Source: Candidatus Krumholzibacteriota bacterium (lineage in GTDB: Bacteria; Krumholzibacteriota; Krumholzibacteriia; Krumholzibacteriales; WJIX01). Taken from it: a stretch of DNA of 64,000 nt. A model generated the notes under the pieces. It had not been told where the DNA came from. It searched no databases and worked only from the letters and a program-made list of their open reading frames with translations. The position numbers and the translations under genes are program-made. The stretch is taken from positions 1,168,560 through 1,232,559 of the forward strand of contig JAXHNR010000001.1 in the NCBI GenBank assembly GCA_034520215.1, written 5' to 3'. This document shows, in pieces, positions 1 to 64,000 of the stretch. Position 1 is the first letter of the stretch. Every line of letters starts with the position of its first letter.

Positions 1-1285
1 CGGCGTATTTACCTGACAGAAAAACCACTCCATCGATTTCATACGCCTGGCCGTAAAACCTGCCCTGCCCCCAAACCCCTTCTCGCGGACGTAAGTCTGG
101 ATCGATTATTTCATCAACCAGTACACGCTCGACAGCACCTGTTCTCTCAGCGAGATGATCGTTAGAAATATCCATTTGAATATCATCGATAATGTTTTTT
201 CTTTCTTCAGCTGTCTTAATGTTTACAGCGCCCTGGTAGTTTAATGCTTTGGTTCCTTCTTCAGCTGAATACACGAATACGCCAACATGATCAATTTCAA
301 ACCTTTCTAAGAATTCTACAAGTTCTTCGAAATCATCTTCATTTTCTCCCGGGAATCCAACCATAACTGTTGTCCTGATCACCAGATTATCCACTTCCGA
401 CTTGAGACGGCTGAATAGTCTCATTAGATAATCTTTCCCATACCCTCTTCCCATCGCAGATAGAATCCTGCCGGAAACATGCTGAATAGGAATATCAAGA
501 TAAGGCAATATTTTCCCTTCAGAATAAATTCTCAATAATTCATCAACATCCACATGACCGGGATGAAGATACATCAGCCTGATCCATTCTGAGCTTACCG
601 CTGAGGAGAGGTCTTCAAGAAGACCGCACAAGCCTGAATCACCTTCTAAGTCCTTTCCCCATACACCGGTATCCTGAGCTATCACAACAAGCTCTCTAAC
701 TCCTTTCTGACTCAGCCTGGAAGCTTCACTTAGTATATCATCCTTTTTTCGGCTGGAAAGCGGTCCTCTGATAGAAGGAATCAAACAATAGGAACAATTA
801 TTTGAACATCCGTCAGAAATTTTAAGGTAGGCGATATGACGCGGTGTAAACAATTTATTTAGAATCAGCCCATCCTGCAGGTTAAGAGCTTGAAGGTCCG
901 GCCCCTCTATCAGCCCCTCTTCGGCCAGTTTTTCCGGCAGTCTTACCATCTCTGAAGCGGAAAGAAAAATATCTACCTCACTGAAAAGATCAAGGAGCTT
1001 ATCGCCCTCTCTGGAAACGAGACATCCCAGTACAGCGAAAACCTGTTTTTCACCTTTAGCCATACCTATCCTGAGAATCTCATCAACTGATTCCTCCTCG
1101 GCCGCTTCAATAAACGCGCAGGTCGTAAGTACAATCAGATCGGCCTTCTCAACTTCCTTCTCCTCCTCGAATCCCGCGATTTCAAGTCTGTCCGCTACAC
1201 GTTGAGCATCTACGATATTCTTGGGACATCCTAGATTTATAAAGTGAAATGTGGGAATATAAGAAGATTTATCCCTTTTCCTCAT
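1..1285 (-). CDS. rimO: Ribosomal protein S12 methylthiotransferase RimO (3' end beyond window)
   Basis: Radical-SAM enzyme that methylthiolates a conserved aspartate of ribosomal protein S12. Translated from the minus strand, the N-terminal UPF0004 domain opens with NLGCPKNIVDA and the cluster motif CSNNCSYC lies at residues 160-167. The following IPSIRGP and MGRGYGKDYL stretches are typical of RimO rather than of the tRNA enzyme MiaB. The gene runs off the left edge, so the end of the C-terminal TRAM domain is not visible. The ATG at 1285 lies inside the 3' end of ftsK with a 17-base overlap, so the two are probably co-transcribed. Confidence 0.93.
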   Translation of the reverse strand, partial: MRKRDKSSYIPTFHFINLGCPKNIVDAQRVADRLEIAGFEEEKEVEKADLIVLTTCAFIEAAEEESVDEILRIGMAKGEKQVFAVLGCLVSREGDKLLDLFSEVDIFLSASEMVRLPEKLAEEGLIEGPDLQALNLQDGLILNKLFTPRHIAYLKISDGCSNNCSYCLIPSIRGPLSSRKKDDILSEASRLSQKGVRELVVIAQDTGVWGKDLEGDSGLCGLLEDLSSAVSSEWIRLMYLHPGHVDVDELLRIYSEGKILPYLDIPIQHVSGRILSAMGRGYGKDYLMRLFSRLKSEVDNLVIRTTVMVGFPGENEDDFEELVEFLERFEIDHVGVFVYSAEEGTKALNYQGAVNIKTAEERKNIIDDIQMDISNDHLAERTGAVERVLVDEIIDPDLRPREGVWGQGRFYGQAYEIDGVVFLSGKYA

Positions 1286-3410
1286 ACTCTTCCCTCGTTA
1301 CAAGAACTTTTCTCGCCTTACTGCCTTCGAATGGTCCCACAACACCTGACTGTTCAAGCATATCAATCAATCTGGCAGCTCTCGCGTAACCAACCCTCAA
1401 ACGCCTCTGTATAAGAGAAATAGAGCCCTGCTGGTGTGTAATTACAAGTTCTCTTGCTTCATCAAACAATTCATCATCACAATCGGTAATACCAACTTCA
1501 TTTTTATTTCTAATCTCTGCGAGATCTATTTTTTCATTGTCCCCTTGAAAATGTCTCCAGTAATCAGCTGTCTTCCTTGCGTCCTTCTCAGATATATAAG
1601 ACCCCTGAAGTCTAACCGGCGCGGGAAGATTCTTCGGCAGATAAAGCATATCTCCATTTCCCAGAAGTTTCTCAGCACCGTTTGAGTCAAGTATTGTTCG
1701 CGAATCTGTCTTAGATGTAACCTGAAATGCAATTCTCGAAGGGAAATTCGCCTTTATCAGGCCTGTGACAATATCCACAGAGGGACGTTGTGTGGCAAAA
1801 ATAAGATGTATGCCTACAGCTCGCGCCATTTGCGACAGGCGTGTAATTGAAGGATAAATCTCATTGCCCGTTGAAATCATAATATCGGCAAGCTCATCAA
1901 TTATAGTCACATAATAGGGAAGAATATTTACTTTCTCTTCGGTTTCCTGAGATACAGGCTTTTCCTTTTCTACAAATTCGTTAAATCCCGCTATGTTTTT
2001 AACGCCGTATTTCGCGAGAAGCTTATACCTTCTTTCCATCTCGATTGTAAGCCAGTTCATTACCCTTATACTATCCTTAGCTTCGTTAATAACGGAATGC
2101 AGAAGATGAGGAATATTTTTATAAGTTATAAGCTCGAGCCGTTTAGGATCAATCAGAATAAATCTGCATGTAGCAGGCGTATGGTTGAATAGAAGGCTGG
2201 TTATAATCGAATTAATACAAACGCTCTTTCCACTCCCCGTAGCACCCGCGATAAGAAGGTGGGGCATATCGGCAAGGTCAGCGTAATATGGCTCCCCTGT
2301 AGCGGTTTTGCCGAGAGCAATTACAAGTCCCTTACTGCCGGGGGGATAATGCTCAAGCATTTCTCTTATCATTACCGTCTGCGGATTCGCGTTAGGTATC
2401 TCAATTCCCACGGCGCCCTTCCCCGGTATCGGAGCTTGAATCCTTATCGCTCTCGCGGCCATTGCGAGTGAAATGTCATCCGCTCTGTTCGCTATCTGAC
2501 TAACGCGAATACCGGGCGCGGGAACGAATTCAAAAGTAGTTACAACCGGCCCCGGCCTTACCTGCTTAACATCTCCCTTAATACCAAAATCGGCCAACTT
2601 TGACTCAATAATATCTGATCTTGCCAGCAGGTCCTCCCTGCTGTGAGAAATGTCCGATTGATTGTAATCTGTCAATATATCAAGCCCGGGAAGAGGAGCA
2701 TGATCCGCGGCTGTTATCTCAGCCGACGGTTCTCTCACGCTCTTATTCGCGTTCTTTTTCTTTTTATCCCTGACTGCGGATTTTGGAACGTCGATCTTTG
2801 GTTCCGATTTACGCTTCGCCTTATTATTCTTTTCCAATTTTTTTGCTATCCCGAAAAGATTATTTTTCCGTTCTTTTCCTGCCTTTGGTCTCTTTTTTTC
2901 CTTGTTCTTGGTTATCTTCTTCCTGCCGGATAACTTTTCTTTAAAGAGCTTCAGCGAGCCGAAGAAAAGAAAAACCGCGCTCAAGAGAAAGGACGCCGCT
3001 AGAATAAGCGCGGATCCCACTCTCCCCGTCAGCTTTTCGAGCAATTCTACCGCCCAGCGTGTAATTAAACCTCCACCCTGCTGCAGCCCCGCCCAGACAC
3101 ACAAACAAGATGCAACAAAGAGAAAAACAAAAGTACGCAGTACTTTTATGTGTCCCTCGGTTAATTTCCGGTTGATGAGAGAAAGATAACCCCAATAAGC
3201 CAAAAGGACAGGAACCACCCAGGAGAAAACCAATCCAAAGAGCTTTCTTAGACTTCCGCCTATATACACCCCCGCCGGACCGCACAGATTCTTATCAGCG
3301 GCCCAGAACATACCCCATTCATCACCCTCGAAAGACGCAAGCGCGAAAGCGGTAAAAACGGCGGATATTACAAGTAATATCCCTCTGTATATTTTTCTTT
3401 TATCTTTCAT
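1269..3410 (-). CDS. ftsK: DNA translocase FtsK/SpoIIIE
   Basis: Septum-anchored DNA pump that clears chromosome termini during division and, in known systems, activates XerCD at dif. The protein has four N-terminal membrane segments within about the first 150 residues, then a Lys/Arg-rich linker, then the motor domain with Walker A GATGSGKS and LIDPKRLEL. A C-terminal winged-helix gamma domain follows (ELVITHQQGSISLIQRRLRV), which in the family reads KOPS sequences. The linker is short compared with E. coli FtsK. The open frame extends upstream to a TTG at 3473, but the ATG at 3410 (MKDKRKIYRG) gives a normal start just before the first membrane segment. Neither site has a clear ribosome binding site. 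It overlaps rimO downstream. Confidence 0.95.
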   Translation of the reverse strand: MKDKRKIYRGILLVISAVFTAFALASFEGDEWGMFWAADKNLCGPAGVYIGGSLRKLFGLVFSWVVPVLLAYWGYLSLINRKLTEGHIKVLRTFVFLFVASCLCVWAGLQQGGGLITRWAVELLEKLTGRVGSALILAASFLLSAVFLFFGSLKLFKEKLSGRKKITKNKEKKRPKAGKERKNNLFGIAKKLEKNNKAKRKSEPKIDVPKSAVRDKKKKNANKSVREPSAEITAADHAPLPGLDILTDYNQSDISHSREDLLARSDIIESKLADFGIKGDVKQVRPGPVVTTFEFVPAPGIRVSQIANRADDISLAMAARAIRIQAPIPGKGAVGIEIPNANPQTVMIREMLEHYPPGSKGLVIALGKTATGEPYYADLADMPHLLIAGATGSGKSVCINSIITSLLFNHTPATCRFILIDPKRLELITYKNIPHLLHSVINEAKDSIRVMNWLTIEMERRYKLLAKYGVKNIAGFNEFVEKEKPVSQETEEKVNILPYYVTIIDELADIMISTGNEIYPSITRLSQMARAVGIHLIFATQRPSVDIVTGLIKANFPSRIAFQVTSKTDSRTILDSNGAEKLLGNGDMLYLPKNLPAPVRLQGSYISEKDARKTADYWRHFQGDNEKIDLAEIRNKNEVGITDCDDELFDEARELVITHQQGSISLIQRRLRVGYARAARLIDMLEQSGVVGPFEGSKARKVLVTREEYEEKG

Positions 3411-3569
3411 TATCAATAATATAATCTGCTGATAAGTTAAAACCCTTGGCTCACTCGAAAAGAATTTTCCCAAATGCTACATAATTTATTTGGAGCGTTT
3501 ATCACGCCCAGCTGGAACTGTTAATTCGGGTTTTGCTCAAAATATCACATAAGGGCATTTATACCCATA

Positions 3570-4628
3570 TCATCTTTTATCAATGATTTGGCGAAAGGTA
3601 AAGCAATTTTTCGCGATATCTCCTTTTAGTAAAGATGATATTACCGCGATACCGTCCGCCCCGGAATCAAAAACAGATTCTGTATTTTCTGGAGAAATGC
3701 CCCCTATAGCAACTAAAGGAAGGTCTGTTATCTCTTTGACTTTACTGATAAGTTTCGTTCCTTTAACAAAAACATCCCTCTTAGTTGCTGAAGAAAATAT
3801 TGATCCTACTGCTACATAATTTACCAGACCCAAAGCCCCTGCTTTCATCTCCTCGATAGAGTGAATAGTAAGACCTATAATAGAACCCGGGCCTAAGATT
3901 TCTCTAGCTTCAGCGGGGTCCGGGTCAGAACTTCCCAGGTGTACTCCGTCCGCCCCGCACTCAGCGGCGAGGTATGGATCATCATTTACAATAACAGGAA
4001 TATCATAATTACAGGTCTCAAATAGAATAACTGAAAGATCGGCAAATTTTTCCTCTTGCGTAAAATCTTTTGCTCTGTACTGAATAATATCAGCACCTTC
4101 AGAACAGAGAGCGGCTGCCGTTTCTTTAATCTTCGGCGCCGGCACAAGGGAACGGTCAATAATCGCGTAAAGAAACGGCGACTTCGGAATCACCGCAGAT
4201 CGCTCTACTTTGCTAAGGAAGCTCTTTTCAAGACTGTAAACACGGAAACGGAATTCTTTAAATTCGACCCCGGATTCCGGCTTGATAAGCTTTGAGAATT
4301 CCTCAATCACCCTGAGACTTTCTTCAGCTCTGAAGAAATTCGCTTTCAAAACACTTTCGAATGAACGGCGGGTCAACTCCGCGGCGGAAGAGACTTTTCT
4401 TCCCACATCACCTTCGCTGTCTCTGCACCTGACTGAATTGTCCAGAAGACAGCTGACGCTTAATCTCACGTTATGCCTGAGGGATTTTATCTCTCCGGCA
4501 AGACGCGCGTTATTCATCCCGAGTCTTGCTATTTCCTCTATAACCCTCAATCCCTCAGCGCACCTGTTACCATTCGCGTCTAGAATCCTGATTAATGTTT
4601 TCTTTTCTTTCTCTTGCAGTTCAGCCAT
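3570..4628 (-). CDS. thiE: Thiamine-phosphate synthase with N-terminal ThiD2-like domain
   Basis: Joins hydroxymethylpyrimidine diphosphate and thiazole phosphate to make thiamine phosphate. The C-terminal half (about residues 150-350) is a TMP-synthase TIM barrel with IQYRAKD, VNDDPYLA, GVHLGSSD and VAIGGISPENT. The N-terminal part (ILDANGNRCAEGLRVIEEIAR, then SLRHNVRLSVS) matches the ThiD2-type domain (PF17792) fused to ThiE in cyanobacteria and some other phyla, proposed to act as an alternative HMP-phosphate kinase. I start at the ATG at 4628 because AAAGG lies 5 bases upstream. The frame continues to a TTG at 4718, but that lies inside the predicted -35 box. A mobile element copy sits just upstream of the promoter. 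Confidence 0.9.
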   Translation of the reverse strand: MAELQEKEKKTLIRILDANGNRCAEGLRVIEEIARLGMNNARLAGEIKSLRHNVRLSVSCLLDNSVRCRDSEGDVGRKVSSAAELTRRSFESVLKANFFRAEESLRVIEEFSKLIKPESGVEFKEFRFRVYSLEKSFLSKVERSAVIPKSPFLYAIIDRSLVPAPKIKETAAALCSEGADIIQYRAKDFTQEEKFADLSVILFETCNYDIPVIVNDDPYLAAECGADGVHLGSSDPDPAEAREILGPGSIIGLTIHSIEEMKAGALGLVNYVAVGSIFSSATKRDVFVKGTKLISKVKEITDLPLVAIGGISPENTESVFDSGADGIAVISSLLKGDIAKNCFTFRQIIDKR

Positions 4629-4689
4629 CAAAGCCTTTCGATCGCCATCTCTGAGGTTTAAACTAAAGCTCCTAGCATTGCCGCTCGTG

Positions 4690-4718
4690 ATTATATACCA
4701 TGTGGAAAGATTTTCCAA
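4690..4718 (-). promoter_or_regulatory. Sigma-70-type promoter for the thiE fusion gene
   Basis: On the minus strand TTGGAA (4718-4713) and TATAAT (4695-4690) are separated by exactly 17 bases. The predicted start of transcription is about 55 bases upstream of the ATG at 4628. The outer edge of the -35 box is 12 bases from the inserted palindromic element. Confidence 0.6.
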
Positions 4719-4730
4719 GGATCACTGTGG

Positions 4731-5040
4731 GTGGAGTTTCCCCAATTTTTATAACCCATAAGGTAGTCGATGATTTGTAACAGTATGCGGCTGATTGATA
4801 TTTTCAAAATCGTGGTCGATTTCCCCGGCGAGTAAATCGTACGCTCTGCGCCTCGGGCTCGCTCTTTCTGCCCCTTCGGGTCAGAAATCCTTGCCCGCTC
4901 GCCACTCGGCGAGGGTTTTGAAAATATCAATCAGCCGCACTCATCAGCAATGAAAGCCCTATTCCACTTACCAATCCTGATAACTGATTGTATCTCGCAA
5001 TGTTATTACAATACTTGCCTAATTTTCAGAGGGAACTCCA
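4731..5040 (+). mobile_element. Palindromic MITE-like element, copy 1 (310 bp)
   Basis: Non-coding element with inverted ends (left GTGGAGTTTCCCC; right GGGAACTCCA, whose complement is TGGAGTTCCC), flanked by a perfect 10-bp direct repeat ATCACTGTGG at 4721-4730 and 5041-5050. The core at about 4776-4938 folds as one long stem, GCGGCTGATTGATATTTTC paired with its complement, enclosing three hairpins: GATTTCCCCGGCGAGTAAATC, TTTCTGCCCCTTCGGGTCAG-AAA and CTCGCCACTCGGCGAG. It lies between the 3' end of accC and the thiE promoter. Open frames inside it only reflect the symmetry. No transposase is present, so movement in trans is inferred from the ends and the target duplication. Confidence 0.85.
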
Positions 5041-5135
5041 ATCACTGTGGCTGTTAAGCGGGAATAGGAAGAGAGATCATGACCCACTTCCTTCTCTGAG
5101 AAAGCTTTCTTGTTTTGGGGAGGGGACTCTGTTAC

Positions 5136-6479
5136 CTAATCAATCTTCATTTTATCAAGGAATGTCGTATCGAATTTCCCTTCCGCGAAGTCCTTGTTTC
5201 TCATAATTTCCTCAAGGAATGAAATTGTCGTCGGCACACCCTCGATAATAAATTCATCAAGCGCTCCTATCATCCTTTTACGCGCCTTCTCCCTGTTACT
5301 TCCCCAAACTATTACCTTGGCCAGAAGGGAATCGTAATTGGGGGGTATGACATATCCGGTATAGATATGGGAATCAACGCGTACTCCGGGGCCGCCCGGA
5401 GGATGAAAGAATGTGATCTTTCCGGGAACAGGAATGAAATTCCTGTCTGGATCCTCCGCGTTTATCCTGCATTCTATAGCCCATCCCTCTATATGAACGT
5501 CATCCTGTGAAATGAGAAGCTTTCCGGTGAAAGCCTGCCGTATCTGTTCTCTTATCAAATCCACATTAGTGACCATTTCCGTGACCGGGTGTTCCACCTG
5601 TACCCTTGTATTCATCTCGAGAAAATAAACATTGTCCTTTGAATCGACAAGAAATTCAACAGTGCCAAGTGAACCGTACTTTATATACTCCGCTCCCCTG
5701 ACCGCGAAACCGGAAAGTTTCTCTCTCATTAGGTCATTTAATCCCGGAGACGGTGATTCCTCCAACAGTTTCTGGTGTCTTCTCTGGATACTGCACTCAC
5801 GCTCTCCGAATATAATTACACCGCCCTTGCCGTCACCAAGAATCTGTACTTCTATATGTCTGGGATTCTCGAGATATTTTTCAATATACAATCCCCCGTA
5901 ACCAAAGGAACCTTTCGCCTCAACGGTAGCTGTATGGAAATTTTCAGCAATCTGCTGAGCGTTTCTTATAATCCTGATACCTCTTCCCCCTCCACCTGCA
6001 ACTGCTTTAACCATTACCGGATACCCTATATCATCACAGATCTTCACGGCTTTATCCGCGCTTTCCACCTCTCCCTTACTTCCCGGTATAACAGGCAACC
6101 CAGCTTCCTTCATAAGTTCTCTCGCGAGTGACTTGTCCCCCATCTTTTTCATCAGCTCCGGAGGAGGCCCTATCCAGCCTATGCCGCATGACATACATAT
6201 TTCCGCAAAATCGGGATTCTCAGACAGAAACCCGTATCCGGGATGGACAGCGTCAGCATTCGTAATCTCGGCAGCTGCTATTATTGCCGGAATATTGAGA
6301 TAACTCTTCTCGGAAGGCGCGGGACCTATACTTACATCTTCATCAGCTAATTTAACATGCAGAGAATCAACATCAGCAACCGAATGCACAGCAACTGTTT
6401 TGACATCCAATTCTCTGCACGCGCGTATAATTCTCAAGGCAATTTCACCGCGTGCGGCGACAAGAACTTTTTCAAACAT
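5136..6479 (-). CDS. accC: Biotin carboxylase subunit of acetyl-CoA carboxylase
   Basis: ATP-dependent carboxylation of the biotin on AccB, the first half-reaction of malonyl-CoA formation for fatty-acid synthesis. The 447-residue length is normal for the family. Visible features are the N-terminal MFEKVLVAARGEIALRIIRA, the ATP-grasp glycine loop GGGGRGIRI, and the active-site stretch EMNTRVQVEHPVTE. It follows pilT by 5 bases and is the last gene of the accB-pilT-accC run. The carboxyltransferase genes accA and accD are not in this window. Confidence 0.97.
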   Translation of the reverse strand: MFEKVLVAARGEIALRIIRACRELDVKTVAVHSVADVDSLHVKLADEDVSIGPAPSEKSYLNIPAIIAAAEITNADAVHPGYGFLSENPDFAEICMSCGIGWIGPPPELMKKMGDKSLARELMKEAGLPVIPGSKGEVESADKAVKICDDIGYPVMVKAVAGGGGRGIRIIRNAQQIAENFHTATVEAKGSFGYGGLYIEKYLENPRHIEVQILGDGKGGVIIFGERECSIQRRHQKLLEESPSPGLNDLMREKLSGFAVRGAEYIKYGSLGTVEFLVDSKDNVYFLEMNTRVQVEHPVTEMVTNVDLIREQIRQAFTGKLLISQDDVHIEGWAIECRINAEDPDRNFIPVPGKITFFHPPGGPGVRVDSHIYTGYVIPPNYDSLLAKVIVWGSNREKARKRMIGALDEFIIEGVPTTISFLEEIMRNKDFAEGKFDTTFLDKMKID

Positions 6480-6484
6480 TCAGC

Positions 6485-7621
6485 TTACAACTCTCCTGGA
6501 GAATCACTCACAGATTCAGTTTCTTCAAAATGATCCCAGGATTTGTCGCTTGACGACTTAACACCCTTCAATCTAAGTTCAAATTCATGACTGTTCGAAC
6601 TATTCTTGAGAGCTTGCTCTTTCTCTATAACACCTTCTGTCAGCAACTTCATCAGGGACTGATCAAATGACTGCATTCCGTAAGAAGACACTCCTTCTTT
6701 AATAGCCTGGTTTATCAACTGTGTTTTCTCCTGATCTCTAATATAATCCCTGACAGCCGCCGTGACAATCATTACTTCCACTGCCGGCGCTCTTCCGCTA
6801 TGCCCCTTAATTGGAATAAGTCTTTGTGATATAACAGCCTGAAGTGTTGTAGCCAACAGGAAACGTATTTCCTGATGCTGGTGAAGCGGAAAAAAGGATA
6901 TAACCCTGTTGATAGTCTGTGTCGCGTCGATAGTATGAAGTGTGCTCAACACGAGATGTCCTGTGTCGGCCGCTTTAAGTGCTATCTCCATTGTGACCGC
7001 GTCTCTTATTTCTCCGACAAGAATTATGTCCGGATCCTGACGGAGAATATGCCTCAATGCCTCATGAAATGATTTTGTGTCATTACCTATTTCCCGCTGA
7101 TTTATCATACTTCGTTTATCATGGTGCAAAAATTCAATCGGATCCTCAATTGTTATCACATTCTTACTCGTTGTATCGTTTATCTCTTTTACCATCGCGG
7201 CCAGTGTAGTTGACTTGCCGCTCCCTACAGTCCCGGTTACAAAAATAAGCCCTCTTTTTCGATGTGAAAGCTTCTTTACAATTTCAGGCAGCTTCAATTC
7301 TTCCGTACTCATAATCTTTACGGGGACATGTCTAAACACCATGGCTATAGAACCCCGCTGAACATAAAAATTCGCCCTGAACCTTGCTAAACCAGGTACT
7401 CCAAACGCGAAATCCACTTCCTTTTCTTCCATGAACATCTTCTTCTGATGTGGTGTTAATATCTGACTCGCGATATTCTCCATATCAGCTGTAGTTGGAC
7501 TCTGATAATCCATTCTCCTGAGTTTCCCGTCAACCCTTATAACGGGCGGAATTCCGGCTTTGATATGAAGATCTGAAGCTTTACTCGTTATAACGGATTC
7601 AAGGATATCTTTAATTTTCAT
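6485..7621 (-). CDS. pilT: PilT-type retraction ATPase
   Basis: Hexameric secretion-family ATPase that drives pilus retraction in type IV pilus systems. Walker A is GTVGSGKSTT near residue 130, followed by the Asp box IEDPIEF and Walker B ILVGEIRD. The His box STLHTIDATQTINRV and the PilT-type AIKEG motif QAIKEGVSSYGMQSFDQSL are present, which separates it from PilB. The open frame begins at a TTG at 7636, but the ATG at 7621 has GGAAGG 7 bases upstream and is preferred (378 residues). No pilin or other pilus gene is nearby; instead it sits between accB and accC. An unusual acidic tail (WDHFEETESVSDSP) follows the ATPase core. Confidence 0.93.
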   Translation of the reverse strand: MKIKDILESVITSKASDLHIKAGIPPVIRVDGKLRRMDYQSPTTADMENIASQILTPHQKKMFMEEKEVDFAFGVPGLARFRANFYVQRGSIAMVFRHVPVKIMSTEELKLPEIVKKLSHRKRGLIFVTGTVGSGKSTTLAAMVKEINDTTSKNVITIEDPIEFLHHDKRSMINQREIGNDTKSFHEALRHILRQDPDIILVGEIRDAVTMEIALKAADTGHLVLSTLHTIDATQTINRVISFFPLHQHQEIRFLLATTLQAVISQRLIPIKGHSGRAPAVEVMIVTAAVRDYIRDQEKTQLINQAIKEGVSSYGMQSFDQSLMKLLTEGVIEKEQALKNSSNSHEFELRLKGVKSSSDKSWDHFEETESVSDSPGEL

Positions 7622-7803
7622 TTTAATACCTTCCAAATAATTCTGCTTTGATGCTTACGTTTTTTAAGTCCGGCATAATCAAGCAGTTATAGAAACAACA
7701 TACGTATAGAAGATTCTATATTTAAAGACGAACGGCTTTTATTACTCAAATGCAATTTTTAAGCCGATTAGATGAGAAATGATAGATTGTCCCCATGAAA
7801 TAT

Positions 7804-8292
7804 CTAAATGGGCTGGATGTGGAAAAGGGGCTGTCCATACTCAACAGGTTGAGAGTCTTCCGCCAGAATTTTCCTTATAATGCAGTCTGACTCAGCCTCA
7901 ATCTCATTCATAAGCTTCATAGCTTCAATAATACAGATTACATCACCCTTTTTTACCCTTTTTCCCACAGACACAAGGGGATCTTTTTCGGGTGCTGAAG
8001 CGCCGTAATATGTTCCAACCATGGGTGAAAAGATTGTTTCTGTATCTTTATCTTTTGATTCAGAATCTTTAGCATTCAAAGTGGAAGGACTGTCAGGGGA
8101 AACGCCCTCTTCTCTCTCAGGGAGCTGACCGGTGCCGGTAACGTCCCCTGAATACGGCTTCTGGCGGATAACACCGGGAACTGCTTTTCTCCTCGCAACC
8201 CTGACGCTTGAGAATAGAGACTTGACCTCTATTTCATCAAGATTCTCCTCTTTGAGAATCGCTAGAAGTTTCTTTAACTTTTTTTCATACAT
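7804..8292 (-). CDS. accB: Biotin carboxyl carrier protein of acetyl-CoA carboxylase
   Basis: Carries biotin between AccC and the carboxyltransferase. The C-terminal biotinyl domain has the motif IIEAMKLMNEIEA with the acceptor lysine. The N-terminal part (MYEKKLKKLLAILKEENLDEIEV) is the usual AccB leader helix, followed by a Pro/Ser-rich linker. Length (162 residues) is typical. It follows efp by 9 bases. A gap of 182 bases separates it from pilT on the same strand, with no gene in it. Confidence 0.96.
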   Translation of the reverse strand: MYEKKLKKLLAILKEENLDEIEVKSLFSSVRVARRKAVPGVIRQKPYSGDVTGTGQLPEREEGVSPDSPSTLNAKDSESKDKDTETIFSPMVGTYYGASAPEKDPLVSVGKRVKKGDVICIIEAMKLMNEIEAESDCIIRKILAEDSQPVEYGQPLFHIQPI

Positions 8293-8301
8293 AAGCGGTA
8301 C

Positions 8302-8859
8302 CTATACTCTTTCTATATATTTCCCGGACCTTGTGTCAATCTTCAAAATATCGCCCTGTTCTATGAAAAGGGGAACACTTACAGTGAGACCTGTTTCAAG
8401 AGTGGCGTTTTTAGAACCTCCCTGAGCAGTGTCTCCTTTAAGACCGGGTTCGGTTTCAGAGACTTTGAGATGAACGAATATCGGAAGTTCAACGGCTATA
8501 GGTTCAGTATCATCAAATAATATCGATATTTCGAGATTCTCCTTAAGATAAGGCAATTCTTTCTCGAGAAGGGATCCCGGAAGAGAGATCTGAGCGTAAG
8601 TTTCAAGGTCCATCACATTATACAGATCGTTTTTTTCGTACAGAAACTGATATTTGTGTTTTTCCACCCTAACCTCTTCTATCTTCTCGCCGGACCTGAA
8701 TGTCTTGTCAATAACAGCTCCGTCAGGTATCTCTTTTAACTTCGTCCTTACAAAAGCCGGTCCCTTTCCCGGCTTAACGTGTTGAAATTCAACAATCGAA
8801 CAGAGCTTCCCGTCAAGCCTCATCACCAAGCCATTTCTAAAATTACTCGTATCAGCCAA
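8302..8859 (-). CDS. efp: Translation elongation factor P
   Basis: Relieves ribosome stalling at polyproline. The 185-residue protein has the expected three beta domains, and the tip of domain I reads HVKPGKGPAFVRTKLK, with the lysine that is post-translationally modified in several bacteria. No modification enzyme (EpmA/EpmB or EarP) is seen in this window. It lies upstream of accB with a 9-base gap, an efp-accB-accC order found in many bacteria. Confidence 0.97.
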   Translation of the reverse strand: MADTSNFRNGLVMRLDGKLCSIVEFQHVKPGKGPAFVRTKLKEIPDGAVIDKTFRSGEKIEEVRVEKHKYQFLYEKNDLYNVMDLETYAQISLPGSLLEKELPYLKENLEISILFDDTEPIAVELPIFVHLKVSETEPGLKGDTAQGGSKNATLETGLTVSVPLFIEQGDILKIDTRSGKYIERV

Positions 8860-8887
8860 AATCCGTTCCTTTCCAATTTTACAGTAA

Positions 8888-9850
8888 TTATCCTTCAGAA
8901 TCCTTTTTATTCTTCATTCTATTCAGCCATCCTATAAAGTCATCCTTGTTTTTATATCTGTCATTCTCTTCAGACTCATCATTTTTGGGCTTATCCTCAT
9001 CTTCTAAGCTTTCTGCGATAGGGGAAGCAGAATCTCTAAGTCCCGATTCCTCATCTGCATCAAGGGGCTCGTTATCGATAGAACCTGCCTCTTCATTCTC
9101 CTTATTATTCTCAAGGCTACCTCTCTTTGCGCCCCCGCCGGATGTATTTTCAGTGATATCACCGTCTATGTCGTCTAAGGATATCGTCATAGTATCATCA
9201 TCGAAGGCCTTTTTTCTTTCACTCTCTTTAGATAACTCAAGTTTTTTGAGTTTATCTACCATTTTCAGGGCTTCCTCATTATTGGGATCTTTATCGAGAA
9301 TTCCCCGGTAGATATTCATTGCTCTCGAGTAATATCCCTGAGCGGCGTATATACCTGCAAGTGTCATAGTTGCCGGTTCGGTTACCTTCCCGCTAAGTTC
9401 AATACTTTCATCTTCATCAAGGTCTATCGGCTTTGGGGTAAACTTTTCTGTCAAATGATCAAGAAGCCTCTTTACTTCGCTGTTTGTTGGATCTATAGAT
9501 AAAAATTCTCCGTAATACTCCGCGGCTTTTTCCTTTTTATTTTCACCGGAGAAAATGTCACCCAGAAATTTCAGAGCGACCATATTTTCAGGGTCAATCT
9601 CTAGTACCCTTTCAAATTCAGTTTTAGACCTTTCGCTTGCTCCATTGTCGTAATAACATTTCCCGAGAATAACCCTCGCGCTGGCATAATCGGGAAATCT
9701 CCTTAAACCTTTCTCGCAAATCGCGATTGCTTTCTCAACATCCCCTCTCTTCCTGTATGCGTCGGCAAGAGGGGCAAATATTCGCGATTCAGGGGACTGA
9801 TTAAACCTGTCGAGCAGGTTCTGAAATTTTTCGTTCAATTCGCCAGTCAT
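8888..9850 (-). CDS. TPR-repeat protein
   Basis: About 320 residues with at least five tetratricopeptide-like repeats, for example RIFAPLADAYRKRGDVEKAI, ARVILGKCYYDNGASERSKT and MTLAGIYAAQGYYSRAMNIY. A very acidic Asp/Glu/Asn-rich, presumably unstructured region (about residues 210-300) and a short basic end (WLNRMKNKKD) follow. No signal peptide is seen, so it is probably cytoplasmic. The frame opens at a TTG at 9871; the ATG at 9850 has AAGGAA upstream and is preferred. It precedes efp by 28 bases and is likely in the same operon. Function is not known; TPR proteins are usually scaffolds. Confidence 0.85.
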   Translation of the reverse strand: MTGELNEKFQNLLDRFNQSPESRIFAPLADAYRKRGDVEKAIAICEKGLRRFPDYASARVILGKCYYDNGASERSKTEFERVLEIDPENMVALKFLGDIFSGENKKEKAAEYYGEFLSIDPTNSEVKRLLDHLTEKFTPKPIDLDEDESIELSGKVTEPATMTLAGIYAAQGYYSRAMNIYRGILDKDPNNEEALKMVDKLKKLELSKESERKKAFDDDTMTISLDDIDGDITENTSGGGAKRGSLENNKENEEAGSIDNEPLDADEESGLRDSASPIAESLEDEDKPKNDESEENDRYKNKDDFIGWLNRMKNKKDSEG

Positions 9851-9947
9851 ATCCTTATATTCCTTCTTCAATCATGAATCAGCGGAAAAATATCAGAGTT
9901 TATAAAATAAGTCAAGTTCCGCCTGAATTTCAATCAATCAAAATCTA

Positions 9948-10958
9948 TTAATACCTGAATGTTTCCGCGATTGCATGCAATTCTCTAAGTAATCTGTGTT
10001 TCTTAAAGCCGGGCGCGTATACAAGCAGGTCGATGATCCACAATCGGGTTTTCTGCCGGTTGCAAATAAAGAAACATCTGAACGGCCCTCCATAAAGCTC
10101 ATCCTTCTTTTCCCAATATCCCTCCATTACAACTGCTTCGTAAGGACCGAGCTGCTCATTTCTAAAACTGACTATATCTTTCCGCATGACATCCTTATTG
10201 TACATATGCCATGCCATTACCGCTCTAATATTATAAAGTTTGAGCGAATCAGCTATCGTAAGTCTTTTGTTATCCCATTTCTGCCAGGAAATCGTTATCC
10301 CCCTGTGCGGCATTTTCCTGACCAACTCAACACCCGGCAGATCAGGCCGATCCTGATTCAAATCGTAAAGGAAGGAAACCCCTATATTAAATCCGTATTT
10401 TATCCTTAGATTATTTTCCACATCTTTTTTTTCCTTCTTCAAGAGGTAACGCCTTAGCCTCTTTCTGTTTTCCTTTTCAATAATCCCTCTTATAACAGCT
10501 CCATTCTTCCGGGCAATCTCAGCGAGTTTACCTCTTGTGGGAGCCGTCACAATAACTGTAAGCTGTCCCGTAACAGGATAATCACTCTTTTTAAAAATAA
10601 AATCTTTCCCCTCCAGAACCTTTCTGACTGCCGCGGTACCGATAAAATTTTCGATAAGGTCTCCGGTCATTCCGGAACGTACCACCCCGTATATAACCAT
10701 ATTCTTAGTTGCCGGTTCATCACTGATGTCGGCAGCGCGTATCATCCTTAATTTAAATTGAAGTTCAGTTCTCGAATAGTAATCGACTTTATGCTGAAGT
10801 GTACGGATAATATCGTCATTTATGCCGCCAGGAGTTCCGGACTCTGTCACCAGAACTATATCACCGTATGAACCGGCGGGTGGATAAGAGGTGCTCCTCT
10901 GGCATGATAAATTTAATGCTAATCCGGTTATAAAGATAAGAATAAACGTTTTTTTATT
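9948..10958 (-). CDS. DUF4837 family lipoprotein
   Basis: Predicted lipoprotein of about 336 residues with a hydrophobic leader and lipobox (GLALNLSC). The body resembles the DUF4837 family (PF16125), best known from Bacteroidetes: GDIVLVTESGTPGGINDDI at the mature N-terminus and GPYEAVVMEGYWEKKDELYGGPF towards the end. The start is the GTG at 10958, chosen because AAGGAGG lies 5 bases upstream and the signal peptide then begins at once. An upstream TTG would prepend a soluble stretch. It lies downstream of the sigma/anti-sigma pair. Molecular function unknown. Confidence 0.8.
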   Translation of the reverse strand, partial: NKKTFILIFITGLALNLSCQRSTSYPPAGSYGDIVLVTESGTPGGINDDIIRTLQHKVDYYSRTELQFKLRMIRAADISDEPATKNMVIYGVVRSGMTGDLIENFIGTAAVRKVLEGKDFIFKKSDYPVTGQLTVIVTAPTRGKLAEIARKNGAVIRGIIEKENRKRLRRYLLKKEKKDVENNLRIKYGFNIGVSFLYDLNQDRPDLPGVELVRKMPHRGITISWQKWDNKRLTIADSLKLYNIRAVMAWHMYNKDVMRKDIVSFRNEQLGPYEAVVMEGYWEKKDELYGGPFRCFFICNRQKTRLWIIDLLVYAPGFKKHRLLRELHAIAETFRY

Positions 10959-11085
10959 CACAATTGCCTCCTTGCTGTAGAATAAAGGCAATCGAACTCT
11001 GTTGCAAGATAATTATACCCTACACTTTTTCATGCTTTTTCAGGAAGTAATTATGATAGAAGGCACATAATGGGCCGTTTGCCGC

Positions 11086-11757
11086 TCAATTGTTCTTCTT
11101 TGAGTATTTTTCAAGAAGATTCCTAAGCATCACATTTTCTCTCTTTAGTTTAATTACCCTGCTTTTCAAAAGAAGATTTTCCTTAGTCAAATAACGCAGA
11201 CGTGACTGCCTGAGAATTTCCGGAGACATCTGCCCGTTATAATTATTATCTAATCCGGAACCATACGGATCGTCCGACACCATTCTGAAACCTTCCGGAT
11301 AACTGGTATTCGATAAGCCAACCGATCCATTATCTTCAGCTGAAACACTTGGTATGCCGTAATTTTCATTAGCGCCGCTTACATGTAAGGACGCCCCGAG
11401 ATCTTCCTGCCAGTCTCCAAGGAAATACCAGGCCCCTAACAGCATAATAACTATCATTGCCGCCGCTCCCGCGAAAAACTTTAAGCTCCATCTGCTGTTC
11501 TCATTAAATCTGCTTTGTTTGCGCATTATGTCGGCTTTTCTGCGGGCTATCTTCCTTCTTACATTCCATTCGAAATTATCAGGTGCCTCAGGCTCTGAAA
11601 GCTGGTCTAATAATCCGAGACCGGCGTTCATCTCTTTCTCAAAACGCAGGCAAGCGGAACATTCCGCCAGATGCTCCTGAAGCTTCATTCTCTCAGCTTC
11701 ATTAAGCAAATCATCTCTGTTCTTGAAGTAGTATTCTCTTGCTTTTGAACATCTCAT
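11086..11757 (-). CDS. Anti-sigma factor with zinc-finger (zf-HC2) domain
   Basis: Membrane anti-sigma factor for the adjacent ECF sigma gene. The N-terminal domain has the zinc-binding pattern H-x3-C-x2-C (LQEHLAECSACLRFEKEM), a cytoplasmic sigma-binding domain in this family. One membrane segment follows (FFAGAAAMIVIMLLGAWYFL, about residues 93-112). The outer part is Asn/Ser/Gly-rich and ends in a heptad-like coiled coil (ENLLLKSRVIKLKRENVMLR). It starts 2 bases after the sigma stop codon, consistent with translational coupling. The signal it senses is not evident. Confidence 0.88.
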   Translation of the reverse strand: MRCSKAREYYFKNRDDLLNEAERMKLQEHLAECSACLRFEKEMNAGLGLLDQLSEPEAPDNFEWNVRRKIARRKADIMRKQSRFNENSRWSLKFFAGAAAMIVIMLLGAWYFLGDWQEDLGASLHVSGANENYGIPSVSAEDNGSVGLSNTSYPEGFRMVSDDPYGSGLDNNYNGQMSPEILRQSRLRYLTKENLLLKSRVIKLKRENVMLRNLLEKYSKKNN

Positions 11758-11759
11758 CT

Positions 11760-12398
11760 CTATTTCTCCTTGAATCTGATATCACCTTTCAAGTAAGGCG
11801 TCACTGCTGTTTTAAAATATTTTCTTCCTCTGTTTATCCTGGAACGAACCGTGCCCAGCTTAGTTCCCGTAGAGGCGGATATCTCCTCGTAACTCAAGTT
11901 TTCAATCTCCCTTAGAACAAAGGCGGTTCTGTATTTTCCCGGAATCTCCTCTATAGCCTGCTGAATAAAATCCTGGAGTTTCTCTCTATCGGCATTTTGC
12001 TCTGAATCCTGGGATTTGTCCTCTATTTCCATCCATCCCCCGCCATCGTCAAGATTGTGGTTCCAGAGGCTCCATACCTTAGGCCTTCTTTTTCTGTTTC
12101 TTATTCTGTTCCGTACAAGATTGGTTCCGATAGTATAGAGCCACGTTGAAAATTTCGCGATCGGTTTGTATTTATCCGCGTTAATATAGGCCTTGACGAA
12201 TGTTTCCTGGGCAAATTCCTCAGCTTCATCCGGATTTCCTGTAAGTCTGAGAAGGTAAGCGTAAAGTCTGTTCTTATATCTTGTCACAAGTTGATCAAAA
12301 GCCTCACTGTTACCCTCCTGTACAGAAAATATTAATTCCTCATCACTTTTCTGGCCTGATTTCTTGCGGCTATCTTTTCTGCTCTTGTCAATTATCAA
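11760..12398 (-). CDS. RNA polymerase ECF-type sigma factor
   Basis: Group 4 sigma-70 factor of 212 residues. Region 2 is clear (DEAEEFAQETFVKAYINADKY, then KFSTWLYTIGTNLVRNRIR) and region 4 has the helix-turn-helix LSYEEISASTGTKLGTVRSR. The start is a TTG at 12398 preceded by GAAGGAG at 5 bases. The gene is paired with a zinc-finger anti-sigma gene. A GGAACTT motif (12463-12457 on the minus strand) lies upstream, which resembles the -35 element used by RpoE-like sigmas and suggests autoregulation, although no matching -10 was found. Confidence 0.93.
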   Translation of the reverse strand: MIIDKSRKDSRKKSGQKSDEELIFSVQEGNSEAFDQLVTRYKNRLYAYLLRLTGNPDEAEEFAQETFVKAYINADKYKPIAKFSTWLYTIGTNLVRNRIRNRKRRPKVWSLWNHNLDDGGGWMEIEDKSQDSEQNADREKLQDFIQQAIEEIPGKYRTAFVLREIENLSYEEISASTGTKLGTVRSRINRGRKYFKTAVTPYLKGDIRFKEK

Positions 12399-12479
12399 TG
12401 TAACTCCTTCTTACAGGCATACTCTTACTACAATATAATACTCTTTAAAATGCTCAAAGTTCCCCTTTTTTCATTAAAT

Positions 12480-13235
12480 TTACCGGCTGCCGCTACTTTT
12501 AACGTTTTGAACGTCTAGATTGACTCTTAAAAAGTTATCGGCTGTTCTTATCGCAATATCATCCGGGTATCCGCGGAAGTTATCCCCTCCGCCCGGATAG
12601 CTGTAAAAAACGAGGCCTTTCCACATGCCATCAACATCTCCTATACTGAGAGCTTCGATACCGGACTTGTTATTACCTGAAATTTCAACCTCCCGCTTAC
12701 GGTGTATACCGCTTATCTTCCACCCTCCTCCTCTTTCAGTATAAGCCCTCAGATTATTGATTTCGGAGAAAGCGGGCAGATCAAGAAGAAGAGCCAGGAA
12801 TATATCAGACGGTTCAACACTCCCCCCCACGGCATCACGTATCAACTTGTCGGTTCTTTCCTCGTCGTAATACTGACCTCTCTTCTGGTCAAATAGAGTG
12901 ATGCCCTCTTTTCCTATAAATACGGAAGTTTCTTCTTTAAGGGCGCCAAACATACTTGAATGGTCAAAATCTATTCTGAGAATCTGGTTTTCATACTGCA
13001 TCCTGAAGACACCTCTGAACCTGTAGCGGGAAAATTCAAGTCTGGCTCTACCGCTTACAACAAACTTTTCTCCGAGATCCGGCCGGATTAACAGCCTGTT
13101 ATAATCATCCGGAGTGGAAAGAGAAGCAGGTTTCATTCCTGCTCCACAGCCTCCAAGGGGCAAGATAACGGAAAGAAAAAAGATAATTTTTTTTCTGTAT
13201 CTATTGTTTTTTAAGTTTTTCAGCGCTGATCGCAT
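12480..13235 (-). CDS. Putative outer-membrane lipoprotein, LolB/DUF4292-like
   Basis: About 251 residues with a basic N-terminus, a hydrophobic stretch and lipobox (LSVILPLGGC), so probably a lipoprotein. The mature part (FVVSGRARLEFSRYRFRGVF, then ILRIDFDHSSMFGALKEETS) looks like the antiparallel beta sheet of LolB/LolA-like or DUF4292 proteins. This is a fold-level guess and not a firm family assignment. The start is the ATG at 13235, which has GGAG 7 bases upstream and overlaps the end of the TPR gene by 35 bases. A longer in-frame extension to 13328 has no support. It precedes the sigma gene by 81 bases. Confidence 0.7.
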   Translation of the reverse strand: MRSALKNLKNNRYRKKIIFFLSVILPLGGCGAGMKPASLSTPDDYNRLLIRPDLGEKFVVSGRARLEFSRYRFRGVFRMQYENQILRIDFDHSSMFGALKEETSVFIGKEGITLFDQKRGQYYDEERTDKLIRDAVGGSVEPSDIFLALLLDLPAFSEINNLRAYTERGGGWKISGIHRKREVEISGNNKSGIEALSIGDVDGMWKGLVFYSYPGGGDNFRGYPDDIAIRTADNFLRVNLDVQNVKSSGSR

Positions 13236-14928
13236 GCAGTTTCTCCATGACCTTCTGTCTTCCGGGGTTGAGTTCGACAGACTTCCGATATGCTTTTTCA
13301 GCTTTCTCGATGGCTTCAAGCCTGACATAGGTATCTCCTATATGTTCCCATATAGTGGGATCATCAGCGATACTGTCTGCGGCGTCCAAGAGGATCTTGA
13401 GGGCATCTGAGTATTCCCCCTTCTTGAACTTAATCCAGCCCAGGCTGTCCAGATAATATCCGTTTCCAGGATCATGCTTTAAAACCTTGCCGAGGAGTTC
13501 TTCGGCAAAATCGAGTCTGTTGCCGCTGACAGCCAGAAGGTAACCGTAGTAATTCATCAGTGTCGGGTCTTTGGGATTCTTCTTATAAAGCTTCTTAACT
13601 CTATGAAGGGCCTTATCATAACTCCCTTTTTCTTCAAATACCTGAGCAAGTTCAAGAGTTATATCTCTATCCCCGGGTTTAAGTTTTTCAGCACGGAGCA
13701 AATAATCCAAGGCGATCTCATTTTTACCCGCTTCATTGTAGATAATACCCATAATATAGTTCTGTCCGGCTGAATCACGGTTGACCAGTTTTTTCGCTTT
13801 ATTTACGTAACGCGCGCTGTCGGAAGAAGATATTATTACCTCCTGCTGTGGAGATGACGGGCTGCCCGCAAGGTCGTGCGCCAAAAACAATAGCCCCCTG
13901 TAACTTGAAAAATCATTCGGTTCCATTTCCACGAGTTTTTCCAATCTCTCCGCGGCGTTTCTAAAGTTGTTCAGCTTGAGCTCAAGATCCGCGATTATTC
14001 TAAAGACCGCCGTCTTGTTACAATCCTTATCCATTAACTTCCTATATACCACGAGTGCTTCCTCGAATTCGCCCTTATTAAAATAGAACCTTCCCAACCT
14101 GATAAGATCTCCGACTCCAAGCTTTTCACTATCAAATAGCGGCTTTAAAATATCGATTCCGCGTGAAAATTCCTTGTCTTCGTTTATCATCCTGAAGAGT
14201 TCCCCGCTTACTTCTTTGTCGGCGGGATTGGCATTAAATGCTTTTTCCAGAACCCTCTTTGCCTCCTCCCTGCGACCCTCACTGATCAGAAGAGATGACA
14301 TAAGTTGAGGTAAATCTTGATACGCGGGATCCTGGCTTAGAACGATCCTGAAAGATTCTAAGGCCTTTTCTGTTTTACCTTCTTTCGCGTAGAACAGTCC
14401 CAGTCTGTTGTTAGCAAAGATGTCATCCGGAAATGTCTTTTTAAGCTTTTCTAGGGTCTTACGGATGTTATTTTCATCCTCTAAATCAAAATATATTCTC
14501 GCGAGAAAGTTCAGAACGCTCTTTCTCCGCCTTTTGTCCAAATCTTCTTCTATAGCTTCCAGATTTTCAGCCGCTTTTCGCTTCTCCCCCGTCCTGACAT
14601 TTGCTTCAGACAGATAGATAGACGCTTCAACGTTGTATTCTTCGTTACCGAGTAAGAATTTCGCGTATTCTTTTGCTTCATCAAATTTTCCTATATTCAG
14701 CGACACGCGTGTAAGGGCAAGCTTCAGCCACATAGATTCGGGGCACTTCTCCTCAGCCGCTTTATAGAATGTGTAAGCGTAATCAAGTTCATTCCATTCT
14801 TCGAGAAATGTTCCTTTAAGGTAATAGTTTTGCGCTTTCAGGTCATCACGCGACTGAGAAAATGCCGCTTGGTGAAATTGAAAGGTCACTGAAATGACTA
14901 AAAGAAAAAATAAAATTCTGCTTTTCAT
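13201..14928 (-). CDS. Secreted TPR-repeat protein
   Basis: About 575 residues: a signal peptide (MKSRILFFLLVISVTFQF...) followed by at least ten TPR-like repeats to the end, for example LGLFYAKEGKTEKALESFRI, GRFYFNKGEFEEALVVYRKL and YYLDSLGWIKFKKGEYSDAL. It is probably periplasmic or on the inner face of the outer membrane. The ATG at 14928 is preferred because it opens the signal peptide and has AAGG upstream; the frame extends back to 14994. The gene overlaps the downstream lipoprotein gene, and the pair resembles BamD- or Lol-like envelope assembly partners only in general layout. Function unknown. Confidence 0.85.
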   Translation of the reverse strand: MKSRILFFLLVISVTFQFHQAAFSQSRDDLKAQNYYLKGTFLEEWNELDYAYTFYKAAEEKCPESMWLKLALTRVSLNIGKFDEAKEYAKFLLGNEEYNVEASIYLSEANVRTGEKRKAAENLEAIEEDLDKRRRKSVLNFLARIYFDLEDENNIRKTLEKLKKTFPDDIFANNRLGLFYAKEGKTEKALESFRIVLSQDPAYQDLPQLMSSLLISEGRREEAKRVLEKAFNANPADKEVSGELFRMINEDKEFSRGIDILKPLFDSEKLGVGDLIRLGRFYFNKGEFEEALVVYRKLMDKDCNKTAVFRIIADLELKLNNFRNAAERLEKLVEMEPNDFSSYRGLLFLAHDLAGSPSSPQQEVIISSSDSARYVNKAKKLVNRDSAGQNYIMGIIYNEAGKNEIALDYLLRAEKLKPGDRDITLELAQVFEEKGSYDKALHRVKKLYKKNPKDPTLMNYYGYLLAVSGNRLDFAEELLGKVLKHDPGNGYYLDSLGWIKFKKGEYSDALKILLDAADSIADDPTIWEHIGDTYVRLEAIEKAEKAYRKSVELNPGRQKVMEKLHAISAEKLKKQ

Positions 14929-15264
14929 AAATCCTGCCTTTATTTTATTAACGAGCATCGGTCTTTCGCAGCGTGTCTTGTACTTTAACCCCACATCCTT
15001 AAAATCAACTATACCTGCTATTAATTATACCTCACAATCAAAGTTAGAGCAAATGTCTATTCTCTCGATCCGAAGGCAATAGATATATAATTTACAAATT
15101 ACAAGAATGAATGTTCCAGCTGTGACCTGATTAAATAATAAAAACGCCCCCCTGATTTTAATCTAATGAATTAAAAAAGCCCTTGATTTTCCGCAGAGTC
15201 GTTTGCGGTTGAAATTTCAAATAGTTATTAGTATTTTCTTATAATCAGAAATGGAGCTTAATGA
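14929..15264. other. Divergent intergenic region
   Basis: No gene was found between the minus-strand TPR gene and the plus-strand EamA gene. Both should start transcription here. A TATAAT at 15240-15245 is too close to the EamA start codon to be its -10 box, and no convincing -35/-10 pair was found for either gene. Confidence 0.5.
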
Positions 15265-16155
15265 ATGACATATATAGGTGAAATCGCGGCGGTTTTAACT
15301 GCAGCCTGCTGGGCAATCAATTCGATACTTTTTGCAGACGCGGGGAAAAAGATAGGTTCAAGGTCTGTAAACCACTTAAGATTATGGTTCGCCCTGATTC
15401 TACTCGGCGCAATGCATCTTATTATAATAAGAAAACCTCTTCCCGGTTTACTGTCTCAGACGTTTATATTTCTTTCTGTTTCGGGGGTCATAGGTTTTTT
15501 TATAGGCGATTCCTTCCTTTTTGAATCCTACGTCCTGATAGGACCCAGGATGGGAATGCTTATGATGACAGCCGTTCCGATCTTCAGCGTATTCTTAGGT
15601 TGGGTGTTTCTGAATGAAAAACTTGGCCCCTGGCAGCTTACGGCGATCAGTCTGACAGTTTTGTCAATCGCCTTTGTAACCAAAGACAAAAGCGACAACA
15701 GCTCTTTTCATCCGAGGCATCTTCTCAAAGGTATTCTGCTTGGACTGGGCGGAGCTATGGGTCAGGCCATCGGGCTGATGCTTTCAAAAAGGGGTCTGCA
15801 GGAAGGTATCAATCCTGTTTCCGCGAATCTTATCAGGGTTACGGCCGCAACGGCAGCTATATCTATCTATTTACTGATTAGCGGGAATTTTCACGTTGAT
15901 TTCGCGAAACTCCGACAGAAGGGAATTACACCGAGGATCTTCGGAGGCGCAGTATTCGGCCCTGTTATAGGAGTTGTGCTGTCTCTTGTTTCTATTTCAT
16001 ACGCAAAGCTTGGAATAGCATCAACCCTTATGGCCACTTCGCCCGCGATGTTGATTCCACTGTCAAGTATCTTCTACTCTGAAAGGGTGACGGCTAAAAC
16101 CGTATTCTGGACATGTATGGCAATCGCGGGAGCAAGCTGGTTATTCTTTCTTTAA
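15265..16155 (+). CDS. EamA/DMT-superfamily transporter
   Basis: Inner-membrane protein of 296 residues with ten predicted membrane segments arranged as two EamA repeats. Examples are MTYIGEIAAVLTAACWAINS at the start of the first repeat and LLKGILLGLGGAMGQAIGLM at the start of the second. The second repeat ends with a segment rich in Ala and Trp (CMAIAGASWLFFL). DMT proteins export or import small metabolites, but the substrate cannot be read from sequence. The ATG has GGAG 8 bases upstream. It stands alone on the plus strand. Confidence 0.88.
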   Translation: MTYIGEIAAVLTAACWAINSILFADAGKKIGSRSVNHLRLWFALILLGAMHLIIIRKPLPGLLSQTFIFLSVSGVIGFFIGDSFLFESYVLIGPRMGMLMMTAVPIFSVFLGWVFLNEKLGPWQLTAISLTVLSIAFVTKDKSDNSSFHPRHLLKGILLGLGGAMGQAIGLMLSKRGLQEGINPVSANLIRVTAATAAISIYLLISGNFHVDFAKLRQKGITPRIFGGAVFGPVIGVVLSLVSISYAKLGIASTLMATSPAMLIPLSSIFYSERVTAKTVFWTCMAIAGASWLFFL

Positions 16156-16178
16156 ATTTAAAATGTTATGAAAATTAA

Positions 16179-16207
16179 TTGATTTTTTATCAATTTTCCC
16201 TTGATAT
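16179..16207 (+). promoter_or_regulatory. Possible promoter for the DUF378 gene
   Basis: TTGATT and TGATAT are separated by 17 bases, about 45 bases upstream of the ATG at 16252. The same bases also form a weak AT-rich hairpin (AATTGAT/ATCAATT followed by TTTTCCC), which could instead act as a weak terminator for the transporter gene. Confidence 0.35.
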
Positions 16208-16251
16208 AAAACCCTCCATGATATATAAAGAGCAAAAAGGGGGTGATTTTC

Positions 16252-16470
16252 ATGAACAAACTGAATACTCTTGATTGGATTGCTCTGATCCTGGTTATTA
16301 TCGGTGGATTGAACTGGTTTCTAGTAGGCATTTCCGGTTTCAACCTGGTTGCCGCCATCTTCGGCGACACAGCTGCTGATATATCGATAATGTCAAAGAT
16401 CATTTACATCCTGGTGGGACTCTCAGCGATTTACACTATTTTTATTCTCGGAAAACTTCAGAAAAAGTAA
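16252..16470 (+). CDS. DUF378 family membrane protein
   Basis: Small membrane protein of 72 residues with two hydrophobic segments around the family signature LDWIALILVIIGGLNWFLVG and a Lys-rich end. This is the DUF378 (PF04070, YuzA-like) family, whose function is not known. I use the ATG at 16252 because AAGGGGG lies 8 bases upstream. The in-frame GTG at 16243 is too close to it. The gene is monocistronic as far as can be seen. Confidence 0.88.
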   Translation: MNKLNTLDWIALILVIIGGLNWFLVGISGFNLVAAIFGDTAADISIMSKIIYILVGLSAIYTIFILGKLQKK

Positions 16471-16600
16471 TCTCTCTGAAGGAACTTAAAAACTGTACCC
16501 TGTTTCCTCTTTGTCCGCACAAAGATGCAGCAATGCGGATATGGGGTCAGGAAATCATAAAGGAAGCGGTAACCGGGCTATTCAAATAATTATCTTTCCA

Positions 16601-16620
16601 GGGGCCGGTCTCCCCGGCCC
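16601..16620. other. GC-rich perfect hairpin
   Basis: GGGGCCGG-TCTC-CCCGGCCC forms an 8-bp perfect stem with a 4-base loop about 130 bases after the DUF378 stop. It has no T-run on either side, so it is not a standard intrinsic terminator. The rest of 16471-16638 holds nothing I recognise. Confidence 0.4.
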
Positions 16621-16649
16621 TTCGGAAATACCGGGCAGCTTCCTTTTTC

Positions 16650-16936
16650 AGGACATTCCCCAAAAATCAGGGCAATATTTTAGTAACGGCATAACTATCA
16701 AGTAATTACCCATAATGATAAGTGTAATTGACATTTAGTTTCTATCCGGCTATTGGTATTGTCAAAAACGCCGTCTATTTCCCCTGCGAGGAAATAGCGT
16801 CTCCCGCTCTTTGGGCCCGCTCTTTCCCATTTCCTTAAAGGAAATGGGAAAACCATGCCCGCTCGTCTTCCGAGAGGGTTTTGAAATACCAATAGCCGGA
16901 TATACAAAGGAATGTTAAAAATTGGGGAAACTCCAA
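16650..16936 (-). mobile_element. Palindromic MITE-like element, copy 2 (287 bp), core inverted
   Basis: Ends AGGACATTCCCC (left) and GGGGAAACTCCAA (right), flanked by a perfect 11-bp direct repeat CTTCCTTTTTC at 16639-16649 and 16937-16947. The core has an outer stem CCGGCTATTGGTATT with its complement and hairpins CTATTTCCCCTGCGAGGAAA-TAG and CCCATTTCC-TTAAA-GGAAATGGG. By its arms it is in the opposite orientation to copies 1 and 4, yet its core has the same orientation as theirs, so the core is flipped relative to the arms. Confidence 0.82.
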
Positions 16937-16947
16937 CTTCCTTTTTC

Positions 16948-17197
16948 TATTGATTACGAAGCCGGTGATCCTGCTGATTCAAGGTTATTCTATCTTCGGC
17001 TTCAAGCAGATTCTTTAGTAATCTTATCGAATTATCGTGAATCTCTGAAAATATTATTTTTAGCATATTACACTGGTGACTATAATTAATAGAAAGCGCG
17101 CTCGAGGACAGAGGAGTGGGTAATGGAAGATCAGAATAATTGAAGCTCCGGCATGAAACGGGATATACAACTGATAAGGCCTTCCCTGATAACAGAC
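16948..17197. other. Intergenic stretch with one hairpin
   Basis: No gene. A 7-bp inverted repeat GAAGCCG/CGGCTTC spans about 16958-17003 with a long loop and no T-run. A six-codon open frame with a GAGGAG site near 17120 is probably a chance find. Confidence 0.4.
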
Positions 17198-18169
17198 CTA
17201 ATAGCTTCTGCCCTTTCCGGAATCAGATATTTCCACAAGCTTTTCCGGATAGGGATTCAGAAAAACCTGTCTTTTCAGATATTCATTGTCGAACCTGATA
17301 ACGTACGATTTGAGAAGCTGAAGAATGGCGCTCAGCGGGATACGCTCGTCCCTGTACTGTTCCGCTGAATCGAGGAAAAACTTCTTCTCTTCGCCGGATA
17401 GATTGTCCGACACTCCCCCGAATATATGGTAGAGGGTGTTGATTATGGAGGTATACTTTGCCCTTTCGACGAAAATATCCCGCATCTTCTCCCGGTAGAG
17501 GCGGAATACTTCCTCCGCTGGAAAGTGTTCATAATTGGCCACGATTTTTCCGCACTCACGCATGGCCGTCTCATTATAGGCCATAAAGAGATACTTATGA
17601 GAACTGTGAAAATCAACCAGATCCTTCATCCTCACTCCATTACTGATCTTTCTGAATCTGGTATTGGCAAAGAGTTTTGTCAGGAAATGCTCACGTATAC
17701 TGAAATTCCTGAGCCTTCCCTCATCCTCGATCGCAGCTTCGGGAAAATAATCGGCAATGCTCCCGCCGAATAGCCCCTTACCTCTCTGTGCTCCGGTCGG
17801 TTTGTCCAGGTTCTGATATATTTTTACATCGTTTATACCGCAGGAGGGAGAACGGTTCTTCATCAGAAAGCCGTCCGCGCTTTCTACTCCATCCAGGAAG
17901 GTACTGACGAAATTCAGCATCTTATCGGTATAATCAGCTCCGCTTGCTGGCTGAACCATTCTTATCTCATCCCCCCTCCTTCCTATCCTGACCGGATCCC
18001 TGGGAGTACCCAGGTCTATCTCCTCCTCGGGGCAGACGGTGATATAATCGACATAATCACCGAGTCTTTCTACGAACCGGTCAGGTATTGTCTGGCCGTT
18101 ATATCTGCATTTTTTGAAACCGAGGCATTTACTCACTACCACTGAAGGCCTGGGAAAATCAGCAAACAT
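17198..18169 (-). CDS. DUF523-DUF1722 fusion protein (photolyase partner)
   Basis: About 323 residues. The N-terminal DUF523 domain belongs to the family of the 2-thiouracil desulfidase TudS, which holds a [4Fe-4S] cluster with three Cys. The matching cysteines here are in VVSKCLG (about 15), ITVCPEEE (about 46) and RSPSCGIND (about 110). The C-terminal DUF1722 domain (YbgA-like) carries LVDFHSSHKYLFMAYNE. E. coli ybgA adjoins the photolyase gene, and here too the gene follows a photolyase gene by 26 bases on the same strand. I start at the ATG at 18169, 6 bases after AGAGG; another ATG is at 18175. The native substrate is unknown. Confidence 0.9.
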   Translation of the reverse strand: MFADFPRPSVVVSKCLGFKKCRYNGQTIPDRFVERLGDYVDYITVCPEEEIDLGTPRDPVRIGRRGDEIRMVQPASGADYTDKMLNFVSTFLDGVESADGFLMKNRSPSCGINDVKIYQNLDKPTGAQRGKGLFGGSIADYFPEAAIEDEGRLRNFSIREHFLTKLFANTRFRKISNGVRMKDLVDFHSSHKYLFMAYNETAMRECGKIVANYEHFPAEEVFRLYREKMRDIFVERAKYTSIINTLYHIFGGVSDNLSGEEKKFFLDSAEQYRDERIPLSAILQLLKSYVIRFDNEYLKRQVFLNPYPEKLVEISDSGKGRSY

Positions 18170-18195
18170 TTCCATCCTCTTTTCTCAAATTAACG

Positions 18196-19536
18196 TTAAT
18201 CGCCGAATCTTCTTATATATTCTTCCACATCAAATTTTCTTCTGCAGCCCTCGTAACTCATATAGCGCACCTTGCCGAATATTTTCCTCTCTTTCCACGC
18301 TCGGTCGTGAACCCCTCCTATAGCCCACGCAACACCTGCATACCCGTTCGGGTCTCTTCCATCAAGCTCATACCTGTTATTGAGATAAATAGCAATATCA
18401 AAAGCCTCTTCCGGCTCAGCGGTCCATTCAAGGATCTTCTTGGCCCAGTACATCCTCATATAACCGTGCATCTTTCCCCTCGTTAACATCTCTCTCTGCG
18501 CGGCGTTCCAGAGATTATCATCGGTTTGCCCATTCTCAAACTGCTCCTTGGAATAGATATATTCCCTGCGGTCACTTCTGTGACTGCTTAAAGATTCTGC
18601 GGCCCACTCCGGGAAACACTCAACAGAATCGTAATTGTTATCATACAGGCAGAAATTATCGGATAGCTCTCTTCGTACGATCAGCTGTTCGAAGTAACTC
18701 TCCTTAGCTTCTTTCGATATTGGAGCCTCCCTTATCCTGAGTGCAATCCTCTGAGCGGATATCTGACCAAAATGAAGATAGGGCGACATATTGGAAACGG
18801 CATTCAGAATAGGATTGTTGCTTTCCTTGGAATATCTTTCAATTCTGTTACTTATAAAATCGCCTAGAACCTTTTCCGCCTCCTCAGAACCTGGCCGAAT
18901 CCACTGGACCACTGATACGGACCTATCAACATCAAGAGATTCATAGAGTTCATCCCATTCAATCACGGGCATTTTTATTTTCGATCGTTTTCGGACTTTC
19001 GGAAACTCTGTAAAGAACTCCTCCAGTTTTCTTTTGATCCTCGGCCTTATGGTATATGCAGCGTACTCCCTCTTATCTGAAGCCACATAAGCCGGCACTA
19101 TGTTATGACTATCCACTTCGTGAAAAGCAGTCTTAATCCGGCGTTTTACCTGTTCTTTCCACTCTCTCTTGATCTTGAGCGGGTCAAAATCGGTGACTAA
19201 CACACCACAACCCCGCTCAGCAATAAATTTTGGTATATTCTCTTCCGGTTTACCGCTGATAGCATAAAGGGGTATATTCTTCTTTTTAAGCTCGGCCTGG
19301 ACCTTCTTTAATCCCTCCAGCATGAAAGTATAATGACGTATGGTCGCGCCGCCGAAGTCGGGAACAAGATTGAAAAATACTATAAGCGGGTTCGAACCCG
19401 CAAGGGATTGAGCATACAGAAGGGCCCAGTTATCCCTTACTCGCTGGTCCCTGCTCATCCAGTATATAACGGCTCCGCCGCTTACCGGGATATCGTTTAA
19501 TTTGTTTATGCGCTTTTTATTAATTCTCAAACTCAT
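18196..19536 (-). CDS. phr: Class II CPD photolyase
   Basis: Light-driven repair of cyclobutane pyrimidine dimers using FAD. Class II features are the N-terminal VIYWMSRDQRVRDNWALLYA and the C-terminal FAD-domain block DGRDPNGYAGVAWAIGGVHD followed by KIFGKVRYMSYEGCRRKFD. The 446-residue length is normal for the class. The ATG at 19536 is preceded by AGAGGAAT. It is the first gene of a two-gene unit with the DUF523-DUF1722 protein. It implies exposure to sunlight at least some of the time. Confidence 0.95.
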   Translation of the reverse strand: MSLRINKKRINKLNDIPVSGGAVIYWMSRDQRVRDNWALLYAQSLAGSNPLIVFFNLVPDFGGATIRHYTFMLEGLKKVQAELKKKNIPLYAISGKPEENIPKFIAERGCGVLVTDFDPLKIKREWKEQVKRRIKTAFHEVDSHNIVPAYVASDKREYAAYTIRPRIKRKLEEFFTEFPKVRKRSKIKMPVIEWDELYESLDVDRSVSVVQWIRPGSEEAEKVLGDFISNRIERYSKESNNPILNAVSNMSPYLHFGQISAQRIALRIREAPISKEAKESYFEQLIVRRELSDNFCLYDNNYDSVECFPEWAAESLSSHRSDRREYIYSKEQFENGQTDDNLWNAAQREMLTRGKMHGYMRMYWAKKILEWTAEPEEAFDIAIYLNNRYELDGRDPNGYAGVAWAIGGVHDRAWKERKIFGKVRYMSYEGCRRKFDVEEYIRRFGD

Positions 19537-19831
19537 ATTCCTCTTTCCGCTGTGCTTTGCCGCTATCTCAATGAAAATATAACGCCTATTCTATAGTCGC
19601 CTGCATATTCACATTCTCATAGAGCCGATCCTCTCAACAGTTCTTCGGCCCGGCAGAAGAGGAAGTCTTTGTCGAATATATTCCGAACCTGCCTCATTCT
19701 CTTATCAACGACATTCTTTTAAACGATATTTCTGTTATCCTCCAATGGATTATTCTACAGATCCTCGCCTCTTTCAAGAAATTATTTATACAGAGTTTTT
19801 CAAGTTTTAAATTAATCGAGTATTTTATTGA
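19537..19831. other. Intergenic stretch, nothing recognised
   Basis: The bases upstream of the photolyase gene and of the orphan sorting tail hold no recognisable coding sequence. Decayed coding sequence is possible, since the tail that follows has no start. Confidence 0.4.
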
Positions 19832-20239
19832 TCTCTGAAAGTAAACAACTTCGATCCATACGGAATAGCTCCCGAATCGGCAGATTTCACTCTAGACGCC
19901 TGGGGTCTTCGGGTTACTCAGGATGAAGTCACAGATATTTCAGATAAAGAGGTTGCTCCCCATAAATACCATGTTTACCAGAGCTACCCGAATCCGTTCA
20001 ATCCGGTTTGCACTATACGCTACGAAATGCCGGTATCGGGAAGGATGAGTATAAGAATATACGACGTGGAGGGAAGACTGATTAGAAATCTCGCCGATAA
20101 ATTCCGCAAGCCCGGCGTATACAGCGAAGTCTGGAACGGAAAGTCAGATAATGGCCGTGGTGTAGCTTCCGGAGTATACTTCTATCAGTTCAAGGTGAAC
20201 GATTTTAAGAAAACCGGAAAGATGATCCTGATGAGATGA
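19832..20239 (+). pseudogene. Orphan C-terminal fragment of a secreted protein with FlgD/T9SS-like sorting tail
   Basis: An open frame of 135 codons begins straight after an in-frame TGA and has no ATG, GTG or TTG start with a ribosome site before the tail. It encodes a linker (DPYGIAPESADFTLDAWGLR) and then a typical C-terminal sorting domain: YQSYPNPFNPVCTIRYEMP, IRIYDVEGRLIRNL, WNGKSDNGRGVASGVYFYQF and a final KTGKMILMR. Such tails close large secreted or cell-surface proteins in FCB-group bacteria. The N-terminal effector part is missing, so this is read as the 3' remnant of a larger gene. A terminator follows. Confidence 0.75.
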
Positions 20240-20272
20240 TCGTATAACGAGGATCTTTATTACATTTTCAAA

Positions 20273-20316
20273 CCCGGTTGCAGGTATCTTCAGGTGCCAG
20301 CAACCGGGCTTTTATT
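20273..20316 (+). terminator. Intrinsic terminator
   Basis: CCCGGTTGC (20273-20281) pairs with GCAACCGGG (20300-20308) and is followed by CTTTTATTATAT. It would end transcription from the orphan sorting-tail gene. Confidence 0.7.
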
Positions 20317-20353
20317 ATATTTGGTTAGAAGCAATTGCTAATATATTGCAAAT

Positions 20354-21304
20354 TCAGACGTGATTACGCAGCATTAACTCAACCGGGTGCGGATTGAGGT
20401 AGTGCTGCCGGGATAGATAGGGCTCCCTGTATTTTTTAGTGTAATGTTTTATTAATGTAACCGGAACGATCAGCGGTATGAGCCGATTGTGGTATTTCTC
20501 AATCACATCGAGCAATTCCTGTTTTTCCTCAGAGGACAGTTGATTTTTAAAATAGCCCATTATGTGCTGCAAGACATTGGTATTCTTTTTGACCGTTGCA
20601 TTGAGTTTAAGGCCTTCCATCAAATTGATAAAATACTCGTCGAGTAGTTCCTTTTTTTCTTTGGCATGCGGGTCTGCGACGAGTTTACCCATAGCACGGA
20701 GATTGGACTCGCTGTGCGCCATAATGAGATATTTGTGGTCAGTGTGAAAATCAACCAATCCTTTACGTGTCGAGCCATTGGCAAGAAATTGCAGCCAGCG
20801 AAAATAGACGAAAACGCGTTCAATGAAGTTTTCCCGCAACCCCGCATCGTTAAGGCGTCCTTCATCTTCTACCGGCAGATAGGGAAACCGTTCCATCAAA
20901 CGTGAGGCAAACATACCCTTACCTTTGCTCAACGGCATGCCGGCTTCACTATAAATTTTAATATCGCGCATGCCGGAACTCGGCGATTTAGTTTTGAAAA
21001 CAAAGCCGCAAATCTCTTCCTTTTCCAGAAGATCGAGGCGTTTCTCCGCCCACGTTATCATACGTTCGGTGTGGTCAATTTTGGTTTTACCTGTCATCAG
21101 CCGCAAACCGTTATCGGTTTGCACCAGATGCATCGATTCACGCGGTATCGGTAGACCAGACTCTACTTCAGGGCAGATCGGCACCCATTCCACAAACGGC
21201 CCGACCACATTGACAAGATAACGATCCAGTTTATGGCCACCATCGTACCGGACTTTCTCACCAAGAAGACATGTGCTGATTCCAAGTTTTATTTTATCTG
21301 CCAT
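20354..21304 (-). CDS. DUF523-DUF1722 fusion protein, second paralog (one Cys replaced)
   Basis: 316 residues with the same two domains as the protein at 17.2 kb, but clearly divergent. The DUF523 part keeps the Cys in GISTCLLGEKVRYDG (12) and VPICPEVESG (44), while the third expected Cys is Ser110 in KTKSPSSGMRDIKIY; a Cys at 99 (EEICGFVF) lies nearby. The DUF1722 part has LVDFHTDHKYLIMAHSES and ends YLNPHPVELML. No photolyase adjoins this copy. Whether it still binds an Fe-S cluster is open. Confidence 0.88.
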   Translation of the reverse strand: MADKIKLGISTCLLGEKVRYDGGHKLDRYLVNVVGPFVEWVPICPEVESGLPIPRESMHLVQTDNGLRLMTGKTKIDHTERMITWAEKRLDLLEKEEICGFVFKTKSPSSGMRDIKIYSEAGMPLSKGKGMFASRLMERFPYLPVEDEGRLNDAGLRENFIERVFVYFRWLQFLANGSTRKGLVDFHTDHKYLIMAHSESNLRAMGKLVADPHAKEKKELLDEYFINLMEGLKLNATVKKNTNVLQHIMGYFKNQLSSEEKQELLDVIEKYHNRLIPLIVPVTLIKHYTKKYREPYLSRQHYLNPHPVELMLRNHV

Positions 21305-21563
21305 TTTCCGGTTCCAAATCTGGTGTTGTCTGGAATATTTATCCTCCCCATTCGGGTTTAGAGTCTAATTATTCAGCAAGAGATTTTCAAGCAGAAAACA
21401 AAAAGAAAATCTTCTGTGATTAAAATTGGAAAAGAGTTTCGTAATAAGATTTACATTATTCGGATTGAAGATCTCTGACCCTATGGTAATTGATTAAACT
21501 ATGCGTACACATCGGTTGATAATCTTTCAATACCCGGATTCAGGATGACATATCATTACGGAC
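21305..21563. other. Intergenic region upstream of the foreign-looking block
   Basis: No gene found. An AT-rich inverted repeat AGATTTTC/GAAAATCT lies near 21380-21415 with no T-run. A promoter for the ferritin-like gene begins at the right end. Confidence 0.4.
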
Positions 21564-21592
21564 TTGACCTAATTTGTCATTACCTTTAGTAT
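21564..21592 (+). promoter_or_regulatory. Sigma-70-type promoter
   Basis: TTGACC and TAGTAT are separated by 17 bases, 37 bases upstream of the truncated ferritin-like gene, which itself has AAGGAGG 6 bases before its ATG. It may now also drive the oxidoreductase and Suf genes behind it. Confidence 0.55.
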
Positions 21593-21628
21593 ATCAAGTA
21601 TCTTCAGGGATTAAAAAGGAGGAAACTA

Positions 21629-21811
21629 ATGCCAGAATTCGGCCATCCTTTTTCCGGTCTTGCTAATGATCAGAAACTCACAGGCGCAGAGCTGATAAGA
21701 GCGATACGTTTCATGATTTCAGCTGAATATGAAGCCATTCAACTCTATATGCAGCTTGCCGAATCGACCGATAATAAACTCGCTAGAGAAGTACTGAAGG
21801 ATATCGCCTGA
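21629..21811 (+). pseudogene. Truncated ferritin-like protein (N-terminal 60 residues)
   Basis: Encodes the start of a ferritin/rubrerythrin-like protein: PEFGHPFSGLANDQKL, AIRFMISAEYEAIQLYMQLA, STDNKLAREVLKDIA, then a TGA. Related proteins continue with a second metal-binding helix (typically DEERVHAGEF...), so half of the diiron site is missing. The short helix resembles members of the encapsulin-cargo ferritin group. The promoter and ribosome site are intact, so the break is at the 3' side, exactly where codon use changes to that of the following genes. I read it as a gene cut by insertion of the next block. Confidence 0.65.
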
Positions 21812-21838
21812 TACATACTCTTTGGAGGATAAATCATA

Positions 21839-23572
21839 ATGGTTTCTAAGAAACAGGATATTTCAATTGTAATTACCGGTGAAGCGGGACAGGGAATTCA
21901 AACCGTGGAACGATTACTGGTAACCCTCTTGCATCACGCAGGATATTATGTGTTTTCAACAAAAGAATACATGTCACGAGTTCGTGGGGGCAGTAATTCC
22001 ACCGAGATACGAGTTTCAACACTACCAGTGGCCGCTTACGTCGATCGCATTGATATCCTCGTTGTCTTAGATAACAAAGCATTTGACCATATCTCATATC
22101 GAATGACCGATGATACTATTATCATAGGGGATAAAACGCAGGTAAAAACAATTTCTCATCCTCATGTCTTTAGTTTTGATTTTCTTAATGCTGCAAAAGA
22201 AATAGGAAATAAAGTGTTCGCAAATACGATTGCAGTAGGCCTTCTTGCTTCTCTTTTTCATATTTCCAAAGATCTTATTCATGATCATATTACTTCCTTT
22301 TTTAAAGAAAAATCAAAACAGATTATCTCTGGAAACAAATCCGCAATAGAAAAGGGAATCGCATTTGCTCAAACCCTTTCAGAATCATCTTCAATCTCTG
22401 AAAAAATAAATAAAAAACACAAGAAAAAGAATGATGATAGCTCAGCACTCCTTCTTAATGGAACCCAAGCAATTGGTCTTGGTGCTCTCGCTGGAGGTTG
22501 TAATTTTATCTCATCATATCCAATGTCACCTTCAACAGGAGTGTTAACCTTTCTTTCTTCTGTAGGGGATAAAGCAAACGTTTTTGTTGAACAAGCTGAG
22601 GATGAGATCGCGGCAGTCAATATGGCTCTCGGCGCTTGGTTTGCCGGCGGACGAGCACTTGTATCAACTTCTGGGGGCGGCTTCGCATTGATGGCGGAAG
22701 GTCTCAGTCTCGCGGCAATGACTGAGACTCCTCTCGTGATTCATCTTGCACAACGACCCGGTCCAGCTACCGGTCTTCCAACCCGAACCGAGCAAGGTGA
22801 TCTGCATTTAGCGTTATATTCCGGTCACGGTGAATTTCCTCGAGTGATTTTTGCACCTGGTTCACTGCAAGACGGATTCATGACCACAAAAAAAGCGTTT
22901 GATATTGCAGACGCCTTTCAAATTCCAGCTATCATTCTCAGCGATCAATATTTTGTAGATTCAAAGTATCAAACCTCTGCATTCAAAGATCTTGACAAAA
23001 AACCAAATCATCATATTGTGAAAACCTCTACAGATTACCTCCGGTACGATGATAATGAGTCAGGGGTTTCACCCCGTGGTATACCAGGATATGGATCTGG
23101 TTTTATTCACGTGGATAGTGATGAACATGACACTGATGGCAGGATCACTGAATGCGCTGAAGTCAGAAAACAGATGGTTGAAAAACGATTACGGAAAATA
23201 CACGCGCTGAGGCAACAGAGTATTGAACCAACTCTCTTTGGCTCCAGTGAGTATAACATTTTACTGATTGGATGGGGGTCAACATTGCAGGTAATTGAAG
23301 AATCGCGAAACCTGATTGCTGATAACCGCGTCTCATTTCTGCATTTCTCCCAGGTGTTTCCACTTCATCCCAAAACGAAATCATATTTAGAGAACGCAAA
23401 AACCATCATTACCATTGAAAATAACGCAACTGCTCAATTCAGTGATCTCCTTGAAAAGGAAACCGGGGTATCGGTGGACGCTCATATTCTGCAGTACACT
23501 GGTCATCCCTTTTCTGTAGAAACCTTAGTTGATAGAATTCCAGAAACCATTGAAGCTGCGGAGGGAAACTGA
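21839..23572 (+). CDS. korA: 2-oxoacid:ferredoxin oxidoreductase, fused gamma-alpha subunit
   Basis: Oxidative decarboxylation of a 2-oxoacid to its acyl-CoA with electrons to ferredoxin. The N-terminal gamma domain (about 1-180) starts [20 protein letters not shown] with [18 protein letters not shown]. The alpha domain (about 200-570) has [34 protein letters not shown] and the downstream [17 protein letters not shown]. Substrate (pyruvate, 2-oxoglutarate or another) cannot be fixed from sequence alone. Its stop overlaps the korB start by one base. Codon use differs from neighbours: more CGN arginine and ATT/ATC isoleucine, fewer AGA and ATA. No ferredoxin-like delta subunit is present. Confidence 0.9.
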
Positions 23573-24432
23573 TGAGCTCACCTTTTGATCTTAAAAAGGA
23601 TATTGACATTGCCTGGTGTCCGGGTTGTGGAAACTTCAGCATCCTTCGTATTATAAAAAAAGTATTAGAATCTTTAGCGATTGATCCTCAAGAATTAGTT
23701 ATGGTTTCTGGGATTGGGCAAGCAGCAAAAATTCCACAATATTTCAAAACGCACTATTTTAACGGATTACATGGAAGAGCATTACCTCCTGCGACTGCCA
23801 TCAAAGCGGTGAACCCTTCGTTGACTGTGATTGCAGAAGGCGGTGATGGAGACATGTATGGCGAAGGAGGAAATCATTTCATCCATACTATCCGCCGGAA
23901 TCCGGATATCACTCATCTTGTGCACAATAATATGGTGTATGGCCTGACAAAAGGACAAGCTTCACCAACAAGTCAAAAAGGTTTCACTACACCTATTCAA
24001 ATTCATGGAGTTATCTTAGAACCATTAAATCCACTCGCGGTTGCCCTTTCATTAAATGCATCATTTGTTGCTCGTGCATACGCAAAGGATCATGATCAAA
24101 CCGCTGATATTCTATCTCAAGCAATCAAACACCCAGGATATGCACTGGTTGATATCTTTCAACCATGTGTTTCTTTTAACAAAGTCAACACTTATGAATG
24201 GTTCAAGAAACACACAAAATATCTTTCAGACCATGATACTTCAGATAGAGAACAAGCATTTCATCTCGCATTGCAAGCCGACCCCTTACTATTAGGTGTG
24301 TTTTATCAGCATGAGAAAAATGAATCTTTTGAACGTTCTCATCCCATTTATAGACATGATTCAACACCACTTCTCAAACGGGCGTATCAACCTGAAATCA
24401 TCAAAGAAATCATCGAATCATACTATTTATAA
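23572..24432 (+). CDS. korB: 2-oxoacid:ferredoxin oxidoreductase beta subunit (TPP-binding)
   Basis: 286-residue catalytic subunit that binds thiamine diphosphate and a [4Fe-4S] cluster. The cluster motif is WCPGCGNF, and the TPP/magnesium motif is [20 protein letters not shown] with [16 protein letters not shown] following. Two further conserved features are [18 protein letters not shown] and a Cys in [10 protein letters not shown]. It is translationally coupled to the alpha-gamma gene and shares its codon bias. It is a two-gene KorAB-type enzyme such as is common in archaea and anaerobic bacteria. Confidence 0.92.
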
Positions 24433-24453
24433 AGGAAGAAGGAACACAAATAT

Positions 24454-25212
24454 ATGGGAATGCTTGAAGTAATAAACTTGAATTTAAAGATCAATGGAAA
24501 ACAGATTTTACGTGATGTGAACCTGGATGTGTGGAGAGGTCATATTCACGCATTAGTCGGCACCAATGGTGCAGGCAAATCAACGCTTGCTTCCGCGATT
24601 ATGGGTCTTGAAGGATATCGAAATGTCACGGGTGAGATCTATTTCAATGAGGAACATATCAACGACTTATCTATTGATAAGCGTGCTCGTCTTGGTATCA
24701 CGTTTGGCTGGCAGGAACCCGCACGATTCGAAGGAATTAGTGTATCTGATTTCGTTGGAGCGGGAATTTCAAATGATAAAGAAGATGATAAAGAAAAAAT
24801 GATTAATGATGCGTTGCAAAAAGTTGGATTGGAACCAGCTGAGTATCTTGCCAGAGCAGTAGATGAAACGTTAAGCGGCGGTGAACGTAAAAAGATTGAA
24901 CTCGCCTCAATTATTGCGATGAACCCGCCTTTTATTATGCTTGATGAACCTGATTCAGGAATTGATGTGGCCACGCTTGAACGAATGGCTGATGCAATTA
25001 ATATTCTAAAAAAACAAGGCACAACAGTATTGTTAATAACTCATAGTCTCGCGGTCATGAGGCAAGCTGATCATGCGTTTTTAATGTGTGACGGCCGAAT
25101 CATTGAAAAAAACACTGCGGACAAAATCATCCCTTATTTTGAAAATAATTGTATCCCTTGTGACCATAAAAATGAACCTGATGACGATAGTATTCGGGAG
25201 CGGATAATATGA
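24454..25212 (+). CDS. sufC: Fe-S cluster assembly ATPase SufC
   Basis: ABC-type ATPase of the SUF scaffold complex. Walker A is GTNGAGKST, the signature is LSGGERKK and Walker B is FIMLDEPDSGID. The Cys-containing tail (ENNCIPCDHKNEPDDD) is unusual compared with E. coli SufC. It begins 21 bases after korB and overlaps sufB by 4 bases (ATGA), so the four genes look like one operon. The pairing of SufC with a single short SufB, with no SufD, SufS or SufU, corresponds to the minimal SmsCB type known mainly from archaea and anaerobes. Confidence 0.92.
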   Translation: MGMLEVINLNLKINGKQILRDVNLDVWRGHIHALVGTNGAGKSTLASAIMGLEGYRNVTGEIYFNEEHINDLSIDKRARLGITFGWQEPARFEGISVSDFVGAGISNDKEDDKEKMINDALQKVGLEPAEYLARAVDETLSGGERKKIELASIIAMNPPFIMLDEPDSGIDVATLERMADAINILKKQGTTVLLITHSLAVMRQADHAFLMCDGRIIEKNTADKIIPYFENNCIPCDHKNEPDDDSIRERII

Positions 25213-26147
25213 GTTCAAAAGAGAATCTTGCCTCTGAAATCACCGGAAGTGCCGGTATTGAAAGTGATATATTCAAACAAAAGGATATCGCTCATTTATT
25301 AATTCATCATGATAAAGTCGTTGGTATGCACGCAGTGGATGGACTGCAGATAGAAACAAAAAAAATAGAAAATGGAGTGAAAATAGATTTACGGGTAAAA
25401 GCCGGCATAAAGATAAAAGAACCCGTGCAGATGTGTTTTGGCATGATGCCGAAAAAAGGAATACAACGGATTGTAATGAATGCGGTCATTGAAAAAGATG
25501 CATCGATCAATGTGCTTGCTCATTGTACTTTTCCGAATGCCGTTGATGTTAAACATATCATGGATGCTGAAATAACCCTTAAAAAGAATGCCACCTACAA
25601 ATATAATGAACGACACATTCATAGCAATCAAGGTGGTATTCAAGTTATTCCTAAAGCAAAAATTCATGTTGGAAATAATGCCCGGTATATAACAGATTTT
25701 GAACTATTGAAGGGCCGCGTTGGTCTGATCGACATTGATTATGAAACTGATTGCGCGGCGGAAGGCAAATTCGAGATGAATATGCGGGTGAATGCTACCC
25801 ATGATGATGTGGTTAAGATCAGAGAAGCAGGCCATTTGAATGGTGAACACTCACATGGTGTACTTCTTTCTCGTGTCGCAGTTCGTGATAAGGCACAAGC
25901 AGAAGTGTATAGTGAACTCACCGCATCAGCTCCGTTTGCGCGAGGACATGTTGATTGTAAGGAGATCGTTCAGGATGACGGGATTGTCAGCGCGATACCG
26001 ATTGTGAAAGTAAATCATCCCAAAGCTCATATCACTCATGAAGCATCACTTGGCAGTGTAGATTCAAAACAGTTACAAACCCTTATGGCGCGTGGCCTTA
26101 CAGAAGATAGAGCAACAGATATGATCATTCAGGGATTATTACGATGA
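25209..26147 (+). CDS. sufB: Minimal SufB/SufD-type Fe-S scaffold protein
   Basis: 312 residues, shorter than SufB of the full SUF system (well above 400) and close to the archaeal scaffold. It carries the right-handed beta-helix core with KAKIHVGNNARYITDFELL, the conserved block EAGHLNGEHSHGVLLSRVAV, and the C-terminal helix KVNHPKAHITHEASLGSVDS followed by TLMARGLTEDRATDMIIQG. It likely forms a SufB2C2 complex with the preceding ATPase and would serve ferredoxin-dependent enzymes such as KorAB. Codon use matches korAB. Confidence 0.9.
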   Translation: MSSKENLASEITGSAGIESDIFKQKDIAHLLIHHDKVVGMHAVDGLQIETKKIENGVKIDLRVKAGIKIKEPVQMCFGMMPKKGIQRIVMNAVIEKDASINVLAHCTFPNAVDVKHIMDAEITLKKNATYKYNERHIHSNQGGIQVIPKAKIHVGNNARYITDFELLKGRVGLIDIDYETDCAAEGKFEMNMRVNATHDDVVKIREAGHLNGEHSHGVLLSRVAVRDKAQAEVYSELTASAPFARGHVDCKEIVQDDGIVSAIPIVKVNHPKAHITHEASLGSVDSKQLQTLMARGLTEDRATDMIIQGLLR

Positions 26148-26287
26148 GAAATAAAGAGAGTGGTGTGAAACAGGACAATACGATCCGGCCTGAACTTTCA
26201 GAAAAACAAAGGAAAGATGAGCATGAAAGGCCCGGCCGGAAACCGATTGAACAGATAGTGCATTACAATCAATACCCAAAGAGATGA
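26144..26287 (+). CDS. Small hypothetical protein coupled to sufB
   Basis: A 47-residue open frame whose ATG overlaps the sufB stop (ATGA). It is charged and hydrophilic (KESGVKQDNTIRPELSEKQ, then HERPGRKPIEQIVHYNQYPK). The overlap suggests translation with sufB, but I know no homolog and it could be a chance frame or a remnant. Confidence 0.4.
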   Translation: MRNKESGVKQDNTIRPELSEKQRKDEHERPGRKPIEQIVHYNQYPKR

Positions 26288-26623
26288 ATAAGAGGTTTGG
26301 CGAAATATATTCATGCAGACCTTGGAGTGAAAACCTTCAATAAACAACCAAAGCTAACGGTTAGAATAACCGGCCGGAAACCGGGTGCGGCGGGATTGCC
26401 AGCCCGGGTCGGCCTGGTTACTAAGAGTTTTCATCCAAATCAGGATAGAGTTTTTTTATACAATCAGGACACAATGCGTGGCTGAAGTCCGCTTCAATGT
26501 TCTTAATTCAATAACAATTCTCCAACCTCGTCACAACACCGCGAAGCTTTTACACATTCGGTTGCCGATCAGACTCAAATACAAGCTGTAGCCTTTATCC
26601 GGCTTGTTCTGTGGAGCTTTTTT
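26288..26623. other. Intergenic region with a short direct repeat
   Basis: No gene I can support. The 12-mer GGCCGGAAACCG occurs at 26234-26245 and again at 26372-26383. A 62-codon open frame at 26297-26485 has no usable start and no recognisable domain. Confidence 0.4.
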
Positions 26624-26968
26624 TCAGTCTTCGACAAACACCGTTTTCTTTGTCGGCCGTGGTGCCTTCACCACCATGAAGCGAAGCGGCTCTGAACTCT
26701 CATTGTACCAACAGTGCATTATATCCTTGGGACTCTCCACCAAGGTGTCGGCTACGACCTCTTGCTTCTCTTCGCCTATATCGACGATACCCTTTCCATT
26801 CAGCACGTAGAACGCAACGTCCACGGGCGTGATGTGACGCTTGAGTGATTGTCCCGGCTTTAGCGTAATAACGGTAATCATTGCGTCAGCAGTGTTGTAG
26901 AGGTTTCGAGCATCAACATTGTGAGCGTTGTCCATAATATCAATTTTATTCAGTCTTCTCGTGATCAT
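26624..26968 (-). CDS. Cupin-domain protein
   Basis: 114 residues forming a single cupin barrel: ITLKPGQSLKRHITPVDVAF (first cupin motif), VLNGKGIVDIGEEKQEV, then VESPKDIMHCWYNESSEPLR (second motif). Several histidines could bind a metal. Single-domain cupins of this kind have very varied roles, so no reaction is proposed. It stands alone on the minus strand. Confidence 0.82.
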   Translation of the reverse strand: MITRRLNKIDIMDNAHNVDARNLYNTADAMITVITLKPGQSLKRHITPVDVAFYVLNGKGIVDIGEEKQEVVADTLVESPKDIMHCWYNESSEPLRFMVVKAPRPTKKTVFVED

Positions 26969-27095
26969 CTCCTTCTCCTATCTCATTTTTTGCAGAATAA
27001 TACTCACTTTCAGCTTCGGCCCGAGACTAAAGCAGCAAACATTCTGCAGGCGCTGTAACGACCAAGACCGTCAGCTGCAAGCTATAATCCCGCAT

Positions 27096-27464
27096 TTACT
27101 TATCCTTTACCTTCTCGTTTAAGTTTTTGATTTCCTTTAGAATGGCATCCAGTGTTTTGGGATCATAAATCATGATGCTGTAGTCGCCGTTCGGATCAGG
27201 CTCTACACTAAGGATACTATAGTTCATACTCGAGTCAGGCTCCACAATCTGAAGTGAATATTCAGATGCTGAATGAGAATCACTCGTTTCGCTCTCTAAT
27301 ATATAAATTTTCGGATTATCCTTTATCATTTTCTCTATCGCTGACTTTGCCGAATCATCTCCTTCAATTGTCAGCCTTATAACTTGGGGTTGAATCTCCT
27401 TCTTAGTGCAGCTACTTCCACATAGAAACGCAATCGCCAACATAGTGTATATCGCAAATCTCAT
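27096..27464 (-). CDS. Small predicted lipoprotein
   Basis: 122 residues with a hydrophobic leader and lipobox FLCGSSC, so likely a lipoprotein. The mature part begins with Lys/Glu and contains two near-repeats (SLQIVEPDSSMNYSILSVEP and GDYSIMIYDPKTLDA) and a final amphipathic, Lys/Asn-rich helix. No family was recognised. It begins next to an attC-like palindrome, which hints at a mobile cassette, but that link is weak. Confidence 0.65.
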   Translation of the reverse strand: MRFAIYTMLAIAFLCGSSCTKKEIQPQVIRLTIEGDDSAKSAIEKMIKDNPKIYILESETSDSHSASEYSLQIVEPDSSMNYSILSVEPDPNGDYSIMIYDPKTLDAILKEIKNLNEKVKDK

Positions 27465-27489
27465 AATATGCCTCTTCTATCTTATGCAG

Positions 27490-27547
27490 GGCTGTTTCCC
27501 GATAAGCGCACGGGCAATACCCGTCCGCTTAATCGAGCAGTTAGGTT
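27490..27547 (+). other. attC-like imperfect palindrome
   Basis: CGATAAGCG-c-ACGGG pairs with CCCGT-c-CGCTT-a-ATCG around a short loop (27500-27535), with unpaired single bases as in integron attC sites. It is followed by GTTAGGT (27540-27546), which fits the integrase core GTTRRRY. The partner R'' box (RYYYAAC) expected on the left is not present, so this is a degenerate or partial site at best. The rest of 27465-27692 holds nothing recognised. Confidence 0.35.
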
Positions 27548-27692
27548 AAACACTTATAAACTTAATGGACATAAAAAATCTCTTACCAATTATGACAATA
27601 GAAGACTGAAGCTGTCAATGAAATTAGAACCAATAAGTATTATCTCCTTAATTACCAACACTGCGGTGGTCGATAAGACTCCCCTGCTCACT

Positions 27693-28583
27693 CTACTCGA
27701 AAAGTCCTGTACTAAGGTACTTATCCCCCCTGTCGGGTATAATAACCGCAATTTTCCCAACCCCTGTTATATCCGCCACTTTCTCAGCCGCGCAAACCGC
27801 AGCCCCCGAACTCATTCCCGCAAAAATACCGTCTTCCCTTGCCAGTCTTCTAGCGGTAAGAAAGGCATCTCTTCTGGACACGTATATCCGGTCATCCACT
27901 ATATCGGGTCGGAAAACCTCTCCGCTGAAATCCTCCTCAGGATTCTGCAGACCCTGTATCCGATAACCGCCGGGGGGTATAACGGCGAATACTCTGGTTT
28001 CCGGCGAATACTCTCTGAACCTCCTTGCAATTCCCATTAAAGTTCCCCCGGTTCCGACTCCGGCAACGACGGCACCTATATCTTTCAAATCCCTCAAAAG
28101 TTCTGCAGCTGTACCGCGGTAGTGTGCTTCTGTATTGTCTGTGTTGTTGAACTGATCGGACAGCCAATACCTCCCCGGGTCCCCTTCGACCAGTTCCCTG
28201 GCCCTCTCCAGTGCGCCCATAGTGCCTGAGTCACCCCCGGTCAACTCCAGCCGGGCTCCGTAAGATTTTACCAGAAAACCTCTTTCACTGCTCATCCGTT
28301 CAGACATGACTATATGTACAGGATATCCCCTTCGAGCTCCCACCATGGCCAGAGATATCCCCATATTGCCGCTGGTCGCCTCGAGAATAGTCATGCCAGG
28401 TTTCAGGTCACCTCTCCGCTCAGCCATTTCTATCATATTAAGAGCCACCCGGTCTTTGATCGAACCTGTTGGATTCTCACCCTCCAGCTTGGCGTAAATC
28501 TCCGCTCCCTGCCCGTTCTCGAAACCCCTTAATCTCACCGTTGGTGTATTTCCGATCTTCAATAGAATATTTTCGTATATCAT
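27693..28583 (-). CDS. cysK: Cysteine synthase (O-acetylserine sulfhydrylase)
   Basis: PLP enzyme that makes cysteine from O-acetylserine and sulfide. Visible are the PLP-lysine region ENPTGSIKDRVALNMIEMAE, the substrate loop EATSGNMGISLAM, the phosphate-binding loop GVGTGGTLMGIARRF and the C-terminal IFAGMSSGAAVCAA. At 296 residues it is close to CysM length. The ATG at 28583 has GGGAGG 7 bases upstream; the frame extends to a TTG at 28601 inside the leader. The leader holds a Cys-rich peptide and a terminator, so control by cysteine supply is likely. Confidence 0.95.
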   Translation of the reverse strand: MIYENILLKIGNTPTVRLRGFENGQGAEIYAKLEGENPTGSIKDRVALNMIEMAERRGDLKPGMTILEATSGNMGISLAMVGARRGYPVHIVMSERMSSERGFLVKSYGARLELTGGDSGTMGALERARELVEGDPGRYWLSDQFNNTDNTEAHYRGTAAELLRDLKDIGAVVAGVGTGGTLMGIARRFREYSPETRVFAVIPPGGYRIQGLQNPEEDFSGEVFRPDIVDDRIYVSRRDAFLTARRLAREDGIFAGMSSGAAVCAAEKVADITGVGKIAVIIPDRGDKYLSTGLFE

Positions 28584-28601
28584 CGTAATTACCTCCCACA
28601 A

Positions 28602-28636
28602 TAAAAAAAGCTCCCGGAAAATTCCGGGAGCTTTTC
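28602..28636 (-). terminator. Intrinsic terminator of the cysK attenuator
   Basis: On the minus strand AAAAGCTCCCGGAA (28635-28622) pairs with TTCCGGGAGCTTTT (28619-28606) and runs into seven T. It ends about 20 bases before the cysK ATG, so it must be read through for cysK expression. TCCCGGA in its 5' arm (28629-28623) is also complementary to TCCGGGA in the leader-peptide region (28682-28676), giving a competing antiterminator. Confidence 0.85.
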
Positions 28637-28663
28637 GTCAATACCTTTATTTTAAAAAAGTCA

Positions 28664-28732
28664 TCAATAGACGTATCCCGGATATTTATCGGGATTACAA
28701 CAACAGTTTACATATATGATGACTTTTTTCAT
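28664..28732 (-). CDS. Leader peptide with three consecutive Cys codons (cysK attenuator)
   Basis: A 22-codon open frame, MKKVIIYVNCCCN... ending VY and TGA. The ATG has AGGAGA about 6 bases upstream. Residues 10-12 are TGT TGT TGT. The peptide lies between a strong promoter and a terminator directly before cysK. The RNA can fold ATCCCG (28695-28690) with CGGGAT (28680-28675), just downstream of the Cys codons. A ribosome waiting on them would mask the first arm and free TCCGGGA to pair with the terminator arm, allowing cysK expression. A 13-bp outer stem joins codons 2-6 to 28666-28654. This is inferred from the layout, not shown. Confidence 0.85.
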   Translation of the reverse strand: MKKVIIYVNCCCNPDKYPGYVY

Positions 28733-28761
28733 ATCTTTCTCCTACTTTATTAACAGCATTT

Positions 28762-28790
28762 ATTATACCATAAAAATGCAAATATTTCAA
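28762..28790 (-). promoter_or_regulatory. Sigma-70 promoter of the cysK leader
   Basis: TTGAAA (28790-28785) and a perfect TATAAT (28767-28762) are separated by 17 bases. Transcription should start near 28755, about 22 bases before the leader-peptide ATG. Confidence 0.8.
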
Positions 28791-29062
28791 ATAATATAGA
28801 GCATTACCGCCTTGTTTTCAATTATGTTTTTTAGATCCACTAACGCGGATTACACCTTTTATAACTTGGTTTATAAGAAAACAGCCCGTCCCGTTAAATC
28901 AATAAAGAGATCCAGGTCGCTGACTGTGTCCCTTTATAAAATATCTAAAAAATATTAAAACCAATGCAACTTATTGTTTGGTTATTTGTACGATAAATTA
29001 TAACTTATATTCATATATTTATAAGAATTAACTTTCCATGTGAAAAGAATGAAAGAGGAAAT
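28791..29062. other. Divergent intergenic region between cysK leader and efflux operon
   Basis: AT-rich, no gene. The plus-strand efflux operon must start here; TTGTTT with TATAAC at a 19-base spacing near 28974-29005 is only a weak promoter candidate. CTTATA/TATAAG forms a small inverted repeat around 29003-29026. No adjacent regulator gene exists. Confidence 0.4.
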
Positions 29063-30238
29063 ATGAATAAACGCAGATCATTGATAATAACGGCTGTTAT
29101 CATAGCAGCCGGCATTATCATAAGCGTCATGCTTAGTAACCAGCGTGACCCTGTAAGCCGCAGATCTAAACCAGCGGCTGCAGAACGTGTCAGCACTGTC
29201 TCTTCCCGAAGCAGTGACATAAGAACTACCGTAACAATTAGCGGCCCTCTTACCGCTTTAGACCGCATAGATGTCTACGCGGAAGTAAGCGGCATTCTAA
29301 AGCCCACAGGTAAACGTTTTAAACCCGGGAACAGTTTTAAAGAGGGTGAAACGATGATTCAAATTGACGACAGCGTCTACAGGAACAATCTGCTCGCTCA
29401 GAAAAGCACTCTACTGAATCAGTTGACCACTCTTCTTCCCGATTTATCGATCGATTTCCCCGAGAGCACCGGCAGGTGGAGATCATATCTTAAAGATTTT
29501 GATCTGCATAAACCCCTTCCCCCTCTTCCCGAACCTTCAAGCGAAAAGGAACGTTACTACATCGCTTCACATAATATCTTTAACCTATTCTATACGATCA
29601 AGAGTATGGAATTTACACTGGCAAAATACAGTATAACCGCACCTTATGACGGAGTTGTTACCTCTTCTGCGATAAATCCCGGAACACTCGTAAGGCAGGG
29701 GCAGAAGCTCGGGGAATTTATAAGCACCGAGAAGTATGAAATGCGCGGAGCTGCCGATCCAGGCCAAATCGATCTTATAGCCGCAGGCCTGCCCGCGGAG
29801 CTTACCTCCTACGGTCTGCGGGGGAAATTCAAGGGAACTATCAGCCGTATAAATAATGTTATTGACAAGAATACTCAGACCGTAGCGGTTTATATAAGGG
29901 CAAGTGACAGTCGTCTCCGCGACGGACTCTATATGACAGCTTCTATCGAGAGTAAACTCCTCAGAGATGTTACTGTCGTTCCGGGCAAATCACTTGCCGG
30001 TAGAGACATGGTATGGGTCTACAGCGATTCTACCCTGCAGAAAACCAAAGTGGAAGTCGTAGCCGCGGAAGAAGAACAGGTCATCGTCCGGGGACTTCCA
30101 GATGGAACCCGCGTTGTAACTCAGCCCCCCGGCAAGGCGCGTGTTGGTATGAAAGTTGTTGATATATCCGAGAAACCGGAGACCGAAAACAGCAAGAATA
30201 ATGAAGTTTCAAAAGACAGGCCGTCAAAAAGGGAATAA
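29063..30238 (+). CDS. RND efflux periplasmic adaptor (membrane fusion protein)
   Basis: 391 residues, AcrA/HlyD family, linking the RND pump to the outer-membrane channel. It has an N-terminal anchor (ITAVIIAAGIIISVMLS), a split lipoyl domain (RIDVYAEVSGILKPTGKRFK and the later ITAPYDGVVTSSAINPGTLV), a hairpin between them that is short for the family, and a beta-barrel part with RDGLYMTASIESK. The C-terminal tail is charged (ENSKNNEVSKDRPSKRE). First gene of a three-gene operon. Confidence 0.93.
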   Translation: MNKRRSLIITAVIIAAGIIISVMLSNQRDPVSRRSKPAAAERVSTVSSRSSDIRTTVTISGPLTALDRIDVYAEVSGILKPTGKRFKPGNSFKEGETMIQIDDSVYRNNLLAQKSTLLNQLTTLLPDLSIDFPESTGRWRSYLKDFDLHKPLPPLPEPSSEKERYYIASHNIFNLFYTIKSMEFTLAKYSITAPYDGVVTSSAINPGTLVRQGQKLGEFISTEKYEMRGAADPGQIDLIAAGLPAELTSYGLRGKFKGTISRINNVIDKNTQTVAVYIRASDSRLRDGLYMTASIESKLLRDVTVVPGKSLAGRDMVWVYSDSTLQKTKVEVVAAEEEQVIVRGLPDGTRVVTQPPGKARVGMKVVDISEKPETENSKNNEVSKDRPSKRE

Positions 30239-30259
30239 TAAGAGAAGGAGCGATAAGAA

Positions 30260-33200
30260 GTGAAAAATATTATACGCCCATTTATACAATATCCGATACT
30301 CGGCAATGTCATTATCGTTGCTATCCTTCTTTTCGGTTACGTCGGATTTTCGAGTCTGAATACCACTTTCTTTCCTCCCCAACCCAGCAGAACTATTATC
30401 ATCAACGCGAGCTATCCGGGAGCTTCGCCTGAGGAAATGGAGGAAGGGATAGTTACCAAGATAGAGGACAATCTCAAAGGTATATCCGGTATAGAACGTA
30501 CAACTTCGGTCTCAGGTGAAAATTTCTGCTCGATATACATTAGAGTATTGACCGATTATGACACCAATATAGTACTTCAGGATGTTAAGGACGCTGTAAA
30601 TCAGATCAGTTCTTTTCCCCTGGGGATGGACAGGATATCTATCTACCGTAGAGAACCTTTCAACTTCGCTATTGATCTTATGATAATCGGAGATGTGGAT
30701 TTAAAAACATTGAAATGGCACGGACGCCAGATTGAAAGGGACCTGCTTTCGATAGAAGGTATTTCTAAGATATCACTCTCGGGATTTCCCGCCGAAGAGA
30801 TAGAAATAGCCGTTAGTGAAGAGGAACTTCGCGCGTACGGACTCACATTCAGTGAGATACTAAGTGCCGTAAGGAACGCCAATATCAAATCAACGGGAGG
30901 AAAGATAAAGGGCGAAAAGGAAGAACTTCTCATCCGCGCCGACGTCAAGGGATATCACGCTGAGGAACTCGCGAATCACGTGCTTAAAGCAAGCGATGAG
31001 GGCGCCGTGGTCCGTATTGGCGATGTTGCCACTGTAAGTGACAGATGGTCTGAAAATCCGAACAGAATTTATTACAATGGAAAAACCGCCGTCAGGGTTT
31101 CCGTCGACAATACAAACAAGGAAGATCTCTTTTTCATAGCCGACAGAGTCAAGGAATACGCTGAGAAATTCAACAGCACTCACAGTGACGTTCAGGCCCT
31201 CGTCCTTCGTGACGGGTCCGAGATCATAAATGAACGCATTAATCTCCTTCTTGGAAACGGTTTAATAGGTATTGTACTTGTAGTCCTTCTGCTGTCACTC
31301 TCTCTTAATCCGAATATCTCTTTCTGGGTAGCGCTCGGTATTCCTATTTCTTTCGCCGGAATGCTTATGATCGCCCCCTTCTACGGACTTACGATCAACG
31401 TAATGTCTCTTATGGCTATGATACTCATACTCGGAATTCTCGTTGACGACGGAATAGTTATAGCTGAAAATATTTATCAGCACCACGAACGAGGCAAAAA
31501 ACCCGTCCAAGCCGCGCTTATTGGAACCGTTGAAGTGCTTCCCTCTGTTATCGCTTCTGTTCTTACTACCGTTGTGATATTTATGACTTTCTTTTTTCTC
31601 GAGGGCGGAATGGGCGATCACAGCCGTGATCTGGCCTTCGTCGTTATAGCGACACTTCTTCTCTCACTAATCGAAGCTGCTTTTATTCTACCTGCTCATA
31701 TCGCGCATTCGAGAGCTCTGTGCGTAAGGGAAAAAAGCCGCCTCGAACGCGAGTCAACCAGGATGCTCGGCTGGGTACGAGATAAGATATACATGCCCGT
31801 TCTCCGGTCTTCTATTAAATCCCCCTATATCTCAATCGCGACGGTACTGGCAATATTCATAATAACGATCGGAGCTATTCGCGGAGGGATTCTAAAGACG
31901 ACCTTCTTTCCGTATATAGAGGGTCGCTCGGTCTCTATAAACCTGGAGATGCCCGCGGGAACACCCGCTGCTGTTACAGACAGTTTAACGGGCTACATAG
32001 AAAAAGGTGTATGGGAAACAGATGAAAAATACAAAAAGTCACACAGGGGAGAAAATCTCGTAAGGTCTGTATACAGGAGAGTAGGATCGGGTACGCACCA
32101 GGGCCGTGTTTACGCTATCCTTGAAAGCAGCGAAGAGCGGAATTGGACAAATCTCAGAGCCGCAAACGAATTCAGAGAGAAAATTGGTAAGATCAAAGGC
32201 TCAGAGAAACTCAGCTTCGGCATGAGCAGGCGCTGGGGAATGCCTGTAATGGTTGCCCTTAAAAGCAATAACTTCGAGCAGCTCCGGGGCGCGACCGAGA
32301 TGTTAAAGGAAGAACTTAAGAAGATGCCGCAGCTTAAGGATGTTACAGACGACGACCCCCCCGGATTGCGGGAAGTCAAAGTCAAACTAAAAGAAAAGGC
32401 ATTCGCTCTCGGACTTACAACATCTGAAGTCGTAAGCCAGGTTCGTAGTGGATTCTTCGGTGGTGAGGCCCAGCGCATACTCAGGGGAATAGATGAGGTA
32501 AAGATATGGGTTCGTTACAGCCGTGATGACCGCTCTTCAATGTCCGACCTCGAGAATATGAGGATCCGTGCTCCGGGCGGGCAGTCATACCCCCTCGGCG
32601 AAATCGCCGACTTCTCGATAGAAAGAGGAGTAATGTCGATAAATCATACGGACGGGCAGAGAGTCATAAATGTCATGTCCGATGTAACCAGCACTAAAGC
32701 TTCCGTGCCAACTCTGCTAGCCGATATTAAAGAAAACGTAATGCCGGAAGTTAAAGAAAGATATCCCGAGGTTCGCTACAGCTTCGAAGGGGAAAGCTAC
32801 GAGAATAAGAAAACAATGGACGCGATATCCCGGGTCGTTCCTGCAATTCTGATAATGATGTTCCTTTTAATAGCCGTTACTTTTCATTCATTCGGACAGG
32901 CGGTAATAGTATTTCTGCTTATTCCCTTCAGTATTGTCGGTGTGCTATGGGGGCATTACATTCAGGGCTATATCGTCAGCATACTCTCTATGTTCGGCGC
33001 TATAGCACTTATGGGAATAGTGGTAAACGATTCACTTGTACTTGTAAGTACGGTTAACCGGAAATTAAAAGCGGGCCGCAGTTTCGATGACTCCCTATTT
33101 GAAGCAGCAATATCGCGTTTCCGGCCCGTTGTGCTGACTTCTCTCACTACTATAGCGGGATTGGCTCCTCTTGTCTTTGAACAGAGCCACCAGGCACAGT

Positions 33201-33436
33201 TTCTATCTCCTATGGCTATCTCAGTTGCCTACGGCCTACTTTTCGGAACCGTTCTAACCCTGATAATGCTCCCGTCCATGCTTAAAACCTTTAACGATAT
33301 CAAGATTAAACTCTATAAGACAATTAGCGGAAAAGAAGTAAACGGCAGATTTGTTGAAACTGCCGTAAGGGAAGAGGAATTCCTCCGCAGGCAAAACAAT
33401 GACGGTCATTCAAATGAAAAAGGATGCGAAAAATGA
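30260..33436 (+). CDS. RND efflux transporter (AcrB/MexB-like permease)
   Basis: 1058-residue inner-membrane pump with the RND layout: one N-terminal membrane helix (PILGNVIIVAILLFGYVGF), a large periplasmic loop, helices 2-6, then the repeat. Helix 4 shows the proton-relay acidic pair in LILGILVDDGIVIAENIYQH. The second half contains ALMGIVVNDSLVLVSTVNRK. Charged signatures suggest the HAE (organic substrate) branch rather than heavy-metal export, but the substrate is not fixed. The start is GTG with AAGGAG 9 bases upstream. It overlaps the channel gene by four bases. Confidence 0.93.
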   Translation: MKNIIRPFIQYPILGNVIIVAILLFGYVGFSSLNTTFFPPQPSRTIIINASYPGASPEEMEEGIVTKIEDNLKGISGIERTTSVSGENFCSIYIRVLTDYDTNIVLQDVKDAVNQISSFPLGMDRISIYRREPFNFAIDLMIIGDVDLKTLKWHGRQIERDLLSIEGISKISLSGFPAEEIEIAVSEEELRAYGLTFSEILSAVRNANIKSTGGKIKGEKEELLIRADVKGYHAEELANHVLKASDEGAVVRIGDVATVSDRWSENPNRIYYNGKTAVRVSVDNTNKEDLFFIADRVKEYAEKFNSTHSDVQALVLRDGSEIINERINLLLGNGLIGIVLVVLLLSLSLNPNISFWVALGIPISFAGMLMIAPFYGLTINVMSLMAMILILGILVDDGIVIAENIYQHHERGKKPVQAALIGTVEVLPSVIASVLTTVVIFMTFFFLEGGMGDHSRDLAFVVIATLLLSLIEAAFILPAHIAHSRALCVREKSRLERESTRMLGWVRDKIYMPVLRSSIKSPYISIATVLAIFIITIGAIRGGILKTTFFPYIEGRSVSINLEMPAGTPAAVTDSLTGYIEKGVWETDEKYKKSHRGENLVRSVYRRVGSGTHQGRVYAILESSEERNWTNLRAANEFREKIGKIKGSEKLSFGMSRRWGMPVMVALKSNNFEQLRGATEMLKEELKKMPQLKDVTDDDPPGLREVKVKLKEKAFALGLTTSEVVSQVRSGFFGGEAQRILRGIDEVKIWVRYSRDDRSSMSDLENMRIRAPGGQSYPLGEIADFSIERGVMSINHTDGQRVINVMSDVTSTKASVPTLLADIKENVMPEVKERYPEVRYSFEGESYENKKTMDAISRVVPAILIMMFLLIAVTFHSFGQAVIVFLLIPFSIVGVLWGHYIQGYIVSILSMFGAIALMGIVVNDSLVLVSTVNRKLKAGRSFDDSLFEAAISRFRPVVLTSLTTIAGLAPLVFEQSHQAQFLSPMAISVAYGLLFGTVLTLIMLPSMLKTFNDIKIKLYKTISGKEVNGRFVETAVREEEFLRRQNNDGHSNEKGCEK

Positions 33437-34719
33437 AACACCTTATATCTATTCTATTTCTTGCACTTTTCTTCTCGCAAACTGCCGCCTCAGAGGCCGT
33501 ACTGACCTTTGAAGAAGCAGTATATATCGCCATTGAACGTAATCCGCGGATAGCTGCCGCGCGTAATGACGCCGAAATTGCCTCAAATAACGCCCATGCC
33601 GGTAACGCGGGTCTTTTTCCCAAATTGGACTTTACGGGTTCCGCGAATTACAATAGAACCGATCCGCCTTCCGGAATTGAAACAGAAACCTCTTCTACAA
33701 GCGCCCGCCTGGGTGCCACCTACACTCTTTTTAACGGCCTTGGTAATATCTACCGTTACAAGCGCCTTAAATCGGAAGAAAGACTTGGAGAACTTAACGC
33801 CCGTGAGCGGATAGAAAATATTATTATCCATGTAAGTAAAGCATATTACGGGGCCGCAGAGGCCTTTGAAACCCTGCTTGTTTCAAGGGAACTTCTTGAT
33901 ATTTCCAGAGAAAGACTGGAAAGAGTTAAAAGCAGAAGCGATTTCGGTCAGGGTGGATCTGTCGATGTCCTAAACGCAAAGGTTAATTACAATACTGACA
34001 CCGTTACGGTTGTCCGTTCTGAATTCGCTTGGGAAGAAGCAACTCGAAACCTCAACAGCTTACTGAACAGGAATTTAGGCAGTAAATATAAAGTGGATTC
34101 CAACGTGAAATTCGCCAATCTCGAACCTCTAAGTCAGTTAAGGGAAAAAGCTCTAAAACAGAACAGCTCTTACCAGATTGCCTCAGAGTCGGTGAAGCGG
34201 GCAGCTTTTGGCCAGAAAGTTACAAGATCCGCCTTTATGCCCAGACTCGACCTATCTACCTCTTACGGCTGGGAGGAATACAGCAACGAAGGCCTGAACC
34301 TGGATTTTAACGACCCAACTTCAAACTGGGGTGTATATGCTACGTTGAGTTTTAATATATTCAATGGATTCCAGCGTCGGATAGATTCTAAGAACGCGGC
34401 CTTAGAAGTTAGGAGCCGCAAGATGCTGGAGGAGCAGGCGCGTCTCGATATGGATAGAGAACTTATAAACGCTTACAAATCCTACAGCAACAGCAGGGCC
34501 ATTCTGGATCTGGAGAAAAATAATCTCGAATCAGCCCGCATCAATTTTCAGCACACAAGCAAACTATACGATCTGGGGCAGGTTACATCGACACAATTCA
34601 GAGAAGCACAGCTAAATCTCACGAGAGCTAAAACAAGTGTTATCTCCGCTACCTACCAGGCAAAGCTAGACGAGATCGAACTCTTCAGAATCACCGGAAA
34701 CCTGGTAAATGAGATCTAA
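33433..34719 (+). CDS. TolC-family outer-membrane efflux channel
   Basis: 428 residues with a signal peptide (MKHLISILFLALFFSQTAAS), then two repeats of the TolC coiled-coil and beta-strand pattern: LTFEEAVYIAIERNPRIAAA, NYNRTDPPSGIETETSST, and the second-half NWGVYATLSFNIFNGFQRR with YDLGQVTSTQFREAQLNLTR. It would complete the tripartite pump. I use the ATG at 33433 because it begins the signal peptide and overlaps the pump stop codon as ATGA; another ATG is three codons upstream. Confidence 0.92.
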   Translation: MKHLISILFLALFFSQTAASEAVLTFEEAVYIAIERNPRIAAARNDAEIASNNAHAGNAGLFPKLDFTGSANYNRTDPPSGIETETSSTSARLGATYTLFNGLGNIYRYKRLKSEERLGELNARERIENIIIHVSKAYYGAAEAFETLLVSRELLDISRERLERVKSRSDFGQGGSVDVLNAKVNYNTDTVTVVRSEFAWEEATRNLNSLLNRNLGSKYKVDSNVKFANLEPLSQLREKALKQNSSYQIASESVKRAAFGQKVTRSAFMPRLDLSTSYGWEEYSNEGLNLDFNDPTSNWGVYATLSFNIFNGFQRRIDSKNAALEVRSRKMLEEQARLDMDRELINAYKSYSNSRAILDLEKNNLESARINFQHTSKLYDLGQVTSTQFREAQLNLTRAKTSVISATYQAKLDEIELFRITGNLVNEI

Positions 34720-34786
34720 TCCTACTTTAGAGGAAGCCGAAAATCCCTAAGCTATGATTTTAATCAGCGAAAAGTTCACATTAAGA

Positions 34787-35230
34787 TTATTTTTCAGCGG
34801 CGCTTCCCAGCTTAACCTCACGCACAGCTTCGGCTACAACAAAAATCCGTTCATTGTTACTTACAGGATCAACCGGGACAATGAAAAACCCCTTTTTCTT
34901 TTTATTGTACCCGAGGCTCTTTCCCCTTAGTATCTCGCCGTCGTGGAATTCTACCATGATTGATAAACCCCTCAGGTTAGAACTGTCAACCTTGCTGAAC
35001 GACTTCTTTTCAGCGTATTCTTTCCTCCCGTCAAGTATCTTTACAAAAAAGAGGGCTTTCAGATCGGCGGTCTTAATCTCATAAGTTTTCCCGAGATCGG
35101 CATCTAACTCAGATACTAGGTGAAACATATCTTTAACAGGCGTAAAGTCATGTGTGTGCCCTTTCAATAACCTGCCGTCCGTAAAATGGGCAACTACTCG
35201 ATTCCGTTTTTTATCTGTTGCGTCTTTCAT
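34787..35230 (-). CDS. Hypothetical protein with internally repeated small domain
   Basis: 147 residues, no signal peptide. Two parts look like copies of one beta-rich module: VVAHFTDGRLLKGHTHDFTP near the start and IMVEFHDGEILRGKSLGYNK in the second half, each followed by a strand-rich segment (MFHLVSELD; GFFIVPVDPVSNNERIFV). The pattern recalls small uncharacterised proteins found next to envelope or pilus genes in several phyla, but I cannot name a family with confidence. It faces the efflux operon tail to tail. Confidence 0.65.
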   Translation of the reverse strand: MKDATDKKRNRVVAHFTDGRLLKGHTHDFTPVKDMFHLVSELDADLGKTYEIKTADLKALFFVKILDGRKEYAEKKSFSKVDSSNLRGLSIMVEFHDGEILRGKSLGYNKKKKGFFIVPVDPVSNNERIFVVAEAVREVKLGSAAEK

Positions 35231-35357
35231 TATGAGCCCCTTCTGCCAAGTCCAATAGATATTAGATATTACATAAATGACGCACTACCCTGAACAATCA
35301 TCCTCGAATTACATATCTTTGTAAAGAAATTTTCAGCTGCCCGTGCCTTTTTATTTA

Positions 35358-36455
35358 TTACCTGCAACCTGCGCGGCTCATTATTTCATCGATCTTTTTC
35401 TTAACCCGCTCACTTGATCTGCCGTCAAGCCCGGTAAAAAAGTAGTTTCTGTATTCCTTAAGCTTAACCTTCATCTGGTCAGTCGGATTCAACGCCTCTT
35501 TCACGCAGGGAAGAAGATCTTCAGGACTTTTCATATGGGGGAAAGCACCAGCCAGCCAGTCTTTAGGATCAATAGACAGCACCGGCATCCCGTCACTATG
35601 CTTTAACTTGTCAAAGGGAAGTTCATAAATAACTCCATGGCGGCCCAGTGCAAGAAATTCATTGATAACACTGGAAGTATCACTGATTAATGTATCTGAT
35701 ATGAAGATGTAGGGATAAATGTCGTAATCTTCTTTCCCAATCAGGAATACAGAAGAATTATCCCGCGAGAGCTTTTCATAGAATCTGTGCTGGGAATGAG
35801 GCGCGTATTTACCTCCCCAGCTGTAAGGATGCAGTTTTACAATAAGATTATATTCCGGTATGAGATCGGTAATACTGTCCCTTATATATTTTATACAACT
35901 TGGTTTATAAGACGGGGCGTACAGAACAACCTTTTTATCAATATCCAACCCCGTAAGTCGTTTTATACTTTCCTTGTCATAATACCCTTCCCGGAAGAAG
36001 GGATCAAGCTTTGGAATACCCGTTATGTAGAAATCGGCCTTTTCCTCCCAACCAAGACTCTTAATGTAGTCATACCAGTACCGACCTTCCAGAAAGACAT
36101 GATATCTATAGTTTTTCTGTTTTACAATATTTCGTATGCGCAGTGTTTTTATTCCAACACCGTGATCCAGATGTACTTTGACACTTTCGCCGTATCTTTC
36201 GGGCTTCTTTAGGGCGTCGCCGCAGACAACTAAATCAAATCCATCTGTTTCATCCGTCAACTTGTAACCTTCCCTTTCAAGCCGGGAAGCTATTCGTTTT
36301 TTCTCACTTAAGAGGAAAATCCACAAAAATCTTTTCTGATCCTTCCCTATTCGTATATAGAGATCATAGTTCGGATCCTTCTCCAGCTCTCTGTACAAGG
36401 GATAAAGTGAATTAAAGTAATATTCCTTTTTCAGATCGAATAATACCTTTATCAT
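35358..36455 (-). CDS. CDP-glycerol glycerophosphotransferase family protein
   Basis: 365 residues resembling TagB/TagF-type enzymes that add glycerol phosphate (or a related polyol phosphate) from the CDP form. The conserved pieces include VHLDHGVGIKTLRIRN, the C-terminal block NLIVKLHPYSWGG, and LISDTSSVINEFLALG with the Asp/Ser motif of the active site. The ATG at 36455 is chosen for the GAGGGGG 7 bases upstream; the frame continues to 36521 without support. A TagD-like gene lies just upstream and can supply the CDP-activated polyol. It is the last gene of the glycan cluster. Confidence 0.85.
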   Translation of the reverse strand: MIKVLFDLKKEYYFNSLYPLYRELEKDPNYDLYIRIGKDQKRFLWIFLLSEKKRIASRLEREGYKLTDETDGFDLVVCGDALKKPERYGESVKVHLDHGVGIKTLRIRNIVKQKNYRYHVFLEGRYWYDYIKSLGWEEKADFYITGIPKLDPFFREGYYDKESIKRLTGLDIDKKVVLYAPSYKPSCIKYIRDSITDLIPEYNLIVKLHPYSWGGKYAPHSQHRFYEKLSRDNSSVFLIGKEDYDIYPYIFISDTLISDTSSVINEFLALGRHGVIYELPFDKLKHSDGMPVLSIDPKDWLAGAFPHMKSPEDLLPCVKEALNPTDQMKVKLKEYRNYFFTGLDGRSSERVKKKIDEIMSRAGCR

Positions 36456-36639
36456 CACCTTACCCCCTCGGTTTAAACAGAATAGTTTGTATGTTTTGCG
36501 GTGGATCGTCTCCTGAGTCACGCATTATAAAATACTTTAAGTATTAAGTATAACTACATAGTATATTGAAATATAGCCAGGCATTTAGACCTTTACTGAA
36601 TTTGATTCCCGCCCTTATAAAGTTGTCATTCCCCTGAGG

Positions 36640-37029
36640 CTACCGATCTCTTAACCCATCTCTAATGCTCGTAGTCGAAATACCGCCGGTCCTTTCAAGA
36701 TATCTAACCTCACAGTACTTCCGCAAATAATCAAATTTCCCTTCCCAATCATCACCTATCGCGAATATATCCACTTTATTCTTCTTTATATCATCAACCT
36801 TCTGCTCCCAGTTTTCTTCCGGTATGACTTTGTCAACATATCTGATGGCTTCAACAATTTTAGATCTGTGCTCATATGGATATACGCATTCTTTCCCTTT
36901 AATCAGGTTAAACTGATCGGTAGAGACTGCAACAATCAAATAGTCGCCCAATTCTCTTGCCCTTCTTAGAATTCTCAAATGCCCATAGTGGAAAAGATCG
37001 AAAGTTCCGTATGTTATAACAGTTTTCAT
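36640..37029 (-). CDS. tagD: Glycerol-3-phosphate cytidylyltransferase-like nucleotidyltransferase
   Basis: 129-residue nucleotidyltransferase of the TagD type, which makes CDP-glycerol from CTP and glycerol-3-phosphate. The nucleotide motif is TFDLFHYGHLRIL, the ribose/phosphate block is VYPYEHRSKIVEAIRYVD, and the C-terminal RTGGISTTSIRD is characteristic. The family also includes closely related enzymes using other polyol phosphates, so the exact substrate is inferred from the TagF-like neighbour. It sits 11 bases after the ABC transporter gene. Confidence 0.85.
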   Translation of the reverse strand: MKTVITYGTFDLFHYGHLRILRRARELGDYLIVAVSTDQFNLIKGKECVYPYEHRSKIVEAIRYVDKVIPEENWEQKVDDIKKNKVDIFAIGDDWEGKFDYLRKYCEVRYLERTGGISTTSIRDGLRDR

Positions 37030-37040
37030 CTGTCAGCCAA

Positions 37041-38930
37041 CTATTTGTCGAATTGCAGATCGTAGAGATATTTATACTTACTACTCGAATCGAGAAGCTC
37101 CTCGTGAGTCCCGATTTCAAGTATCCTGCCGTCTTCCATAACAACTATTCTGTCTGAATTCAGTATAGTGGAAAGTCTGTGGGCGATTACTATAACCGTC
37201 CTGTCCTTCGTGGCTCTGCCTATGGCTTTCTGTACGTTCTTTTCGGATTCGGAATCCAGGGCGCTGGTTGCTTCATCGAAAATCAGAATCGGCGGATCTC
37301 CCACTATAGCTCTGGCAATACAAAGTCTCTGTTTTTGCCCCCCGGAGAGATTTGAACCCTTGGGGCTCAGCACTGTATCATAGCCGGCCGGAAGCTTATC
37401 GATAAATTCATCGGCATAAGCAATGCGAGCGGCCTTTTTAACATCCTCTACTGTGACTTTCTTATTTGATCCGTAACTGATATTGTTAGAGATAGTATCG
37501 TTAAACAATATAGACTCCTGAGTGACGGTTCCGAATAAATTATGCAGGTCGCTTATCTTGATATCCTTTATGTTAATCCCATCAATATCGATGCTGCCTT
37601 CGTCGGGATTATAAAATCTTTCAATCAGATTGACAAGAGTCGTCTTTCCCGAACCGCTGCTTCCCACAAGGGCTACCTGTTCTCCCTTCTTAATCTCTAT
37701 GTTAATATCTGATAACACCTTGCCGTCATTATTATAACTGAAATTCAGGTTGCTGATTTTTATAGAATCTTCAAATTCGGAAATCGAAACAGCATCGGGG
37801 CTTTCAGATATCTCGGGAACTGTATCAAGCACTTCGTATATTCTGTCCAGTGATACCATAGCTTTTTTTATTTCTATATAAGCCTTGGTTATATTCTTAA
37901 TCGGATGAAGTATTGAAAATACGGCAAGCATAAAAAACATAAAGCTGCCGAAAGTAAACTCAGTGGGATTATCAAGTACCATTTTGCCGCCGATAATAAG
38001 CACGACGATACCTACAAGGGTGCCATTGATTTCCGACAACGGAACACTCAGAGCTTGGTAAACTTGAGCTCTCCGCCATGACTTGTAGAATTTGAGGTTA
38101 TGAGTTATGAATCTTTTGTACTCAAAGTCCTCTTTTGAAAACGATTTAACAATCTTAAACCCGTTAAATACCTCCTCGATCTTCGAAAAGAGTATTCCGT
38201 ATGTCTTCTGAATCCTCTTTGAATATTTCTTTACCTTTTTACCCAGAAAGGAAATCAGAATACTTACTACAGGCACAATGACCGCGGTATATAGAAATAG
38301 TTTGTAATTTATAAGTATAGCAATAGTTACATTTACGATTATAAGCGCAACGTCTCTGAGGGAACCGAAAAACGAACGAATAAAAAGATTACTGACGATG
38401 TTTGCATCTGACGTCAACCTGACTTGAGAATCCCCTATTGTTATACTCCTGAAAAATGTCAGGGACTGATTAAGATATTTTCTGAAAAGTTTGTTTCTTA
38501 ACTGATAAATCACTTTGCCGCGTAAGGTCGCGAAAATAATCCTGTTGACGTAATAAAATGAATTCTTAATTACAATAAGGATTATCATCGTTACGCCGAT
38601 AAGAAAAAGCAGCAGCATCTGGTCCGTGTAAGACAGTAAATCCTTATAGCTATCAAGCAGCAATTTAAGGTGATCTGAACTGAAGAGATTTGAAAACCCA
38701 GATTGAGAAAAGAACTGAGCGGTTGAAGAATAAAATCTGTTGTAAAATTCGCCGAACGTGTTGTAGATATTATCTTTATGCATTAATCCAAACACATAAT
38801 CAAAAAGGGGAACCGTCATCCCCAGGCTTATACTGCTTAAAGCGGCGAATATAAGTGTTGTTATAACCCCGGAAATCATCAGTTTCCAGTATCTGATCAT
38901 CATGTAGAATAATTTCTTTATATTTTTCAT
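37041..38930 (-). CDS. MsbA-like lipid A/oligosaccharide ABC exporter
   Basis: 629 residues: an N-terminal six-helix membrane domain (about 1-350) fused to an ATPase. Walker A is GSSGSGKTT, the signature is LSGGQKQR and Walker B is ILIFDEATSALD. This half-transporter layout flips lipid-linked cargo such as lipid A-core across the inner membrane. Its place between glycosyltransferases and the TagD gene fits export of a surface glycolipid. The long first periplasmic loop (about residues 45-100) is larger than in E. coli MsbA. Confidence 0.87.
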   Translation of the reverse strand: MKNIKKLFYMMIRYWKLMISGVITTLIFAALSSISLGMTVPLFDYVFGLMHKDNIYNTFGEFYNRFYSSTAQFFSQSGFSNLFSSDHLKLLLDSYKDLLSYTDQMLLLFLIGVTMIILIVIKNSFYYVNRIIFATLRGKVIYQLRNKLFRKYLNQSLTFFRSITIGDSQVRLTSDANIVSNLFIRSFFGSLRDVALIIVNVTIAILINYKLFLYTAVIVPVVSILISFLGKKVKKYSKRIQKTYGILFSKIEEVFNGFKIVKSFSKEDFEYKRFITHNLKFYKSWRRAQVYQALSVPLSEINGTLVGIVVLIIGGKMVLDNPTEFTFGSFMFFMLAVFSILHPIKNITKAYIEIKKAMVSLDRIYEVLDTVPEISESPDAVSISEFEDSIKISNLNFSYNNDGKVLSDINIEIKKGEQVALVGSSGSGKTTLVNLIERFYNPDEGSIDIDGINIKDIKISDLHNLFGTVTQESILFNDTISNNISYGSNKKVTVEDVKKAARIAYADEFIDKLPAGYDTVLSPKGSNLSGGQKQRLCIARAIVGDPPILIFDEATSALDSESEKNVQKAIGRATKDRTVIVIAHRLSTILNSDRIVVMEDGRILEIGTHEELLDSSSKYKYLYDLQFDK

Positions 38931-39100
38931 ATTGGACTATTCTGACATAGGCTGAGCGGTTTTCCGTAATTGTAATTATCTATAATATTCACTTAAAAAA
39001 TAGGTAACACAACTCCCTTGCGTGAAAGAAAAACTGTCAATAAGTATACAATCTATGAAATAATATGCAAGGTATGTATTTTTAAGGGCAAGAAGCCGGG

Positions 39101-40192
39101 CTAATTATCCATGAGCTCTTGATATAATTCTATGTTTCCATTAATAGTCTTCCGAATATCAAAATTTCTAACTGTTTCGAAAGCTTTGCGCCCAAGTTCC
39201 TCTCTCTTACTTCCGTTATCTAATAATTTTATAATTGCCTTTGCAAGTTGCTGAGAATTCTGCGGTTCAACCAATAAACCATTATCCCCGTCGGTGACAG
39301 CTTCCGGAATCCCTCCGGTTCTACAAGCAATCACAGGTAGCCCAAATGATTGAGCATCTAAAATAGAAGTCCCGAGACCTTCCTTCTTGGATGCCAGTAC
39401 GAACAAATCACAATTCTTAAGAAAATCTTCCACATCTCTTCTGAATCCGGCAAAAATAAAATTTTTCTCGATCCCGAGATATCTGACAAATTCTCTCATT
39501 TTTTCTTCTAAGACTCCCGTACCGTAAGCACAGAATGTAACGTTCCTGTTCTTTTTCAATACAATCGAGGCGGCATTTATCAAGTTCTGATAATCCTTAT
39601 GCCCTACAATTGCCGCGACAGTACCTACTAAGATATTATTCTCCGGAATCCCGAGCTCTTTTTTCAACCCCTTATATTTACTGTTGCCGTTGAATTTATT
39701 TAAATCAATTCCTGAATGAATCGTAACAAGTTTCCTTTCATCAATTCCGTCTTCAATAAGTACTCTCCTGACGCTGTCAGATACACATATGATTTTATCT
39801 AATAAATAATTACGGTATTTAATTCGACTCAAAATGTTTTTCTTTATGTGAAAATCAACCCTGCGAACAGCAATTAACTTGATTTTTCGGCAAAATATCC
39901 CGGCCCATAATCCAACTGCCAGCGCGTGACCGGAATGAAGATGCAGTATCTGTCCACCGATATCCTTGCAAAACCGGGCAATCTTGTATCCCGCGATAAT
40001 ATCGAATTCGCTCCTCATATTTAATGCTTTGTGGGGTAGGCCGTTACTTTTACAGTATTTTTCAAATTCAGATCCAGGCTGACAGATAAGAACTGTGCTA
40101 TATCCGTTCTCATGCAGATATTTATGTAAATACGCAGCCTGTCTCTGCCCTCCTCTCCATTCCATTTCAGTATCAATATGTACGATTTTCAT
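39101..40192 (-). CDS. Glycosyltransferase family 4 (GT-B)
   Basis: 363 residues with a GT-B fold. The N-terminal half holds MEWRGGQRQAAYLHKYLHEN and the C-terminal half has the donor-binding block SKKEGLGTSILDAQSFGLPV followed by GGIPEAVTDGDNGLLVEPQN. It probably adds a sugar to an LPS-type core or O-chain; the sugar cannot be told. It overlaps the next gene upstream by four bases (ATGA), so these transferases are co-translated. Confidence 0.88.
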   Translation of the reverse strand: MKIVHIDTEMEWRGGQRQAAYLHKYLHENGYSTVLICQPGSEFEKYCKSNGLPHKALNMRSEFDIIAGYKIARFCKDIGGQILHLHSGHALAVGLWAGIFCRKIKLIAVRRVDFHIKKNILSRIKYRNYLLDKIICVSDSVRRVLIEDGIDERKLVTIHSGIDLNKFNGNSKYKGLKKELGIPENNILVGTVAAIVGHKDYQNLINAASIVLKKNRNVTFCAYGTGVLEEKMREFVRYLGIEKNFIFAGFRRDVEDFLKNCDLFVLASKKEGLGTSILDAQSFGLPVIACRTGGIPEAVTDGDNGLLVEPQNSQQLAKAIIKLLDNGSKREELGRKAFETVRNFDIRKTINGNIELYQELMDN

Positions 40193-40938
40193 TTATTATG
40201 TTTCTCCCACAGTTTTATATACTTCAGAAAGACGTAGAAAGCTGAGTTAAAGGCTAATATCAATCCCTCTTTTCCGTCAAGGAAACCCATATTTATAAAA
40301 TACATCTTTATGAACCTGAATTTCGCCCTCAAGATAGCTTTAAATACTGAGGATTTCTTTCCTTGATTAAATAATTGTCTCGCACCAAGTGTTGTATATT
40401 TGTCGATCTTTTTAAGATGGTCTGAAATTGTGTGATATGAATAATGCATTATTTCTTCTTCTATCCGTCCCGTTTCACCTTTGATCTCAACATATTCATG
40501 AACATCTCTGCTGTTATAGCTGCCGTATTTCCTGTTGAACAATCTCAGACAATATTCTCTATTCCACCCTGAATGCTTTATTAGCCTTCCTATATAAAAT
40601 GTTATCCTTTTAAACTTAAAACCGCATTTGTCTATCTTCTCCGAAAGGATTTCTCTGATCCTCTCTGCCAATTCCGAGCTTACTTCTTCATCAGAATCAA
40701 TTGATAGTATCCAATCGTTAGACGCCTTCTCTACAGCCAGTTGCCTTGTTCTTCCAAACCCTAACCATTCTGTTTCTACGACCCTGCATCCGTACTCACG
40801 GCAGATAGACAAAGTCTTATCAGTAGAACCGGAATCTATTACAACAATTTCATCCGCCCATCTTACCGATTCAAGGCAGCGTCTGATATTTCTCTCTTCA
40901 TTCTTTGTTATTATCACAACAGATAATTTCTCTGACAT
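40189..40938 (-). CDS. Family 2 glycosyltransferase, WaaE-like
   Basis: 249 residues with a GT-A fold: LSVVIITKNEERNIRRCLES at the start, DEIVVIDSGSTDKTL and the DxD-type motif SIDSDEEVSSELAER. The overall size and the later HYSYHTISDHLKKIDKYT block match the WaaE/KdtX group that adds glucose to LPS inner core. The acceptor here is inferred from cluster context. It overlaps its downstream neighbour by four bases and follows the upstream one by 1 base. Confidence 0.87.
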   Translation of the reverse strand: MSEKLSVVIITKNEERNIRRCLESVRWADEIVVIDSGSTDKTLSICREYGCRVVETEWLGFGRTRQLAVEKASNDWILSIDSDEEVSSELAERIREILSEKIDKCGFKFKRITFYIGRLIKHSGWNREYCLRLFNRKYGSYNSRDVHEYVEIKGETGRIEEEIMHYSYHTISDHLKKIDKYTTLGARQLFNQGKKSSVFKAILRAKFRFIKMYFINMGFLDGKEGLILAFNSAFYVFLKYIKLWEKHNK

Positions 40939-40939
40939 A

Positions 40940-42091
40940 TTATAAATCCTTTAATATTTTTTTGATTTTATCAGCCCTCTTCACCCATAAATACTGCTCA
41001 GCTTTTTTTAGCACGCTCAAGCGCATTTCCGCGTAAACCTCTTTATTTTCAAATAAAAGATCTATCTTCTCAGATAGTTTTTTAATATCGCCGCTTTTGT
41101 AGAAAAACCCCGTTTCCTCTCCGTCAATTAGTTCTCTCATGGTTGGTAAATCCGAGGAAATCACAGGTATACCGTAAGAATAAAAATCAAACAGCTTAAG
41201 TGGAGAAGTTAAATACCGGTTAAAGTAAGTATCCATAAGAGGGACAACCCCGATCCTTATTCTATCAATATACTCCCGCATTTCGACCTTATTTACCCAG
41301 CCGGTAATGGTGATTTTTTTTCTGTTATATAAATTTTCCGCAATTCTGTAATATTTCTTGATTTCACTGCTGTTTTTACCGCCTATTAATAAAATGTCCG
41401 GCTTAGAATCAGAAATAGATGCTGCTTTTATTATATCCTCAACCCCTTTATGTTTTTCTAATGATCCTATATACCCCACATATTTTCTATTATTAAATTC
41501 GCTCTTTGCATCAGTATTTATCCTATGAATACCAGTACGGCAGACGAATATATTCTGCTTGGGAAACTCCTTTAGATATTGTTCCCTTTGTATCTGCTGC
41601 AAACAGATTACTCCGCTGATCCGAGGAATATACTTTCTTTCATAATTATGATATCTCATTTTTTTACTTATATTTATATCATCCCTGCTGCTTAAATCGG
41701 CAAAATAATCATGTGATTCAAATAGAGCGGGGATGTTATAATTCTTTTTTAATTCGGCCAGATATGGCAGGAATGAAACGTTTCGGGATATAACCGCGTC
41801 GATTGTTCTTTCTACAATCAATTTTCTTAGAGTTTTATAAACATACCTGTAATAAATTCTATTAGAATTTATATGAAAATGATTTTCATAGGGATAAATA
41901 AATAGATTACTACTCTTCTTAACTCCAAAATAATCGGTTAATACTTCTTCTATAGTTGAGTTGAAGTTCTTCTTGATGAATAAATGGCATTCACGAAACA
42001 CATTCGCCAACCCAACCGCGTTATATGTCGCGAAGGTAGTACTGGGGGAATTAGACGGCCACTGCCCGGTATGCACATAAGCAATCTTCAA
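40940..42091 (-). CDS. Glycosyltransferase family 4 (GT-B)
   Basis: 383 residues with a GT-B fold. The C-terminal nucleotide-sugar domain shows YVGYIGSLEKHKGVEDIIKA, GVVPLMDTYFNRYLTSPLKL and SYGIPVISSDLPTMRELIDG. The N-terminal acceptor domain is less conserved. Substrates unknown. AT-rich codon use with many Lys, Asn and Ile is shared with the neighbours and is common for surface-glycan genes. It starts 3 bases after the upstream gene's stop codon. Confidence 0.85.
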   Translation of the reverse strand: MKIAYVHTGQWPSNSPSTTFATYNAVGLANVFRECHLFIKKNFNSTIEEVLTDYFGVKKSSNLFIYPYENHFHINSNRIYYRYVYKTLRKLIVERTIDAVISRNVSFLPYLAELKKNYNIPALFESHDYFADLSSRDDINISKKMRYHNYERKYIPRISGVICLQQIQREQYLKEFPKQNIFVCRTGIHRINTDAKSEFNNRKYVGYIGSLEKHKGVEDIIKAASISDSKPDILLIGGKNSSEIKKYYRIAENLYNRKKITITGWVNKVEMREYIDRIRIGVVPLMDTYFNRYLTSPLKLFDFYSYGIPVISSDLPTMRELIDGEETGFFYKSGDIKKLSEKIDLLFENKEVYAEMRLSVLKKAEQYLWVKRADKIKKILKDL

Positions 42092-42094
42092 AAA

Positions 42095-43081
42095 CTATTC
42101 TCCAATTCTCCTTTTTAATAATCTTTCACCTTTTACCCTGGTTTGTTCATTCTGAATATACTTCTTCAGCTTCCGTCTGTACTTTGCCGCCTTCCTGTTT
42201 TTCCTCTTAACAAAATCGCTCATTATTGAATGCCTGTCTCTTTTATTATCCCGTCTTTTCATATTATCCGAATAGTCATGATAAATAACCGTTTCCGGCC
42301 AGTAAATTAATGATTCGCTCCCGTATTTCCCGGCAATTCTAAGGGATAGATCCCATCCCTCGTGCCCGAATAATAAAGGATCCATACCATTCATTTCTAA
42401 ATACACAGATTTTCTAAAAGCCGAATTGCCCTCAATGTTTATAATAGATGGAACTGGAATACCTCCCAGATCATAATGCTGAATTCTCTTATTCTCGGAA
42501 GTTTTCCCCTTTGGGAGGACCCTTCCCCTGAAACCGCAGATATCGTAAGTACTAAAAGCGTTACTTACAGTTTTAACGTAATTTTCAGCAACCAGGGCGT
42601 CGTCATCGAGAAAGGCAATAATCTTCCCTCTCGCAAAATGTACTCCTATATTTCTTCCTTCGGAAGGAATAAGGTTTTGGGGAGTTTTAATGTACAGTAT
42701 TTCCATTTTCTTAAGTTCATCCTCAACATCATCATTGCCGCCGTTATCAACTATAATAATTTCATACACCTTTTCTCTGTTTTTTATAACAGAAGATATG
42801 CAGTCTAAAAGAAGTTTATTAGTTCTATAGGCTACGATAATTACAGACAATTCGGGCAGCTTATCTTTCCTGTTATCTATTTTAAGAAAAGTGTCGTAAT
42901 CTATTAATTTCCTGTAACACCGCATATAGCCTTGAGCCTTCTTTATTCTTCCGCCGTAGAGAAAGCTGTTTGCCCTGTTAAAGCAATCAAGAGCCAGAGC
43001 TTGCCGGTTACAACCCTTACTTATTTTTTTATTTATCCTTCTACTTATTAACTTATTTATTATGAACATGGAGATTCTCAA
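42095..43081 (-). CDS. Family 2 glycosyltransferase (rhamnosyltransferase-like)
   Basis: 328 residues with an N-terminal basic region and then a GT-A domain: LSVIIVAYRTNKLLLDCISS, YEIIIVDNGGNDDVEDEL and FLDDDALVAENYVKT with the DDD metal-binding motif. The block FGHEGWDLSLRIAGKYG matches the ED-type acceptor motif seen in rhamnosyltransferase-like members. Its Lys/Arg-rich end (KRKNRKAAKYRRKLKKYI) is unusual and may contact membrane lipids. Acceptor and donor unknown. Confidence 0.83.
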   Translation of the reverse strand: MRISMFIINKLISRRINKKISKGCNRQALALDCFNRANSFLYGGRIKKAQGYMRCYRKLIDYDTFLKIDNRKDKLPELSVIIVAYRTNKLLLDCISSVIKNREKVYEIIIVDNGGNDDVEDELKKMEILYIKTPQNLIPSEGRNIGVHFARGKIIAFLDDDALVAENYVKTVSNAFSTYDICGFRGRVLPKGKTSENKRIQHYDLGGIPVPSIINIEGNSAFRKSVYLEMNGMDPLLFGHEGWDLSLRIAGKYGSESLIYWPETVIYHDYSDNMKRRDNKRDRHSIMSDFVKRKNRKAAKYRRKLKKYIQNEQTRVKGERLLKRRIGE

Positions 43082-43096
43082 ATCTTAGTTTCATAT

Positions 43097-44425
43097 TTAT
43101 AGATATATTCCGGTCTTGACTGAATTTTCAGGCCCGAAAGCCCAATCCCAATTCTTTATTGGAGTACGCCATGTCTGGCCGTATTTTGTTTTGACATACT
43201 TTAGAGTGTCATCGGGAACATAAAAATTATTTCCCAGAAATTCAGTCTCCTTTAATTCAAATTTATCATAATAGTATTTTATCAGATTTTTTCCTCTCTC
43301 AGTATCCAGCCAGGCCGCGTGCCAGTATCTCCCGTCTTCTTCATAAAAAAAGAAGATATCTAATCTTACGTCATTTCTAATGAATGACAGCTCCAATCCC
43401 AATTCTACTTTTCCAAATATATGATGCAGCTCCCAACCGTTACCTATAAATTCCATTATTATTCTGTCATCATAATCTTCTATAAAAGCCCCTATATCCA
43501 GATCAAAATCATGCGGTATAAAGCCATTTTCTCTGAAGCATCCGAGCAGTGTTCCATCGGTAAGCCAGAAACGCATATTCAATTTATTCAGTATCTTCTT
43601 CACGCTGATCAGATTTTCTAATCCGACGTCCTTCTTAAGGGGCAGCCTGTTTATGTTGATCTTTTTTTTCTTTTTCCGGATTTTCTTCCATAAATCTTTA
43701 AGTTTTGATTTTACACTTTCATTATCTTTTTCACCTCTTCTTTTGAGGGCATTTCTTATTGCCAAATCAAAATTTTCTTTGCCAATAGCCCTTTTCTTAC
43801 CATGCGCTTGAGATTCCGGTAAAACTCTGTAAAAATAAAGAGGTTCATTTATAAAGTGCAGATGTGTAACCTCCTCCATTTTCAAAAATAAATCTTTATC
43901 TTCAGCATATTTAATACTCTCATCATACCCTTCTGTCTTCAGGTAAGAAGATTTTCTGAAGGTCTTAAAATGACTTACATAATCGAACTCAATATTACTC
44001 CGGCCCTTGGGAATCTTCTTACAATAACCGAGTTTTTCTATTTTCATATCTTTGTCGCAATACCAGAAATTAGTGTATACAAAACCAGCTTTTGAGTGCT
44101 TGGAATAATAATCTGTTATCTTTTCGACACAGGTAGGATCTAATTTATCATCAGGATCTAAAATGCCTACCATATCATTTTCAGATAATTCAATTAATCT
44201 TTTTAATGTTCCGATATAACCTAAATTCTGTTTATTATAGTGAATGGAAATATTTTCAATATTTTCGTACTCTTTATAAACTTCTCTGGAATTATCCGTA
44301 CTGGCATCGTCAAGTATTATTATATCCCATTTATCTGAAGTTTGATTTATTACGGAATTAAGACATTCTCTTAAATAAACTCCATTATTAAAATTTGCTA
44401 TTAGTATTGATATTTTCTCTTTCAT
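43097..44425 (-). CDS. Fusion of family 2 glycosyltransferase and LicD-type phosphotransferase
   Basis: 442 residues in two parts. Residues 1-240 are a GT-A transferase (ISILIANFNNGVYLRECLNS, DIIILDDASTDNSREVY, GILDPDDKLDPTCVEKI). Residues about 270-440 are a LicD/fukutin-like domain with FWLTDGTLLGCFRENGFIPH and DFDLDIGAFI (the paired Asp motif), then LDIFFFYEEDGRYWHAAW. LicD-type enzymes transfer phosphocholine or polyol phosphate from a CDP donor to sugars. The fusion suggests that one protein adds a sugar and then decorates it. The nearby TagD and TagF genes make CDP-glycerol the likeliest donor, which is inference. It overlaps the GT32 gene by one base. Confidence 0.85.
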   Translation of the reverse strand: MKEKISILIANFNNGVYLRECLNSVINQTSDKWDIIILDDASTDNSREVYKEYENIENISIHYNKQNLGYIGTLKRLIELSENDMVGILDPDDKLDPTCVEKITDYYSKHSKAGFVYTNFWYCDKDMKIEKLGYCKKIPKGRSNIEFDYVSHFKTFRKSSYLKTEGYDESIKYAEDKDLFLKMEEVTHLHFINEPLYFYRVLPESQAHGKKRAIGKENFDLAIRNALKRRGEKDNESVKSKLKDLWKKIRKKKKKININRLPLKKDVGLENLISVKKILNKLNMRFWLTDGTLLGCFRENGFIPHDFDLDIGAFIEDYDDRIIMEFIGNGWELHHIFGKVELGLELSFIRNDVRLDIFFFYEEDGRYWHAAWLDTERGKNLIKYYYDKFELKETEFLGNNFYVPDDTLKYVKTKYGQTWRTPIKNWDWAFGPENSVKTGIYL

Positions 44426-45288
44426 TATTTTAAACCTAAACTTAATTTGAATATTTTAGATAAAAGTATATTTTTATTTAATAATTCTTCCCTATCAATA
44501 TTTTTCAATGGTTCGAACATAAACTTATTATATAACATTACTGCAACAGTGTCTTTTTCTACAATTGAATCCAAATTTATATCAGTTATAAAAAATTTTT
44601 CCCAACTATTCCAAACTATGGGAGCAAATTTATTAAATTCAATATTGTGATATTCGTACCCTTCAAACAATTTCCATAGAATAGAATAGCCAAATTCAGA
44701 CCATTTAATTGAATTCAGTTTTTCTACTTTCATGTTATATCTCAATTTCATTTTACTGCTCAAGTCTCTCAATTTTTTTAGATTAAAAAGATTTACAATA
44801 TCAATGGTCTTGTAAATATATTTATATTTATTTTGCTTAAATGCTGGTTTGTTTTTTTGGTATAATTTTTCATTTAACTTCATATCCATAAGTTCAATCC
44901 ATTCTTTTAAAACAGAACAATATTTTACAGCTCCAAAAAATCCAATTGAGGGTTTACCATATTCAATACCGTATCCAACATACTCATACTTTTCCAAATA
45001 TTGCTCAATGTTAATTTTCTTTAACAAAATAACATCACTATCTAACCAAATCCCCCCATATTTATAGATAATCTTTGCCCTTATATAATCAGCTTTTTGG
45101 GCAATTTCTTCAAGCTTATCAAGATCCCTTCTAAGGTTTGGTAAATATTCATAAACGGTTTTTTCATTTAAAACAATAATTTTATAATCAGGAGAATGTT
45201 TAATGATTGTTTCTAAACATAAGTCGAGATATGCGGGTTTCTCAGATCCTTTGTTATTCTCCCAATACATCCAAATCGTTTTGTTCAC
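44425..45288 (-). CDS. GT32-type glycosyltransferase (capsular polysaccharide-like)
   Basis: 287 residues with the DXD motif and surroundings of glycosyltransferases that carry the Gly-rich region: IIYKYGGIWLDSDVILLKKI, preceded by WMYWENNKGSEKPAYLDLCL. Mannosyl- or galactosyltransferases of capsule and LPS clusters have this layout. It is visibly the most AT-rich gene of the cluster (long runs of A and T, very Lys/Asn/Ile-rich), consistent with horizontal acquisition. Overlaps with both neighbours by one base show it is embedded in the operon. Confidence 0.83.
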   Translation of the reverse strand: MNKTIWMYWENNKGSEKPAYLDLCLETIIKHSPDYKIIVLNEKTVYEYLPNLRRDLDKLEEIAQKADYIRAKIIYKYGGIWLDSDVILLKKINIEQYLEKYEYVGYGIEYGKPSIGFFGAVKYCSVLKEWIELMDMKLNEKLYQKNKPAFKQNKYKYIYKTIDIVNLFNLKKLRDLSSKMKLRYNMKVEKLNSIKWSEFGYSILWKLFEGYEYHNIEFNKFAPIVWNSWEKFFITDINLDSIVEKDTVAVMLYNKFMFEPLKNIDREELLNKNILLSKIFKLSLGLK

Positions 45289-46241
45289 TAAACACCTCTT
45301 TTAATAATATAATTCTTAAACCCGCCTATTTGTCTTCCGCCGTTAAAAATCTTCTCAAACAATGTAATTAAACGGTATTTAAACTTCTCATGCTTATGGA
45401 GTTCTCTAAGAGGGTTTGGTTTACCGCTGTATTGGAGTTTGTCTTTCCAGTCTAATTTGCCGATCATCTTAGTCATCACTTCGGGGTGTGACTCTTCAAA
45501 TACAGCCAGTCTGTTTAGCGGCCCGTAATCAAATTCATCCGGGAAATCCTGATACATTTCAGCTACTTTCTCACTTCCCCTGTGTACGGTATCTAAGGCC
45601 TTCTTCTTGTTTACCATTAAATGAGGGGGGCGCACCCAGCCGTAATGGTAAACATAAGCGTCAACGGCCGCCACTTTTAACTTATAGGTGTTCTCTTTTT
45701 GACGGTAATTCACCCCGTCGAATTCCGGAATACGGCGAAATGATTGAGCGGATATCCACGAATGTATATCTTCCCTATTGCGGATTATTCTGATTTCATT
45801 CTGATACCAGCCGTGACCCGATTGATAATGGTCATAGTCACCCCAGAAATGCCTGTACTTGAAAAGTAACCCTTCAACTTCTTCCATCTCTAGCAGTTCA
45901 AGGCATCTTTCTTTTATGACGGGCAAGGATTTTTCATGAATCACTTCGTCAGCTTGAAGATAAAACAACCAGTCTCCCGAGCAGAATTCCTTGGCAATAT
46001 CTGTTTGATGGGCATTCTCCATTCCGCGTGGATATTTCTCCAAATCCCACACTGTATCAATTATTTTTATCTTAGGATCACCAATTGCCGCGATTCTCTC
46101 GCGTGTATTATCATCATCATCACCCCTGCCCACAGCGATAACAAATTCGTCACAGATAGGGAGAATCGACTTAATAGATTCAACAACCGGGTAATATAAT
46201 TTAATCCCGTTTTTTACAAAAGAAAATCCGCTAATTCTCAT
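45288..46241 (-). CDS. Putative GT-A glycosyltransferase
   Basis: 317 residues. The start resembles family 2 transferases (SGFSFVKNGIKLYYPVVESI, CDEFVIAVGRGDDDDNTRER), with YLQADEVIHEKSLPVIKER as the metal-site region. The rest is less typical and includes DVYHYGWVRPP-like histidine motifs. It opens the minus-strand glycan operon; upstream is a terminator of the porin gene. It is less AT-rich than the next gene. Substrate unknown. Confidence 0.78.
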   Translation of the reverse strand: MRISGFSFVKNGIKLYYPVVESIKSILPICDEFVIAVGRGDDDDNTRERIAAIGDPKIKIIDTVWDLEKYPRGMENAHQTDIAKEFCSGDWLFYLQADEVIHEKSLPVIKERCLELLEMEEVEGLLFKYRHFWGDYDHYQSGHGWYQNEIRIIRNREDIHSWISAQSFRRIPEFDGVNYRQKENTYKLKVAAVDAYVYHYGWVRPPHLMVNKKKALDTVHRGSEKVAEMYQDFPDEFDYGPLNRLAVFEESHPEVMTKMIGKLDWKDKLQYSGKPNPLRELHKHEKFKYRLITLFEKIFNGGRQIGGFKNYIIKRGV

Positions 46242-46326
46242 ATTTTCTCAACTCTTCTAAACCATACGTTTCAAGTCTAAGTTAAATGACAACAAATTCA
46301 ATTCAAAAATAATATTCTCTCCGGAC

Positions 46327-46355
46327 AAAAAAGGGGGTCTCTTATGAGAGCCCCC
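46327..46355 (-). terminator. Intrinsic terminator of the porin gene
   Basis: On the minus strand a GGGGG/CCCCC plus CTC/GAG stem with one bulged base and an ATAA loop is followed by six T. It separates the porin from the glycan operon. Confidence 0.85.
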
Positions 46356-46390
46356 ATCCTTCAAACTGTTTCCCGTCACAGCAGATCTTC

Positions 46391-47659
46391 CTATTTTATT
46401 GCCGCTTTAAGCGCAAACTGCACGCGGAAGCTGTCATATTCATCAGAGACTGTTGTAGTAGTCACTCCTCCGCTGTTTTCTCTTGTGGACCATTTTGTCT
46501 TCAGATAAGAAAATTCTAACATACCCGTAACATTATCCGTTATCCCGTACATCGCGTTCGCGAAGATAAGGGAATTCATGTCGCGGAATGTTTCGCTGGG
46601 GCCTATCGGAACATCAAATTCAGTGTCGTCCGGGTCGTCGAAAGAATAGCCAGTGTTAAACGTCAGTTTAGAAGAGGGCTTCACTGAAAGCATCCCCCAT
46701 CCACCCGTTGTGGGAAGTGGCTCATAGATGCCGTCTGTGTTCTGAAGTACGCCTCCGAAATAAGTCTGAAGCGCTTGCCCGATAAAGTATTCACCCTTCA
46801 GGGTCAGATGTTTGTTAATTTTTAAGGCTAAATCACCGTTAAAGGACCAGGAATCGATACTTTCTTCTGTTACATTGTTCGGTGTAATTGTCTCATCTGT
46901 TCTGTTATATTTCTCCTGTCCGTAATGACCTGATACTCCGAGTGAGAGCTTTCCTTCTTCAGAAAATCCCGAGGCTATTCCAAGTCTTCCCTGGAGGGCG
47001 GGTATCGCGGCGTCGGCGCCGTTGTCAACACCGTCTCCGGTGTTTACATTTATAGTATCATTGTAACCAACGCTGAAATCTCCGCCCATATTCCTGGTAA
47101 CGGCAAGATCGAGCGATAACTCCGCTCTGTCGCTGATATCCGCCCAGGTCGAGAACCTCACCTGAGGCCTTCTGTAACCAATATTCCCTTCACCCCAGGC
47201 CACACTGTAATTTACGGTCTTTGGCACCAGAGGGGAGATGACATCCCAGCTCTGACCCGCGAGAATAGACCATTTCCTACCTGTAATCTTGAAATAGGCG
47301 TGCCGCAGCATCGGGGTTGCTTTATTCTCGGCGCTTGCTCCGCCTCCGTAGAAATCGAACTCCAGGGTAGCCTGCGTCTTTACGCGTTCCTCTTTCCAGA
47401 GAAAATCGAAACCCAACCTGCTCTCCCTTGTACTGAAATAAAGGGCGTTATCAGCTTCTTTATATTCGGGAACGTAGAGATGAAAATTCCCGGGATGCAT
47501 TTGGGCGTTGTCATAGGCAATATCCGACTTGAAATAACCGTGGAAGTTGAATTGATACTTTCCCCATTTCTTCCCGCACTCTCCGCCGCTTATTTCCGGC
47601 GCGATAAATGTCAAAGCGAAAACGGCTATAAGTAAATTGAATAAAATTTTATTCCTCAT
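46391..47659 (-). CDS. Outer-membrane porin-like beta-barrel
   Basis: 422 residues with a signal peptide (MRNKILFNLLIAVFALTFIA). The body alternates aromatic-rich strands: YFKSDIAYDNAQMHPGNFHL, ARESRLGFDF-like early strands, and a final strand VQFALKAAIK. This resembles the DcaP-type trimeric porins and other general OMPs. The ATG at 47659 has GGAG 6 bases upstream; the frame extends to 47710 without use. A promoter and an 18-bp tandem repeat lie in its leader. Substrate is unknown. Confidence 0.8.
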   Translation of the reverse strand: MRNKILFNLLIAVFALTFIAPEISGGECGKKWGKYQFNFHGYFKSDIAYDNAQMHPGNFHLYVPEYKEADNALYFSTRESRLGFDFLWKEERVKTQATLEFDFYGGGASAENKATPMLRHAYFKITGRKWSILAGQSWDVISPLVPKTVNYSVAWGEGNIGYRRPQVRFSTWADISDRAELSLDLAVTRNMGGDFSVGYNDTINVNTGDGVDNGADAAIPALQGRLGIASGFSEEGKLSLGVSGHYGQEKYNRTDETITPNNVTEESIDSWSFNGDLALKINKHLTLKGEYFIGQALQTYFGGVLQNTDGIYEPLPTTGGWGMLSVKPSSKLTFNTGYSFDDPDDTEFDVPIGPSETFRDMNSLIFANAMYGITDNVTGMLEFSYLKTKWSTRENSGGVTTTTVSDEYDSFRVQFALKAAIK

Positions 47660-47770
47660 ATACTTCTCCTCTCCCTCTGGCAGCTTTAAAACCGTCACCC
47701 GCGCCTTCAACGCGGGATTGAGGTAGCTGCGTGCAGATAAGTTTTCAGGGTCAAGGCGCGACCCTGAACA

Positions 47771-47806
47771 AACAGATTACTTTCATGTAACAGATTACTT
47801 TCATGT
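47771..47806. repeat. Perfect 18-bp tandem repeat, two copies
   Basis: AACAGATTACTTTCATGT occurs twice without a break. It lies in the predicted 5' leader of the porin transcript, just downstream of the -10 box. Confidence 0.9.
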
Positions 47807-47835
47807 TATGTAGAATATTCACTCCTCACAGTCAA
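47807..47835 (-). promoter_or_regulatory. Candidate promoter of the porin gene
   Basis: TTGACT (47835-47830) and TACATA (47812-47807) are 17 bases apart. The -35 box is good and the -10 box is weak. Confidence 0.4.
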
Positions 47836-47906
47836 CTTTTATTTTATCAAACTCTTCTCGCACGGGCTTACGCCGCCTGCTTCCGCGACGGAGATTCAGT
47901 GCCGTG

Positions 47907-49517
47907 TTAAAACTTCTCGTCATACTTTGTCCAGAGCAGGTCGCCTAGATTCCATGCCTTTTCCACAACGCGTTTTCCCTGCCGGAGTGTGTAGTCCGTC
48001 AAAAACTCCCGTCTTCTTCTCTTATTCTTAATCATAAGAGCTTTTTTCTCGAACTCCTCCTGATCGGCAAATAACTTCTTCTGAACAGGATCCCAGCAGT
48101 TTCGAACGTCATGGCGCATATCTCCCCAGCGCTGTGCGGTGAGGGTTCCAAGGCGGTTAAAAGCCCACCAGGCTGATTTTCTGGTATATCCATCAGGTCT
48201 TCCGGGAGTTTTATACGACTCCGGAAGATCTTCAGCACCGCAATAAACGGGAATATAGACCGAGGTCGCTATATTGTCCATGGCGAGCCAGACGACTCCT
48301 CCAATCTCGTCGGGCAGCCACTCTCTTGTTTGTATAATCGTACCGTACATCGTGTACCACCGCGCGATTGTCCTCTCTCCCAGAAATCTTATATCTCCTT
48401 CGTCCGACACCTGAAACCAGCTTCCGGGAATGTCGTCTATTTCGAGCTGATCATAGGGCAGAAAGGGATTTGCCAGCGGAGAGACTACTTCTTTCCCGTC
48501 TTTGTCTCTTACCGTTATCTTCCGGGTCATATCGTAGGGCGTACCCTCATAATAATCCTGAAAAACAGCTATTATATCCTGAACGGAAACCTTCTCGTCC
48601 GGTTTTACCGAAAAGGGGTAATTCTCCGATGTTGGACTAAGATTCAGTGAAGGAGCAAGCAGGTCGAATACTCTCCACTCTCTTCTTCGTCCGGCGATAG
48701 ATTTTCTGCTATCGGGGGCATACGCGTAACAGAACTCGAAAGTTTCCCCCTCACTCCACCATCCGTTCTCTTCCGCCACACTGTAGATATTATCAGACGC
48801 CATGAAGTGGTCTGGATCATCGAGATCAATTTCCCTTATTCGGCTGGCATTGGCATTTACAGAAACATGATCGTCAGGGACTCTCTGGGCGGCCCACACG
48901 GCTCCGATTTTACCCTTTCCGGGTCCTACTATCTCAAAATGCCATACTTCTCTCTTGTCTGATATAGTCAGACATTCGCCCGCGTCACTCCAGCCGTATT
49001 TACTCGTTAATTCATCCGCTATCCTTATAGCTTCACGGGCGCTTGAAGCTCTCTGGAGCATCAGCATGCACAGCCGCTGACAGTCAATCAGGCACTCATC
49101 GGACTGCAGCTCGCTTCTGCCGCCGAATGTGGATTCACCGATTGCCAGCTGCTTCTCATTTATGCACGGATACGCGGTGTTGAGATAACCGTAGGTCTTT
49201 TCAATCTGAGGGATACTTCCTATTGGAACATGCTTGTATGCCGGCATAGCCAGCGAATCGTCCGACTCTCTCCTGAACATAGTTACCTTTTCATTCCTGC
49301 CGTGTCTCTCTGCCGGCCTTATATCCATCCAGGAACGGGTTTTGTGGCTGTCGTCGGTGTGTGAAGTGATAACAGAGCCGTCCACCGTGGCATTCCTGCC
49401 GGCTGTAATAGAGGTACAGCCCTCCGGCACACCTCCCTCCCAATCACTCTTATCCCGCGAAAATAACACCGCGGGTATCAATAAAAAGATAAAAATAACA
49501 GATATTATCCTTCGCAT
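47907..49517 (-). CDS. Secreted C69-family dipeptidase (PepD-like)
   Basis: 536 residues with a signal peptide (RRIISVIFIFLLIPAVLF). The N-terminal nucleophile region GCTSITAGRNATVDGSVITS carries the catalytic Cys about 34 residues in. The fold signatures AIGESTFGGRSELQSDECLI and EVWHFEIVGPGKGKIGAVWA match the C69/U34 family. Such enzymes split dipeptides; the signal peptide places this one in the periplasm or outside. A C-terminal Lys/Arg-rich stretch (KNKRRRREFLTDYTLRQGKR) is also visible. The ATG has GGAG upstream. Confidence 0.92.
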   Translation of the reverse strand: MRRIISVIFIFLLIPAVLFSRDKSDWEGGVPEGCTSITAGRNATVDGSVITSHTDDSHKTRSWMDIRPAERHGRNEKVTMFRRESDDSLAMPAYKHVPIGSIPQIEKTYGYLNTAYPCINEKQLAIGESTFGGRSELQSDECLIDCQRLCMLMLQRASSAREAIRIADELTSKYGWSDAGECLTISDKREVWHFEIVGPGKGKIGAVWAAQRVPDDHVSVNANASRIREIDLDDPDHFMASDNIYSVAEENGWWSEGETFEFCYAYAPDSRKSIAGRRREWRVFDLLAPSLNLSPTSENYPFSVKPDEKVSVQDIIAVFQDYYEGTPYDMTRKITVRDKDGKEVVSPLANPFLPYDQLEIDDIPGSWFQVSDEGDIRFLGERTIARWYTMYGTIIQTREWLPDEIGGVVWLAMDNIATSVYIPVYCGAEDLPESYKTPGRPDGYTRKSAWWAFNRLGTLTAQRWGDMRHDVRNCWDPVQKKLFADQEEFEKKALMIKNKRRRREFLTDYTLRQGKRVVEKAWNLGDLLWTKYDEKF

Positions 49518-49577
49518 TGCAATCTCCTTTTTAGAACCTGAATTTGATATTCTGATCGATTTATATTCATCCGTAGG

Positions 49578-49607
49578 ATACTAATATTTAATGTAGCACC
49601 CTGTCAA
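49578..49607 (-). promoter_or_regulatory. Sigma-70-type promoter of the C69 dipeptidase gene
   Basis: A perfect TTGACA (49607-49602) and TAGTAT (49583-49578) at 18 bases spacing, about 60 bases upstream of the ATG. The -35 edge is 12 bases from the inserted palindromic element. Confidence 0.65.
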
Positions 49608-49619
49608 AGGATAAAGGGG

Positions 49620-49925
49620 GTGGAGTTTCCCCGAAAATCCGGCAAGTATTGTACTAACATTGCGAGATACAATAAGTTATTAGGGTTGGTAAGTGGAATA
49701 GGGTTTTCATTGCTGATGAGTGCGGATGATTGATATTTTCAAAACCCTCCGGAGGGCGAGCGGGCAAGGATTTCTGACCCGAAGGGGCAGAAAGAGCGAG
49801 CCCGAGGTGGGAGTGGCAATTCCCTCGCCGGGGGAATTGACCACGATTTTGAAAATATCAATCATCCGCATACTGTTACAAATCATCGACTACCTTATAG
49901 GTTATAAAAATTGGGGGAACTCGAA
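49620..49925 (-). mobile_element. Palindromic MITE-like element, copy 3 (306 bp)
   Basis: Inverted relative to copy 1 and highly similar to it along its length. The end near the dipeptidase promoter is GTGGAGTTTCCCC, and the other end is GGGGGAACTCGA. A 9-bp direct repeat ATAAAGGGG flanks it (49611-49619 and 49926-49934). Where it differs from copy 1 the stems often change on both sides: GCGGATGATTG/CAATCATCCGC against GCGGCTGATTG/CAATCAGCCGC, and CAATTCCCC/GGGAATTG against GATTTCCCC/GAGTAAATC. It lies between the dipeptidase promoter and the 3' end of the dehydrogenase gene. Confidence 0.85.
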
Positions 49926-50007
49926 ATAAAGGGGTTGGAACTTCTTGCAATTTCACAGGCAATTTTTATTTTCAGAGGGGCCCAGAGCCCTTCAAACTGA
50001 CGCTGAT

Positions 50008-50937
50008 TCAATAACCTTTTGCAGTATCAACGAAGAGCTCGCTCCTTTTATTTTTGTGAAGTGATTCAAAAACATCTTTAAAACTCACCTCGATGTCATA
50101 GGCGTCAGTAAGAGCCGCCTGATGAGGTGTAATATAAACACTGTCATTCATCCATAACTGCGATGAAGCCGGCAGGGGCTCTGAGCTGAAGACATCTAAC
50201 GTCGCTCTGGATATGTATCCTTTCTCTATTGAATCTAAAATCGTCTTCTCCTCGACCAGCCCGCCTCTTCCGACATTTATAAAATGAAGGTTCTTAAAAT
50301 TCGAGAAGAATCTCGCGCTGAGCATATTCTTGTTCTTACCCGCGGCTGGCAATGTGGATATCAGAATGTCTATCTCCGGAGGTTCGCCAAGGAAATCACC
50401 GGCAGAATATACTTCCTTAAAACAGGAAACTTCTCTGCCGTCCGTATTGACACCCAGAAGCTCAAAATCAAATCTTGAAAGAAGTCTCGCCACTTCTCGA
50501 CCCATATTTCCCGTTCCAAGTACAGCGGTTCTATTCTTTTTCTCAGGAACTTTTTTTTGCCAAACCCTCGATTTCTGCTGCTTATAAAGCTCATATAAGT
50601 TCTGCTCAGCGGCAAGAATATGAGACAGGCAGTACTCAGCCATTTTTCTTCCCATATTTCCCACAGTCCGTGATACTATGATATCTTCATTCAGGTCATC
50701 CCTCTCAAGAAAGGCGTCCGCCCCGGCGCCGAAAGAGTGAATCCATAAAATATGAGAGATATTGAGGTTTCGGGGCAAGGTGAAGGCTGCAAGGGCATTG
50801 TACTCATTTAGTGTTTCCTGATCAACGCTCTCGAAATAATCTATTCTGATATTTTCCTCTTCAGCATATTCTTTTATCCGTTCATGGAAATCCCGCGAGA
50901 GTCTTCCGGAAGTTATTATTCTAAATTTATCTTTCAT
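50008..50937 (-). CDS. D-2-hydroxyacid dehydrogenase family protein
   Basis: 309 residues of the NAD-dependent 2-hydroxyacid dehydrogenase family. The Rossmann motif is AVLGTGNMGREVARLL, followed by INVGRGGLVEEKTILDSIEK and ATLDVFSSEPLPASSQLW with the late YITPHQAALTDAYD that carries the catalytic His. The substrate-domain half is divergent, so the acid reduced is unknown. The ATG has GAGGG upstream. The gene stands alone between the methyltransferase gene and copy 3 of the repeat element. Confidence 0.87.
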   Translation of the reverse strand: MKDKFRIITSGRLSRDFHERIKEYAEEENIRIDYFESVDQETLNEYNALAAFTLPRNLNISHILWIHSFGAGADAFLERDDLNEDIIVSRTVGNMGRKMAEYCLSHILAAEQNLYELYKQQKSRVWQKKVPEKKNRTAVLGTGNMGREVARLLSRFDFELLGVNTDGREVSCFKEVYSAGDFLGEPPEIDILISTLPAAGKNKNMLSARFFSNFKNLHFINVGRGGLVEEKTILDSIEKGYISRATLDVFSSEPLPASSQLWMNDSVYITPHQAALTDAYDIEVSFKDVFESLHKNKRSELFVDTAKGY

Positions 50938-51078
50938 GTTACATCATCCCTCAATAAACACCGCGCTTTTTCCCTCGTGATACTACCACATCAAAAAAAA
51001 AGAGAAAAGAAATCATCTGCTTTGAAAGTACTCCCCCAGCCACAATTTCTCTGTTATCATTTTAAAACACCAGATCTT

Positions 51079-52239
51079 CTAACGAATTTCGTATTTGGCA
51101 AGGTAGCCTCTCAGTCCGCCGCTGTTTATCTCTTTCTCCCAGGATGCCTTGAGGAAAACACTTTTAAAAAGTTTTTTTCTGCCGAGATAGATGTAGGCAA
51201 CCGCACCGCTGCATCGTTCCTTCAGGAAACTGACAAATTCATCGAGCAGAGCTTTTGCGCCCCCGGTATCATTGGAGCGTATCCCGTACGGGGGGTTACA
51301 TATAATAACAGTTTCCTTAAGTGAATCTATCTTTTGAAATGGCCTGCGGGTTATATCAACATTTTCCCCCCCGGGAAGCCGCTTTAGATTATTCCCGGCT
51401 GCCCTGACAGCATCTTCAGACAAATCACTTCCAGCAATCAGTCCCTTCGGAAGCGTTTTAATCTGTTTTTCATAATCCTGTTTAACCTTCTTCCAGAGTT
51501 CTTCATCAAAATCGGGCAACTGCTCAAATCCAAACTTACACCTGAGATAACCTGCCGGAATACGGCAAGCGTACATATATGCTTCGGCCAATAGTGTTCC
51601 GGAGCCGCACATTGGATCATACAGCCGCCGCTGGCCACTCCACCCGCTGAACTTTATTATCGCGGCAGCTACTGTTTCCTGCATGGGCGCGCTGACCGAA
51701 TCGAGCCGATAGCCCCGTCTGTGAAGCGAGCCGCCTGAAGTGTCAACACTGATAGTAGCCTTGTTATTGTGAATATATAGATTCAGCCACAAGTCCGGAT
51801 CTTTAGGATCAACATTGGGTCTTCGGCCGCTTATCTCGCGGAAATAATCGACGACAGCGTCTTTGAGCCGCCGCTCCGCGTATTGCGAGTGGCGTATACG
51901 GCTTTTCGAGACATTAGCCTTGACGGCAAAGGTCTCGTCAAGAGACAGCAGCCTCTTCCATGGCAAAGACTTAGCCGTTTTATAGAGATATTTCTCGCTG
52001 TGGCAGTCGAATGTCAGAATCGGCGCGAGCACTTGTGATGCAAACCTTGAAGTGTAGTTTACACGGTATAGTGTTTCATGATCGGCTGTGAAATATATTC
52101 CACGATAGGTTGTCTTTACATCAGAGGCGCCGAGCTTGCTTATCTCTTCAGCTTCCAGTTTCTCCAATCCATTAGCGATTTGCGCAAAATACCTATTAGT
52201 TTTCTGGTAAGCGAATCTATCTTCTAATGAACGTTTCAC
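51079..52239 (-). CDS. THUMP-domain rRNA guanine N2-methyltransferase (RlmL N-half/YpsC-like)
   Basis: 386 residues. The N-terminal THUMP domain (to about residue 165) binds RNA. The SAM-methyltransferase domain has the motif LYDPMCGSGTLLAEAYMYAC and the catalytic NPPYGIRS. This corresponds to the N-terminal half of RlmL, which makes m2G2445 in 23S rRNA; stand-alone forms such as YpsC are common. It is followed by the dehydrogenase gene on the same strand. Confidence 0.93.
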   Translation of the reverse strand: MKRSLEDRFAYQKTNRYFAQIANGLEKLEAEEISKLGASDVKTTYRGIYFTADHETLYRVNYTSRFASQVLAPILTFDCHSEKYLYKTAKSLPWKRLLSLDETFAVKANVSKSRIRHSQYAERRLKDAVVDYFREISGRRPNVDPKDPDLWLNLYIHNNKATISVDTSGGSLHRRGYRLDSVSAPMQETVAAAIIKFSGWSGQRRLYDPMCGSGTLLAEAYMYACRIPAGYLRCKFGFEQLPDFDEELWKKVKQDYEKQIKTLPKGLIAGSDLSEDAVRAAGNNLKRLPGGENVDITRRPFQKIDSLKETVIICNPPYGIRSNDTGGAKALLDEFVSFLKERCSGAVAYIYLGRKKLFKSVFLKASWEKEINSGGLRGYLAKYEIR

Positions 52240-52301
52240 CTTTTTGGCTCCGATACAGTATACCCCTTTTTTTGAATATCTTAAAGTGAAATAAGTATTT
52301 A

Positions 52302-53318
52302 CTATTCAATAAACTCGTTGCCCACTTTACGCGCGCGCTCCGGCTTATCTAAATTAATATCCAGCGCTAACCCTATTTCAACAAGCAGGTTCCATCCGGC
52401 GGTTAAAAATATGTATGGATTCATATTCCCCCCGTCAGGAACACGTATAGTTGTAAACGGGGTATCTCTATCCGCGATCGCGACGACTGTCAGTCCGACA
52501 CCTTCAACTAAAACTTCCTTAAATTTTTCTATTTCCTCTTCGATTGGATCTATTACAAACACAATATCATTACTGTCCATAACCTCTTCGATACCGTGTA
52601 CCGCGTAGGTACCTTCCAGAAAGTCAGATTTTTTCCGGGTGATTTCATTCGTTTTAAGAGTAAGCTCTTCTGCTACACCGTCATCATAACCCGCGAAATA
52701 AATCGTAGGCGCCTTCGCGGCTTTTTCAACGATATCACTCTTTACCGGCATGGAAAGGGTTTCTCTGATCTTACCTGCTAACTCTTTAAGATCGGCTGAA
52801 TTACTATTACCGGCAATGTGCCATAGTATCGATTCGTAAAAAAGAGCCTGTTCGACTACACTCTTAGTAGCCGCTACAGCCTGCTCCCATCCGCAATTTA
52901 AAACAAAGGTTTCATTACACGCCTCTTCGAGAAGTGTTCCCTCATTGGCAGTAAGAGCAAAACGTAATTCATTGCCCTGATCGGCCAGTTTCTTGGCCAG
53001 TAAAACAACCTCCTTGGTCCGCCCCGAGTTTGAAGCGCAGAAAACCGCGAATTTAGACAGATCGTACTGCGCCGACTGGCGTGAACCGTCTGTTGATATA
53101 GAAAGATCGAGCCCCATTGTCAACCCTTTTCGTATTGCATTTTTTGCGGGATAGATTCTACTTGAACCTTCACCTGTAAGTAGCAGTCTGTCAATATCTT
53201 GTATTTTGCCAGCCACTTCTTTTGTCTGGCCCGGATCAAAATTCTCAACAACGCTTACAGTATCGACCATCTCCCTTGCTAAAGCGTATTTCGAATACTT
53301 CTCTTCTTCTATATTCAT
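52302..53318 (-). CDS. SIS-domain sugar-isomerase-like protein (GlmS/AgaS type)
   Basis: 338 residues with two SIS domains. Domain 1 has LLTGEGSSRIYPAKNAIRKG and VFCASNSGRTKEVVLLAKKL with the Ser-rich sugar-phosphate loop. Domain 2 has IYFAGYDDGVAEELTLKTNE and EGTYAVHGIEEVMDSNDIVF. It lacks the glutaminase domain of GlmS. Proteins of this set act on amino-sugar or keto-sugar phosphates; the substrate is unknown. It lies downstream of the DUF4954 gene on the same strand, a pairing that suggests a shared pathway. Confidence 0.87.
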   Translation of the reverse strand: MNIEEEKYSKYALAREMVDTVSVVENFDPGQTKEVAGKIQDIDRLLLTGEGSSRIYPAKNAIRKGLTMGLDLSISTDGSRQSAQYDLSKFAVFCASNSGRTKEVVLLAKKLADQGNELRFALTANEGTLLEEACNETFVLNCGWEQAVAATKSVVEQALFYESILWHIAGNSNSADLKELAGKIRETLSMPVKSDIVEKAAKAPTIYFAGYDDGVAEELTLKTNEITRKKSDFLEGTYAVHGIEEVMDSNDIVFVIDPIEEEIEKFKEVLVEGVGLTVVAIADRDTPFTTIRVPDGGNMNPYIFLTAGWNLLVEIGLALDINLDKPERARKVGNEFIE

Positions 53319-53446
53319 TCAATGCTCCTTTCTAAAAAAATATTAACTTAACTCCACTCGGGATCTGCCTTTAAATCCCGAAACTGAATCTTAAATTACA
53401 TATATTAAAATATAACAACCGTTACAAAATGCCGTTATATCATCTG

Positions 53447-55657
53447 TTAAGAATCCCTCTGACTGATTTCACCTGCCAGCTTCTTAAAATCCTCTGTTTC
53501 CTTACGCACCTGTTTTACAAAACTGTTATCTTCGATCGTTCCAATCGCGGCTTTCATCTCCTCAGCATTTCTGTATGTATTCTTTGTGAACTTATTATCG
53601 AAATCCTTCTTTCTGGATTTATAGACGGCTTCATTAACAAATTCCTGAATCTCAACAACTCTTTCAAGCGCCTCAAGCCAATCATCTTCAGTAAGCTTAG
53701 TATTGGGACGACCTATATCTCGAAGTGTGGCAAAGGCATGTTTCTGTTTTTCAAACGGATATTTTTCCCACAGCTTGTCATATCTGCCGTGAATATCCTC
53801 CCAGGAAGAAAGCTCCCCCTTAACTATATCTTTACGCAGGCGGTCAACATCTCCTTCAGCGATAAGCTGCCCTCCTATATTTAACCATCTCTCTTCGCGC
53901 TCACATTCGAGTTCTTCAACCATCGATGAAAATCTTAATGAAGGATCAGATGCCATATATTCTATCAGATTCTTTAAAGCGTAATAATGAAGCATATCAT
54001 AATAAGCGTGGTATGCCTCACGAACTTTCAAAATCAGGACCTTCCTTTTTGACTTTTCCATATTTTCGCCCAGAACTTCCAGTTTGTCTGTCTCCCCTAT
54101 AGATCCATTTAGAAGCTTACGCCCCACTGCGGCCAGCTTATCTTCGTCTTCATTGCCGTCTAATTCACCTTTTTGGCGGAGGCTCGCTTTCGCCACCGAT
54201 ATCTCCAGCAGTCTACGGGCCTTCATTATTTCTTCCGCTGTATCCGGAGCTAAAGGATCGAATTCAATATTCTGTATCTTCCTTTCACGTTTGTCTCTAT
54301 TCTTAAACTTGGAGGAATTTCTGGCCAGAGCATACATATTATTCAACCACCAGAATGCCGGAAAGACTTCAAGCCTGCCCTTTACATCATTATTATTAAC
54401 TAGTGAAAAGGGCAGAGGAATATCGAGTTCAGCCGGATAATCGGCTTTAGCAAGGAGAACAAAGGAAGCAAAACGGCACGAATGCTTAACGCTGACACAT
54501 AATCCCGGCCAGAATCCTCTACCCGCCTGAATTTCATTGTCGTTCGCGCGGCTGTTGTGATTTGAACCTATCGTAGCGCCCGCGGCCATATTACTCTGGC
54601 CCATCACCACAGAGGCTATCAGGAACGAATTGTTGTGATGCTGCTCATGAGCCGGAAATATCAGATTGTTGAGAACTTCACAACATGAAATCGTAGAATT
54701 ATCCCCGAGGAAGGAGTTTATAAGCCTGGCTCCGTATTTTAGATTGGAATTATCGCCAAGAATGAATCTCACAGCCTTGCAGCCGTAGAAGACATGACAG
54801 CCGAAACCGATAATACCATTTACCAGCTCTACCCCTTCGCCTATCTGCGTCTTCTCTGTTTCCGATGAGTTAATAGTAAGATTTTTTAGTTTGTTTATTC
54901 CTTTAATATAACAATAGGAACCGATCTTGACATCTTTTAGAATACGGGAATTCTTGATAACACACTGACTTCCGATAGTACCGTAATATCCTCTGCTTGA
55001 ATCAAAACTCTCCTGAGTGATCTCTTTCAACTTTTCCCGCATCGCTGTATCATCTCTGTATTTTGCCCATATATAGGCGTCAGCTGGTATTATACCCTCG
55101 AAGGGCAACACACTGCGGCACCCTGTTTCATTCATCAGGTCGAGCCATACGCGTACTTCCTCCCGTTCACCTTCCTTTATAATTCCGTTTCCGAATTTCG
55201 CGTAATTTGTAGTATGCATTTCATTGATATTTGACAAAATAGTCCGGTCACCAACAATAAAATGTGATAAATAAAATACATCGTGGATCGCGACGTCATC
55301 TCCTATATCACACGCAATTATCAAGCTGTTTTTAATTCCGACCGGAACCTTCAAATCATGGTGGTCGAGAATTACGTTTCTCACGTTTCCTATTCGAACA
55401 CGGCCGTAGAAATCATTATTCTTTATCTGTCCGGGGTCAAATGTGTCAGTTACGAATATTTCATCCCAATTATCGGAAGTATTGTTATTCTTCACAAGCC
55501 TGCGTACTTCATCGGAGGTCAGATTACGCCACCTTTTTTCAGGCCATAAAGCCTGACTATAACGATGGTAGTATTCATCTTTTCCCTTAGGAAGATACTC
55601 TTTCGGAATAAAATCTCTACCTATAACATCTGCCGGTAAAATTCTTACACTATCCAA
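53447..55657 (-). CDS. DUF4954 family protein with hexapeptide repeats
   Basis: 736 residues of the DUF4954 family (PF16314). The middle part contains left-handed beta-helix hexapeptide turns, for example RILKDVKIGSYCYIKGINKL, NGIIGFGCHVFYGCKAVRFI and FLIASVVMGQSNMAAGATIG, as in acyl- or nucleotidyltransferases. The C-terminal 200 residues are helical and charged. No activity has been established for the family as far as I know. The start is a TTG at 55657 with GGGGGA somewhat far upstream. The SIS-domain gene follows by 128 bases. Confidence 0.87.
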   Translation of the reverse strand: MDSVRILPADVIGRDFIPKEYLPKGKDEYYHRYSQALWPEKRWRNLTSDEVRRLVKNNNTSDNWDEIFVTDTFDPGQIKNNDFYGRVRIGNVRNVILDHHDLKVPVGIKNSLIIACDIGDDVAIHDVFYLSHFIVGDRTILSNINEMHTTNYAKFGNGIIKEGEREEVRVWLDLMNETGCRSVLPFEGIIPADAYIWAKYRDDTAMREKLKEITQESFDSSRGYYGTIGSQCVIKNSRILKDVKIGSYCYIKGINKLKNLTINSSETEKTQIGEGVELVNGIIGFGCHVFYGCKAVRFILGDNSNLKYGARLINSFLGDNSTISCCEVLNNLIFPAHEQHHNNSFLIASVVMGQSNMAAGATIGSNHNSRANDNEIQAGRGFWPGLCVSVKHSCRFASFVLLAKADYPAELDIPLPFSLVNNNDVKGRLEVFPAFWWLNNMYALARNSSKFKNRDKRERKIQNIEFDPLAPDTAEEIMKARRLLEISVAKASLRQKGELDGNEDEDKLAAVGRKLLNGSIGETDKLEVLGENMEKSKRKVLILKVREAYHAYYDMLHYYALKNLIEYMASDPSLRFSSMVEELECEREERWLNIGGQLIAEGDVDRLRKDIVKGELSSWEDIHGRYDKLWEKYPFEKQKHAFATLRDIGRPNTKLTEDDWLEALERVVEIQEFVNEAVYKSRKKDFDNKFTKNTYRNAEEMKAAIGTIEDNSFVKQVRKETEDFKKLAGEISQRDS

Positions 55658-55763
55658 TTGTTTCTATTCCCCCTGTCAAATCTCTCATTTTTGATATTAT
55701 TTTTAATTTATCGCCAACTGGAAGTGTACAATCACGGAAATAAAATTTCAAGATTATTTATTT

Positions 55764-56020
55764 TGGAGTTTTCCCAATTTTTAACATTCCTTTGTATATC
55801 CGGCTATTGGTATTGTCAAAAACGCCGTCTATTTCCCCTGCGAGGAAATAGCGTCTCCCGCTCTTGGGGCCCGCTCGTCTTCCGAGAGGGTTTTGAAATA
55901 CCAATAGCCGGATAAAAATTAATATCAATTCCACTTATCAATAGAGGAATGTCCTGTGGTAATTACCCTGTAACTTTGCCGTTACTGAAATATTGCCCTT
56001 ATTTTCGAGGGGAAACTCCA
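55764..56020 (+). mobile_element. Palindromic MITE-like element, copy 4 (257 bp)
   Basis: Ends TGGAGTTTTCCC and GGGGAAACTCCA, close in sequence to copy 2 but with the arms in the orientation of copy 1. Outer stem CCGGCTATTGGTATT with its complement, and hairpin CTATTTCCCCTGCGAGGAAA-TAG. Compared with copy 2 it lacks about 42 bp between two GCCCGCTC direct repeats, so one hairpin is lost. No target duplication is visible at its flanks. It lies in the divergent gap between DUF4954 and the CxxCH lipoprotein gene, directly before the latter's promoter. Confidence 0.78.
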
Positions 56021-56034
56021 GGTATACCCAGTCG

Positions 56035-56063
56035 TTGACAAAAGGGATGATTTGCGCTATATT
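56035..56063 (+). promoter_or_regulatory. Sigma-70 promoter of the CxxCH lipoprotein gene
   Basis: A perfect TTGACA and TATATT separated by 17 bases, with the start codon about 20 bases further. Its -35 box is 14 bases from copy 4 of the palindromic element. Confidence 0.75.
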
Positions 56064-56083
56064 AAATCAATGGAGACATGAAG

Positions 56084-56629
56084 ATGAAAAAGATAAACCC
56101 CTATTTTCTCAGCTTACTTTCCGCTCTCGCGCTTATCCTTTTTACTTCCGGATGCTATACGATACTGAACCATCCCCGTGTAGAAACTGAATCACAGGAA
56201 GACTATCAGTATAATTCCTGTTCCGACTGCCATGGTCAAAACGCCTATTTTGGTTATTACCATACTCCCCTCGCGTATCCCCGCATGTGGCATGATTACT
56301 ACGTTCAACCTTGGTGGTACAGTGAAATCGACAATTCCGAGGGACAGAATATACCGACAAGAAGTATAATTGGAGACAGAGAAATAAAATTTAATGATAA
56401 TGATTTTATCACAAACCCTGCTAATATACGCGGAGGGTCTTCAACGGTCAGGGAAGTCAGAGAGACGGACACAGAGAAAAGTGACACAAAAAGCGGTTCA
56501 ACAAAGGATAATAGAACAGAAAGAATCAAGAGGTCCGAAAGAAAAGCTCGGGATAGTTCCACAACAAGAAATAATAGCGATTCCAGAGATGACAACGAAG
56601 ACAGATCAAGTGATAAAAATCGCCGGTAA
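56084..56629 (+). CDS. Lipoprotein with a CxxCH motif and disordered tail
   Basis: About 181 residues. A signal peptide ends in a lipobox (LILFTSGC). The mature part contains YNSCSDCHGQNAYFGYYHTP, whose CSDCH fits a c-type heme site or could bind a metal, followed by a Tyr/Trp/Pro-rich segment. The second half is almost only Ser, Thr, Arg, Asp, Asn, Lys and Glu and is likely unstructured. No family was recognised. I prefer the ATG at 56084 because GGAG lies 8 bases before it; the ATG at 56078 is too close to that site. The FadL-like barrel gene follows by 45 bases and is probably co-transcribed. Confidence 0.7.
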   Translation: MKKINPYFLSLLSALALILFTSGCYTILNHPRVETESQEDYQYNSCSDCHGQNAYFGYYHTPLAYPRMWHDYYVQPWWYSEIDNSEGQNIPTRSIIGDREIKFNDNDFITNPANIRGGSSTVREVRETDTEKSDTKSGSTKDNRTERIKRSERKARDSSTTRNNSDSRDDNEDRSSDKNRR

Positions 56630-56674
56630 GTTTTATCATACGGCCATCCATTTCTTTTCGCTGTGAGGTGAAAA

Positions 56675-57997
56675 TTGAACAAAGGAAAAATAGTAATTTT
56701 TACTGTAATAATGCTCTTTTCTGCCATTTCTTCCCGTTCACAGATAATCGGGACGATGCAGGCTGACAGGCTGGACCTTCTTAACACATACCAGTCGGGA
56801 GGAAGAGCGGCATCACTGGGCGGAGCTTACACCGCTGTAAGTAACGACGCATTCGCTCTAATCTACAACCCCGCCGGTCTGACTCAAATAAATAAGAAGG
56901 AATTATCATTCGGTATATATTACAGCACAGAAGATCTATCCACTAACTACGACAGATATAATTCTCTGCTTCCTAATTCTTCCACCGGGATAAGTCACCT
57001 TACAACGGTATACCCCTTTCCCACTTACCGCGGAAGTTTCGTTATCGGGTTCGGTGTTTTCCGAGTTGCGAATTCAGACCTTGAATATTTCAAGAATTCC
57101 CGCCGGGATGATCTAAACGGCACTATCCGGAACACACTCATTCAGACGGGAAATATATATCAGTACCGTTTCGGCGCGGGGGTCGATATCTCACCGAGGA
57201 TAGCAGCAGGGGCTAATCTCGTAGTATGGGACGGATCTTCGGGGTTCGTAGAAGATATTTCCTTCGAGCACACAGCGAGTGATTCATCCTATCTTTTCAG
57301 TGATGACGTTTCTGTCAATCTGGACGGACTGAGTATGGAAATGGGTCTGCTGTTCAGATTGTCCAAGACACTTAGAGCCGGACTAAAGATAAGCACTCCG
57401 GCATGGTTATCCTACGACGGAGACGCCGTTGAATACTATGACTGGAGTTATTCAAACGGCGCAGAGTGGACAACAGATCCTTATTACTATTATATCGAAG
57501 ATGAATATACGCTTCCTATGAAACTGAGAGGAGGAGTGTCATACCAATTTAAGAACCTTCTTCTATGCGCGGACGCTGAATATTGTGACTATACTCAGAC
57601 TAAATATAACGGCAAAAAACTATATAACAAAATTAACCGTAATGACCCTGTCCTGGAGAAAACACTCGATTTAAGTTTCGGAGCAGAGTTTGCTCTCCCC
57701 TTCTATCCCGCGAAACTCCGGGCGGGTTATTCCTATATTCCCACCAGATTTATCGGAATGGAAGAATTGTCCTACATAGAAGAAACATCCGAAACAATGA
57801 GCATTATATCTGAATGGTCAGCCTTCGACGTTATAAAGAACCGCCAGCTCTATTCCTTCGGCATAGGAGGGCTTATAGACAAGGTTCTAAAGCTCGACCT
57901 AACTGTCTCAATAGGAAGTTTTGAGAGGGAAACGGAATATCTGACAGAAACTGTAGATATAACTAAAACTTCGCTTTCAACATCTTATAGATTTTAA
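56675..57997 (+). CDS. OmpP1/FadL/PorV-like outer-membrane protein
   Basis: 440 residues with a signal peptide and a long beta-barrel. The start of the mature chain, QSGGRAASLGGAYTAVSNDA, followed by FALIYNPAGLTQINKKELSF, is characteristic of the FadL/PorV-type outer-membrane family in FCB bacteria. The end is a typical outer-membrane strand (TKTSLSTSYRF). PorV proteins act in type IX secretion; FadL proteins transport hydrophobic substrates; this one cannot be placed between them. The start is TTG at 56675 with GAGGTG 4 bases upstream. It follows the CxxCH lipoprotein gene. Confidence 0.85.
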   Translation: MNKGKIVIFTVIMLFSAISSRSQIIGTMQADRLDLLNTYQSGGRAASLGGAYTAVSNDAFALIYNPAGLTQINKKELSFGIYYSTEDLSTNYDRYNSLLPNSSTGISHLTTVYPFPTYRGSFVIGFGVFRVANSDLEYFKNSRRDDLNGTIRNTLIQTGNIYQYRFGAGVDISPRIAAGANLVVWDGSSGFVEDISFEHTASDSSYLFSDDVSVNLDGLSMEMGLLFRLSKTLRAGLKISTPAWLSYDGDAVEYYDWSYSNGAEWTTDPYYYYIEDEYTLPMKLRGGVSYQFKNLLLCADAEYCDYTQTKYNGKKLYNKINRNDPVLEKTLDLSFGAEFALPFYPAKLRAGYSYIPTRFIGMEELSYIEETSETMSIISEWSAFDVIKNRQLYSFGIGGLIDKVLKLDLTVSIGSFERETEYLTETVDITKTSLSTSYRF

Positions 57998-58122
57998 TAA
58001 GATCTCTCCTGACTAAAACTACACCTGTTTTGTCTGATATTCGAACTATATAGCGGGGAGTGCTTTCTCAGGGGAATATTTATCCAATCAAATACTTGAG
58101 ACTTTCTGAAACTACTACTAAA

Positions 58123-58881
58123 TCAGTCCTTTCCTAAAAGGTTCGCGAGAGCTTCCTTCGCGGCCATCTGCTGGGCGTCTTTTTTATTTTTGCCTCTTCC
58201 TCTTCCGCGAATTTTTCCATCAATATTCACTTCGATAAAAAACATTTTATCATGTTCCGGCCCCCTAGTAGACTTTACTCTGTAGTCGGGGTATTCGCCG
58301 TATTTCTGCTGTGAGAGTTCCTGAAGTTCACTTTTGTAGTTTATATGATCTCTGTGTTCAATATCTTCACGTAATGTGCCCAAGATAAAATTCGATATAA
58401 AATTCCTGGACGCTTTGAGACCGCCGTCAATATATATTGCTCCGATAATTGCTTCCATAACGTCGGATTGTATTGAATCCTTACCGTGGACCCCGTCCCT
58501 GTAGGCATTATCACTAAGAATTATATGCTCCTTGAGATTGATTCTCTCCGCTTTCTTTGCCAGAATATTCTTACTTACCAGGAGTGACTTCTTTTTTGTA
58601 AGCTCTCCTTCATTTTCATCGGGAAATCTCTTCATAAGGTAATCAGCAGTGGCAAGCCCCAGAACAGCGTCTCCAAGAAATTCAAGCCGCTCATATGTGG
58701 TATCCATATTCCCATTTAAGGATTCCCCCAGTACTGAGCTGTGGGTTAATGCCTCTATGAGATTATCTCTATTGTGAAATCGGTAATCTATCTTATTTTC
58801 TAGAATGTCAAGATGATATATACCGGTATCGTCAGAAGCCCCTCTGAAAAAGGCCTTTAAACGATTTATAAAGCCGCTCAT
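58123..58881 (-). CDS. rnc: Ribonuclease III
   Basis: 252 residues; cuts double-stranded RNA in rRNA maturation. The catalytic signature is YERLEFLGDAVLGLATADYL, with the second acidic residue in SDVMEAIIGAIYIDGG. The double-stranded-RNA domain follows (YKSELQELSQQKYGEYPDYR, ending KDAQQMAAKEALANLLGK). The ATG at 58881 is chosen for GAAGAGA upstream. A TTG at 58908 that overlaps the fabF stop is an alternative and would couple the two. It ends the fab operon, a common arrangement. Confidence 0.95.
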   Translation of the reverse strand: MSGFINRLKAFFRGASDDTGIYHLDILENKIDYRFHNRDNLIEALTHSSVLGESLNGNMDTTYERLEFLGDAVLGLATADYLMKRFPDENEGELTKKKSLLVSKNILAKKAERINLKEHIILSDNAYRDGVHGKDSIQSDVMEAIIGAIYIDGGLKASRNFISNFILGTLREDIEHRDHINYKSELQELSQQKYGEYPDYRVKSTRGPEHDKMFFIEVNIDGKIRGRGRGKNKKDAQQMAAKEALANLLGKD

Positions 58882-58904
58882 AAGAAATCTCTTCAGTTCA
58901 GCAA

Positions 58905-60158
58905 TCAAAACTTCTTTAAAACAAGGCTTACGTTATGTCCGCCAAATCCAAAGGAGTTACTCAACACATAATTTAATTTTTTCTCACGTGCTTTGAGTAA
59001 ATGGTTGAGTCGGCAATCTTCATCAATGTTTTCAAGATTAGCTGTCGGCGGCATAACATTATTTACAAGCGCCATTGTAGAGATGATAAATTCCACTCCC
59101 GCAGCGCCTCCTAGAAGATGACCGGTGCAGGATTTAGTGGAACTTACATCTACAGAACTATCTCTTCCGAAAAGAGATAATATAGCCTGCGCTTCCGCCC
59201 TGTCGTTATACTGAGTCGATGTGCCGTGCGCGTTTATATATCCAATGTCTTCCGGTGTAATTCCAGCGTCCTTGAGGGCCATACACATCGAGCTTAGAGC
59301 TCCTTCTCCATCTGGAGAGGGAGCAGTAATATGATACGCGTCCGCTGTCATACCAACTCCGGCTAACTCTGCAAATATCTCAGCTCCTCGTGCCTTCGCG
59401 TGTTCAAGCTCCTCGAGAAGTATAATCCCCGCTCCTTCGGCCATAACAAATCCGTCACGATCCAAGTCAAATGGACGGCTGGATGTTTTTGGATCATCAT
59501 TCCGGGTTGAAAGTGCTTTCATCTGACAGAAACCGCCAAGAGCCATGGGAGAAATAGTTGCTTCAGTCCCGCCGGTTACAACAGCGTCACAGTATCCGCT
59601 CTTTATTGCCATCCATGAAGTTGCTATAGCGTGACCGCCTGAAGCACAAGCGGATACTGTGGCGTAATTAGGCCCCTTGAACCCGTATCTAATAGAAACC
59701 AGACCTGAAGCCATATCAGAAATCATCATAGGTATAAAGAAAGGACTGATCCTTGAAGGTCCGCCTTTCATATATCTTTCGTGCTGTTTTTCAAAAGTTT
59801 TAATCCCACCTATTCCTGACCCAATTATCACCCCGAAATTGTCACCATCGGCCTTGTCGACATCCAGATGACTGACAGTTTCAGCTGAAGCCGCCACAGC
59901 CAGCTGGGAAGAACGATCCATCCTCTTCGCGTCTTTCCTTTCGATATACTCGTTAGGATCAAAGTCTTTTACTTCGCCGCCCACCTGTGAACTGTAATCA
60001 CTTACGTCAAAAGCCTTTATTATATCGATTCCAGTCCTGCCGGCGACGATGTTTTCCCAGTTTTCTTCCACAGTCTTACCACATGGGCTTATAACCCCCA
60101 TTCCCGTAACTACTACTCTTCTGCTGCTGGCGGACATATTCCCCCCTGTACTATCCAT
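58905..60158 (-). CDS. fabF: Beta-ketoacyl-ACP synthase II
   Basis: Condenses malonyl-ACP with acyl-ACP in chain elongation. 417 residues with the family pattern: VVVTGMGVISPCGKTVEENW, the active-site Cys in VSACASGGHAIATSWMAIKS, and the catalytic His pair in YINAHGTSTQYNDRAEAQAI and SSTKSCTGHLLGGAAGVEF. The ATG at 60158 has AAGGGGG 6 bases upstream; another ATG eight codons in also has a good site. It follows acpP by 118 bases. Confidence 0.97.
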   Translation of the reverse strand: MDSTGGNMSASSRRVVVTGMGVISPCGKTVEENWENIVAGRTGIDIIKAFDVSDYSSQVGGEVKDFDPNEYIERKDAKRMDRSSQLAVAASAETVSHLDVDKADGDNFGVIIGSGIGGIKTFEKQHERYMKGGPSRISPFFIPMMISDMASGLVSIRYGFKGPNYATVSACASGGHAIATSWMAIKSGYCDAVVTGGTEATISPMALGGFCQMKALSTRNDDPKTSSRPFDLDRDGFVMAEGAGIILLEELEHAKARGAEIFAELAGVGMTADAYHITAPSPDGEGALSSMCMALKDAGITPEDIGYINAHGTSTQYNDRAEAQAILSLFGRDSSVDVSSTKSCTGHLLGGAAGVEFIISTMALVNNVMPPTANLENIDEDCRLNHLLKAREKKLNYVLSNSFGFGGHNVSLVLKKF

Positions 60159-60276
60159 TAAAAACCCCCTTTACAAAGGGCTTTGATAATACTTCTGAAG
60201 TTTTATACCCATAACCCCGGATATCGATCTTATCTCTCCTCTAACTTAAAAATTCCCGTAGAGGAAAGCGCTAATA

Positions 60277-60513
60277 CTACTCCTTTACGTTATCCTTAAC
60301 ATAATTAATTGCTTCGCCTACTTTTGTTATCTTTTCAGCTTCTTCGTCCGGAATCTCCATACCGAATTCTTCCTCGAGAGCCATAACCAGTTCTACCGTA
60401 TCGAGAGAATCAGCACCGAGATCGTCGATAAATGAAGCCTCTTCCTTTATCTGATCCTGATTGACTGAAAGTTGTTCTTCTATAACCTTCTTTACTCTGT
60501 CTTCAAGTGCCAT
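60277..60513 (-). CDS. acpP: Acyl carrier protein
   Basis: 78-residue carrier of the growing acyl chain on a phosphopantetheine arm. The attachment serine is in [18 protein letters not shown], the hallmark of the family. It lies between fabG and fabF, as in most bacteria. Confidence 0.98.
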
Positions 60514-60542
60514 CTAGCTTTTACCTCCTGTTTTTTTAAGCA

Positions 60543-61286
60543 CTAAGCCATAACCATTCCACCATCACAGTTAATAACCTGACCTGTGATATAACTTCCA
60601 AGCTCGGAGATGAGAAACAGCACTATACCTGCCACATCACTTCCCGTTCCAAACCTTCCGAGTGGTATCTGATTAAGCATGCTTTCCCTTATATCATCGG
60701 GAAGCTTCGCCGTCATCGCTGTCTCGATAAATCCCGGAGCAATCGAGTTGGCGGTTATGCCGCGAGGAGCTAATTCCCTCGCTACCGATTTCGTAAACCC
60801 TATAACACCGGCCTTACTGGCTGCATAATTACTTTGACCCGCGTTTCCCATAAGACCTATAACCGATGCTATATTAACTACGCGGCCAAACCTTTTCTTA
60901 AGCATATGCTTTGTAACCGCCTTGGTAAAATTATACGAGCCGGTCAAATTAACCTTTATAACACTTTCCCATTCTTCATCCTTCATGCGAAGAAGAAGGT
61001 TGTCCCGCGTAATCCCCGCATTGTTTATCAAGAAATGGACCTGATCGCGCCATTCCAGAACGCTTGAAACACATTCAGCGACACTCGCTGAATCCGCAAT
61101 ATCACACTCGAGAGCGAGCCCGCCGACTCCCTTCTCTTCTACCAGGGAAACAGTTTCCGCCGCACCTTCAGGGTTAACATCAACGACAGCTATATCAACG
61201 CCTGAACCGGCTAGAGTAAGAGCTATTTCCCTCCCTATACCCTGACCGGCTCCGGTAACAATCGCGGTTTTACCTTTAACATCCAT
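60543..61286 (-). CDS. fabG: 3-oxoacyl-ACP reductase
   Basis: 247-residue short-chain dehydrogenase that reduces 3-oxoacyl-ACP with NADPH. The cofactor motif is TGAGQGIGREIALTLAGSG, followed by NNAGITRDNLLLRMK. The catalytic serine and YxxxK are in IASVIGLMGNAGQSNYAASK. It has the FabG-type ending ELGSYITGQVINCDGGMV and follows fabD in the operon. Confidence 0.96.
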   Translation of the reverse strand: MDVKGKTAIVTGAGQGIGREIALTLAGSGVDIAVVDVNPEGAAETVSLVEEKGVGGLALECDIADSASVAECVSSVLEWRDQVHFLINNAGITRDNLLLRMKDEEWESVIKVNLTGSYNFTKAVTKHMLKKRFGRVVNIASVIGLMGNAGQSNYAASKAGVIGFTKSVARELAPRGITANSIAPGFIETAMTAKLPDDIRESMLNQIPLGRFGTGSDVAGIVLFLISELGSYITGQVINCDGGMVMA

Positions 61287-61368
61287 TATAAGATTATCCC
61301 CTTTTTACATAAACCAATCAAATACACAACGTGACAACCGAAAAATCTTCAGTTAATTAAGCAATACT

Positions 61369-62313
61369 TTATATAAAATCGTTCGCCGAGGCAACAATCT
61401 TTTTTATTTCTTCAACAGTGCCGGCTCTTGTTACTGTTCTTCGGCGGTCAATCCTCCTCATTAGCCCTGCGAGCACCCTGCCGGGTCCCGCTTCAATAAT
61501 ATCCCCGTCCCACTTCTTCAGAAGTAAATCCATAGAATCAGACCAGAGAACCGGACTGGTAAGCTGCCTTGAAAGAGCGTCTATAATTTCATCTCTGCTT
61601 CTTACAACAGTTCCATCTACATTAGATATTACATCCACTTCAGGGTCACATATTTTAAAATCTTTTATAAAGGATACGAGTTCATTCTCAGCTGAAGAAA
61701 CAAGAGGAGAATGAAAAGCCCCGCTGACATTAAGCTCAAGAACCTTCTTAGCTCCCTCTTCCTTCGCCACTTCCATGGCCCTCTCTACCGCCTCGATATG
61801 TCCTGAAATAACTATCTGCCCCGGGCAATTAATATTGGCCACAACGACAATAGAGTTATCTCTTGAAGAATCCTTGCATATATTCTTAACGTTGGATCTG
61901 TCTATGCCGATTACCGCGGCCATTGTGCCGGGTTGACGTAATCCGGCTTCATACATAAGCTCCCCGCGTTTCCTCACTATCTTCAGAGCATCCATGGCTT
62001 CGACAGCACCTGCGGCTACAAGGGCTGAATACTCTCCAAGACTGTGTCCCGCTGTAATTACAGCTTCAATTTGAGCCTCTTCCTTAAGAACGTTCCAGAC
62101 TGCTATGCTGTGAAGTAATATCGCCGGCTGCGCGTTCCTGGTTTCTGTAAGAGTAGCTTTATCCCCTTCAAAGCAAATACGGGACAGTGGAAAGCCCAAA
62201 GTTTCATCACCCTCTTCATACAATCTCGCGGCGGTCTTAAACTCCGCGGCAAGGTCCTTACCCATCCCTTCAAACTGTGAGCCCTGTCCGGGAAATATTA
62301 CTGCTTTCTTCAT
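61369..62313 (-). CDS. fabD: Malonyl-CoA:ACP transacylase
   Basis: 314 residues. Loads malonyl from CoA onto ACP. The start KKAVIFPGQGSQFEGMGKDL, the nucleophile GHSLGEYSALVAAGAV and the later SGAFHSPLVSSAENEL are typical. It follows fabH by 38 bases. Confidence 0.96.
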   Translation of the reverse strand: MKKAVIFPGQGSQFEGMGKDLAAEFKTAARLYEEGDETLGFPLSRICFEGDKATLTETRNAQPAILLHSIAVWNVLKEEAQIEAVITAGHSLGEYSALVAAGAVEAMDALKIVRKRGELMYEAGLRQPGTMAAVIGIDRSNVKNICKDSSRDNSIVVVANINCPGQIVISGHIEAVERAMEVAKEEGAKKVLELNVSGAFHSPLVSSAENELVSFIKDFKICDPEVDVISNVDGTVVRSRDEIIDALSRQLTSPVLWSDSMDLLLKKWDGDIIEAGPGRVLAGLMRRIDRRRTVTRAGTVEEIKKIVASANDFI

Positions 62314-62351
62314 CCTGTACTGCTCCTTCTATCGGTTACTTCTAACAAAGA

Positions 62352-63356
62352 TTATCTTCTGAATAAAACAGCCCCCCACGTCAATCCTCCTCCAAAGGCT
62401 GCAAGAAGCACAAGGTCACCTTTTTTTATAACTTTTTCATCCTGTTCTTCAAGTTCTCCCAGCGCTATGGGTATACTGGCTGTTGAAGTGTTACCCATTC
62501 TATCTATATTAATAACAACTTGCTGCTTCTTTAACTTCAACATCCTTCGAACACCCTCTATAATCCTGATATTTGCCTGATGAGGTATCAGAAAATCTAC
62601 ATCGTCTGAACTTAGCCCGGCCGCACTCAGTGTTTCCTTAGCCGCCTGAGACATTGCTTTTACAGCGTATTTAAATAATTCGCTTCCCTTCATCTTTAAA
62701 TATTGCTCCCCTTTTTCAATACTTTCAGCGGTAAGAGGACTTCTCGAACCACCTCCCGGAAGATAGAGCAGATCAGAATATCTGCCGTCCGTCTTTATAA
62801 ACGTTGACAAAATACCTTCTCCGGGAGGACATGATTCTAAGACCACGGCCCCCGCGCCGTCTCCAAAGAGAACGCATGTCGATCTATCTGTATAATCAGT
62901 TATACGGGAGAGAATTTCCACTCCAACTACGAGAATCTTATCGGCCTTACCTGATGAAATGAAGGCGTCCGCAATTGTTACACCGAAAATAAACCCGGAA
63001 CACGCGGCTGTCAAATCATAAGTCGCGGCATTTCTAGCTCCGAGCCTATCCTGAAGCAAACATGCAGTTGAAGGAAATATCATATCAGAGGTAGCGGTAC
63101 CGACTATTATCTGATCAAGCTCCTCAGCCTTGACACCGGCCCTCTTTAACGCCTTTACAGAAGCTTCATAACTGATATCACTGGCCGCTTCATCATCTCT
63201 TGCGATATGTCTTTCGCGAATACCGGTTCTTTCAACAATCCATTCATCAGAAGTGTTTACAATCTTTTCAAAATCTTCATTAGTAAGTATTTTCTCGGGA
63301 ATATGGTATCCCACACTTTTAATTTTTGTTCCCCTTAACTTTCGATCACTGCTCAA
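62352..63356 (-). CDS. fabH: Beta-ketoacyl-ACP synthase III
   Basis: 334 residues; starts each chain by condensing acetyl-CoA with malonyl-ACP. The pattern includes KSVGYHIPEKILTNEDFEKI, the active-site Cys in YDLTAACSGFIFGVTIADAF, and the His/Asn pair in FLIPHQANIRIIEGVRRML with NIDRMGNTSTASIPIALGE. Its start codon overlaps the plsX stop by four bases. Confidence 0.97.
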   Translation of the reverse strand: MSSDRKLRGTKIKSVGYHIPEKILTNEDFEKIVNTSDEWIVERTGIRERHIARDDEAASDISYEASVKALKRAGVKAEELDQIIVGTATSDMIFPSTACLLQDRLGARNAATYDLTAACSGFIFGVTIADAFISSGKADKILVVGVEILSRITDYTDRSTCVLFGDGAGAVVLESCPPGEGILSTFIKTDGRYSDLLYLPGGGSRSPLTAESIEKGEQYLKMKGSELFKYAVKAMSQAAKETLSAAGLSSDDVDFLIPHQANIRIIEGVRRMLKLKKQQVVINIDRMGNTSTASIPIALGELEEQDEKVIKKGDLVLLAAFGGGLTWGAVLFRR

Positions 63357-64000
63357 ACAAGGTCCTCCTTCATTCTCATAATAATTTTACGGTTTATTTC
63401 ATCCCTGACAAATCTGCTTATACTTATTATTCCATTCTTGACCGCCCTGGATGAACTCCCTCCATGCCCTATAAAAACCGCTCCTTTAACTCCCAAAAGA
63501 GGCATCGCGCCGTATTCCGCGTAGTCCAGTTTTTTCTTAAGATTTCTAAAAGCCGGCTTCATAAGAAACCCGCCTAATTTGGGTAAAAAGGCATTCTTCA
63601 TTTCATCTTTGAAGAAAGAACTTAAATAAGTTACGATACTTTCAGAGAATTTAAGAATTACATTGCCGACGAACCCGTCCGTAACTACTACATCCACTGT
63701 GCCTTCAAATATATCGGTCCCCTCAACATTACCAACGAAATTCAATTTACTATCTTTCAGAAGGGTGTATGATTCCCTGACAAGTTCATTCCCCTTGGAC
63801 TCTTCCTTACCAATATTCAATAACCCGACCTTCGGGTTGACCGTACCCATAAAGGTTTCAGAATATATTGATCCCATATAGGCAAACTGTTCGAGATGGT
63901 GGGGATAACAGTCAGAATTAGCACCGCCGTCGAGCAGTACCGTATATTTCCCTCTAGTCGGCATAAGAATGGCAATAGCGGGACGGATTATCCCTCGGAG
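63353..64000 (-). CDS. plsX: Phosphate acyltransferase PlsX (5' end beyond window)
   Basis: C-terminal two-thirds of PlsX, which makes acyl-phosphate for phospholipid synthesis. The frame is open to the right edge: the ATG at 63964 is an internal Met in a normal PlsX stretch (RPAIAILMPTRGKYTVLLDG), and 12 further codons are visible upstream. Conserved parts include GANSDCYPHHLEQFAYMGSI, VVVTDGFVGNVILKFSES and PLLGVKGAVFIGHGGSSSRA. It is the first visible gene of the operon leading to rnc. Confidence 0.95.
   Translation of the reverse strand, partial: LRGIIRPAIAILMPTRGKYTVLLDGGANSDCYPHHLEQFAYMGSIYSETFMGTVNPKVGLLNIGKEESKGNELVRESYTLLKDSKLNFVGNVEGTDIFEGTVDVVVTDGFVGNVILKFSESIVTYLSSFFKDEMKNAFLPKLGGFLMKPAFRNLKKKLDYAEYGAMPLLGVKGAVFIGHGGSSSRAVKNGIISISRFVRDEINRKIIMRMKEDLV

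Follow-up and report, generated by a model that had tools for sequence, protein, structure and literature searches.

The minus strand of the window, i.e. the whole 64,000-nucleotide stretch of Candidatus Krumholzibacteriota DNA analysed here, carries a cysteine synthase gene with its ATG at 28583 and GGGAGG upstream. The enzyme is a PALP protein by Pfam, and the nearest solved structures are cysteine synthases. An earlier note on this DNA had called the gene cysK; the assignment to the CysK/CysM family of cysteine synthases stands, while the enzyme scores just below the cysKM subfamily cut-off. In the window genome, no cysE was found above the curated cut-off, so that the acceptor substrate may be either O-acetylserine or O-phosphoserine. 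A leader peptide, MKKVIIYVNCCCNPDKYPGYVY, is encoded 149 nt upstream of the cysteine synthase gene, flanked by a good promoter on one side and an intrinsic terminator on the other. The features of the locus are as follows.

27693 to 28583, minus strand: cysteine synthase of the CysK/CysM family (PALP), the proposed regulated gene (Pfam and nearest solved structures)
28762 to 28790, minus strand: sigma-70-like promoter, TTGAAA-17-TATAAT, with TG ahead of the -10 element (11 of 12 consensus matches)
28739 to 28743, minus strand: Shine-Dalgarno sequence AGGAG for the leader ORF (from the sequence)
28717 to 28729, minus strand: 5' arm of the long-range stem, AAAAAAGTCATCA, which encloses the leader ORF; partner 28666-28654 (fold)
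28664 to 28732, minus strand: leader peptide ORF of 22 amino acids, MKKVIIYVNCCCNPDKYPGYVY followed by a stop codon (sequence; orthologue MRDVTEHVNCCCNPDKYPGCVYR in G004)
28697 to 28705, minus strand: putative sensor, three Cys codons TGTTGTTGT, TGT TGT TGT (a Cys run is the feature common to leader peptides otherwise unrelated in sequence)
28690 to 28696, minus strand: segment 1, AATCCCG, protector arm and proposed footprint of the Cys-stalled ribosome (alternative-pairing tests and folding)
28676 to 28682, minus strand: segment 2, TCCGGGA, with segment 1 or segment 3 as partner (pairing and spacing tests)
28654 to 28666, minus strand: 3' arm of the long-range stem, TGATGACTTTTTT (fold)
28623 to 28636, minus strand: segment 3, the terminator 5' arm and antiterminator partner, with TCCCGGA at 28629-28623 (terminator and pairing tests)
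28603 to 28618, minus strand: segment 4, the 3' arm of the intrinsic terminator and U tract, AGCTCCCGGAATTTTCCGGGAGCT, the same in G004 (sequence comparison)

The promoter, the ribosome site, the 22-codon peptide with its three adjacent TGT codons, the hairpin right after these codons, the 13-bp long-range stem and the intrinsic terminator ahead of cysK had all been described in the earlier note, and all were recovered. The hairpin has the arms AATCCCG (28696-28690) and TCCGGGA (28682-28676); the 13-bp stem (28729-28717 with 28666-28654) joins the start and stop regions of the leader ORF; and the terminator has 14 bp (28636-28605) followed by T7. Transcription is expected to start near 28755. 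The fold of 28755-28585 has a z-score of -5.4 against 200 dinucleotide shuffles, none of which folded equally well (0/200). At the Cys frequency of the window, a CCC run in a 22-residue peptide has p ~1e-5. A scan of the whole window against Rfam gave no family match, T-box included.

Conservation of the leader extends to a second genus of the window's family. G004 (contig WJIX01000272.1) has an orthologous cysK (76% identity), preceded by a leader ORF encoding MRDVTEHVNCCCNPDKYPGCVYR and a stop codon and by the same terminator as in the window. The reading frame of the window leader ORF, which has a Shine-Dalgarno sequence, is conserved, and the 36 nt that encode VNCCCNPDKYPG (12 core codons) as well as the 24-nt terminator core are identical letter by letter. 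By comparison, the two cysK genes have identical codons at 42% of shared amino acids and 35% identity at fourfold sites, i.e. synonymous sites are nearly saturated. Because synonymous identity in cysK is only 0.42, the chance of 12 identical leader codons is ~3e-5. The outer stem is retained in G004 despite letter changes (GTCA-CGA-ACACG with CGTGT-TCG-TGAC). Across the order of the window, the leader DNA patterns matched only in the window genome and G004, the cysK cassette being rare in that order; three other same-genus genomes, 80-84% complete, lack this cysK.

Cys-run leaders before cysteine genes in other genomes

The earlier note had proposed a search of relatives for Cys-run peptides ahead of cysK with covarying stems, and such leaders were found, in G004 and in Patescibacteria. 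The contig search returned only two loci; the sole other close match in a named genome, with 54% identity, is Ca. Peregrinibacteria GW2011_GWF2_38_29 (L037), and its cysK also has a Cys-run leader, MKPLNTYNQANNCCCNLGMIPRLYCLCSCR followed by a stop codon. No loci were found in the viral contigs searched. A breadth search of 380 Patescibacteria genomes and 353 genomes of the class of L037 yielded 29 cysteine synthase loci, 11 of which have a Cys-run leader and terminator before cysK (L042, L043, L044, L046, L047, L055, L057, L058, L063, L065 and L067). At L061, also from Patescibacteria, the leader precedes a ParB-like gene that heads the cysK operon, and at L060 the leader is doubtful. About half of the Patescibacteria cysK genes lack a leader. 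The peptide letters flanking the Cys run in Patescibacteria are unrelated to those in the window, while the logic is alike; outside this shared logic, the cysK leaders are strongly divergent. Thus, the element is not restricted to the one lineage that the earlier note had in view, and is widespread in Patescibacteria too.

Among 80 sampled genomes of the phylum of the window, nine genomes from two other families have an ordinary cysE gene with a Cys-run leader and terminator; six represent further genera of the same order, and three are genera from another family of the same class. The encoded peptides are MKRRAGHTRVNCCCPLT, MRRRIGHNSCCCSPLT, MKRQKGHLDGCCTPLK, MKRRNGHRSCCCTMPK, MKGKVGHNNCCTTLK and MKGRNGHISRCCSPLT, together with three unlike these. 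Six of the cysE leaders can be aligned and have a common outer stem, inner hairpins and terminator. In L115-L120, from the order of the window, the pattern MK.R.GH...CC.PL is conserved, the outer stem pairs the ORF start with a segment past the stop codon, and the inner hairpins are accompanied by a long terminator; an antiterminator is not obvious.

Over the long ORFs of the collected loci, short ORFs with a CCC run lie upstream of 10/46 cysK-like genes versus 5/268 others (p 3e-6). Every one of these five is cysE or a ParB-like gene, at the head of a cysteine operon. In other words, the targets of the Cys leaders are all cysteine genes: cysK, cysE and the ParB-like-cysK operon. None of the collected loci has an Rfam match.

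Several Patescibacteria leaders show features of their own. L046 (G339) has two complete Cys attenuators in tandem, 300 nt before cysK, each with a Cys-run ORF and a terminator. In L042, L044 and other leaders, TATAAT lies only ~10-15 nt ahead of the leader ATG, and leaderless translation is therefore possible there, as in mycobacteria. In L067 (G769), a long hairpin and its T run come immediately after a CCCC leader; here no antiterminator may be needed, as a stalled ribosome could itself block the terminator. ParB-like genes lie upstream of cysK at L061, L062 and L048, the one at L061 having a ParB N-terminal match just under the cut-off. Possibly, these genes encode a serine kinase of an O-phosphoserine route to cysteine.

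Antiterminator pairing and the proposed mechanism

For 13 cysK leaders, the hairpin that precedes the T run was taken as the terminator, with arms set by hand, and the sequence from the Cys run to the terminator was scored for pairing with the terminator 5' arm against dinucleotide shuffles. This 2:3 pairing exceeded that of the shuffles in 13/13 leaders (p 0.001-0.04; Fisher 1e-16, or 3e-15 without the near-copy G004). L061 gave p=0.0005, bringing the set to 14 cysK-type leaders, each with p<=0.04. The paired segments covary: TCCGGGA:TCCCGGA in the window, TTCCGAGA:TCTCGGAA in L042, AAGGGTTAG:CTAACCCTT in L046, AGAGGTCGT:ACGACCTCT in L057, and others. The alternative pairing of TCCGGGA (28682-28676) with TCCCGGA (28629-28623) that the earlier note had pointed out thus beats shuffled sequences and covaries in relatives. 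Among the cysE leaders of the class of the window, the same test was significant in 1/7 and not in 6/7, and the segment-2 model fails for two Patescibacteria leaders, G769 and G775.

The position of segment 2 is constant. From the first base of the Cys run to where segment 2 begins to pair, the distance is on average 22.1 nt (SD 2.7; n=14 leaders), with 20-23 nt in 11/14 leaders and 23 nt in the window; in the null model the SD is 14.9, and 0/2000 shuffles were as tight. A distance of 20-23 nt is the point at which RNA exits a ribosome stalled at the Cys codons, with segment 1 covered.

Folding gave the two expected states. With a ribosome at the Cys codons and segment 3 just made, 2:3 forms in 13/13 leaders; the exception in detail is G158, where a ribosome at the first Cys codon leaves only 3 pairs of 2:3, and one at the second gives 12, the full helix. 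A ribosome placed at the stop codon gives 3:4 in 13/13. All 13 scored leaders have an intrinsic terminator, that of G657 being weak. In the full transcript of the window leader, by contrast, the static MFE favours the terminator 3:4 even with a ribosome stalled at Cys, and the "on" state must therefore be kinetic. The folding proposed in the earlier note was thus borne out for the stalled ribosome with segment 3 just made, but the full-transcript MFE stays with the terminator. The E. coli trp leader, a proven attenuator used as a positive control, behaved in the same way, including the terminator preference of the full transcript, and by the same calculation its antiterminator begins 20 nt after the first Trp base.

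Based on these data, we suggest that the window element is, very probably, a ribosome-mediated transcription attenuator with charged tRNA-Cys as its signal and the cysteine synthase gene as its target. As in an attenuator of this kind, tandem Cys codons precede a cysteine synthase gene, an intrinsic terminator lies between leader ORF and gene, and the antiterminator, which is exclusive with the terminator, uses a segment just past the Cys-stalled ribosome. In this model, when Cys-tRNA is plentiful, the leader ribosome would reach the stop codon (28666) and cover segment 2; the terminator 3:4 would form and cysK would not be read. When Cys-tRNA is scarce, the ribosome would stall on TGTTGTTGT and cover segment 1, and the freed segment 2 (TCCGGGA) would pair with segment 3 (TCCCGGA) as the latter emerges. 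Because of this 2:3 pairing, no terminator would form and cysK would be transcribed. Without translation, 1:2, the long outer stem and the terminator would form, i.e. the off state. Sequence and calculation show the parts, that they are conserved, and that the antiterminator complementarity keeps a fixed distance from the Cys codons in unrelated leaders; translation of the leader, stalling of the ribosome, the change in read-through and the response to cysteine are inferred. The trp/his-like logic put forward in the earlier note is supported computationally by the covariation, the constant spacing in unrelated leaders and the E. coli trp control.

Three other explanations have to be weighed. 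The leader could be an arrest or sensor peptide, in which the nascent Cys-rich chain (or its oxidation or its binding of metal or sulfide), and not uncharged tRNA-Cys, stalls the ribosome. Cys runs are metal-binding and redox-sensitive, and VNCCCNPDKYPG is strictly kept between two genera. However, the letters conserved between the window and G004 double as RNA-pairing letters, the leader peptides share almost nothing but Cys, unlike arrest peptides, and the targets are cysteine biosynthesis genes; we consider this explanation improbable. Still less probable is Cys attenuation of the mycobacterial type, at the level of translation or through Rho; the hairpin would then be a 3' end or processing site. 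Actinobacterial polycysteine leader ORFs do function without intrinsic terminators (PMC1262725; Canestrari 2020 via PMC13236596). Yet, a strong intrinsic terminator with T7 stands ahead of cysK in the window, its 5' arm is the antiterminator partner, and the cysK ribosome site lies 3' of the terminator and is unpaired in the fold. Small ORFs and terminators are common, and terminator-like sites in the region are not more numerous than in shuffles, so that a chance ORF next to the ordinary terminator of an upstream transcript, with no regulation, also has to be considered. Of the three, this is the least probable, being very unlikely given the conservation, the covariation, the fixed geometry and the restriction to cysteine operons.

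Known cysteine regulation and the origin of the cassette

Leader-peptide attenuators are classical and have been described in Proteobacteria, Actinobacteria and some Firmicutes. The window leader, read as a tRNA-Cys-sensing attenuator, shares with the E. coli trp, his and thr attenuators a run of the regulated amino acid in a leader ORF, a protector hairpin, an antiterminator and an intrinsic terminator, and the 20 nt from the first regulatory codon to the antiterminator in trp compare with 20-23 nt in most Cys leaders. Differently from these systems, the codon is Cys and the target cysteine synthase, an extra 13-bp stem surrounds the leader ORF, and the stop codon lies 3' of segment 2. Firmicutes T-boxes on cysteine genes likewise have tRNA-Cys charging as input and termination as output; however, a T-box reads the tRNA directly and has no leader ORF, and the window has no match to the T-box covariance model.

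Actinobacteria, too, have Cys-run leader ORFs before cysteine operons, but these have no conserved terminator hairpins (PMC1262725). According to PMC9094748 and PMC13236596, both citing Canestrari 2020, the mycobacterial leaders respond to cysteine. They are leaderless ORFs for which a translational or Rho mechanism has been proposed (PMC1262725; Canestrari et al. 2020); by contrast, the window leader has a terminator and a Shine-Dalgarno sequence.

A terminator-type Cys attenuator, uORFC-8-2, has already been predicted before cysS in Rhodobacterales (PMC8632094). Like the window leader, it is predicted to combine a Cys-codon leader with an intrinsic terminator and to allow read-through at low Cys-tRNA (PMC8632094). 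The suggestion in the earlier note that a terminator-based version in an FCB-like lineage appeared new therefore needs correction; the leaders reported here are a new family of a kind already known. However, uORFC-8-2 has two tandem Cys codons, targets cysteinyl-tRNA synthetase and is found in alphaproteobacteria only (PMC8632094), while the leaders collected here precede cysK or cysE, mostly have at least three Cys codons, occur in other phyla and match nothing in Rfam; by any test applied, they show no homology to uORFC-8-2. Thus, the family, its targets (cysK and cysE) and the lineages are new. In the open-access literature, where absence is no proof, we found no paper on attenuators in Patescibacteria and none that describes a Cys leader of the terminator type upstream of cysK or cysE.

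A tree of 55 cysteine synthases places the window and G004 sequences inside Patescibacteria, in a clade of 10 rows with support of 100/99 (inner forks 95/86 and 97/85), and apart from the other cysK sequences of their phylum. Most of this Patescibacteria-type clade has leaders. Because the window cysK is nested there, gene and attenuator were probably transferred together, i.e. the leader and cysK were exchanged with Patescibacteria as a cassette, probably into the family of the window. Sampling covered only two phyla and the bootstrap had yet to settle completely, so that donor and direction are provisional. If sensing needs nothing but the ribosome and tRNA of the host, a moved cassette would bring its own regulation. 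On the wider reading, attenuation by Cys-run leaders is a general control of cysteine synthesis in the phylum of the window and in cysteine-making Patescibacteria, and a self-regulated attenuator-cysteine synthase cassette has moved between phyla; for this reading as a whole, we regard the case as evenly balanced.

The leaders provide a set of predicted cysteine attenuators in Patescibacteria, whose small genomes are usually not manipulable, and in a second phylum. As sensing would require nothing beyond ribosome, tRNA and RNA polymerase, laboratory strains allow them to be tested directly. The constant spacing of 20-23 nt, which E. coli trp has too, offers a clean marker with which to look for more such leaders, and the cassette, its transfer being probable, would be an example of a regulated gene that crossed phyla with its regulation intact.

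The pattern search also matched a site in the window genome (G000:C1:308244) that we rejected as a Cys leader: the peptide there has an Ile/Val run, is read in another frame and precedes ilvE. There, at L038:1490-1620, a TTG-start ORF encodes VKTEIVVVTASYYFYN followed by a stop codon, an Ile/Val-run peptide resembling the leader of an ilv-type attenuator.
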